Source: Minisyncoccota bacterium (GTDB lineage: Bacteria > Patescibacteriota > Minisyncoccia > Minisyncoccales > Minisyncoccaceae). From it: a stretch of 33,414 nt of DNA. Location: positions 1-33,414 of the forward strand of contig JAQUXE010000004.1 in assembly GCA_028692555.1 (NCBI GenBank), in the 5' to 3' direction. Under the pieces are notes generated by a model that made no database searches, had not been told where the DNA came from, and was given only the letters and a program-made list of their open reading frames with translations. Made by a program: the position numbers and the translations under genes. Each line of letters opens with the position of its first letter. Position 1 is the first letter of the stretch. Below, piece by piece: positions 1 to 33,414 of this stretch.

Positions 1-215
1 ACTTTAACATAGTTATCAGGAAGTAAATAAACTTCAATTTTATCACAATGACCTCCTAATGCTTCATCTAATGCATTATCCACTACTTCATAAACTAAAT
101 GATGCAGTCCTTGTGGTCCAGTTGAACCAATATACATACCCGGCCTTTTCCTTACCGGATCAAGACCTTCTAAAACAAATATATCTTTTGCGCTGTATGA
201 TTCTTTTTTTGCCAT
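1..215 (-). CDS. gyrB: DNA gyrase subunit B, N-terminal part (runs off the window)
   Basis: The first 71 residues of a GHKL-type ATPase subunit of a type II topoisomerase are visible; the rest lies beyond base 1. The N-terminus has the typical GyrB/ParE order: a stretch with [17 protein letters not shown], then [15 protein letters not shown], which holds the ATP-binding N-box (E and N coordinate Mg-ATP). GyrB introduces negative supercoils together with GyrA in the cytoplasm. ParE has a very similar N-terminus, but in a genome this small a single gyrase is the simpler reading. The ATG lies just after the pheT stop, one base apart, so gyrB is the third gene of a pheS-pheT-gyrB unit. The start is supported by the alanine-lysine-rich start typical of the family and by the tight spacing. 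Confidence 0.9.
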
Positions 216-216
216 A

Positions 217-2079
217 TTATTTTCTTTCTTCCCAATTTATGGTTTCTTTAATTTTAATTATTATTTTATCAATTGTTTGCCCATCAAGAGTTTTTTCTTC
301 TGATTGAAGGTTTATTCTCAAAGAAATACTTTTCTTGCCCGATGGAACATTTTTTCCCTTGTAAACATCAAAAACCTCCGCTGACTTAACTAGATTAATT
401 TTTTCTATTTTAGATACAATTTCTTCAACATCTATCTTTTCATCAATTAAGCCGGATATATCCCTTGTTGCTATTGGATGATAAGAAACATGCTTGTATT
501 CTCTATTATCAATAGCATTTTTTTGTATTTTCTCAAAATCAAACTCAAAAAATGTAATTCCTGATTTAATTCCCATTATTCCAATAATATCTTTTCCAAT
601 TTTTATTTCTTCTTTAGTAAAAGAAACATTATTAATTCCTAAATTATTAAATAGTGCAAGAATATCACTTTTAACCCTAAGATAATCATTATTGCTTAGC
701 GCCCCAGATAAAACGACCCTTTCTTCTTTTCCAAAAACTTTTCCTAATTCAAATATTTTAACCTTGTCAAAATACTTAAGATTTTCTTTAGTAAAATTAA
801 TTAATTGAGGGAAAATTACTGGTCTAAGATATTTATAATATGAGCTGGCAGGATTAATAATTTCCCTAACAGTTAAATTAAAATCATCTTTTTCTTGATC
901 ACCTATAAAAGAATATCCAAAAACTTCTGAATATCCTAGTTCCTTCATTATATCTTTTGCTTTATTTTGCCAAAATATATCATAATTAATTTTTGCTGGC
1001 TCAGAAAATTCAGGTAAAGTTAAAGGAATTTTATCATATCCATAAATTCTACCCACCTCTTCAGTAATATTTTCAGGAATAGTGATATCTTGTCTTCTAG
1101 TTGGCACCTCAATTATCAAATTTTCTTTAACCGTAAAACCCAAATTTGTTAAAATTTTAATAATTTCTTTTTTTGAAATATTGACTCCTAAGGTATTATT
1201 AATCTCATCAATATTAATCTTAATATTCCACGGCTTTAATTTTTTTTCGTAAACATCAATCTTTTTTGATGAAGGCAAACCTATTAAATCAACCGCTCTT
1301 TCAATTGCACTAGCTGTTAAATTAGGGTCAATGTTTTGTTCAAATCTAATTGAAGCATCTGTTCTGATGTTTAGTCGCCTTGCTGTTTGTGATATTAGCT
1401 TAGGATTAAAATTAGCTGATTCTAAAACAATATTCTTTGTTTCTTTTGTAATTTCAGCTTTTTTACCACCCTTAATTCCAGCTATTGCTAGAGGCGCTTC
1501 ATCATCAGCTATAACTAAAATACTTTCATCTAAGGTATATTCTTTCTCTCCTAAAAGAGATATTTTTTCTCCCTTTTTAGCTTTCCTGACAGTTATGCCT
1601 CCAACAATTTTATCATAATCAAAAGCATGCATTGGTTGACCTGTTTCAAGCATAACATAGTTAGTAATATCCACTATATTATTAATAGAATTAATTCCAC
1701 AAACTTCTAGTTTATCTTTAATCCACTTGGGAGAATCTTCAATTTTAACATCTTTAATTATTGATGCAGTATATCTTAAACAATCATCATTATTCTCAAT
1801 AATGATTGGTAGCTTTTCTTTTAATGTTTCTTTAATTTTTGCTTTTGGATAAATAACTTTTATACCCAATAATACTGATAATTCTCTTGCGAGTCCAATA
1901 TGTGACAAACAATCCCCTGCTCTATCAGGCAAAACATCTATACTTAAGATATAGTCACTACCTTTCTTTTCTACATATTCATTTTCAAAAGCATGCATTG
2001 TTAAAATCTCAGCTATTTTTGTTGGCGTTGGCAGTTTTTCTTTAAAAAAAGATTGTAAATAATTATATGAAAATATCAT
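217..2079 (-). CDS. pheT: Phenylalanine--tRNA ligase beta subunit, short form without the OB-fold (B2) domain
   Basis: PheT pairs with PheS as an (alpha-beta)2 enzyme that charges tRNA-Phe. At 620 residues it is much shorter than the usual bacterial form of about 800. The sequence runs from the B1 start ([16 protein letters not shown]) almost directly to [22 protein letters not shown], so the roughly 110-residue EMAP/OB-fold tRNA-binding insert found in most bacterial PheT is missing. The B3/B4 editing region (around residues 140-270, with [17 protein letters not shown]), the B5 domain (about 290-370, with [25 protein letters not shown]) and the C-terminal anticodon-binding FDX-ACB domain (about 525-620, [15 protein letters not shown]) are all present. 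The loss is therefore a clean internal deletion and not decay. It starts 4 nt after pheS and is presumably co-translated with it. Confidence 0.95.
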
Positions 2080-2083
2080 CTTA

Positions 2084-3088
2084 TTAGAATTGTTTTAAGA
2101 AATTAAGATTACCGCTATGAAATAATCTTATATCATTAATCTTGTATTTCATCATTGTTGGTCTATCAATTGATAACCCAAAAGCAAATCCTTTGTATTT
2201 TTTAGGATCCAGTCCCCCATTTTTTATTACATTAGGATGAACCATTCCAGCTCCCAATATTTCAACCCAACCTGTTCTTTTGCATGCTGCACAACCCTTA
2301 CCATCACAAACAGTACAAAGCATATCAACCTCAAAGCTTGGCTCTGTAAAAGGAAAATAGCTTGGTCGCAACCTTATCTCTACTTCTCTTTTAAAGAATT
2401 CTTCAAGAAACTTTTTTAATACTGCTTTTAAATTAGCAACGGAAACATTTTCATCAATTAAAAGACCCTCTAATTGAAAGAAATTTGTTTCATGAGATGC
2501 ATCGGTTGTTTCATATCTATAAACTTTACCAGGAACAATAATCCTAATCGGTGGCTTCATCTTTTTCATATATCTTACTTGCGCAGAAGATGTTTGAGTT
2601 CTTAAAACATTGCCTCCTTTTAAGTAAAATGTCTTTCCTAGCGACAATGCATCTCTTGCTGGATGCCCTTCAGGAATATTCAAAGCATCAAAATTATGCC
2701 ACTCATCTTCAATCTCAGGACCCTCTACAACACTAAATCCCATTAATTGAAATATTCTCTCCATTTCACGCCTTATCTGAGTAATTGGATGCAAACTTCC
2801 TAGATCAGTTGGTTTTGCGGGTAAAGTTAAATCAATCTCTTCTTTCTTTTCTTTAATAAAATCTTTTTCTTTCAACAAAAAAACTTCTTCAATTTCTTGA
2901 GCAAGTTGATTAATTTTTTGCCCTAATGTTTTTTTCTCCTCAATTGGTAAATCTTTAACTAAAGAAAAAAGATCTCTAATTTTTCCTTTTTTACTAAGAT
3001 AATCCCTTTTAAAAGATTCTAAATCAACACTATCTTTAATATTTTCTAGTTTATCAAGGGCTTCCTTTTTGATATTCTCTATATCCAT
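2084..3088 (-). CDS. pheS: Phenylalanine--tRNA ligase alpha subunit
   Basis: This is the catalytic class II subunit of PheRS, 334 residues, the usual length for the bacterial protein. An N-terminal coiled coil of about 90 residues is followed by the catalytic core. Visible motifs include LHPITQIRREMERIF, GPEIEDEWHNFDALNIP, the motif 2 stretch PGKVYRYETTDASHETNFFQLEG and a C-terminal GFAFGLSIDRPTMMKY (motif 3). A short Cys cluster (CTVCDGKGCAACK, around residues 258-270) resembles the zinc-binding insertion seen in many bacterial PheS. The gene has its own promoter (3097-3125) whose -10 lies 8 nt before the ATG, suggesting a leaderless or nearly leaderless mRNA. pheT follows after 4 nt. Confidence 0.97.
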   Translation of the reverse strand: MDIENIKKEALDKLENIKDSVDLESFKRDYLSKKGKIRDLFSLVKDLPIEEKKTLGQKINQLAQEIEEVFLLKEKDFIKEKKEEIDLTLPAKPTDLGSLHPITQIRREMERIFQLMGFSVVEGPEIEDEWHNFDALNIPEGHPARDALSLGKTFYLKGGNVLRTQTSSAQVRYMKKMKPPIRIIVPGKVYRYETTDASHETNFFQLEGLLIDENVSVANLKAVLKKFLEEFFKREVEIRLRPSYFPFTEPSFEVDMLCTVCDGKGCAACKRTGWVEILGAGMVHPNVIKNGGLDPKKYKGFAFGLSIDRPTMMKYKINDIRLFHSGNLNFLKQF

Positions 3089-3096
3089 ATACTACT

Positions 3097-3125
3097 ATTT
3101 TAGTCCAAAAAGAATAAAAAAGCAA
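3097..3125 (-). promoter_or_regulatory. Predicted pheS promoter, leaderless spacing
   Basis: On the minus strand a TTGCTT -35 (3120-3125) and a TAAAAT -10 (3097-3102) are separated by 17 bases. Only 8 bases lie between the -10 and the pheS ATG, so transcription should start within about two bases of the start codon. Confidence 0.55.
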
Positions 3126-3137
3126 ACTTTTCATTGT

Positions 3138-3437
3138 CTACTTTTTTAGAAATTTTAGCGCTATCCAGATTTCATCTTCTTCATAATTTGCGTCGAGAAG
3201 TTTTTTAAATATTGATTCGCTTATATCTTTTCTTACTGGATTATAGACATTAGATATTAATCCTTTAATATCGTGATTATTGTATTTTGGTAAACGAATC
3301 GCATAATGAGATGAGCCACCTTTTGGTTGTGTAACATTGAGACCCAATCTTTCTGCAGCTTTAATCCAAACCTCTCTCTTCTTGATATTTTTAAGTTTTG
3401 GCCACAGATCATTTCTTTTTATTCTGCTGTCTGCCAT
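3138..3437 (-). CDS. hicA: HicA-like mRNA interferase toxin (candidate)
   Basis: This 99-residue basic protein sits directly downstream of a HicB-like gene with a 4-nt gap. Its core, around residues 23-60, has the HicA layout: helix (EVWIKAAERLGLNV), then a glycine-rich strand turn followed by a histidine (QPKGGSSHYAIRLP). In the HicA dsRBD-like fold that histidine is the catalytic residue that cleaves mRNA on the ribosome. It is longer than classical HicA (about 60 residues), with an N-terminal extension of about 20 residues and a helical C-terminal tail (ISESIFKKLLDANYEEDEIW). The order antitoxin-then-toxin is also found in many hicBA loci. Assignment rests on local motif and context; a different small RNA-binding protein cannot be excluded. 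Confidence 0.55.
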   Translation of the reverse strand: MADSRIKRNDLWPKLKNIKKREVWIKAAERLGLNVTQPKGGSSHYAIRLPKYNNHDIKGLISNVYNPVRKDISESIFKKLLDANYEEDEIWIALKFLKK

Positions 3438-3441
3438 AGAT

Positions 3442-3762
3442 TTATGTAAGTTGAAACTCTCTCGCTATAGAAATGGTGGGGAGAGAAATATTATTTTTAA
3501 TTTCTAAACCGTTTATTGGTATATGAAAAGCAGTTTTAATAGAGTCTGTTAACGCTTCCATTATTTCTCTTTCTGAAGGATTTTTACTGGATCCTCCTGT
3601 CACTATTCCATCAAATTCTCTACATTTGGCCACCCATCCTTCTTCATCAACCTTAAAATCAAAGGTGAATTGACCACCCACCTCATCTATTTGTTTTATC
3701 ATTAACTCTAATGCTTCTTTTAGTTCCATATTATTTGAATTTTTTCTGTTTATAAAATTCAT
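3442..3762 (-). CDS. hicB: HicB-like antitoxin (candidate)
   Basis: A 106-residue acidic protein with a HicB-type partial RNase H fold signature: DEEGWVAKCREFDGIVTGGSS, followed after a short gap by EIMEALTDSIKTAF. These match the family pattern of a strand 'GG/EGWVA-C-E' and a regular 'EA-x-x-I' helix. HicB neutralises HicA and usually represses its own operon, but no DNA-binding HTH or ribbon-helix-helix is evident after residue 80. The first ATG (3762) and a second ATG 11 codons later (MELKEALEL, at 3729) are both possible; the second is a more typical family start. A TATAAT hexamer at 3792-3797 (minus strand) could be its -10. It is followed by the hicA-like gene. Confidence 0.55.
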   Translation of the reverse strand: MNFINRKNSNNMELKEALELMIKQIDEVGGQFTFDFKVDEEGWVAKCREFDGIVTGGSSKNPSEREIMEALTDSIKTAFHIPINGLEIKNNISLPTISIAREFQLT

Positions 3763-3810
3763 ATTTTTATAATTATTAACTGTATATTTTTATTATAAAT
3801 AAAGATAATA

Positions 3811-3838
3811 AAAAAGCAACCCCTTAGGGCTTCTCTTG
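3811..3838 (-). terminator. Rho-independent terminator of the tRNA operon
   Basis: Immediately after tRNA-Asp the minus strand forms an outer GCAA/TTGC stem and an inner CCC/GGG stem with a TAAG loop, followed by a run of six T. The stem is interrupted by a bulge, so its strength is uncertain. Confidence 0.55.
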
Positions 3839-3912
3839 CGGACCCGACCGGACTCGAACCGGCAGTCTCCTCCGTGACAGGGAGGCGCGATAACCAATTT
3901 CGCTACGGGTCC
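3839..3912 (-). tRNA. tRNA-Asp(GTC)
   Basis: A complete 74-nt cloverleaf: acceptor GGACCCG/CGGGTCC with discriminator G73 (the normal Asp identity base), D-arm GCGA/TCGC, anticodon stem CCTCC/GGAGG with loop CTGTCAC (anticodon GTC), and T-arm with loop TTCGAGT. CCA is not encoded (CAA follows the discriminator), so a CCA-adding enzyme is needed. It is the last of three co-directional tRNAs, 6 nt after tRNA-Met. Asp identity elements (G73, GTC) are intact. Confidence 0.97.
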
Positions 3913-3918
3913 ATAATG

Positions 3919-3990
3919 TGCCAAAGATGGGAATCGAACCCATAACAACTCGCTTATGAAACGAGCGCTCTACCACTGAGCTACTCTGGC
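3919..3990 (-). tRNA. tRNA with CAT anticodon (elongator Met, or Ile2 after lysidine modification)
   Basis: A complete 72-nt cloverleaf: acceptor GCCAGAG/CTTTGGC (with a G-T pair), D-arm GCTC/GAGC with standard loop AGTGGTA, anticodon stem CTCGT/GCGAG with loop TTCATAA, T-arm ATGGG/CCCAT with standard loop TTCGATT, discriminator A73, CCA not encoded. C11:G24 and a paired first base separate it from the initiator next to it. Elongator Met and the CAU-reading tRNA-Ile2 cannot be told apart by eye. Confidence 0.93.
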
Positions 3991-4003
3991 GCATAAATGA
4001 ATG

Positions 4004-4074
4004 TTGCGGTTCCTGGAATTGCACCAGGGTCTCCAGCTTATGAGACTGGCGAGGTACTACTCCTCCAAACCGCT
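4004..4074 (-). tRNA. Initiator tRNA-fMet(CAT) with unusual anticodon stem and T-loop
   Basis: A 71-nt cloverleaf with initiator hallmarks: position 1 (A) does not pair with A72, followed by 6 good pairs (GCGGTT/AACCGC), and the D-stem has the purine 11-pyrimidine 24 pair (A11:U24) typical of bacterial initiators. The anticodon stem is CCAGT/GCTGG with loop CTCATAA. The three consecutive G:C pairs at 29-31:39-41 are not conserved: they read A:U, G:C, U:G. The D-loop is only 7 nt (AGTAGTA), without the G18G19 doublet, and the T-loop is TGCAATT with G instead of U at position 55. CCA is not encoded. A promoter lies immediately upstream (4081-4108). Its folding is otherwise complete, so it is unlikely to be a pseudogene. 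Confidence 0.88.
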
Positions 4075-4080
4075 AATAGT

Positions 4081-4108
4081 ATCTTAGCAAAAAATGAAAT
4101 AAAATCAA
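4081..4108 (-). promoter_or_regulatory. Predicted promoter of the tRNA operon
   Basis: TTGATT (4103-4108) and TAAGAT (4081-4086) are 16 bases apart on the minus strand. The -10 lies 6 nt from the first base (A1) of tRNA-fMet, so the primary transcript may begin at or next to the mature 5' end. The -35 overlaps the stop codon of the upstream gene. Confidence 0.55.
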
Positions 4109-4605
4109 GTAATAATTTCTAATCTTCTTAATGCCTCTTCGCAAGAATCAAAAAGTTTTTGTAATTCTTCCATATTAAGTATGTAACCATGCCCTTCTTT
4201 TATCTCTTCTGCAATAGTATAAATATCTTTAATTCCCTCTATATCAGCAATTGAAGAATTTTCTATCATTTCAAATAGATTAACACCCACTGTTCCCTTA
4301 TTCTTCAAAACATCAATCAATAATTCTTCCATCATTAATATTGCTTTTTTATAATCTTTCTTATTCAAAAAAGTAGAAATCTTTTTACTTCTTTTAGTAA
4401 ACATAGTTTTAGAATCAAACTTTTGAAAACTTAAAAAATCATTAACTCTTCTTTTAGCGACTGGATGAATATAGTCCATCTTAAAATAATAATAAAAGAT
4501 AGCAAAGATAAAAGCAATTGAAATTATTAAAAATAATATCCTAAAAGGAAAAAGAAACTCAAATAATTCACTTGACTCTAAGAATTTTAAAATATCATCT
4601 ATCAT
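4105..4605 (-). CDS. Small membrane-anchored protein of unknown function downstream of gatA
   Basis: I do not recognise a family. The 166-residue protein has one strong hydrophobic segment at about residues 18-41 ([23 protein letters not shown]), followed by a basic stretch ([14 protein letters not shown]), so the long C-terminal part is probably cytoplasmic. That part is helical and rich in Lys and Glu (for example [17 protein letters not shown] and [19 protein letters not shown]) and could form a helical-repeat-like adaptor. Its ATG overlaps the end of gatA by 11 nt (ATGATAGATGA), so it is translationally coupled to the amidotransferase genes, but that says little about function. A CPR-specific conserved protein is the most likely reading. 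Confidence 0.75.
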
Positions 4606-5968
4606 AATTATTAGCTATTTTAAGAAGTGCTTTTTCTTTAAATGGTTGTCCTATTAAATGTATTCCTATAGGCAATCCTTCATTCTTAGATGGTATCGAT
4701 ATTGCTGGAAGTCCTGCTAAATTAACACTCACAGTATAAATATCAGATAAGTACATTGCCATTGGATCTTCTTGCTTCTCTCCTAGTTTAAATGGCAAAC
4801 ATGGCGAAGTAGGGCCCAATATTACATCTACCTTCTTAAAGGCCTCTTCAAAATCATTTTTAATTAATGTTCTAGCTTTTAGCGCTTTTTTGTAAAATGC
4901 ATCATAGTATCCTGAAGATAATGTATATGTTCCAAGCATTATTCTTTTTTTGACTTCGCTACCAAAATAATTAGTTCTATTTTCTATAATCCCGTCAATG
5001 TTTTGACCATATCTTAAACCATCAAATCGCGCCAGGTTTGCACTTGCTTCTGCTGGTGCAATTATATAGTAACAAGCTAGAGCATATTCAGTGTGAGGCA
5101 AACTAACGTCAACTATTTCTGCTCCCATTTTCCTGTATTGATCAATTGCAACCATAATTGATTCTTTTACTTTTTCATCCAAGCCCTCTGCGAAGTACTC
5201 TTTAGGAACCCCAATCTTGAAACTATTTGATTCTTCTTCTACATATTCAACAGTTGTAGAATCATACTCATCAACTCCCTTTATTGCCTCAAAAACAATT
5301 TGGGCATCAGTAACATTCTTAGTTATTGGACCAGCTTGGTCTAGCGATGATGCAAACGCAATAATTCCGTTTCTAGAAACTGTTCCATATGTTGGTTTTA
5401 AACCAACAACACCACAAAATGATGCTGGTTGTCTTATTGAGCCACCTGTGTCTGTTCCTAGAGCATAAACACACATATCAGCAGCTACAGCAGCAGCAGA
5501 ACCACCTGATGAACCACCCGGAACTCTTTGTAGATCTCGTGGATTTTTAGTTGCAAAAAAAGCGGACTTCTCACAAGAAGAACCCATCGCAAATTCATCT
5601 AAATTAGTTTTACCTAGGAACACAGCTCCTTGTTTCTTTAGCTTTTCTACAACAGTTGCATTATATGGTGCGATATAGTTTTCTAAGAACTTAGAACTTG
5701 CTGTGCATTTTTCATCTTTAATTAAATAGTTATCCTTAAAAGCACAAGGTATTCCTGTTAACATTGTCATCTCTCCCCTTTTTATCATTTCATCGGCTTC
5801 TTTAGCTTGCTTTAATGCTAAATCTTTTGTAACGGTTACGAAAGCCCTTATCTCCTCATCTTTCTCTTCAATCTTTTTCAAATATGCAGTAGTTAATTCA
5901 ACTGAAGTAAAGTCCCCATTTTTAAGACCTTCGTGCGCTGATTTAATTGTTAGGTTTTCAATCTTCAT
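4595..5968 (-). CDS. gatA: Asp/Glu-tRNA amidotransferase subunit A
   Basis: This is the amidase-signature subunit of GatCAB. It releases ammonia from glutamine so that GatB can convert Glu-tRNA-Gln (and, where present, Asp-tRNA-Asn) to the cognate amide. The Ser-cisSer-Lys triad is intact: Lys78 in GIPCAFKDN, the serine-rich [12 protein letters not shown] around 153-154 and the nucleophile Ser177 in [10 protein letters not shown]. At 457 residues it is somewhat shorter than the usual 480-490, with the trimming at the C-terminus, which ends soon after [13 protein letters not shown]. It overlaps gatC by 11 nt and the next gene by 11 nt. gatB is not in the window. GluRS upstream is presumably non-discriminating. 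Confidence 0.96.
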
Positions 5969-6245
5969 TGTAAAGTATTTTTTTAACTTCGAGATAATTA
6001 TTTTTACTTCTAGAAAAAGAACTCATTAAATCACAATCATTATCTTTAGCAACATCTTCTCTCATTACACTCTCTAACTCAATAACGCTTGGCGTTGCCT
6101 CTATATCATCAGTATTTAATTCTTGAAGCTTTTTAACGTATTCTAAAATAGAAGAAAAACTCTTTCTCATCTCTTCCATTTCACCTTCTTTAATTTCTAA
6201 GTATGAAAGTTTAGCTATATTTTTAATTTCTTCACTTGATATCAT
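5958..6245 (-). CDS. gatC: Asp/Glu-tRNA amidotransferase subunit C
   Basis: A 95-residue protein with the normal GatC shape: N-terminal helix beginning [17 protein letters not shown], a central helix ([18 protein letters not shown]), then the conserved turn [22 protein letters not shown], which wraps around GatA. It holds GatA and GatB together in the transamidosome-type complex. It lies 23 nt after the end of gltX and overlaps gatA by 11 nt, through the sequence ATGAAGATTGA. A TATAAT -10 (6254-6259) sits 8 nt before its ATG, so gatC-gatA may also have their own leaderless transcript. Confidence 0.93.
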
Positions 6246-6253
6246 ATGGATAT

Positions 6254-6259
6254 ATTATA
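6254..6259 (-). promoter_or_regulatory. Predicted -10 of gatC, leaderless spacing
   Basis: A perfect TATAAT on the minus strand ends 8 bases before the gatC ATG. No -35 at standard spacing is convincing (a TTGATA lies 15 bases upstream), and the sequence is AT-rich, so this is a weaker case than the others. Confidence 0.4.
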
Positions 6260-6268
6260 CTAATATTA

Positions 6269-7642
6269 TTATTTTATCAATTCTATTGCTTCTTTTATCC
6301 TTTTCAATACCTTCTCTTTCCCTAGCACATTAATAATATCTAGTGGTCCAGCAGAATTTTTTTTTCCCGTAAGAGATACTCTTAATGGCCACAAGATATT
6401 TCCTCTATTATCTTCTTTGTTAGCTAGTTCCATCACATCACCACCTTCTGAGATAGTATTATATGTTTTTTCTAGTGATATTTTGATTTCTTCATCAGAC
6501 ATATCTTTCCATCTCAATAGCTCTTTATCATAGTCCAACTTTTCTTTAAAGAAGTAATTAGTTAGTTCAGTTATCTCTGAAAGTTTTTTTAATCTCTCAT
6601 GATATAAGGCAACTATCTTTAATAACTCCTCTATCGGCATCTGTGGAAGATATGGAAGACATTTTTCTGTGAGCTCCATTAGTGACATTTCTCTAATATA
6701 TAATCCATTTATCCAATCAAGTTTATCAATATTAAATATCGCCGCTGACTTTTGTATCTTCTCTAAAGAAAAATCATTAATTAATTCCTCCATTGTATAC
6801 ATCTCTTTCGTAGTTCCTGGATTCCAACCTAAAAATGCAATAAAGTTAAGCACTGCTTCAGGCAAATATCCTTCTGCGACATAATCATTTAATGATGTCT
6901 TTCCTGTTCTTTTAGACATTTTTTTCTTGTCCGTTCCAAGTATCAGTGGCAAGTGAGCATATTTTGGCTCTTTTGCTCCCAGTGCATTAATAATTAAAAT
7001 CTGCTTAGGAGTATTAGGAATATGATCTTCTCCCCTTATCACATGTGATATTTCCATCAACATGTCATCAACTGCGCAAGTAAAATTAAATAGAAAGTTA
7101 TCAAAATCCTTGGCTATTACAAAGTCGCCCATTGTATTAGTGTTGTTATCAATCTTTCCTCGAATAATATCATTAAAAGATATTACTTGATTAACTGGTG
7201 TTCTAAATCTAATGACTGATTTTTTTCCCTCTTTAAGATATTTTTCAACTGTTTCTTTTGGTAAATCTCTGCACTTGCCTCTGTATACTGGCGCCTCGCC
7301 AAGACCCATTAAGTGTTGTTTTTGTGCCTCAACTTCTTCCTTTGAACAAAAGCAGTGGTAAGCATGCCCATCTTTAATTAATTTTTCTAGCTGTTCTTTG
7401 TATAGCTCTCCCCTTTCGCTTTGCCTAAATGGTCCCTCATTCCATTTTATACCCAACCAATCAAGTCCTTTTATAAGTTCATCTTCCCATCTTTTTTCCG
7501 AACGTTCTTTATCGGTATCTTCTATTCTTAAGATAAAGTCACCTTTATTATTTTGTGCAAAAAGAAAAGGAAAAAGAGCGGTCCTTATAGTCCCGATATG
7601 CAATGGTCCTGTTGGTGATGGTGCAAATCTTGTTCTTATCAT
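6269..7642 (-). CDS. gltX: Glutamate--tRNA ligase (probably non-discriminating)
   Basis: A class I synthetase of 457 residues. The HIGH motif is in FAPSPTGPLHIGTIRTAL near the N-terminus and the KMSKR loop is in GTDKKKMSKRTGKTSLND around residue 245. A Cys-x-Cys near residue 108 (YHCFCSKEE) and Cys in RGKCRDL mark the zinc-like insertion, where the last ligand of the Proteobacterial CxCxnCxH set is not obvious. With gatC and gatA directly downstream, it most likely also charges tRNA-Gln with Glu for transamidation; this is inference from context. The ATG overlaps the murG stop by 4 nt (ATGA). Confidence 0.96.
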   Translation of the reverse strand: MIRTRFAPSPTGPLHIGTIRTALFPFLFAQNNKGDFILRIEDTDKERSEKRWEDELIKGLDWLGIKWNEGPFRQSERGELYKEQLEKLIKDGHAYHCFCSKEEVEAQKQHLMGLGEAPVYRGKCRDLPKETVEKYLKEGKKSVIRFRTPVNQVISFNDIIRGKIDNNTNTMGDFVIAKDFDNFLFNFTCAVDDMLMEISHVIRGEDHIPNTPKQILIINALGAKEPKYAHLPLILGTDKKKMSKRTGKTSLNDYVAEGYLPEAVLNFIAFLGWNPGTTKEMYTMEELINDFSLEKIQKSAAIFNIDKLDWINGLYIREMSLMELTEKCLPYLPQMPIEELLKIVALYHERLKKLSEITELTNYFFKEKLDYDKELLRWKDMSDEEIKISLEKTYNTISEGGDVMELANKEDNRGNILWPLRVSLTGKKNSAGPLDIINVLGKEKVLKRIKEAIELIK

Positions 7643-8739
7643 TTTAAGTATTCTATTATTTCTTTTGATATTTTTTCGCTAGCATCAAATAAAGAGAACT
7701 CTTTAGCTGCTTGTGACATCTTTTCTCTATCAATTATTTTTAATTTCTCTAATAAGAAATAGCCTGTAAAATTAGGTTCTTCCAAAACTAAGCAAGCACC
7801 ATTTTTAGCATATGCGTATGCATTCTTTGCTTGATGATTTTGTGCTGATTTATTTAATGGAATTAAAACTGATGGCTTGCCAATCGAAGAGACTTCGGAT
7901 ATCATTCCTCCTCCTGCCCTACCAACCACAACATCAGCTAGATTATAAGCACAAGCAATTTCTTTCTCGTCTAAAAAGAAATATGGATGATAGTATTCTA
8001 ATAATTCCTTATTTACCATGGCGATACTTTCGTTTTTGGCTCTATTGATATCCTTCATTCCTGTTTGATGAATTATTTCAAAATCTTTTAATAGTTCTCC
8101 TAAAAATTGAAAAATAACATCATTAATCTTTTCACTTCCCTGAGATCCACCTATAATAAAAATAACATCCTTGCCTCCTTTTAATTTTAAGACATCTTCT
8201 TTGTTCCAGTTAATGATGGACCTTCTTACCGGTCCACCTGTTTGAATCATCTTGCTCTTAACAAAGTATTCTGTAATTTCTGGACTAAAAGATGTAAATA
8301 TCCTCTTAGCAAAACGACCACTAATTTTATTTGATAATCCAGGAGCCACGTCTGATTCATGTATAAAAATAGGAACGCGTAAAAGTAATCCTGAAAAGAT
8401 TACTGGCACTGAACCATAACCACCCTTACTTACAATCAAATCGGGCATAGCAAAAAACATTATTAGAAAAGAATGGATAAAGCCAACGGGAATATTAAAG
8501 AATATATCCACAATATTTGAAATAAATGCTTTGGGAGAAAAGTATCTCCTGATCTTTCCTGAAAAAATATAATTTGTTCTGATCTTTGCTCTGGGCAAAA
8601 AAACACTAGTAGTAAAATCTCTAGGACCAATATACAACATTTCAACGTTAGAATCTTTTTCTCTAATGCTTTCGGCAATCGCTATAATAGGAAAAACATG
8701 CCCACCCGTTCCTCCTCCTGTAAATATTATCTTTGACAT
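7639..8739 (-). CDS. murG: UDP-GlcNAc:lipid I GlcNAc transferase (MurG)
   Basis: MurG adds GlcNAc to lipid I at the inner face of the membrane, producing lipid II. The 366-residue GT-B protein starts with the glycine-rich GGGTGGHVFPIIAIAE, contains SKGGYGSVPVIFSGLLLRVPIFIHESDVAPG around residues 104-134, FIIGGSQGSEKIND around 195-208 and the UDP-GlcNAc-binding ADVVVGRAGGGMISEVSSIGKPSVLIPL near residue 270-297. All are canonical. It sits between ftsW (36 nt upstream) and gltX (4-nt overlap) and has a promoter of its own (8746-8774) with leaderless spacing. Confidence 0.97.
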   Translation of the reverse strand: MSKIIFTGGGTGGHVFPIIAIAESIREKDSNVEMLYIGPRDFTTSVFLPRAKIRTNYIFSGKIRRYFSPKAFISNIVDIFFNIPVGFIHSFLIMFFAMPDLIVSKGGYGSVPVIFSGLLLRVPIFIHESDVAPGLSNKISGRFAKRIFTSFSPEITEYFVKSKMIQTGGPVRRSIINWNKEDVLKLKGGKDVIFIIGGSQGSEKINDVIFQFLGELLKDFEIIHQTGMKDINRAKNESIAMVNKELLEYYHPYFFLDEKEIACAYNLADVVVGRAGGGMISEVSSIGKPSVLIPLNKSAQNHQAKNAYAYAKNGACLVLEEPNFTGYFLLEKLKIIDREKMSQAAKEFSLFDASEKISKEIIEYLK

Positions 8740-8745
8740 ATATAT

Positions 8746-8774
8746 AATATATGCTTTTTTAGCAATTTAAACAA
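8746..8774 (-). promoter_or_regulatory. Predicted murG promoter, leaderless spacing
   Basis: On the minus strand TTGTTT (8769-8774), 17 bases, TATATT (8746-8751), then 6 bases to the murG ATG. It fills the short gap between the ftsW stop and murG. Confidence 0.5.
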
Positions 8775-8775
8775 G

Positions 8776-9849
8776 TTATTTCCTAGATATATTCAATAAT
8801 AATCCACACGCTATTAATTCAGCAATTAAATGCGTTCCTCCATAACTAATAAATGGCAAAGGTATTCCTGTTAAAGGAAAAACTCCTGTCATTGCTCCGA
8901 TATTAACAAATGTTTGAACAATTATCCAACAACCAATCCCTATAGCCATCAATTTCAAATACTGATTACTAGACCTTTTTGCCACAACCATTACCCTAAA
9001 GAAAAAAACCAAGAATAGAATTATTAGTAAAGAAACTCCAATAAAGCCGATCTCTTCTGCGAGAATTGTAAAAATAGAATCAGATATTGACTGAGGAACA
9101 AAACCAAACTTCTGCATCCCTAAGCCTAATCCAGAACCTAATAGGCCCCCAGAACCAATTGTAATTAAAGATTGATTAATGTGATATCCTGAACCTAAAA
9201 CATCAGTATTAGGATTCAAAAAAGAAAACATTCTTTGCATCCTATATGGAGATAAGATTATCAATGTAATAAAACCTGCGGCAGCACCACAAACTGTTAG
9301 TAATGTTTGCTTGATCGGAGTTTTAGAACAAAAGAACATTGCTAAAGCTGTTGCGAAAATTACAAAAAGAGTCCCTGTGTCTTTTTGAAAAATTAATATC
9401 GAACAAATTAAAGCTAGTACGGTAATAAAGGCAAAGAACTTTTTCCTATTTTTCTCATCATCTAATATTGTTGCTAAATAGAAAATAGCTGATAACTTTA
9501 AAAATTCTGATGGTTGCACACTAGTAAATCCCAAATTTAACCACCTAGTTGCACCAAACTCTGTTTTTGAAAGTCCTGGAACGAAAACTAAAAGCATCAA
9601 TATGATAGAAAAAACAAAAACAATAAAACTAAGCTTTTTAACTTTATTGAGTGACACCTTGAATGCAATAAAACCAAGAATTAATCCAGGAAGTAATCCA
9701 AAAAGAATCTGATGGAACAAGTAATGAGTGGCATTACCTGTTAACTTTAAAGATAATGGAATTGATGCAGTCGCTAAAGCCAAAAAACCCACTACTAAAA
9801 GTGATATAATTGTAATTAAAAGGAAAACATCAACTTTTTGCTTTTTCAT
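8776..9849 (-). CDS. ftsW: SEDS-family peptidoglycan glycosyltransferase, FtsW type
   Basis: A polytopic membrane protein of 357 residues with about ten hydrophobic segments, typical of FtsW/RodA/SpoVE, the enzymes that polymerise lipid II. Family motifs seen are GATRWLNLGFTSVQPSEFLKLSAIFYLA (residues about 99-127), GSGGLLGSGLGLGMQKFGFVPQSISDSIF with ILAEEIGFIG (about 231-270), and the C-terminal GIPLPFISYGGTHLIAELIACGLLLNI. The position between murD and murG matches the dcw cluster order murD-ftsW-murG, which favours FtsW over RodA. It overlaps the end of murD by 20 nt. A partner class B PBP is not in the window. Confidence 0.93.
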   Translation of the reverse strand: MKKQKVDVFLLITIISLLVVGFLALATASIPLSLKLTGNATHYLFHQILFGLLPGLILGFIAFKVSLNKVKKLSFIVFVFSIILMLLVFVPGLSKTEFGATRWLNLGFTSVQPSEFLKLSAIFYLATILDDEKNRKKFFAFITVLALICSILIFQKDTGTLFVIFATALAMFFCSKTPIKQTLLTVCGAAAGFITLIILSPYRMQRMFSFLNPNTDVLGSGYHINQSLITIGSGGLLGSGLGLGMQKFGFVPQSISDSIFTILAEEIGFIGVSLLIILFLVFFFRVMVVAKRSSNQYLKLMAIGIGCWIIVQTFVNIGAMTGVFPLTGIPLPFISYGGTHLIAELIACGLLLNISRK

Positions 9850-11071
9850 TTACATACCCCTTAAATAGATCTCCTCTTTCTTTATAATCTTTAAAAAGAT
9901 TAAAGCTTGGTGAAGCTGGAGATAATAAGCATATTCTTCCCTTTGTTGTATGTTTGTATGCCAAATCAACAGCATCTTCCATATTATCAACCTTATATAT
10001 TCTAGATCTAATATTTCTAACTATCTTTTCTCCCGAATCAGGGAAAGCAATAATGTTCTTTATGTTACTTTTTTTAATTCTTTTAACTAGTTTATCATAT
10101 TTGATTCCCCTGTCTAACCCACCAAGAATAATTGTTTCCACATCATCTCCCAAGGAATCAATTGCATAAACAGCTGCTTCTGGTATGGTTGCTATAGAAT
10201 CATCATAAAATCTAATTCCCTTAAATTCACCAACGAATTCTAATCGATGAGGCAGCCTTTTGTAATTATTTAATGCTTTTATTATTTCTTTTTCTGGAAT
10301 GTTTAATAATTTGACTACATTCAAAACAGCAATTAAATTATCTATGTGTGTAATTTCCAAGAACTGCTGATTATCTTTTAAAAAATTGGCAAAATCTTTA
10401 ATATTAATTTCTATTTTGTTTGCTTTTGTTTTTGGATCTATTTCTGGATTAAAAATCAAATAGTCAGATTCGCTTTGATATTTATATATATTCTTTTTAG
10501 CTGAAAAGTATTCTTCAAAATTTTTATAATAATCAAGATGTTCTGGATATATGTTAAGAAAAACTGCAATATGGGGACTTCTCTTAAGATTCATTAGTTG
10601 ATGAGAGGAAAGTTCGCAAACAAAGATGTCATCTGCTTTTGCTTTTGCAAGGAAGCTCAACGATGGTGTTTCAATATTTCCAACTAAGTAAGAGCCCTTA
10701 ATCATTGAATGAAGAAGAGACGCAACGGTACTTTTCCCCTTTGTCCCTGTAATCCCTATTATCTTTGAAGGACAATTATCGAAAAATAATTCTGTTTGGC
10801 TAGTTAGCTTATCTTTATACCTAAAGAACGGAATACCGGGTGATTTAATTATTACATCAAAATCATTTACATTTTTTAAATAATCTTCACCCAAGAAAAG
10901 ATCCATTCCAATAACGGCTTTCTTTGTTTTATTATCAAGTTCTTCTTTTTGATCAGCAATAGCAAATATCTTTTTAGGAAAAACTTTCTTAAGGTAAGCT
11001 AGGGTATCTAGTCCTTCTCTGCCAATTCCTAGGATTAGCACCTTTTTGTTTTCTAGTTCTTTAATCTTCAT
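9830..11071 (-). CDS. murD: UDP-MurNAc-L-Ala:glutamate ligase (MurD; may use L-Glu)
   Basis: A Mur ligase of 413 residues that adds glutamate to UDP-MurNAc-L-Ala. It has the N-terminal Rossmann segment (KKVLILGIGREGLDTLAYL), the P-loop GITGTKGKSTVASLLHSM (about 104-121), the central acidic region VCELSSHQLMNLKRSPHIAVFLNIYPEHLDYY, and the C-terminal FYDDSIATIPEAA and LGGLDRGIKYD. The usual enzyme takes D-Glu; because a MurL-like L-Glu epimerase lies in the neighbouring mur operon, this ligase may load L-Glu instead. That is inference. It begins the murD-ftsW-murG-gltX group and is transcribed from a leaderless-type promoter that overlaps the divergent isomerase promoter. Confidence 0.95.
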   Translation of the reverse strand: MKIKELENKKVLILGIGREGLDTLAYLKKVFPKKIFAIADQKEELDNKTKKAVIGMDLFLGEDYLKNVNDFDVIIKSPGIPFFRYKDKLTSQTELFFDNCPSKIIGITGTKGKSTVASLLHSMIKGSYLVGNIETPSLSFLAKAKADDIFVCELSSHQLMNLKRSPHIAVFLNIYPEHLDYYKNFEEYFSAKKNIYKYQSESDYLIFNPEIDPKTKANKIEINIKDFANFLKDNQQFLEITHIDNLIAVLNVVKLLNIPEKEIIKALNNYKRLPHRLEFVGEFKGIRFYDDSIATIPEAAVYAIDSLGDDVETIILGGLDRGIKYDKLVKRIKKSNIKNIIAFPDSGEKIVRNIRSRIYKVDNMEDAVDLAYKHTTKGRICLLSPASPSFNLFKDYKERGDLFKGYVNEKAKS

Positions 11072-11077
11072 ACTTAT

Positions 11078-11106
11078 AATCTACCACAAACTATGTTATA
11101 CTTCAA
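11078..11106 (-). promoter_or_regulatory. Predicted murD promoter, leaderless spacing
   Basis: On the minus strand TTGAAG (11101-11106), 17 bases, TAGATT (11078-11083), then 6 bases to the murD ATG. The -35 shares bases with the -10 of the divergent isomerase gene, so the two promoters may compete. Confidence 0.5.
11097..11102 (+). promoter_or_regulatory. Predicted -10 of the SIS isomerase gene, leaderless spacing
   Basis: TATACT ends 6 bases before the ATG at 11109. No strong -35 is visible (TTATAA lies 17 bases upstream). Confidence 0.45.
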
Positions 11107-11108
11107 TT

Positions 11109-11975
11109 ATGGAGATAATCAGAAACTTTGAAAAACAATTTAATTACAAGCCGATAATAAAAAATTTTAAGAAATTAAAGAAGTCAAAAGACTTTTTTGT
11201 TGTTGGAATGGGTGGCTCTCATCTAGCCGGTGACATTATTAGAGATATTTTTCCTGATTTAGATATTAAAATTCATTCTGACTATGGGTTACCTAATAAG
11301 ATTAATAAAAAATCATTATTAATTTTAAGCTCTTTTTCTGGAAATACCGAAGAAGTTCTAGACTCTTTAAATTGTGCCCTAAAAGTAGGGATACCTTTAA
11401 TCATTATTTCTTCTGGTGGACAATTAATAGAAATCGCCAAAGCAAAAGAACTTCCATATATTGAATTGCCCGATAAAGAAATTCCACCCAGAATGGCATT
11501 GGGATATAGCATAAAAGCATTGCTTAAGATGGTTAACAAAAAGATTGATTTTAAGTTAGGCAATCAAGAAAATCTTGGGAAAGAAATTAGTAAAAAAATA
11601 AAAGGCACTATTCCCTTAATATATTCATCGAATAAAAATAAATCTGTTGGATATATTTGGAAGATTAACTTTAACGAAAATTCAAAAAATCCAGCGTTTA
11701 ATAATGTCTTTCCAGAACTTAATCACAATGAAATAGAAGGTCTAAACAAAAAAGATTTTTCTTTTATTATTATTGAAGATGATTTAGATCATCCAAGAAT
11801 TAAGTTAAGAATGAAAATATTCAAGAAAAATTACAAAACAATTACAATTAAGGATAATCCAATTAATTTAATAATATTGTCTTTATGGACTTCATATTAT
11901 TTAGCTCTTGAAAATAAAGTTGACCCAATAAATGTTAATTCAATAGAAGCACTTAAGAAAGAACTCTCTCAATAG
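11109..11975 (+). CDS. Bifunctional phosphoglucose/phosphomannose isomerase (SIS domain)
   Basis: A 288-residue sugar isomerase interconverting fructose-6-P with glucose-6-P or mannose-6-P. Signature parts are FVVGMGGSHLAGDIIRDIF and LSSFSGNTEEVLDSL (first SIS half, phosphosugar-binding SSFSGNTEE) and the active-site stretch VFPELNHNEIEGL, which is typical of the archaeal/bacterial PGI/PMI family. I chose the ATG at 11109 because the reading frame upstream overlaps the murD promoter and encodes an unrelated hydrophobic leader, while a -10 lies 6 nt before this ATG. Its 3' end overlaps the end of the convergent GT4 gene by 23 nt. Together with GT4 and GH130 it could feed mannose into glycan synthesis. 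Confidence 0.85.
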   Translation: MEIIRNFEKQFNYKPIIKNFKKLKKSKDFFVVGMGGSHLAGDIIRDIFPDLDIKIHSDYGLPNKINKKSLLILSSFSGNTEEVLDSLNCALKVGIPLIIISSGGQLIEIAKAKELPYIELPDKEIPPRMALGYSIKALLKMVNKKIDFKLGNQENLGKEISKKIKGTIPLIYSSNKNKSVGYIWKINFNENSKNPAFNNVFPELNHNEIEGLNKKDFSFIIIEDDLDHPRIKLRMKIFKKNYKTITIKDNPINLIILSLWTSYYLALENKVDPINVNSIEALKKELSQ

Positions 11976-14019
11976 CTTGCCTAGCTAGCAAATAACAAAG
12001 CGTTGATTCTGCTCCCTGATTAATGTTTAAAGAATTTTTTCCCAATCCATCATAACATCCTCCTGTTGAATCATCATAAACCACTTGACCTAAGTGGTTT
12101 TTTCCTAAAAACCATTCAAAAGCAATAATCGCCCTATCTCTATATTCTTCTTTCTTGGTTATTTCGTAGACATAAATCAATAATTCAACCATTGATGCTG
12201 GATCTTCTGGCTGTTGATCAAAAAGAGCCCTTCTTTTATTCTTCAAAAACCATCCATCCTGACCTATGGGAATATATTTATCCCTGCTAAAAGTTTTACT
12301 TATTAAGAAGTCAACACTTTTTTGAGCCACGTCAAGATATTTCTTTTCTCCTAAATTGGAATAAGCAAACAATAAAGATTCTGGAATTCTACTACTTGAA
12401 TAAGTCAAACAATCTTCAAACCAGTCCCACTCTCTCTTTTTTCCTTGTGTAAATAACTTAACTAAATCATCAGCAAAAACCTTCATTAATTCTTTTTCTT
12501 CTTTTAGTCCCATAATAGCAAAGGCCTTTGCTCTCGGCGATTGAATATTTTTAATATATGATAGCGCCCTATTAAACATCTCTTTTCCTTTTGATGTTTT
12601 TCCTAGTGCCCAAATTACTCTTCCCTGAACATCTTCTGCAATCTCTTCGTTTTCTACAACTCTATCTTTATTAATGTAATTATAAAAACTTCCGTCTTCT
12701 TTCTGATTTTTTTTAATAAAGTTTAAATAAATTTTTACCAGCTTATCTTCTTTTTCATTAACTGCTACTATTAACGCTCTAGCATTATCATCCATAGAAT
12801 AACCATATTCCATATTAGGGATAGTATTATTAGCAAACTGAACTATCCCATAACTATTCGTTAATCTTTTCATATGATTAAGCTTTAATTTAGGATATTC
12901 AACCTTGATTTCCATATATTTTTTGTAAATTTCAATGTGCGACAAAGCAACATTGTCCCAAGTCATAAATCTTGACTCTATGTAAGCATTAATGCCCATT
13001 TGTTTTATTTTCGAAGAATCTCTAATCATTTCAATAATTGCTCTAGATATCTCCTTAGGATCCCTAAAACCAACTAAAATTCCTTTATTCTCTTTGATAA
13101 TATTTTTGGCATAAGACGTACTTGTACTAATTACTGGCTTGCCGCACCCAAGGGCAAAAGATATTGTTCCACTAGCTGACTGTTTTGGATCAAGCATTGG
13201 AGACAAATAGACATCTGTTGCGTTTAAGAAATATTCGATATCTTTAGAGTTCAAATATTTATTATAAAAAGTAATATTCTTCTTAAGTCCCAATCGATCA
13301 ACTTCACTCTTTAGAAAGTTTCTATACTTTTCACCCTCTCTTCTCTTAACTACTGGATGAGTTTCTCCCAAAATAAGATATTTGATATTAGGGAAATACT
13401 TAACAACCTCACTTAATGCTTGAATAAAATACTCTATTCCCTTACCTTCACTAATTAAGCCATATGTTGATAAAACAATATTGTTTTCTAATTTAAGTTC
13501 TTTTTTCTCTTTTTCGCCATTAGATAACGGAACATTGGGTATCCCATGAGGAATATATGAAATTATATTCTTAGAAAGATTATATTCTTCTTCAAGAATC
13601 TTTTTTGACTCAAAATTCATTACTATTATTGCCTTAACTTTCTGAGCAATTTCTTGGACAACTTCTTTTCTCTTTTCTTCTGCTTGAGATAGTACTGTAT
13701 GAAAAGTAATAACTACTGGTTTTTTAATCTCGTTTAAAAAATAAAGAATATGACTACCATATTCTCCACCGAAAATACCAAACTCATGTTGAATATGAAT
13801 TAATTTAATTTCATCATTATTATTTATTTCCCGGGCTACTTTAATATAATCATTAACCTTGCCTTCTCTTATCTCGCCAATAACTTCCTTACCATAACTA
13901 TACTTCTTATCACTCATAGCAATAATTCCCTTGGGGGCATTAATTGAATCAAAAAGATCCCTTGCGAAGGTTGCTATGCCACATTCTCTTGGAACAAAAG
14001 TAGATATAAACACTAACAT
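11953..14019 (-). CDS. GT4-family glycosyltransferase fused to a C-terminal alpha-helical (toroid-like) domain
   Basis: A 688-residue two-part protein. Residues about 1-380 form a GT-B glycosyltransferase: FVPRECGIATFARDLFD at the acceptor side, IQHEFGIFGGEYGSHI near residue 99, and the nucleotide-sugar region STYGLISEGKGIEYFIQAL and SASGTISFALGCGKPVISTS near 285-305. Residues about 385-688 are helical with a (alpha/alpha)6-type pattern: MEYGYSMDDNARALIVAV, KKNQKEDGSFYNYI, ENEEIAEDVQGRVIWAL and ASMVELLIYVYEI, reminiscent of glycoside hydrolase-like or cellobiose epimerase-like toroids. The gene overlaps GH130 by 7 nt, so both very likely act on the same glycan, probably mannose-containing. 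Sugar specificity cannot be read from the sequence. Confidence 0.85.
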   Translation of the reverse strand: MLVFISTFVPRECGIATFARDLFDSINAPKGIIAMSDKKYSYGKEVIGEIREGKVNDYIKVAREINNNDEIKLIHIQHEFGIFGGEYGSHILYFLNEIKKPVVITFHTVLSQAEEKRKEVVQEIAQKVKAIIVMNFESKKILEEEYNLSKNIISYIPHGIPNVPLSNGEKEKKELKLENNIVLSTYGLISEGKGIEYFIQALSEVVKYFPNIKYLILGETHPVVKRREGEKYRNFLKSEVDRLGLKKNITFYNKYLNSKDIEYFLNATDVYLSPMLDPKQSASGTISFALGCGKPVISTSTSYAKNIIKENKGILVGFRDPKEISRAIIEMIRDSSKIKQMGINAYIESRFMTWDNVALSHIEIYKKYMEIKVEYPKLKLNHMKRLTNSYGIVQFANNTIPNMEYGYSMDDNARALIVAVNEKEDKLVKIYLNFIKKNQKEDGSFYNYINKDRVVENEEIAEDVQGRVIWALGKTSKGKEMFNRALSYIKNIQSPRAKAFAIMGLKEEKELMKVFADDLVKLFTQGKKREWDWFEDCLTYSSSRIPESLLFAYSNLGEKKYLDVAQKSVDFLISKTFSRDKYIPIGQDGWFLKNKRRALFDQQPEDPASMVELLIYVYEITKKEEYRDRAIIAFEWFLGKNHLGQVVYDDSTGGCYDGLGKNSLNINQGAESTLCYLLARQAIERVLS

Positions 14020-14987
14020 AGTTTTTTAAGTAATTCTTTTAAACTTAACTCTGCGACTCCAATTCTCTTATCAGCTGCACCATAATAAATACACAGCCTA
14101 TCATCAAAAATAGCTGCTCCTGTAGCAAAAACAACATTAGAAACAACTCCTTCTTTTTCCCACTTTTCTGTTGGTGAGAACAATGGCTCTTTTAATCGTG
14201 ATATTACTTTTAATGGATTATTAAGATCAAGTAGTGCAACAGAAGTATGATAAACTCTATTACTATCAACAGAATGGAAGATTATCAACCATCCATAAGG
14301 TGTCTTAATTGGAGGACATCCTCCGCCAACATGTCTACCTTCAAGACAATCGAGAACTACTGATTCGTTTATTCTTCTAAGATAATTACTCCAAAAATCA
14401 TTATTAATTTCATCAAAGCTGTTAAATGAAATAATCTGTATTTCTGGAAGAATACGAATCATCATATAGAATTTGCCATTAATTTTTTCTGGAAACAAAA
14501 AAACATCTTTAGACCAAAACAAAACATCTTCTCCAACATTTTTAATATATAAATTTGCTTGATCTATATACCTTTGAGGAGCAATCATTAATTCTTTTGC
14601 TTCACTATATTTAATAATTGGTGTAATAATTCCTTTCTTTTCGATATTAAAAAGATTATCTCCTGTTGCATATGCGGTAACAGCATTCTTACCATTATAG
14701 GCAACATAAAAGATATAAAAAGTATCATCAACTTTAACAATTCTAGCATCTTCAACTCCATGGCGCTCATATTCAAAATCTCTTTTTATTATCGGCTCAT
14801 TCCACCTTTCAATAACTTCATTATTTTTATTAAGCTTGGCATAACCAATAGAAGAATTCATCGTTGAACTGATTGCTCTATAAAACATATGTACAAAATC
14901 ACCCTCTTGATAACATCCAGGATTAAAAACTCCGTTTATTTCAAATTCATTATTCGTTTTTTCTAGTAGTAGTCTCTTATTAATCAT
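14013..14987 (-). CDS. GH130-family beta-mannoside phosphorylase/hydrolase
   Basis: A 324-residue five-bladed propeller enzyme of the GH130 family, which phosphorolyses or hydrolyses beta-mannosides. Seen are HGVEDARIVKVDDTFYIFYVAY (about residues 72-93, with the Asp of GVEDARI, the expected general acid), IAPQRYIDQANLYI, GRHVGGGCPPIKTPYGWLIIFH (about 216-238) and the end motif SNVVFATGAAIFDDRLCIYYGAADKRIGVA. Phosphorylases and hydrolases in the family differ in the phosphate-binding residues, which I cannot resolve by eye. It overlaps the upstream MurL-like gene by 4 nt and the downstream GT4 gene by 7 nt, linking it to a mannoside-building or -recycling step. Confidence 0.85.
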   Translation of the reverse strand: MINKRLLLEKTNNEFEINGVFNPGCYQEGDFVHMFYRAISSTMNSSIGYAKLNKNNEVIERWNEPIIKRDFEYERHGVEDARIVKVDDTFYIFYVAYNGKNAVTAYATGDNLFNIEKKGIITPIIKYSEAKELMIAPQRYIDQANLYIKNVGEDVLFWSKDVFLFPEKINGKFYMMIRILPEIQIISFNSFDEINNDFWSNYLRRINESVVLDCLEGRHVGGGCPPIKTPYGWLIIFHSVDSNRVYHTSVALLDLNNPLKVISRLKEPLFSPTEKWEKEGVVSNVVFATGAAIFDDRLCIYYGAADKRIGVAELSLKELLKKLC

Positions 14988-16270
14988 AATTTGAATTCTT
15001 TAGGTATAAAATTCTTGGTATTCCAATGATCCATAACTTCTGACGCCATCTTTTCCCAGTTCTTATGTTTAGGTAATATATTCTTTTCAAAATATTTTAT
15101 CATAAAAGAATTTTCTCCTTTCTTGTATCCTAAATAAAGAGCGACTAAAACTTCTTTCCTCGTACCAACACATTCAAAGGGCTTTACTTTCTTTTCTCCT
15201 GTTAATTCTTTTAATATTGGTAATAAACTTTTGTTCTCAAACAAATCTTCTTTAAAAATAGATAACAATTCTTCTTTAGTTAAAAAAGGATAAAGTATTA
15301 AATAAACAAAAAGGCATTTTGAGCAGTTATTACACCACCTCCCAGTCTTCTTTTTTGTTCCTGATTTTGTTTTACTTGCCTCATTACAACTCAAAAATAT
15401 TTTATGATAATTTTTCATATGAGAAAAAATTAATCCAATTTGTATTTCATAAAGCATTCTCAAAGCACTAAAATATTCTATGTTTTCTATTAAATAGGAA
15501 GAGCAATATTTTCTAAAATCTTTTTCAAATTCGTATGTTTTTGAATATTGATGATTTATTTTTCTCCCAAGCCAAACAACATTTTCTTCATTAGCACTGT
15601 CTTCGTTAGAAAAAACAATATATTTTTTATTAAATAAATAAGAAACTAGAACAGATAAAAAGGATAAATATGCTACAAAAGGAGTGTGTCCATTATAATA
15701 TCCTTTTTTATTCATTTCCAAGAGCTTCTTTTCAATTTTTCTTCTAGCAATTATTAATTCTTTATTGCCAACCATTTTTAAAATTACTTTATCAGGATTA
15801 AGAGCAAGACAAGTTGGATTTTTATCCTTAAAAATATTAAGAGTTACTGCAGAGTCCTTGCCACCACCAACGGGGATAATTATTTTTTTACCAGTAACCC
15901 TGCCCTTCTTAAAGTCACCTTCACCCTCAGAGATAATTTTAATTGACTGTTTTTTAATCTTATTTTCATAAAAAAACTGACCCATTCCATTAATCAATAA
16001 TTTTTCCCACCAAAATATCTGACTTTTATTTAATTTTCCTGCCCTAACAATAATTTGAGGATAACAAGTTGCTTTCCAATAAGAAAACATTTCTATCATT
16101 CCCAAATTAAAAACTAGATTGTCTATTACTTTTTTGTTTTTTCCTTTTATGGAAACATTTTCAACAACAATCTTTGGTGTAAATTTAACATCATCAACCG
16201 TAAATAAAAATGATATATGAAGATTTTTACCTACTATCTTGTAAGAATATTTTTCGTAATAAAATTTCAT
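14984..16270 (-). CDS. murL: MurL-like UDP-MurNAc-L-Ala-L-Glu epimerase (PP-loop protein)
   Basis: A 428-residue protein combining an N-terminal beta-rich domain (FTPKIVVENVSIKG; LGMIEMFSYWKATCYPQIIV; WWEKLLINGMGQFFYENKI) with a PP-loop ATP pyrophosphatase core, IIPVGGGKDSAVTLNIF around residues 131-147, and a C-terminal Cys cluster (WCNNCSKCLF). This layout matches MurL, first described in Xanthomonas, which adenylates and epimerises the terminal L-Glu of UDP-MurNAc-L-Ala-L-Glu to D-Glu, replacing MurI racemase. The gene sits directly after mraY (4-nt overlap). The assignment comes from recognition of this domain order plus context, not from an alignment; a tRNA-modifying or other PP-loop enzyme is the main alternative. 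Confidence 0.72.
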   Translation of the reverse strand: MKFYYEKYSYKIVGKNLHISFLFTVDDVKFTPKIVVENVSIKGKNKKVIDNLVFNLGMIEMFSYWKATCYPQIIVRAGKLNKSQIFWWEKLLINGMGQFFYENKIKKQSIKIISEGEGDFKKGRVTGKKIIIPVGGGKDSAVTLNIFKDKNPTCLALNPDKVILKMVGNKELIIARRKIEKKLLEMNKKGYYNGHTPFVAYLSFLSVLVSYLFNKKYIVFSNEDSANEENVVWLGRKINHQYSKTYEFEKDFRKYCSSYLIENIEYFSALRMLYEIQIGLIFSHMKNYHKIFLSCNEASKTKSGTKKKTGRWCNNCSKCLFVYLILYPFLTKEELLSIFKEDLFENKSLLPILKELTGEKKVKPFECVGTRKEVLVALYLGYKKGENSFMIKYFEKNILPKHKNWEKMASEVMDHWNTKNFIPKEFKL

Positions 16271-17346
16271 CTTAATAATTGAATTGAAACTCCTAGTATT
16301 GCTAATAGTACACTAATAATCCAAAATCTCATTGTGATTTGATGGGGCTTCCATCCCTTTGCCTCTAGGTGATGATGAATTGGCGTAGATTCCCATATTT
16401 TCTTCCCTCTAGTTTTTTTAGATATTAGTTGTATTATTACTGACCCTGTCTCTATCACTAAAACTCCGGCAATAATCGGCAAAACAACTATAGAGTTGGT
16501 AATAAAAGCCACTGCTGTCATTGCCATTGTAAGCCCTAAAATACCTGTTTCCCCCATATAAAACTTGGCGGGTGGAATATTGAACCAAAGGAAACTAAAT
16601 AATGTGCCACATATAATTAAACAAAATGCTGCTAAATCATACATTCCTTGACTTAGAGCAATAAAGGCAAGCGCTCCGAAAATAGATCCAAACACACCTC
16701 CAGCCAAACCATCAAGCCCATCAACCACTCCAGAAGCCCATGAAGCTAAGCTCACTATAACATATAAAACTATAAACCATATTCCAATGTCTAAATAGAA
16801 ACCGTATGGAAAATTAAATATCAAAGGAATGTAAATTGAACTCCATCCCAACTTATAATAAAGCCAGTAACCACCAATAATTCCAATAATCGTAACAAGC
16901 ATTAATCTTGTTTTAAATTTTAATCCACCGCCGATATATTTACCCTTACCATAAACAACTAAAATATCATCAACAAGTCCTATTATTGAAGCTGTAATTA
17001 ATGCAAATAATGGTATCCAAGTTTGCTCCCTTGATAAAAAGTTTAATTTTTCAATCCACCATACATCAGTGATTTTTCCTAATATTAATAATATTAGTAA
17101 AAGAATGACTACGCTCAACCATATAACTATTCCTCCGCCCCTAGGAGTACTGGTCTCTTTTTCTCTATGAAAAGAAAGAAATACTGAGGCCTCTTTTCCA
17201 TCTATTGTTTTCTCTCTCGCATTCTTTTTCCAAAATTCTATTTTATACAAAAAAGAAACTAAATAATGAGCAATAACAATAGAGATTATCGCTGACGAAA
17301 ATGATAAAACTAATATTTTAATTGCACTAAAAGTTAAAATATCCAT
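16267..17346 (-). CDS. mraY: Phospho-MurNAc-pentapeptide translocase (MraY) with Glu at a catalytic Asp position
   Basis: A 359-residue polytopic membrane enzyme that links UDP-MurNAc-pentapeptide to undecaprenyl phosphate, forming lipid I. About ten transmembrane segments are visible. Motifs are TPRGGG (residues 67-72), GLVDDI (D126, D127), SGVVDGLDGLAGG (205-217) and the triple-His loop PIHHHLEAKGW (322-332). In the conserved MGD(T/V)GS motif the third catalytic acid is Glu266 (YMGETGILGL) instead of Asp, and the following Ser is Ile. The change is clear at the codon level (GAA). The gene follows the carboxypeptidase by 4 nt and overlaps murL by 4 nt. Confidence 0.95.
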   Translation of the reverse strand: MDILTFSAIKILVLSFSSAIISIVIAHYLVSFLYKIEFWKKNAREKTIDGKEASVFLSFHREKETSTPRGGGIVIWLSVVILLLILLILGKITDVWWIEKLNFLSREQTWIPLFALITASIIGLVDDILVVYGKGKYIGGGLKFKTRLMLVTIIGIIGGYWLYYKLGWSSIYIPLIFNFPYGFYLDIGIWFIVLYVIVSLASWASGVVDGLDGLAGGVFGSIFGALAFIALSQGMYDLAAFCLIICGTLFSFLWFNIPPAKFYMGETGILGLTMAMTAVAFITNSIVVLPIIAGVLVIETGSVIIQLISKKTRGKKIWESTPIHHHLEAKGWKPHQITMRFWIISVLLAILGVSIQLLR

Positions 17347-17350
17347 AATA

Positions 17351-18250
17351 TTACCAAATAAAAGATTGCTCTAACCATTGTTCTAATTTTCTTGCTTCAT
17401 TAAACCTATCATCAGCTCCCGCAATAATATTAACCACATAACCATCACTATTATTAATAGAAAAATTGTTTAATATTAAAATTAAGCAACCATTAGCTCT
17501 ATAGGTATAACCTGTTTTCCCCCACAAGTAAACATCGCTTTCTTTTAATAAAACATTAGTGTTTCTAATCTTTCTATTAACTCCACTATAGCTGGTTAAT
17601 TCTTTTTCTGACAAGGAAAGTATTTCTGTTATTAAATCATGATTTTCTAAGATATAAACTACCATTTTTTTCAAATCACCCGCAGTAGAAACATTATACA
17701 AACTTCCCTCGTCTAATCCGCTTGGATTAACAAATCTAGTATTTTTCATATTCAACTCTGATGCTTTTTGGTTCATCTTGTATATAAAAGTACTCCTACC
17801 AATTTTCTCAGCAAAGGCCTCTGCCCCATCGTTACTTGATTCTATTAATGTAATATACAAAAGATCTTTAATGGTCATAACCTCTCCGATTTGTAAGTTT
17901 CCTGCGGTTCCATATGTAGCAACAGATGAAGCACTAATTGAAATTAATTCATCAAGATCATAATTCTCTAAAACAATTATTGCGGTCATCAACTTGGTTA
18001 GTGAGGCAATAGCAATTGACTCATTTATTTTCTTTTCTGATAAGAGGATCTCTTTTTTGTCTTTAATAAAAACGGAAAGAAAATTATTTGAATCTAAATT
18101 TAATTCATTGATCTTGTCTTTACTTAAAGGTCTAAATAAATCTACGCTCTCAGCATTAATTTCTTGATTTTGAATGACAAAATCACTTTCCCTAACAAAG
18201 AAAAATGACAATAACAGAACAAAAACAACTGGAATAATTAATTTATTCAT
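17351..18250 (-). CDS. D-alanyl-D-alanine carboxypeptidase (peptidase S11)
   Basis: A 299-residue PBP5-type D,D-carboxypeptidase, which trims the terminal D-Ala of the peptidoglycan stem peptide outside the membrane. The N-terminus is a hydrophobic signal or anchor (KLIIPVVFVLLLSFFFV). All three active-site motifs are there: S83-L-T-K86 (AIASLTKLMTA), S138-S-N140 (LIESSNDGAEAF) and K245-T-G247 (LWGKTGYT). The C-terminal amphipathic membrane anchor found in longer PBP5 is absent, so the N-terminal segment probably anchors the protein. It overlaps aspS by 4 nt and precedes mraY by 4 nt. Confidence 0.93.
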   Translation of the reverse strand: MNKLIIPVVFVLLLSFFFVRESDFVIQNQEINAESVDLFRPLSKDKINELNLDSNNFLSVFIKDKKEILLSEKKINESIAIASLTKLMTAIIVLENYDLDELISISASSVATYGTAGNLQIGEVMTIKDLLYITLIESSNDGAEAFAEKIGRSTFIYKMNQKASELNMKNTRFVNPSGLDEGSLYNVSTAGDLKKMVVYILENHDLITEILSLSEKELTSYSGVNRKIRNTNVLLKESDVYLWGKTGYTYRANGCLILILNNFSINNSDGYVVNIIAGADDRFNEARKLEQWLEQSFIW

Positions 18251-19482
18251 GGAACAATTCTTTTAACATCTCTGGGAAATAAAACTGCTTCTTTAATACT
18301 ATCAAGATTTAAAATTTGCTTGATAATTCTTTCGGAGCCCATTCCCCAGCCACCGTGTGGTGGTATTGCATGCTTAAAAGCATTAACATAGAATTCCATT
18401 CCTTCTATTTCTACATTTTTCTTTTTCATACTTTCAATCAATTGATCGTATTCATTTATTCTCTGGCCACCTGTTGCTATTTCTAATCCCTTGTATAACA
18501 AATCAAATCCCATTGCTTCCTCTCCTTCAGACATTGTATAAAAAGGCCTATAATCTATTGGGTAATGAGTTAGAAAGATAAAGTCAGAATTAAATTCTTC
18601 TTTTGCATATTTTCCAGCCAAGTCCTCACCCCTGGGATCGATATCTGTATCTTCTGGAATATCATAATCATACCTATCTTTAATGATTTTTTTTATCTCT
18701 GATAATTTAACACAAGGTATTTCCTCTGGAACATCTTCAATTCCTAGACAAGCAAACATTTTTTTGATCACACGATTAAGTGTTTTAATAACATCATAAA
18801 AATCATCGATATAGCCCATCTCTGCGTCTAAACTAATATATTCATTGACATGTCTTGTTGTAAAATGTGGTTCAGCCCTAAAGACAGGCCCAACTTCAAA
18901 AACTCTGTCAAAAACACCAACCATAATTTGCTTATAAAACTGAGGGCTTTGTGCTAACACTGCTTTTTTATCAAAATAATCAACTTGAAAGAAATTTGCC
19001 CCGCCCTCACTAGCCGATCCCAGTATTTTAGGAGTTTTAATTTCAACGAAGCCCTCATCCCTCATTGACTCGTCATAGCTTTTCAATAAAGTATCATAAA
19101 GCCTAAATATTGATTGCACCTTAGGATGTCTCAATGAAATAGTTCTATAATCAAGCAAAGTATTAAGGTTTAAGTTAATATCATCTTTTTCTAAATCAAA
19201 TGGTAGCGTTTCTTTATTTTTAGTAATTATTTCAATTTTTTCAGCTTTCATTTCGTATCCTCCCTTAGCTCTTTCGTCTTTCTTAATCAATCCTTCAATT
19301 GAAACAATGTCTCCTGGGCCAACTTCTAGATCTTTACTTGCAACAACTTGCACAACGCCTGAATAATCTCTGACAATCAAAAAAGATATGTTGCCTAAAT
19401 TTCTAATATTAAAAATCCTCCCCTTTATGGTAATTTTCTCTCCTTCGTGATTTGATATTTCTTTTATTAATAATCTTTCCAT
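18247..19482 (-). CDS. aspS: Aspartate--tRNA ligase of the archaeal/eukaryotic type
   Basis: A 411-residue class IIb synthetase without the bacterial GAD insertion, thus like archaeal AspRS. The N-terminal OB anticodon-binding domain (TIKGRIFNIRNLGNISFLIVRD) is followed by the catalytic core: ASEGGANFFQVDYF and LAQSPQFYKQ (typical of AspRS, where AsnRS reads LTQSGQ), motif 2 FRAEPHFTTRHVNEYISLDAE, and FDLLYKGLEIATGGQRINEYD with motif 3 GMGSERIIKQIL. At the two OB positions said to separate discriminating from non-discriminating archaeal AspRS (Trp26/Lys85 versus His/Pro), I read Phe and Lys. With gatC and gatA nearby an Asp-tRNA-Asn route is possible but not shown. Confidence 0.92.
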   Translation of the reverse strand: MERLLIKEISNHEGEKITIKGRIFNIRNLGNISFLIVRDYSGVVQVVASKDLEVGPGDIVSIEGLIKKDERAKGGYEMKAEKIEIITKNKETLPFDLEKDDINLNLNTLLDYRTISLRHPKVQSIFRLYDTLLKSYDESMRDEGFVEIKTPKILGSASEGGANFFQVDYFDKKAVLAQSPQFYKQIMVGVFDRVFEVGPVFRAEPHFTTRHVNEYISLDAEMGYIDDFYDVIKTLNRVIKKMFACLGIEDVPEEIPCVKLSEIKKIIKDRYDYDIPEDTDIDPRGEDLAGKYAKEEFNSDFIFLTHYPIDYRPFYTMSEGEEAMGFDLLYKGLEIATGGQRINEYDQLIESMKKKNVEIEGMEFYVNAFKHAIPPHGGWGMGSERIIKQILNLDSIKEAVLFPRDVKRIVP

Positions 19483-19483
19483 A

Positions 19484-20650
19484 TTATTTATTTTCTTCTA
19501 ATTCTTTAATTTTTGACTTTAATTCAATCATTCTATTTTCTCTTTCCATAAAGGCCTCACTAAAATATTCTAGTTCTCTTATCTTCTCCTCTAATTCCAA
19601 TGTTTTTCTTTCTAGTTCTTTTGTTCTCTCTCTAACTAATTTTTCGAGGGTATCATTTAGGCCCTGAAGTTCTCTTGTTCTTTCTTCTACCTTTTTTTCT
19701 AATATTGAATTTGTATTCTCAAGAAAGTTTTTTATTTCAGTAAGTTCTGCGTTCTTTTCCTCAATCTCTCTTGTTCCTTCTTTTATCTTTTTTTCAAAAG
19801 CAATCTTTTGTTCAGTTAGCTCATTAGAGTGTTTTAAAACTAAAAATGAAAGTATAGAAATTAAAGCAAAGACAACTATTCTTTCTACGGCTGATATGTT
19901 TATATTAGGAAATATAATGAAAGATGAGAGAAATGTCAAAATTGCAATTACAAGAATATCACTTGTAGCTATTGATGATAGTGGCTTTTTATTAACAAGA
20001 ATATATGCCATTACAAGAGCATAAATCGGTATTGTTAGATAAAACAATGGATAAAAATTGTATCCATAAATAGGCAACATATCAATAAATATTATTCCCG
20101 ATGCTACTAAGATAATGACTAGCCAAAAAACAATTTCGCTTTTTATTTTTGCTCCATTTTTACTTTTCCATATTTTAAATATATTATAAAATGGCAAGGT
20201 TAATAGAATTAAAATAAAGAAAGAAAATAAGTAATGGATCAATCCTCCGACGCCCCAAGTTCCCCACTTGTAAAAAAATATTCCATTAACAACAACCTCT
20301 TTATCTAAAAAGAAAACCAAAAAAGCAGAAACAATATAAATAATTAAAAATTGTAATTTAGTTGTTTTGATCTTACAAAAAGATACCGTAAAATGATAAA
20401 GGAATATTGGCATTAAAAATATTGAAAGTAGTAGAAACTTGTCTAGAATAATACCTCCCCTCATGTTTTGAAAGACACTATCCTGCCAGACAATAAAAGC
20501 AATCAAAGCCCATAGAAACTGAGCAAAAGAAAGAAATAAAAATAAGACACTGTCTTGTTTTCTATTTTTAACTAAAACAAACAAACCAACCAACAGAATA
20601 AAAATACTGCTTGGAATTATTAAATATATTGAAAATGGTATTTCCATCAT
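19484..20650 (-). CDS. Orphan membrane sensor-like protein with C-terminal coiled coil, no kinase domain
   Basis: A 388-residue protein. Residues 7-219 hold about seven transmembrane helices, ending at YALVMAYILVNKKP, and resemble the N-terminal 7TM module of some histidine kinases; two more helices follow (about 232-250 and 256-272). From 274 to the end there is a long coiled coil with a repeated pattern (KKIKEGTREIEEKN, KKVEERTRELQGLNDTLEKL, RERTKELERK). The H-box and ATPase of a kinase are absent, and the stop is directly next to aspS, so nothing of a kinase seems to have been split off. It lies between murC and aspS. A TATAAT -10 overlapping the murC stop gives it an internal promoter. 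Function unknown. Confidence 0.8.
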   Translation of the reverse strand: MMEIPFSIYLIIPSSIFILLVGLFVLVKNRKQDSVLFLFLSFAQFLWALIAFIVWQDSVFQNMRGGIILDKFLLLSIFLMPIFLYHFTVSFCKIKTTKLQFLIIYIVSAFLVFFLDKEVVVNGIFFYKWGTWGVGGLIHYLFSFFILILLTLPFYNIFKIWKSKNGAKIKSEIVFWLVIILVASGIIFIDMLPIYGYNFYPLFYLTIPIYALVMAYILVNKKPLSSIATSDILVIAILTFLSSFIIFPNINISAVERIVVFALISILSFLVLKHSNELTEQKIAFEKKIKEGTREIEEKNAELTEIKNFLENTNSILEKKVEERTRELQGLNDTLEKLVRERTKELERKTLELEEKIRELEYFSEAFMERENRMIELKSKIKELEENK

Positions 20651-20658
20651 ATTTTTAT

Positions 20659-20687
20659 ATTATATTATAGTTTTCCTAATATCACAA
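20659..20687 (-). promoter_or_regulatory. Predicted internal promoter for the orphan sensor-like gene
   Basis: TTGTGA (20682-20687), 17 bases, TATAAT (20659-20664) on the minus strand, then 8 bases to the ATG. The -10 overlaps the murC stop codon. It would start the aspS-dac-mraY-murL segment independently of murC. Confidence 0.5.
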
Positions 20688-21829
20688 CTTAAATTATAAA
20701 TATCTCCTGCTCCCATAAAAACAATAACATCGGCCTCTTTTATTTTCGTTAAAACATTTTCTTTTTTAATGTACTCTAAACCATCAACCATTTTAGCAAT
20801 CTCCTCTGAATTAATTTTTATTTCCTTGCTTTCTCTGCCACAAACATCATAAATATCAATTAGAAACATTCTATCTATTATTTTTAGTGATTGACTAAAA
20901 ACATCTATAAACTCGTTGAGTAATAATGAAGTTCTTTGATGTTGATGTGGCTGAAAGAAACAATATATTTTTTTGTCAGGATATTTCTCTCTAACACTTT
21001 TAACTGTTGATATTATCTCTGTTGGATGGTGAGCATAATCATCAATAATAATTAAGTCATTAATAATGTGTTCATCAAACCTCCTCCATGTTCCATTAAA
21101 TTTTGATATAGCATTAAAAGATACTTCATCACTTATTCCTAGTTCCCGAGCAACACTAATGGCAAAAGAAGCATTCATCCTATTATGTTCCCCAGGAACA
21201 CCCATTTTTAATTCTTCAATTATAGGCACATCTTTAATAACTTTTTTTGACTGAGATGCAAATTTATCAAAAGCGTCTTTAATATTTTGCATATTTTTAT
21301 AATAATCAAGATGATCTGCTTCAACATTTAATATCACCCCAATATCTGGATGATAATTTAAAAATGATGCTTCGTGTTCGCAGGCCTCAATAATTAAATA
21401 CTTAGAACCGCCCATTCTAAAATTAGAATTATCAAACTCTTTAAGTTTTGTTCCAACTATTACTGTTGGATCAAGTCCTGCCTCAATTAGGATCAAAGAC
21501 AACATTGCTGTTGTTGTACTTTTTCCATGAGTCCCTGAAATAGCTATTGTAAAATATTCTTTTGATATCTCGCCCAATGCTTCAGGATAACTCATCACTT
21601 TGATTCCTTTTTCTCTAAATGAATTCAATTGATCCTCGCTAATGGCAGGACTATAAATCAACAAATCACAAGATTCTACTTTTGATATTTTAGCTCCCAT
21701 TTCTTTTAATCTTTCTATCATTCCTCCTTGAATTATATCTTCACCAGAAACATCGTGCCCTTTTAATAAATAATGTTGAGCTAAAGCAGAAACACCTATT
21801 CCTCCTATTCCTATAAAGTGTATTTTCAT
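20660..21829 (-). CDS. murC: UDP-N-acetylmuramate--L-alanine ligase (short MurC)
   Basis: A 389-residue Mur ligase, shorter than the usual 450-480, that adds L-Ala to UDP-MurNAc. Visible are HFIGIGGIGVSALAQHYL at the N-terminus, the P-loop ISGTHGKSTTTAMLSLIL (about 94-111), IIEACEHEASFLNYHPDIGVILNVEADHLDYY in the centre, IIDDYAHHPTEI (about 265) and CFFQPHQHQRT. All catalytic regions are intact, so the shortness is trimming, mostly in the middle and C-terminal domains. It overlaps thpR by 4 nt and is the first mur gene of this operon; MurD, MraY and MurG act next. Confidence 0.95.
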   Translation of the reverse strand: MKIHFIGIGGIGVSALAQHYLLKGHDVSGEDIIQGGMIERLKEMGAKISKVESCDLLIYSPAISEDQLNSFREKGIKVMSYPEALGEISKEYFTIAISGTHGKSTTTAMLSLILIEAGLDPTVIVGTKLKEFDNSNFRMGGSKYLIIEACEHEASFLNYHPDIGVILNVEADHLDYYKNMQNIKDAFDKFASQSKKVIKDVPIIEELKMGVPGEHNRMNASFAISVARELGISDEVSFNAISKFNGTWRRFDEHIINDLIIIDDYAHHPTEIISTVKSVREKYPDKKIYCFFQPHQHQRTSLLLNEFIDVFSQSLKIIDRMFLIDIYDVCGRESKEIKINSEEIAKMVDGLEYIKKENVLTKIKEADVIVFMGAGDIYNLSCDIRKTII

Positions 21830-22374
21830 AGATTAATTGATTTTAAAGTTATATAATTACCTTTTACACTTTCCATAATTTCAATCGAATCAACATTAAA
21901 AGACATTTTTGGATATTCTTCTATTTGAGGAACTTGGTCCTCATCAATTTTCTTAAACTGCCACTGAACTATTCTTCCTAATGTTATATGGGGAGTAAAC
22001 TCATGCTCAGTTGGTCTTATCTCAAACAAAACTTCTTCTAATTTCCTATTTGCTTCAATAATGCTTGGTATTTTTTTACCATTAACCCAAATCATTTTGG
22101 GAGTTTTACCTAGCGGGCCGTATGTAATTGAATCTAACTCAACCCTAAAGGGCTCAAGATCTTCCACTGACTTTTCTATTCTATTAAAGATTTCTACTAA
22201 TTCATCATATTCAACAAAACCAACAAAAAACATTGTGATATGTAAATTGTCTTTCCTCGTCCATTTAATCGGAGAAAAATCATCAAAATATCCATCTATC
22301 TTTTCTTGATAGCTAACAAGCTCATTCTTAACCTTCTCAGGTAGATTGATGGCAATAAATATCTTCTTTTTCAT
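21826..22374 (-). CDS. thpR: RNA 2',3'-cyclic phosphodiesterase (2H family, ThpR/LigT-like)
   Basis: A 182-residue member of the 2H phosphoesterase superfamily. The two catalytic HxT motifs are H46-I-T in DNLHITMFFVG and H-I-T in FTPHITLGRIV around residue 149, at the standard spacing for the bilobed fold. The N-terminus KIFIAINLPEKVKNEL is also typical of LigT/ThpR. These enzymes open 2',3'-cyclic phosphates on RNA. It is the first gene of the mur operon and has a good promoter (22381-22409) that starts right after the terminator of the small upstream gene. Its ATG lies 6 nt from the -10, so this mRNA should be leaderless. Confidence 0.9.
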   Translation of the reverse strand: MKKKIFIAINLPEKVKNELVSYQEKIDGYFDDFSPIKWTRKDNLHITMFFVGFVEYDELVEIFNRIEKSVEDLEPFRVELDSITYGPLGKTPKMIWVNGKKIPSIIEANRKLEEVLFEIRPTEHEFTPHITLGRIVQWQFKKIDEDQVPQIEEYPKMSFNVDSIEIMESVKGNYITLKSINL

Positions 22375-22380
22375 AATTAG

Positions 22381-22409
22381 ATAATAACAAATTATGTCCT
22401 TATTGTAAA
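22381..22409 (-). promoter_or_regulatory. Predicted thpR-mur operon promoter, leaderless spacing
   Basis: TTTACA (22404-22409), 17 bases, TATTAT (22381-22386) on the minus strand, then 6 bases to the thpR ATG. The -35 overlaps the T-tract of the terminator upstream. Confidence 0.55.
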
Positions 22410-22432
22410 AAGAAGGAGCTATGTCCTTCTTT
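22405..22432 (-). terminator. Rho-independent terminator of the 63-codon gene
   Basis: A perfect 9-bp stem (AAAGAAGGA/TCCTTCTTT) with a 6-nt loop, followed on the minus strand by a run of T. The TAG stop of the small gene lies in the loop, so the last codons are part of the hairpin. Confidence 0.8.
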
Positions 22433-22610
22433 GGTTAATTGGTTGGCCAAACTTGCTTATAAGTAAATTTGATTGCCAGTCATCAGAACAAAAAATATGT
22501 ATTTTGTCCTTTTCTGTCTTTATATTATTCTTACCAATCTTACTTAAAAGATCTAAATCTTTTAAGAAACGATTATATAGAACCCTATAATATGTTAAAA
22601 CGTAACTCAT
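22419..22610 (-). CDS. Small protein of unknown function with its own promoter and terminator
   Basis: A 63-residue protein starting MSYVLTYYRVLYNRFLKDLD and ending with a region holding IHIFCSDDWQSNLLISKFG. No family recognised, no transmembrane helix, mildly basic. The longer frame that begins at 22658 is not used in my reading because its first codons lie inside the -35 of a good promoter (22630-22658). The ATG at 22610 has a Shine-Dalgarno-like GGAG 8 nt before it, one of few such sites here. A strong terminator contains its stop codon. A transcript of about 220 nt would be made; it could also act as an RNA. The gene is divergent from the PHP gene and stands alone. Confidence 0.6.
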   Translation of the reverse strand: MSYVLTYYRVLYNRFLKDLDLLSKIGKNNIKTEKDKIHIFCSDDWQSNLLISKFGQPINQRRT

Positions 22611-22629
22611 AATAATCACTCCATTATTA

Positions 22630-22658
22630 ATGATAATCAATATGTTGCCCTTTGTCAA
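22630..22658 (-). promoter_or_regulatory. Predicted promoter of the 63-codon gene
   Basis: Consensus TTGACA (22653-22658), 17 bases, TATCAT (22630-22635) on the minus strand. Expected start near 22623, giving a 5' leader of about 13 nt that includes GGAG. It overlaps the divergent PHP promoter. Confidence 0.7.
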
Positions 22659-22672
22659 AATAATAGTATAAT
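22645..22672 (+). promoter_or_regulatory. Predicted promoter of the PHP gene, leaderless spacing
   Basis: TTGCCC (22645-22650), 16 bases, TATAAT (22667-22672), then 6 bases to the ATG at 22679. Confidence 0.55.
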
Positions 22673-22678
22673 AAAGCT

Positions 22679-23326
22679 ATGAAAATAGATCTACATTGTC
22701 ATACAAAATACTCATATGATGCTGGTTCAGATATAGAAAAGATAATTATTCAGGGGAAAAAAATGGGCATTGATGGAATAGCTATCACAGACCATGGAAA
22801 TACCAACGGCTGGAATGAAGCACTAGAATTAGGAAAAAAACACAATTTTTTAATTGTTTTAGGAGAGGAAATTAAAACAACTAAGGGTGATATTTTAGGG
22901 TTGTTTCTTAAAGAACAAATTGATGGACATAAGAAAGATCCATTGTTTGTAATGGAAGAAATTAAAAAACAAAATGGAGTAGTTGTTATCCCTCATCCAT
23001 TTCACAATGGAGAAGGTTTTAGAGATGATATTAAAAAATATTTAGATATAATTGATGCAATAGAAGTTTTTAATGCAAGAAAACCCTTCTCTAATCCTGA
23101 TAAAAAAGCGCTCCAATTTGCTAAAAACAACAATACAGGAATGACTGCTGGAAGTGATAGTCATTATCATAAAGGGGTTGGCTATGCCTATACCGAAGCT
23201 AATGTGAAAAACTTAGAAGAATTTAAGAGTGCTATTATTAATAAAAAAACAAGGGTCTTTGGTAGAAAGGCCCCTGTTTATCACATTATCACTCCTTTTT
23301 TAGCTAAGATGAAGATTATTTCTTAA
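22679..23326 (+). CDS. PHP-domain phosphoesterase
   Basis: A 215-residue PHP-family metal-dependent phosphoesterase. It shows the metal-binding motifs in order: HCH in KIDLHCHTKYSYDAGS, DH in AITDHGNTNGW (around residue 39), a Glu in VLGEEIKTTKGDILG, H in VVVIPHPFHNGEG, and SDSH in MTAGSDSHYHKGVG near residue 160. Relatives include histidinol phosphatase, the PHP domain of polymerases and 3',5'-nucleotide bisphosphate phosphatases; the substrate is not evident. It is expressed from a leaderless-type promoter and ends 11 nt inside the end of the convergent HAD gene. Confidence 0.9.
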   Translation: MKIDLHCHTKYSYDAGSDIEKIIIQGKKMGIDGIAITDHGNTNGWNEALELGKKHNFLIVLGEEIKTTKGDILGLFLKEQIDGHKKDPLFVMEEIKKQNGVVVIPHPFHNGEGFRDDIKKYLDIIDAIEVFNARKPFSNPDKKALQFAKNNNTGMTAGSDSHYHKGVGYAYTEANVKNLEEFKSAIINKKTRVFGRKAPVYHIITPFLAKMKIIS

Positions 23327-23969
23327 AAAAATCTATTGCTTCTTTCAAGGAAGATAGCACCTTATCAGCTCTTGAAAAGTCTTGATTTAATGAATACTCA
23401 TTAGGTATTGCAAAACAATAAACTCCGGCATCTTTTGCTGCTTGAAGGCCATATTGAGTATCTTCAAAAGCTAGGCATTGAGATGGATCTAATCCTAATT
23501 TTTCAACCGCCAAAAGATAAATATCTGGCCATGGCTTACTTTTTTCAACATCATCTCCAGCAGTAATAACTGGGAAATATTTTAGAAAATCATTTTTTTC
23601 TAATTTTGTAACAACCTCTTCTTTGTCTCCACCAGAACACAATGCAATTTTAAAGTTGGGATTACTACTAAAATATTCAACGGCTTCTTTTGCATAAGGC
23701 ATAATTGGCATTGCTTTTTCATTAAACCATTTTTCAATTAAAACCTTCTTCTTGTTCCAAAGAGTGCTATTCTCAATTCCTAAATTAAAATCTTTAATTA
23801 ATTCTTGATCAATCTGTTTCCCACTTTTACCTGCATAACTAAAATACATCTCTTTTGTAAGTTCTATTCCATATTCTCTGAGTGGCTCCACCCATCCTTG
23901 CCATTGATAATACTCACTATCAAATAAAATACCATCTAAATCAAAAATTATTCCTCTTATATTATTCAT
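23316..23969 (-). CDS. HAD-superfamily phosphatase/phosphomutase-like hydrolase, last gene of the inositol-lipid operon
   Basis: A 217-residue HAD hydrolase. The nucleophile motif is GIIFDLDGILFDSE (D10, D12), motif II is IALCSGGDKEEV, motif III includes KSKPWPDIYLLA, and the acidic motif IV is LAFEDTQYGLQAAKDAG. A helical cap between motifs I and II fits the beta-phosphoglucomutase/phosphatase subgroup. It overlaps the CDP-alcohol phosphotransferase by 8 nt. If that enzyme makes phosphatidylinositol phosphate, this protein could remove the phosphate to give phosphatidylinositol; that is inference from gene order. Sugar-phosphate or nucleotide clean-up is an alternative. Confidence 0.85.
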   Translation of the reverse strand: MNNIRGIIFDLDGILFDSEYYQWQGWVEPLREYGIELTKEMYFSYAGKSGKQIDQELIKDFNLGIENSTLWNKKKVLIEKWFNEKAMPIMPYAKEAVEYFSSNPNFKIALCSGGDKEEVVTKLEKNDFLKYFPVITAGDDVEKSKPWPDIYLLAVEKLGLDPSQCLAFEDTQYGLQAAKDAGVYCFAIPNEYSLNQDFSRADKVLSSLKEAIDFFKK

Positions 23970-24570
23970 CTTTATTTTTCAATACCGCTGAAACAAATCT
24001 TTGGATAGCAGTAATATTAGATAAAACAGCGATCAAAGCAATAACATATGTCATATAGAGATAGTCTGGATAGATAATTCCTAATATTAATGCAACAAAA
24101 GTTAAAATTAACCTTTCTCCTCGAGACAATAAGCCGCCTTTTAATTCTTGATTAACTAGTTCTTTCTCTTTAGCTGCTGCTTTAACATAAGTGGTAAGCA
24201 TTGAACCAAAAATTGCTAAAAATACCCAAGCATAACCAGGAATTATAAAATCTGGTAATGGTAAAAATAAAATTCCAAAAAATATTATTCCCTCAACATA
24301 TCTATCAAAAACAGTGTCTAGATAAGCTCCAACCTTACTAGACATATTCTTTGCTCTTGCAACACTTCCGTCAACAAAATCTAACCCTCCAGCAATTAAA
24401 AATAATATGGTTGCCCAAAGAATATTTTCTTGAGTCATAAAATATAATCCAAGTAAAGCGAATACTCCTGAAAGATATGTATATTGATTTGGTGTTAAAG
24501 GTAGAGATCCAAAAATCTTGCCAATTAATTTTTCTAAATCTTTAAACCAATGTCTTTTAGTGTCTAGCAT
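23962..24570 (-). CDS. CDP-alcohol phosphotransferase (candidate phosphatidylinositol-phosphate synthase)
   Basis: A 202-residue integral membrane protein with about six helices. The complete family motif is present: D64-x2-D67-G68-x2-A71-R72-x8-G81-x3-D85-x3-D89 (GLDFVDGSVARAK ... GAYLDTVFDR). The N-terminus LTPNQYTYLSGVFALLG is typical. Such enzymes transfer a phospholipid from a CDP-linked lipid to an alcohol. Because the operon begins with inositol-1-phosphate synthase, inositol phosphate is the most likely acceptor (phosphatidylinositol-phosphate synthase, as in actinobacteria and archaea). Phosphatidylglycerophosphate synthase would be the alternative. It overlaps the PadR gene by 7 nt and the HAD gene by 8 nt. 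Confidence 0.85.
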   Translation of the reverse strand: MLDTKRHWFKDLEKLIGKIFGSLPLTPNQYTYLSGVFALLGLYFMTQENILWATILFLIAGGLDFVDGSVARAKNMSSKVGAYLDTVFDRYVEGIIFFGILFLPLPDFIIPGYAWVFLAIFGSMLTTYVKAAAKEKELVNQELKGGLLSRGERLILTFVALILGIIYPDYLYMTYVIALIAVLSNITAIQRFVSAVLKNKDE

Positions 24571-24866
24571 AGTTTTTCCATTGTCTCAGAAACAATAGAT
24601 TGCATTTTTTCTAATTGCTCAATTCCCTTTTGAGTTGTCTTATAGGCCTTTTTACTTGCAAATCTTTCCCTGCTTACATATCCTTCATTTTTCAATCTGA
24701 ACAATATCGCTTTAATCATTAATGATCCTGGAAGAAATCCAAACTTTTCAAAAATTAAACCCTTAACATCTTCTTCTTTAATTTCAATTTCTTTACCAAG
24801 AGCTAATATGTATATCCAAAGATTTCCCTCTTGAATTGAATTTGTGAATCTTTTTATTGGTTCCAT
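24564..24866 (-). CDS. PadR-like transcriptional regulator inside the inositol-lipid operon
   Basis: A 100-residue winged-helix protein. It resembles the second PadR-like protein of the window (26066-26371): NLWIYILALGKE, then FGFLPGSLMIKAILFRLKNEGYVSRERFASKKAYKTTQKGIEQLEK, a helix-wing and a C-terminal dimerisation helix. Compared with that protein it carries a slightly different recognition helix (SLMIKAILFRL versus SITPYRVLYRL). It lies 14 nt after the end of the inositol-phosphate synthase gene and overlaps the phosphotransferase by 7 nt, so it is translated as part of the lipid operon. PadR proteins usually repress nearby genes in response to small molecules; the ligand here is unknown. 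Confidence 0.8.
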   Translation of the reverse strand: MEPIKRFTNSIQEGNLWIYILALGKEIEIKEEDVKGLIFEKFGFLPGSLMIKAILFRLKNEGYVSRERFASKKAYKTTQKGIEQLEKMQSIVSETMEKLC

Positions 24867-24880
24867 ATTTCTATTATAGT

Positions 24881-26005
24881 TTATCTTTCTCTTTTATCAA
24901 GTATAAATTCTTCAATCATTTCTCTTGCCTTTTCATCATTAAATTGTTGCATTGGATGCTTCATAAAGTAAGCTGATGGTGATAATAATGTTCCACCAAC
25001 TCCTCTGTCTAATGCAATTTTTAATAATCTAATAGCATCGATAACACAACCTGCTGAATTAGGAGAATCTTCAACTGATAATCTTAATTCTAATTCAATT
25101 GGTACGTCACCAAACTTTCTTCCCTCCATACGAATAAAACAAACCTTATTGTCCTTTAGAAAAGGTACCCAGTCAGATGGACCAACGTGTAAGTTATCAT
25201 AACTTAACCTCTTGGCTAGTTGACTTTCAACAGCTTCTGTTTTTGATAATTTTTTTGTATTTAATCTCTTTTTTTCAAGCATGTTTAAAAAGTCAGTATT
25301 TCCTCCAACGTTTAACTGATATGACCTATCAACTGTTACTCCTCTTTCTGCAAATAAGTGTGATAATACTCTGTGTGTAATAGTTGCACCAACTTGTGAT
25401 TTAATATCATCACCAATGCAAGGAATATTTTTATCTCTAAACTTCTTTTCCCATGCATCATCTGAACAGATAAATACAGGCATTGAGTTAATAAAAGCTA
25501 CTCCTGCCTCTAAGCACGCCTTAGCATAAAATTCTGTTGCCTTTTGAGATCCTACTGGCATATAGTTTACCAAAACATCAACCTTATTCTTCTTTAACTC
25601 CTCAACAACATCAACCGCTTTCTTGTCAGAAGGTAAAAATGTTTGATCTTCTGGATAATCCTTCATATGGTCAGCAACACCATCTAAAATTGGTCCCATT
25701 TTTACAATCGCCCCTGTTTTAGGAAGATTGCCACAAAATACTTTTGTGCAATTTGGCTTTTGAAAAATTGCTTCAGAAATATCTTTGCCAACTTTTCTTT
25801 TATCAATATCAAATGCAGCAACAATTTTAATATCTGATATTTTGTAATTTCCAATAACGTTATGCATCAAGCCAGGAACTAATTCATCGTCATTTTTAAT
25901 ATCCTTGTAATAATGTATTCCTTGAACTAGCGCACTACAACAATTCCCTATTCCGGCAATTGCAATTCTAATTTCTTTCTTGTTTTTTTCTGTTTTATTT
26001 GCCAT
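24881..26005 (-). CDS. ino1: myo-Inositol-1-phosphate synthase
   Basis: A 374-residue NAD-dependent isomerase that converts glucose-6-phosphate to inositol-1-phosphate (D-myo-inositol-3-phosphate). Visible features are the Rossmann motif IAIAGIGNCCSALVQGI near residue 12-28, VAAFDIDKRKVGKD, NYMPVGSQKATEFYAKACLEAGVAFINSMPVF and CIGDDIKSQVGATITHRVL (about 196-214), SYQLNVGGNTDFLNM, and the C-terminal EDSPNSAGCVIDAIRLLKIALDRG. Its length matches the shorter archaeal/actinobacterial enzymes, not the eukaryotic form of about 500. It is first in the operon, read from a TTGACA/TAAAAT promoter with a palindromic operator, divergent from a PadR gene. Confidence 0.94.
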   Translation of the reverse strand: MANKTEKNKKEIRIAIAGIGNCCSALVQGIHYYKDIKNDDELVPGLMHNVIGNYKISDIKIVAAFDIDKRKVGKDISEAIFQKPNCTKVFCGNLPKTGAIVKMGPILDGVADHMKDYPEDQTFLPSDKKAVDVVEELKKNKVDVLVNYMPVGSQKATEFYAKACLEAGVAFINSMPVFICSDDAWEKKFRDKNIPCIGDDIKSQVGATITHRVLSHLFAERGVTVDRSYQLNVGGNTDFLNMLEKKRLNTKKLSKTEAVESQLAKRLSYDNLHVGPSDWVPFLKDNKVCFIRMEGRKFGDVPIELELRLSVEDSPNSAGCVIDAIRLLKIALDRGVGGTLLSPSAYFMKHPMQQFNDEKAREMIEEFILDKRER

Positions 26006-26032
26006 ATTATATATATTAATTATTATATTTAT

Positions 26033-26060
26033 ATTTTACACGCGTAAAATAGTTTGTCAA
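26033..26060 (-). promoter_or_regulatory. ino1 promoter with palindromic operator overlapping -10 (likely PadR site)
   Basis: On the minus strand TTGACA (26055-26060), 16 bases, TAAAAT (26033-26038). The inverted repeat ATTTTAC-ACGC-GTAAAAT (26033-26050) covers the -10 and most of the spacer. On the plus strand the other arm gives TAAAAT (26045-26050), which could be the -10 of the divergent PadR gene, 15 nt before its ATG. A dimeric repressor bound here would block both promoters. Confidence 0.7.
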
Positions 26061-26065
26061 GAATT

Positions 26066-26371
26066 ATGACACCTTACGAAAGATTTATTAAAACAAATAC
26101 GAAAGAAAATCTCTGGATTTATATCCTCATAATTCTTAAAAGAGGCCCTCATTATGCCTGGGATATGTACTCGGTAATTGAAAAAGAATTTGGATTTAAG
26201 CCAGGAAGCATTACTCCTTACAGGGTCCTTTATCGCCTAGAAGAACAAAACTATGTTGAAAGCGAAAAAATTAATAGAAAAAGAATATATAAGATAACGG
26301 CTTTGGGAGAAAAAGAATTAGAAAAAGCAAAAGATTTTTATTTACAAATTGCAAAACAAATAAATGGATAA
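26066..26371 (+). CDS. PadR-family transcriptional regulator, divergent from the inositol-lipid operon
   Basis: A 101-residue winged-helix regulator with the standard PadR elements: NLWIYILIILKRGPHYAWDMYSVIEKEFGFKPGSITPYRVLYRLEEQNYVESEKI, a wing (INRKRIYKITALGEKELEKA) and a C-terminal helix. I use the ATG at 26066; a TTG four codons upstream is possible but lies in the ino1 -35. It is divergent from ino1, with a palindrome between them, so autoregulation and control of ino1 are expected. The neighbouring PadR inside the lipid operon is related. It overlaps the next gene by 8 nt; that gene and efp follow on the same strand. Confidence 0.9.
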   Translation: MTPYERFIKTNTKENLWIYILIILKRGPHYAWDMYSVIEKEFGFKPGSITPYRVLYRLEEQNYVESEKINRKRIYKITALGEKELEKAKDFYLQIAKQING

Positions 26372-26783
26372 AGAAACAGATATACAAAAAGTAGTCAATC
26401 ATTTTTTTGAAACAAAGGGATTCACTCTTGACGAAATTAAAAAATCAGCTAAAAAGAGAAAGATAATCTATTCTAGATTTACACGACCGGCTAAAGAATT
26501 AATAGAATTAGCTGGCTCTGTGCAAAAAGCAAAAGAAGCTATCACCATAGTTGCCAATTGGGCAAAATCAAGAAAGCTTGATTATTCAATTGAAACTGTT
26601 TTTAAGAAATGGTTAGAATTAGGCAAGTTAAAACCTAAAGAAATAGTTAAAAAACCATATTACAATAATCAGCCAATGGTGTGGTCTCAAGTAAAAAGAA
26701 AATGGTATGTAATTGATGACGGTGGCGAATGGCTTGAATATGCTGACAAGGAAAATAAAATAGAATGGAGAGTTGAAGAATAA
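26364..26783 (+). CDS. Conserved-looking protein of unknown function between PadR and EF-P
   Basis: I do not recognise this 139-residue protein. The first 95 residues are helical and basic (IKKSAKKRKIIYSRFTRPAKELIELAG; AKEAITIVANWAKSRKLDYSIETVFKKWLEL), which suggests a nucleic-acid-binding helical domain; the phrase 'DYSIETVFKKWLEL' recalls C-terminal domains of some replication-initiation or DnaD-like proteins, but not strongly. Residues 110-139 are aromatic and acidic (PMVWSQVKRKWYVIDDGGEWLEY). It overlaps the PadR gene by 8 nt and ends 18 nt before efp, so it belongs to that plus-strand unit. Its role might be linked to translation or replication; no function is assigned. Confidence 0.75.
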   Translation: MDKETDIQKVVNHFFETKGFTLDEIKKSAKKRKIIYSRFTRPAKELIELAGSVQKAKEAITIVANWAKSRKLDYSIETVFKKWLELGKLKPKEIVKKPYYNNQPMVWSQVKRKWYVIDDGGEWLEYADKENKIEWRVEE

Positions 26784-26801
26784 TAATTAAATAATAAATA
26801 T

Positions 26802-27368
26802 ATGTTATCATACGCAGAACTAAACAAAGGGGTAATTATCACAATCAATGATCAACCATACGAAATAGTTGAAGCTCAAAGCACTTTCAAGGGACGGGGT
26901 CACTCTTACTTACAGATGAAATTAAAGAACTTAATTAACGGAACTGTTATTGCTAAAACAGCTCAACCAAGAGATTCTTTTGAAGAAGCAGAGATAGAAA
27001 AACAAGAAGCAACCTTCATATACAACAACAAAGGTAAATATGTCTTTTCTGAAAAGGAAAACTCATCAAAAAGATTTGAATTAGATGAATCATTAATTGG
27101 AGATGTTGGAAAATTTCTAAAATCAGGAGAGGTTGTGACAACTATTGTCTTTAGAGATAAAATTATCAATATCGTTGTCCCTATTAAGGTCAGCTTAAAA
27201 GTAGTCGAAGTTCCACCTGGTATTAAGGGAGACAGAGCTCAAAGTGGAAATAAATCAGTGACTATTGAAACTGGAGTAAAAATAAATGCCCCCTTGTTTA
27301 TTAACGAAGGAGACATTATAGAAATCAATACTGAATCAGGAGAGTACGTCAGAAGAGTTAACGAGTGA
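26802..27368 (+). CDS. efp: Elongation factor P with Arg at the tip position
   Basis: EF-P relieves ribosome stalling at polyproline. The 188-residue, three-domain beta-barrel protein has the N-terminal KOW-like domain (MLSYAELNKGVIITINDQPYE), the central OB domain (around 65-125) and the C-terminal OB domain with IKGDRAQSGNKSVTIETG. The loop that reaches the peptidyl-transferase centre reads STFKGRGHSYLQMKLKN; the tip is Arg32 where E. coli has beta-lysylated Lys34. Arg32 is the position rhamnosylated by EarP in Pseudomonas, but EarP is not in the window and the loop may be unmodified. The gene ends 11 nt inside the convergent FTR gene. Confidence 0.95.
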   Translation: MLSYAELNKGVIITINDQPYEIVEAQSTFKGRGHSYLQMKLKNLINGTVIAKTAQPRDSFEEAEIEKQEATFIYNNKGKYVFSEKENSSKRFELDESLIGDVGKFLKSGEVVTTIVFRDKIINIVVPIKVSLKVVEVPPGIKGDRAQSGNKSVTIETGVKINAPLFINEGDIIEINTESGEYVRRVNE

Positions 27369-27624
27369 AAAGGTTGCAGAAACAGTGACCATCTTTTTCA
27401 ATTTCATCTTTATGATAAACACAAGGACAGATAATTTTTTTATCGTCCCTTTTGTTTCCCGTCATTTTTCTACAAGGACAATATTTCTCTCCAAAGTTTT
27501 CTTTTCTAGCAATCAATCCATTTAAAACTCCTTCTAATATTTTCTCGTTAGGATTTAAATTAAATCCATTTTCTTTTGCATAATCACCATATTCTTTTTT
27601 TAGTTTTTCTATTTCTTCGTTCAT
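27358..27624 (-). CDS. Ferredoxin:thioredoxin reductase catalytic chain
   Basis: An 88-residue FeS thiol reductase. It carries the family pattern of three Cys pairs: C49-P-C51, C66-P-C68 and C81-F-C83 (YCPCRKMTGN, IICPCVYHKD, GHCFCNLF). In FTR these six cysteines hold a [4Fe-4S] cluster and the adjacent redox-active disulfide that reduces thioredoxin with electrons from ferredoxin. The CxC of the last pair reads CFC where many have CHC. The variable FTR chain is not needed in non-plant types. It overlaps the thioredoxin gene by 4 nt, so the electron-transfer pair is co-expressed. No ferredoxin or ferredoxin reductase is in the window. Confidence 0.87.
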   Translation of the reverse strand: MNEEIEKLKKEYGDYAKENGFNLNPNEKILEGVLNGLIARKENFGEKYCPCRKMTGNKRDDKKIICPCVYHKDEIEKDGHCFCNLFTR

Positions 27625-27932
27625 ATATTTTTATTTATCCAACTTCTTATTTCCTCAACATCTTTCAATCCCACAAAAAAGCTTTTGACTTCTCCGTTAA
27701 CAAATAACATAACAGTTGGTATTCTATCAATCCCAAAAGTATTTCCCGTTATTGGATTCTGATCTAAATCCATTTTATAAAAATCAACTTTATCATCGTA
27801 TTCCTCTTCCAAATTCTCAAGTATTGGTCCTAAAATCTTACAAGGAGGGCACCATTGTGTATATACATCTAACAATACTGGTTTGCCCGAAGATATTACT
27901 TCCTGAAATTTGTCATCATTTAATATATTCAT
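27621..27932 (-). CDS. trxA: Thioredoxin (WCPPC active site)
   Basis: A 103-residue thioredoxin-fold disulfide reductase. The active site is W27-C28-P-P-C31 (VYTQWCPPCKILGP), a variant of the classical WCGPC, and cis-Pro is in GIDRIPTVMLFVNG around residue 75. The fold has the usual beta-alpha-beta order and no signal peptide, so it is cytoplasmic. It overlaps the FTR gene by 4 nt and is probably reduced by it. Pro at the second position of the CxxC may shift the redox potential; that is inference. I see no confident promoter; the 60 bp before it are AT-rich and hold the HNH terminator. Confidence 0.92.
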   Translation of the reverse strand: MNILNDDKFQEVISSGKPVLLDVYTQWCPPCKILGPILENLEEEYDDKVDFYKMDLDQNPITGNTFGIDRIPTVMLFVNGEVKSFFVGLKDVEEIRSWINKNI

Positions 27933-27975
27933 ATTGATATAAATTATTATTACAATTTAATTATATTATAATATT

Positions 27976-28004
27976 AAAAAAGAGGCAATAATTTATTGCT
28001 CTCT
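27976..28004 (-). terminator. Rho-independent terminator of the HNH gene
   Basis: A hairpin with GCAATAA/TTATTGC and a further AGAG/CTCT pairing across a one-base bulge, followed on the minus strand by six T. The TAA stop of the HNH gene is inside the hairpin. Confidence 0.75.
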
Positions 28005-28463
28005 TCTACTTAATAGGACCCCCTTTTTCTGCATTCTTTTAACAATCCAGCCCTCCTTTAATCCAATGGATTCTGTCATGATCTTCTTGATCATTTTCTT
28101 TAATCCAACAATGCATATTTTCATAATATGATCTTCGCTCAATTCTTCCTTGCTGTTCATGAAATCGTAATAAAGCGCTTTATAGCAAAGCATAAATAAT
28201 CGAAGAATCATATTCTCCATAATTCTTACTTTGCTTTCAAGCTCATCATGACAATCCCTGCAAAGGAAAACCGTATGATCGTTTGGTCCCCATACAGAAC
28301 GCTTCCATACATGATGTTCCGTTAGTAGGCCCTCTTTCTCACACTTGGGACAAATTCCATATTTATGAAAACCATTGCCATTACCGTTTCCATTATGATT
28401 TCCATTGGATTTACTTTTGTTCTCTCTAGGTCTTGCTCCATTTCTTCCATTAGCTTTTTTCAT
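27993..28463 (-). CDS. HNH-type zinc-finger protein with own promoter and terminator
   Basis: A 156-residue protein. After an N-terminal low-complexity stretch rich in Asn and Gly (about residues 17-31) comes an HNH-like core: CPKCEKEGLLTEHHVWKRSVWGPNDHTVFLCRDCHDELE. CxxC pairs flank the HH in the pattern of zinc-stabilised HNH folds; the second conserved His may be DH or CH. The C-terminal half is helical and Lys/Met-rich. An alternative GTG start lies 3 codons upstream, but the ATG at 28463 has an AGGTG Shine-Dalgarno-like site at good distance. It stands alone, with its own promoter and a terminator holding its stop codon. A nuclease or DNA-binding role is plausible; target unknown. Confidence 0.7.
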   Translation of the reverse strand: MKKANGRNGARPRENKSKSNGNHNGNGNGNGFHKYGICPKCEKEGLLTEHHVWKRSVWGPNDHTVFLCRDCHDELESKVRIMENMILRLFMLCYKALYYDFMNSKEELSEDHIMKICIVGLKKMIKKIMTESIGLKEGWIVKRMQKKGVLLSRREQ

Positions 28464-28491
28464 CACAAGCACCTGTCAATGTACTGATATT

Positions 28492-28520
28492 AATATATGC
28501 TTTTTTAAAAAAATAATCAA
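28492..28520 (-). promoter_or_regulatory. Predicted HNH gene promoter
   Basis: TTGATT (28515-28520), 17 bases, TATATT (28492-28497) on the minus strand, starting just after the xseB stop. The leader of about 22 nt carries AGGTG in front of the ATG, unlike the leaderless genes. Confidence 0.6.
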
Positions 28521-28521
28521 A

Positions 28522-28719
28522 TTATTCTTCAATTTCTTTTTTTATTTCCTCAAACTGATTTTCAACATCACTAAATTGTTTTTTGGTCTCTTTTAATATC
28601 TCAACTGATTCTTTTACTTTTTTAAGACCCTCCTCAACATCAATTTCTTCTTGCTTTTCAAACCAATCAACTATTGAAGAAAGTTTTTCTAAATTACTTT
28701 TAAGATTTTTTTCTTTCAT
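28522..28719 (-). CDS. xseB: Exodeoxyribonuclease VII small subunit
   Basis: A 65-residue, highly charged, all-helical protein. The helical hairpin with SNLEKLSSIVDWFEKQEEIDVEEGLKKVKESVEIL is the Xse-S signature, and the normal length is 60-80 residues. Several copies bind one XseA to form the exonuclease. It overlaps the end of xseA by 20 nt, which is in keeping with translational coupling. It is the last gene of the operon that starts beyond the right edge. Confidence 0.88.
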   Translation of the reverse strand: MKEKNLKSNLEKLSSIVDWFEKQEEIDVEEGLKKVKESVEILKETKKQFSDVENQFEEIKKEIEE

Positions 28720-29929
28720 ATATTTTTTTAATTTTACTTTTTATTAATCCATTACTGATCATTAATTCAATGTCTTCTTCCACTTTAACATCTTCAATGC
28801 TTTTAATTATCTTATCATCCTTTTTCGCTATACAATATCCTAAGCGTAAGTTTCTCTGCGGATCATTGTATTTAATCACACGCTCTGTATTGTTAATTTT
28901 TTCTCTTATCTTTGTAATTTCTCCCTCTATTAAATTAGGAATCACTTCTCTAATCTTGTACTCAATAATTTTAAAGTTATTAATTACTTTTTCAATCTTA
29001 CTTTTAATTGTGAAAAACAAATTATTAATTTTATTCCCTGTTGATGACAACATAGATTCAAAAAAATTAAATATTTTACTTTTTTTGTTATCTAAATCGC
29101 TCTCCAGTTTTTGCCATGATTCATTAATAAAGCTTGCTGCAATTGATGGCGTTGAAACACTTTTATCAGCCAACAAACAAAGCAGTGGCACATCTTTATC
29201 ATGTCCAATAGCTGTAATTAAAGGAAAAGGAAGATCTACTGCTTCTCTAATCAATATTTCGTTATTAAATGCTAAAAATGACTCTAATGAGCCCCCGCCA
29301 CGCATAATTAACAAAACATCTATATCTTTTTTCTTAAATGTCTTAATGCTATTAATTATATCTTTAACTGCTTCAAGGCCCTCAACCCTTGAATCAATAA
29401 ATTGAATTTGAAAACCATATCTTCCGATATTATTTAAAAAATCATTAATAACTGCACCACCCTTAGAAGTAATTATGCCAATTTTTTTAGGCAATATTGG
29501 TATTTCTTTTTTTCTTTGCTCGTCAAACAATCCCTCGTCTTCTAGCTTTTTCTTTAACTTTTCATACTCTTTTTTAATCTCTCCTTCACCTGCTAATTGA
29601 ATTGTTTTTGCCTTAAAACTTAATCTTCCCGTAGGAGGATAAACATCTGGAAAGCCATTTGCCCTTATCTCCATTCCAACCTCTAAATTGATGCCACACA
29701 TCTTATAATCATAATTCCATATAACACAAGACAAAACACTTCCATCTTTTTTGTCTTTCAAAGAAAAATATACATGCCCAGGAGCACTAATTTTCACTTC
29801 ACTAACCTCGCCAATTATTCTTGCTTGAAAAGAATTAAGGATTCCATTTAAAAGCTTTAGATACGCCGAAATAGAAAATATATTATTCTCTAATAAATCT
29901 TTAACCGCTGATTTACCTTTTTGTTCCAT
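28700..29929 (-). CDS. xseA: Exodeoxyribonuclease VII large subunit
   Basis: A 409-residue protein that degrades single-stranded DNA from both ends. The N-terminal OB-fold (ISAYLKLLNGILNSFQARIIGEVSEVKISAPGHVYFSLKD, about 17-56) is followed by the catalytic domain: ITSKGGAVINDFLN near residue 150, LIMRGGGSLESFLAFNNEIL around 206-225, ITAIGHDKDVPLLCLLADKSVSTPSIAA around 237-264. A long coiled coil follows and the C-terminal region with NDPQRNLRLGYCIA is typical. The start shares a base with the stop of the RecB-like nuclease (TAATG), and xseB follows with a 20-nt overlap. Confidence 0.95.
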   Translation of the reverse strand: MEQKGKSAVKDLLENNIFSISAYLKLLNGILNSFQARIIGEVSEVKISAPGHVYFSLKDKKDGSVLSCVIWNYDYKMCGINLEVGMEIRANGFPDVYPPTGRLSFKAKTIQLAGEGEIKKEYEKLKKKLEDEGLFDEQRKKEIPILPKKIGIITSKGGAVINDFLNNIGRYGFQIQFIDSRVEGLEAVKDIINSIKTFKKKDIDVLLIMRGGGSLESFLAFNNEILIREAVDLPFPLITAIGHDKDVPLLCLLADKSVSTPSIAASFINESWQKLESDLDNKKSKIFNFFESMLSSTGNKINNLFFTIKSKIEKVINNFKIIEYKIREVIPNLIEGEITKIREKINNTERVIKYNDPQRNLRLGYCIAKKDDKIIKSIEDVKVEEDIELMISNGLIKSKIKKIYERKKS

Positions 29930-30690
29930 TATTTTTTATCATGCTTAATTTTTGCAATCACAGCATTTTTTCTATAATTACAATAATCACAATCAGGATT
30001 GGGTTCAGGAATTTCTTCAGACATTAAGCATTTCTTAATCTCAACTAATTTATCATCTACCCAAGAAGAATCTCCCTTGTATGGAATAACTTTAATATCA
30101 AACTCTAATTTTTTATCAAACTCTGGCTTTCCCGTATCTCCGTTACAATAAACAAAGTATCCCGTTTTAGAAACATCAAAACCATTTTTAATAAACAACC
30201 ATTGATATATCTCCATTTGTCTTTTGTATCCATCTTGCCATTCAGCATCAAGATTAACTTCGCTTGTCTTTGAGGTTGCTTTGTAATCAACAATAATCAC
30301 CTCGCCTTGAGGGTTGACCCATATGTCATCAATTGCACCTGTTATCAATAAATTAGTTGGCTCGTGAAGATACTGCATTCCTGTAAAGTTATGTCTCCAA
30401 GTATCAATATCTTTATGCTCATATGGAATAGCATCTATTCCAAATTCCTCAATTAATGGGTGAGGTGCCTTTTGCTTCCTATACAAGTCAAATTCTTTTT
30501 TAAGTAATGTATCAACAGCACTGTTTAATGAAAATGGAAATCCCGGAGGCCTACCCACTCCTAGACGTCTATCAAGATAAAAGCATTGTGGGCAATCAAC
30601 AAATAAATCAATCTTCGACCTACTTAATTTAAATGGATCATTGCTTTTGGGATTGAAAAGATTATTTGATTTTTTGTAATAATTAGACAT
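29929..30690 (-). CDS. PD-(D/E)XK nuclease of the RecB/Cas4-like family with four Cys
   Basis: A 253-residue single-domain nuclease. Catalytic motifs are visible: G-A-I-D-D around 118-122, then V-I-I-V-D135-Y-K137-A-T, and the RecB-type motif IV QMEIY (Q158-x3-Y162). Two Cys pairs, C33/C36 (FVDCPQCFY) and C234/C237 (NPDCDYCNYR), flank the domain. In Cas4/AddB relatives such Cys hold a 4Fe-4S cluster; four Cys here would fit this, or zinc. There are no CRISPR repeats or cas genes nearby, so it is a stand-alone DNA-end processing enzyme, consistent with xseAB and rmuC in the same operon. It overlaps engB by 8 nt. Confidence 0.85.
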   Translation of the reverse strand: MSNYYKKSNNLFNPKSNDPFKLSRSKIDLFVDCPQCFYLDRRLGVGRPPGFPFSLNSAVDTLLKKEFDLYRKQKAPHPLIEEFGIDAIPYEHKDIDTWRHNFTGMQYLHEPTNLLITGAIDDIWVNPQGEVIIVDYKATSKTSEVNLDAEWQDGYKRQMEIYQWLFIKNGFDVSKTGYFVYCNGDTGKPEFDKKLEFDIKVIPYKGDSSWVDDKLVEIKKCLMSEEIPEPNPDCDYCNYRKNAVIAKIKHDKK

Positions 30691-31252
30691 ATAAATTTGT
30701 TAGTAATTCTTCTTTTCCTATTTTCTTCTTAGCAGAAAAAGGGATAACTTTAAATGGACTCGCTATTTCTTCTATCCTCTTTATCTTCTCTTCATATTCT
30801 GATTTTTTAATCTTATCAACCTTATTTGCTATAATAATCACATCCTTTTGGTGGTCATTTAAATTATGAAGGATATCAATATCATCTTTAGTCATGCCCA
30901 CATTTGCATCAACAATTAAAATAACTTTGTGTTGATCAATTTCTGATTCAAAAAAATACCAATTAACAAGAGAATGTATTTTTTTCCTTACTTTTGGTGG
31001 TGCCTTAGCGTATCCATATCCCGGAAGATCTATAAAATAAAAAGAATCATTAATCAAAAATATATTAATCTGTTGAGTTCTTCCTGGAGTTGAGCTAGCT
31101 ATTGCTAGGTTTTTAACCCCAGTTAAATAGTTTATAGTAGATGATTTTCCTGAATTTGAACGACCAATAAAGGCAATTTGAGAAACACCATCATATAATG
31201 ATTCATCAGTCCCTTTCACTCCTTTAAAAAAAATTGCTTTATTTATTTCCAC
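30683..31252 (-). CDS. engB: Ribosome biogenesis GTPase EngB (YsxC/YihA)
   Basis: A 189-residue TRAFAC GTPase needed for 50S assembly in bacteria. G1 is AFIGRSNSGKSSTINYL (about 29-45), the switch I Thr lies in SSTPGRTQQINIF, G3 is FIDLPGYGYAKAP (about 73-85), G4 is IIANKVDKIKK (about 140-150), and G5 is in IPFSAKKKIGKEEL. The PGRTQ and DLPGYGYAK signature separates EngB from Era and EngA. The ATG is 2 nt after the pyrH stop and the gene overlaps the nuclease gene by 8 nt. Confidence 0.96.
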   Translation of the reverse strand: MEINKAIFFKGVKGTDESLYDGVSQIAFIGRSNSGKSSTINYLTGVKNLAIASSTPGRTQQINIFLINDSFYFIDLPGYGYAKAPPKVRKKIHSLVNWYFFESEIDQHKVILIVDANVGMTKDDIDILHNLNDHQKDVIIIANKVDKIKKSEYEEKIKRIEEIASPFKVIPFSAKKKIGKEELLTNLYV

Positions 31253-31254
31253 GA

Positions 31255-31953
31255 TTAATTAATTAAAGTTCCAACACTATCTCCTTTTAATAATTTAGAA
31301 AGATCTTTTATATTAAAAACAATGATTGGTTTATTATTTTCAAAACAAAGCGTAAATGCAGTAATGTCCATAACATTTAATTGCTTTTCTATCACCTCTC
31401 TATATGAAACCTCTTTATACATCTCAGCATCATCATTTTTTCTTGGATCTTTATCATACACACCATCAACATTAGTTGCCTTTAGCACTAAATCACAATT
31501 TAATTCACACGCTCTTAGCGCTGCTGCTGAATCAGTTGTAAAAAATGGATTGCCTGTTCCTCCAGCAAGAATAACAACCTTGCCTTCTTCTAATGATTTA
31601 ATGGCTTTTTCTTTTGAATAAGAATTGACAACTTCTCCAACACTAATTGCTGAAAAAACCTCTGCATCAATATTTGCCTCTTTCAATGCCTCCTTTAGTC
31701 CGATACCATTAATTATTGTCCCTACCATACCCATAAAATCAGCTGCAACCCTGTCAAAGTTTTCTTCACCCACCATTCTACCTCTAAATATATTACCAGC
31801 ACCAATAACAATAGCCAATTCTTTTTTATTTTTTTTAATCTGAGCTATTTCTTTTGCCATTTTAATGTAACTTGGAATAGAAACACTTTCCCCAGATTCG
31901 CTTTTGAAAACTTCTCCGCTCATTTTTAATAAAATTCTTTTGTATTTTTTCAT
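31255..31953 (-). CDS. pyrH: UMP kinase
   Basis: A 232-residue amino-acid-kinase-fold UMP kinase that phosphorylates UMP to UDP. Motifs are KRILLKMSGEVF at the N-terminus, AIVIGAGNIFRGRM (about 47-60), RVAADFMGMVGTIINGIGLKEAL, VVILAGGTGNPFFTTDSAAALRACEL (about 125-150, uridine and phosphate binding) and LKATNVDGVYDKDPRKN. All key glycine and Asp positions are as in the family. It sits 8 nt after rlmN and 2 nt before engB. Confidence 0.97.
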   Translation of the reverse strand: MKKYKRILLKMSGEVFKSESGESVSIPSYIKMAKEIAQIKKNKKELAIVIGAGNIFRGRMVGEENFDRVAADFMGMVGTIINGIGLKEALKEANIDAEVFSAISVGEVVNSYSKEKAIKSLEEGKVVILAGGTGNPFFTTDSAAALRACELNCDLVLKATNVDGVYDKDPRKNDDAEMYKEVSYREVIEKQLNVMDITAFTLCFENNKPIIVFNIKDLSKLLKGDSVGTLIN

Positions 31954-31961
31954 CTTGGTTA

Positions 31962-32900
31962 TTATATTCTATTTGCTAATTGTCCGCAAGCTGCATCAAT
32001 TTTGTGACCAAACTCGTATCTTTGAGTAGTAAATATACCCTGCTTTTCTAAATAATCTTTAAATTCTTTTGTGTTTAATGATCTCTTAAATTTACCAGTT
32101 GAGTTATATGGTATTAAATTAACCATATATAGTGGTCTTTTCATTAATTGTGATAATTGTTTAGCGTGCTCTATTGAATCATTAACATCTTTCATTAATA
32201 AGTATTCAAACATTACTCTTCTTTTTGTTTTTAAAATGTAATCATCGACTACTTCTAATAGATCTTTAATCGTATAGCCCTTACTAACGGGCATTAATTT
32301 TCTTCTTAATTCATCGTTTGGAGCGTGTAAAGAAATAGAAAGATTAACTTGATTATCTTCATTAGTAAATTTCTTAATACCATCTATTACTCCCGCAGTT
32401 GAAATTGATATTTTCCTTGCTCCAATATTAAAGCAATTTGGATCATTTAATATTTTAATTGCTTGCATTACATTTTCATAGTTTAAAAACGGCTCTCCCA
32501 TTCCCATAAAAACAATGTTTGTTGGTTTTCTATAATACCTTGAAAAAAGTAAAACTTGTTGAAGTATTTCATCAACCTCTAAATTTCTTTTAAATGATGT
32601 GCCAGTTGCACAAAATAGACATCCTAAAGGACAGCCGACTTGGCAAGAAACACAAACAGTAGCTCGCTTATTATCATGCTCCATTAAAACTGTTTCTATC
32701 TTAGAATTATCTTTTAAATTAATGACAGCTTTCTTAGTATTTTTATCTTCAAAAATTTTGTAATCAATTTTTAATGGCAAACTTTCTTTTAGTTCTTCTC
32801 TCATTTCTAAAGGCAAAACAGTTGCCTTGTCCCAATTATCAATTAAATCCTTATACAATAACCTCTGAACTTGTTTTAATCTATAGCCCTCAATCTTCAT
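31962..32900 (-). CDS. rlmN: Dual-specificity RNA methyltransferase RlmN (radical SAM)
   Basis: A 312-residue radical SAM enzyme that methylates C2 of A2503 in 23S rRNA and of A37 in some tRNAs. The cluster motif is C-P-L-G-C-L-F-C in VGCPLGCLFCATG, the MAT-binding GMGEPFLNY stretch follows (around residue 150), and the C-terminal DAACGQLANRI has the methyl-carrying Cys. The N-terminus KIEGYRLKQVQRLLYK is typical. I chose the ATG at 32900 because the longer frame from 32924 adds eight residues encoded in the rmuC end; the shorter start gives an 11-nt overlap (ATGAAGATTGA) identical to the one between gatC and gatA. Confidence 0.95.
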   Translation of the reverse strand: MKIEGYRLKQVQRLLYKDLIDNWDKATVLPLEMREELKESLPLKIDYKIFEDKNTKKAVINLKDNSKIETVLMEHDNKRATVCVSCQVGCPLGCLFCATGTSFKRNLEVDEILQQVLLFSRYYRKPTNIVFMGMGEPFLNYENVMQAIKILNDPNCFNIGARKISISTAGVIDGIKKFTNEDNQVNLSISLHAPNDELRRKLMPVSKGYTIKDLLEVVDDYILKTKRRVMFEYLLMKDVNDSIEHAKQLSQLMKRPLYMVNLIPYNSTGKFKRSLNTKEFKDYLEKQGIFTTQRYEFGHKIDAACGQLANRI

Positions 32901-33414
32901 TTTTTTGTGGCAAAACATTTTCACTCTTAATCTTCTCCACTATTCCAGTAAGCTTCCTATCCCTTGTTGTTGAGACCTTATCAAATTGATTAGAAACATC
33001 TCTAATCTTCTTGCCCAAAGAATCAACCTCTTCATTATACTTATCATACTCAATCTCAAACTTTTTAACTAATTTAATTACTTCAAATATATTTTCTTGA
33101 TACTTAAAATTCTTATATGATTGATATATCATTCTTAAAATCGCGGTAAAACTAAATGGACCAGCGAGAATAACTTTTTTTGCCATTGCATCAGACCAAA
33201 CCTCACTCATCTGATCGTATATGAAACTAAAAATCATCTCATTAGGAACAAACAATATCACAAAATCAACGGTATCTTCCTCTGGATTAATATAGTCCCT
33301 CGTTGATATTTCTTTTATTCTATTAACTACATCTCTTTCAAATTGCTTCTTGTAGTCCTTCTTTCTTTCTTTATTTTCCTCTTCGGTAAATTTTATAAAA
33401 TTATCTAGAGGAAA
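32890..33414 (-). CDS. rmuC: RmuC-family protein, C-terminal part (start beyond the window)
   Basis: The last 174 residues of an RmuC protein, open at the right edge of the window. The visible part begins with FPLDNFIKFTEEENKERKK and runs into EDTVDFVILFVPNEMIFSFI, followed by AKKVILAGPFSFTAILRMIYQ, all RmuC-type signatures. RmuC is a PD-(D/E)XK-related protein with an N-terminal coiled coil, implicated in limiting inversion recombination; the nuclease-like part seen here is the conserved one. It precedes rlmN with an 11-nt overlap. The following genes form the rmuC-rlmN-pyrH-engB-nuclease-xseAB series. Confidence 0.88.
   Translation of the reverse strand, partial: FPLDNFIKFTEEENKERKKDYKKQFERDVVNRIKEISTRDYINPEEDTVDFVILFVPNEMIFSFIYDQMSEVWSDAMAKKVILAGPFSFTAILRMIYQSYKNFKYQENIFEVIKLVKKFEIEYDKYNEEVDSLGKKIRDVSNQFDKVSTTRDRKLTGIVEKIKSENVLPQKNED

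Follow-up and report, generated by a model that had tools for sequence, protein, structure and literature searches.

The gene at 4004–4074 on the minus strand of the window, by which we mean the whole analysed stretch of 33,414 nucleotides (contig 17 of a source genome of 480,681 bases in 26 contigs, 94.8% complete), raises the question of whether a tRNA that departs both from the 3GC rule for initiators (PMC7949028) and from the canonical tRNA elbow can be the initiator of a cell. Residue 18 of the textbook elbow is intercalated between the fourth and fifth T-loop nucleotides, in contact with Psi55, which is described as "universally conserved" (PMC4810234).

The tRNA-Met(CAU) gene was detected by ARAGORN and by Rfam RF00005 (53.6 bits, E 5e-9), and by segment its sequence reads AGCGGUU UG GAGG AGUAGUA CCUC G CCAGU CUCAUAA GCUGG AGAC CCUGG UGCAAUU CCAGG AACCGCA A (Table 1). 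The parsed sequence contained the bacterial-initiator marks put forward in the original prediction, namely the CAU anticodon, the absence of a Watson-Crick pair at 1:72 (A1×A72) and A11:U24, together with G2:C71 and C3:G70. At 29–31:39–41 the three G:C pairs were replaced by A:U, G:C and U:G, exactly as had been read before, and G55 in the T-loop and the 7-nt D-loop (A14 G15 U16 A18 G19 U20 A21) were confirmed as well. The statement that this D-loop lacks G18G19 held for its first half: G18 is replaced by A, but G19, the partner of C56, is retained. A18 and G55 occupy the positions of the canonical G18-Psi55 contact, and all four bases of the canonical G19-C56 and U54-A58 contacts are present. 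Compared with E. coli tRNA-fMet, the tRNA shares CAU, 1×A72, G2:C71, C3:G70, A11:U24, G30:C40, the cloverleaf and G19-C56. It differs in having A29:U41 and U31:G39 where two of the G:C pairs would be, A18/G55 instead of G18/U55, a 7-nt D-loop and a 4-nt variable loop, and it is probably unformylated (no Fmt was found, see below). Single-strand folding gave a non-cloverleaf minimum, which is uninformative because modifications and tertiary contacts are left out of such a calculation.

Table 1. Features of the initiator tRNA gene and its cluster (window positions)
Feature	Positions	Strand	Details	Basis
Initiator tRNA gene (CAU)	4004..4074	(-)	71 nt, no encoded CCA	ARAGORN, Rfam, family conservation, R1 model
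Anticodon CAU	4040..4042	(-)		ARAGORN
D-loop AGUAGUA	4055..4061	(-)	A18 at 4058, G19 at 4057	Sequence and alignment
T-loop UGCAAUU	4017..4023	(-)	G55 at 4022	Sequence
Positions 29–31 (A, G, U)	4045..4047	(-)	5' side of the former 3GC triplet	Sequence, parsed alignment
Positions 39–41 (G, C, U)	4035..4037	(-)	3' side; A29:U41, G30:C40, U31:G39	Sequence
Elongator tRNA-Met (CAU)	3918..3990	(-)	Ordinary: G18, U55, G1:C72	ARAGORN, Rfam
tRNA-Asp (GUC)	3838..3912	(-)	Last in the fMet-Met-Asp cluster	ARAGORN, Rfam
Terminator-like hairpin and T run	3818..3831	(-)	Past the cluster	Weak: 1 found vs 0.5 expected

The initiator gene comes first in its tRNA cluster, followed by those for elongator Met and Asp. 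Translation genes lie on both sides: on one, two small ORFs that match no Pfam family separate the cluster from pheT and pheS; on the other, a 166-aa ORF, likewise with no Pfam match, separates it from gatA, gatC and gltX.

The source genome has 29 tRNAs above the Rfam cut-off, in which the neighbouring elongator tRNA-Met is the only other CAU tRNA; no second initiator was found among these 29 tRNAs, about 5% of the genome possibly being missing. An initiator covariance model, R1, built from 15 sequences including E. coli and B. subtilis tRNA-fMet, scored the initiator at 95.6 bits, compared with 50.8 bits for the tRNA ranking next in the genome. By BLAST, the initiator was recovered at 93–100% identity in 19 of 20 other genomes of the genus and family; G007, a family member that is 86% complete, gave no BLAST match and a weak covariance-model match (51.5 bits). 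Compensatory changes were seen in the D- and T-stems among relatives, and the four stems covaried across the class (230 cells altered on both sides vs 61 in shuffles). The conservation in 19 other family genomes indicates that the bases are not an assembly error, and the assembly-error and pseudogene readings were rejected on this conservation and on the stem covariation. Although its Rfam score lies below those of its neighbours, there is next to no chance that the gene is a pseudogene, an assembly error or a misclassified elongator tRNA, given the identical or near-identical copies in those relatives, the compensatory stem changes, its position as sole initiator candidate and its marks at 1:72 and 11:24. 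The original prediction thus withstood its own refutation test, which named a second canonical initiator and assembly errors. We infer from its sole candidacy that this tRNA binds the 30S P site and starts proteins, and that it would be the working and only initiator of a Paceibacteria (Patescibacteria) lineage. The genome also encodes a tRNA-Ile with a UAU anticodon (G000:C10:10249-10322) and no third CAU tRNA, so that AUA seems not to be read by a lysidine-modified CAU.

The comparison of positions 18 and 55 covered 102 distinct initiators, drawn from genomes at family, order, class and phylum level (Patescibacteria). The combination A18/G55 occurred in 52 and G18/U55 in 50, and mixed combinations in none. 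On an RpoB tree of 27 genomes, in which G033 is the sister of the family, the elbow state switched at least five times, and the sister genomes G022 and G029 differed at both positions. A57 accompanied G55 in all 52 cases, U55 occurring with either A57 or G57, and 51 of the 52 G55 initiators had a 7-nt D-loop. The same coupling was found beyond initiators: the 511 distinct tRNAs from the loci collected at that stage comprised 371 with G18/U55, 116 with A18/G55, none with A18/U55 and one with G18/G55. The source genome itself has 27 tRNAs with G18/U55 and two with A18/G55 (fMet and Cys); tRNA-Cys (G000:C25:773-844, L002) has the D-loop AAGCAGUAA and the T-loop UGCAAUU.

When named genomes were scanned with a pattern in which G55 was fixed and position 18 left free, at least 70 distinct G55 initiator-like tRNAs were obtained, and among the matches listed 69 had A18 and one had G18 (L156, Chthoniobacter, the single G18/G55 initiator among them). 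Matches listed from outside Patescibacteria (Brucella, Lautropia, Clostridium and uncultured Clostridia) lie next to genes for phage terminase, portal, primase or integrase. When IMG/VR was scanned with this pattern, 90 of 90 distinct G55 initiator-like tRNAs had A18. Non-Met tRNAs on the viral contigs, which were taken irrespective of their loop sequence, showed 428 G18/U55, 22 A18/G55, 2 G18/G55 and 1 A18/U55 (Fisher p = 4e-34, uncorrected for relatedness). None of eight phage tRNA-Met genes from a BLAST list showed A18/G55 (seven keep U55, and that of Serratia phage BF was unparsed); the evidence for phages therefore comes from prophage-like loci and from contigs in IMG/VR. The covariance-model alignment of related initiators bore out the covariation of 18 and 55, and near-perfect covariation, seen in the 102 initiators, in the 511 tRNAs and in the non-Met phage tRNAs, supports the previously suggested A18-G55 contact in place of G18-Psi55.

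Several single loci deviate in other ways. A contig of a Myxococcales MAG (L212) carries Met, Gly and Leu tRNAs that are all A18/G55, perhaps a phage tRNA array. Elongator tRNA-Met genes of other class members (L049, L052, L053, L088) combine C55 with G18 and have UCC T-loops, and the initiators L088 and L094 (G059, G090) have G8-G9 replacing U8 and odd D-arms.

In sequence, U54-G55-C56-A57-A58 (UGCAA) of the initiator matches the UGNRA T-loop class. The UGAAA T-loops of the FMN riboswitch take an A (A90 or A38) between their fourth and fifth nucleotides (PMC3764141). By analogy, the initiator elbow would be an alternative to G18-Psi55 built on a UGNRA-type T-loop, in which A18, not G18, would slot between A57 and A58 and touch G55; the covariation of the two bases is observed and the three-dimensional geometry is deduced. 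The likeness to the riboswitch loops thus lies in the U-G-N-R-A sequence and, presumably, in an A filling the gap between the fourth and fifth nucleotides; they differ in that the riboswitch T-loops dock riboswitch loops, whereas that of the initiator would form an elbow with the D-loop. Since G19-C56, the outer face of the textbook elbow (PMC4810234), is retained, this face should be unchanged.

The loss of the 3GC triplet, whose combination with an altered elbow had been called striking, proved to be real in this tRNA and not special to it: 86 of the 102 distinct phylum initiators are without the full triplet and 16 have it, indicating that 3GC is not a defining feature of initiators in this phylum. 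At 29–31:39–41, A:U, G:C, G:C was the most frequent combination (44/102), and U31:G39 was present in 22/102. Position 30:40, on the other hand, was G:C in all 102. In E. coli, pair 30:40 is contacted by A1339 of the 16S rRNA (type I A-minor) and pair 29:41 by G1338 (type II) (PMC11497404). As G30:C40 is never lost, it appears that the phylum initiators conserve the pair contacted by A1339, the other two being relaxed. G1338, A1339 and A790 are unchanged in the organism's own 16S rRNA, and altered 16S partner bases were rejected on these grounds. Docking in the P site would probably rest on G30:C40 and the 1×A72 mismatch, IF3 still being present (18/18 genomes). Mycoplasmas and rhizobia include initiators in which other pairs stand for one or two of these G:C pairs; like the tRNA studied here, they have an incomplete 3GC triplet and still function. 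We know of no A18/G55 elbow described for them. Many phage-encoded initiator-like tRNAs are likewise without the full triplet and some have A18/G55, but they are presumably accessory beside the host initiator, whereas here the tRNA is the sole initiator of the cell.

The lineage also seems to have given up formyl-methionine and Shine-Dalgarno (SD) signals. Methionyl-tRNA formyltransferase (Fmt, TIGR00460) was not found in any of the 16 family genomes tested, and 15 of them also yielded no peptide deformylase (Def, TIGR00079), G018 having a fragmentary match at a contig end. In 56 other order and class genomes, Fmt was matched in 41 and Def in 40, the two sets agreeing outside the family except for G023 (weak partial Fmt match only), and the presence of Fmt changed at least nine times on the RpoB tree. 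Incompleteness of MAGs can mimic gene absence, but it does not plausibly explain simultaneous absence in 15 or more relatives. At the 3' end of the organism's own 16S rRNA (G000:C16:1524-2991, L260), GGATCATTTATTTT was found instead of GGATCACCTCCTTT, so that the anti-Shine-Dalgarno (anti-SD) sequence CCUCC is gone. CCTCC was lost in all family genomes (6/6) and all other order genomes (4/4) with a readable 16S end, and kept in G109 and G049. Among 32 genes of the window, no SD-like motif (GGAG, GAGG or AGGA at −20 to −4) was found, against an expectation of 1.5. Every one of the 32 begins with ATG, 24 have A at −6 and 22 have T at −1; A at −6 and T at −1 may form a start-site signal. Judging from these sequences, the lineage likely starts its proteins with unformylated Met on SD-less mRNAs. 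Some genomes gave 16S matches in pieces or far longer than 1.5 kb (L273/L276 in G030, L267 in G024, L274/L277 in G058 and L272/L278 in G040), which suggests introns or insertions in the rRNA genes.

A connection between the anticodon stem and formylation is suggested by the 31:39 pair, which was other than G:C in 10 of 16 Fmt-lacking lineages vs 4 of 39 Fmt-bearing genomes (Fisher p = 1.6e-4, with genomes counted as independent). Tree-independent pairs pointed in the same direction (2.6 vs 0.5), at a number for which significance is unreachable. In E. coli, a 3GC-mutant initiator works when Fmt is low (PMC7949028). Under unformylated, SD-less initiation, the remainder of the triplet would be under weaker selection, the association being what speaks for it; a causal link between the relaxed stem and the lost formylation and SD signals is a plausible hypothesis, the association not being significant after tree correction. 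For the elbow, no strict link of A18/G55 with loss of TruB, Fmt or the anti-SD sequence was found in the compared genomes. G089 and G109 have A18/G55 despite having Fmt and TruB, showing that the swap is not a consequence of their loss.

These two genomes bear directly on the idea that A18-G55 was selected for folding without pseudouridine. As TruB cannot act on G55, the tRNA would keep its stability in settings where this enzyme is absent or in short supply, such as tiny genomes or phage bursts. TruB (TIGR00431) was not found in any of the eight tested order genomes, all of them A18/G55 (it is present in 5 of 7 others), and the swap is common in phage tRNAs. This explanation is nevertheless unlikely, because G089 and G109 combine TruB with A18/G55, G058 and G112 have U55 yet no TruB, and in the source genome 2 of 29 tRNAs are switched.

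Ordinary drift, in which initiators are loosely conserved and the changes of elbow and stem are neutral and unconnected with the initiation pathway, the elbow being kept merely as a pair, is a serious possibility that we nonetheless doubt. It would agree with the rarity of the full 3GC triplet throughout the phylum (16/102) and with the roughly half-and-half split between A18/G55 and G18/U55, each of which occurs both with and without Fmt. However, 18 and 55 never change singly and 30:40 is invariant in the 102 distinct initiators, which argues for selection on both sites, and the organism's own family is also without Fmt, Def and the anti-SD sequence.

We favour A18-G55 as a second heritable elbow that has traded places with G18-Psi55 many times over, both bases together, in Patescibacteria, phages and several tRNA types. 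The cell studied here would have it in its only initiator, with one 3GC pair, and would start proteins with neither formylation nor SD:anti-SD pairing; we consider this reading as a whole likely. That the observations as a whole are best explained by a sole initiator with an A18-G55 elbow, docking based on G30:C40 and unformylated, SD-less starts appears very probable. Partial loss of 3GC was already known, but an initiator tRNA with an alternative A18/G55 elbow is apparently undescribed: neither a mention of A18-G55 nor initiator tRNA joined with Patescibacteria was found in the literature searched, which mostly left subscription journals outside, so that an earlier description is possible.

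A 2025 survey regarded fmt as conserved among all bacterial species and two genomes without fmt and deformylase as probably incomplete (PMC12690207); for Patescibacteria, incompleteness as the explanation for the absence of Fmt and Def may be wrong. G18-Psi55 and the 3GC triplet are regarded as near-universal, and here the elbow pair is replaced wholesale. The paired swap at 18 and 55 recurs in many tiny bacteria and phages and, as it takes two bases (A18 and G55), raises the question of whether two elbow designs can stand in for each other. With the 3GC rule, formylation and the anti-SD sequence all relaxed across one family, these organisms offer a natural system for the minimal needs of an initiator, which apparently come down to G30:C40 and the 1:72 mismatch.
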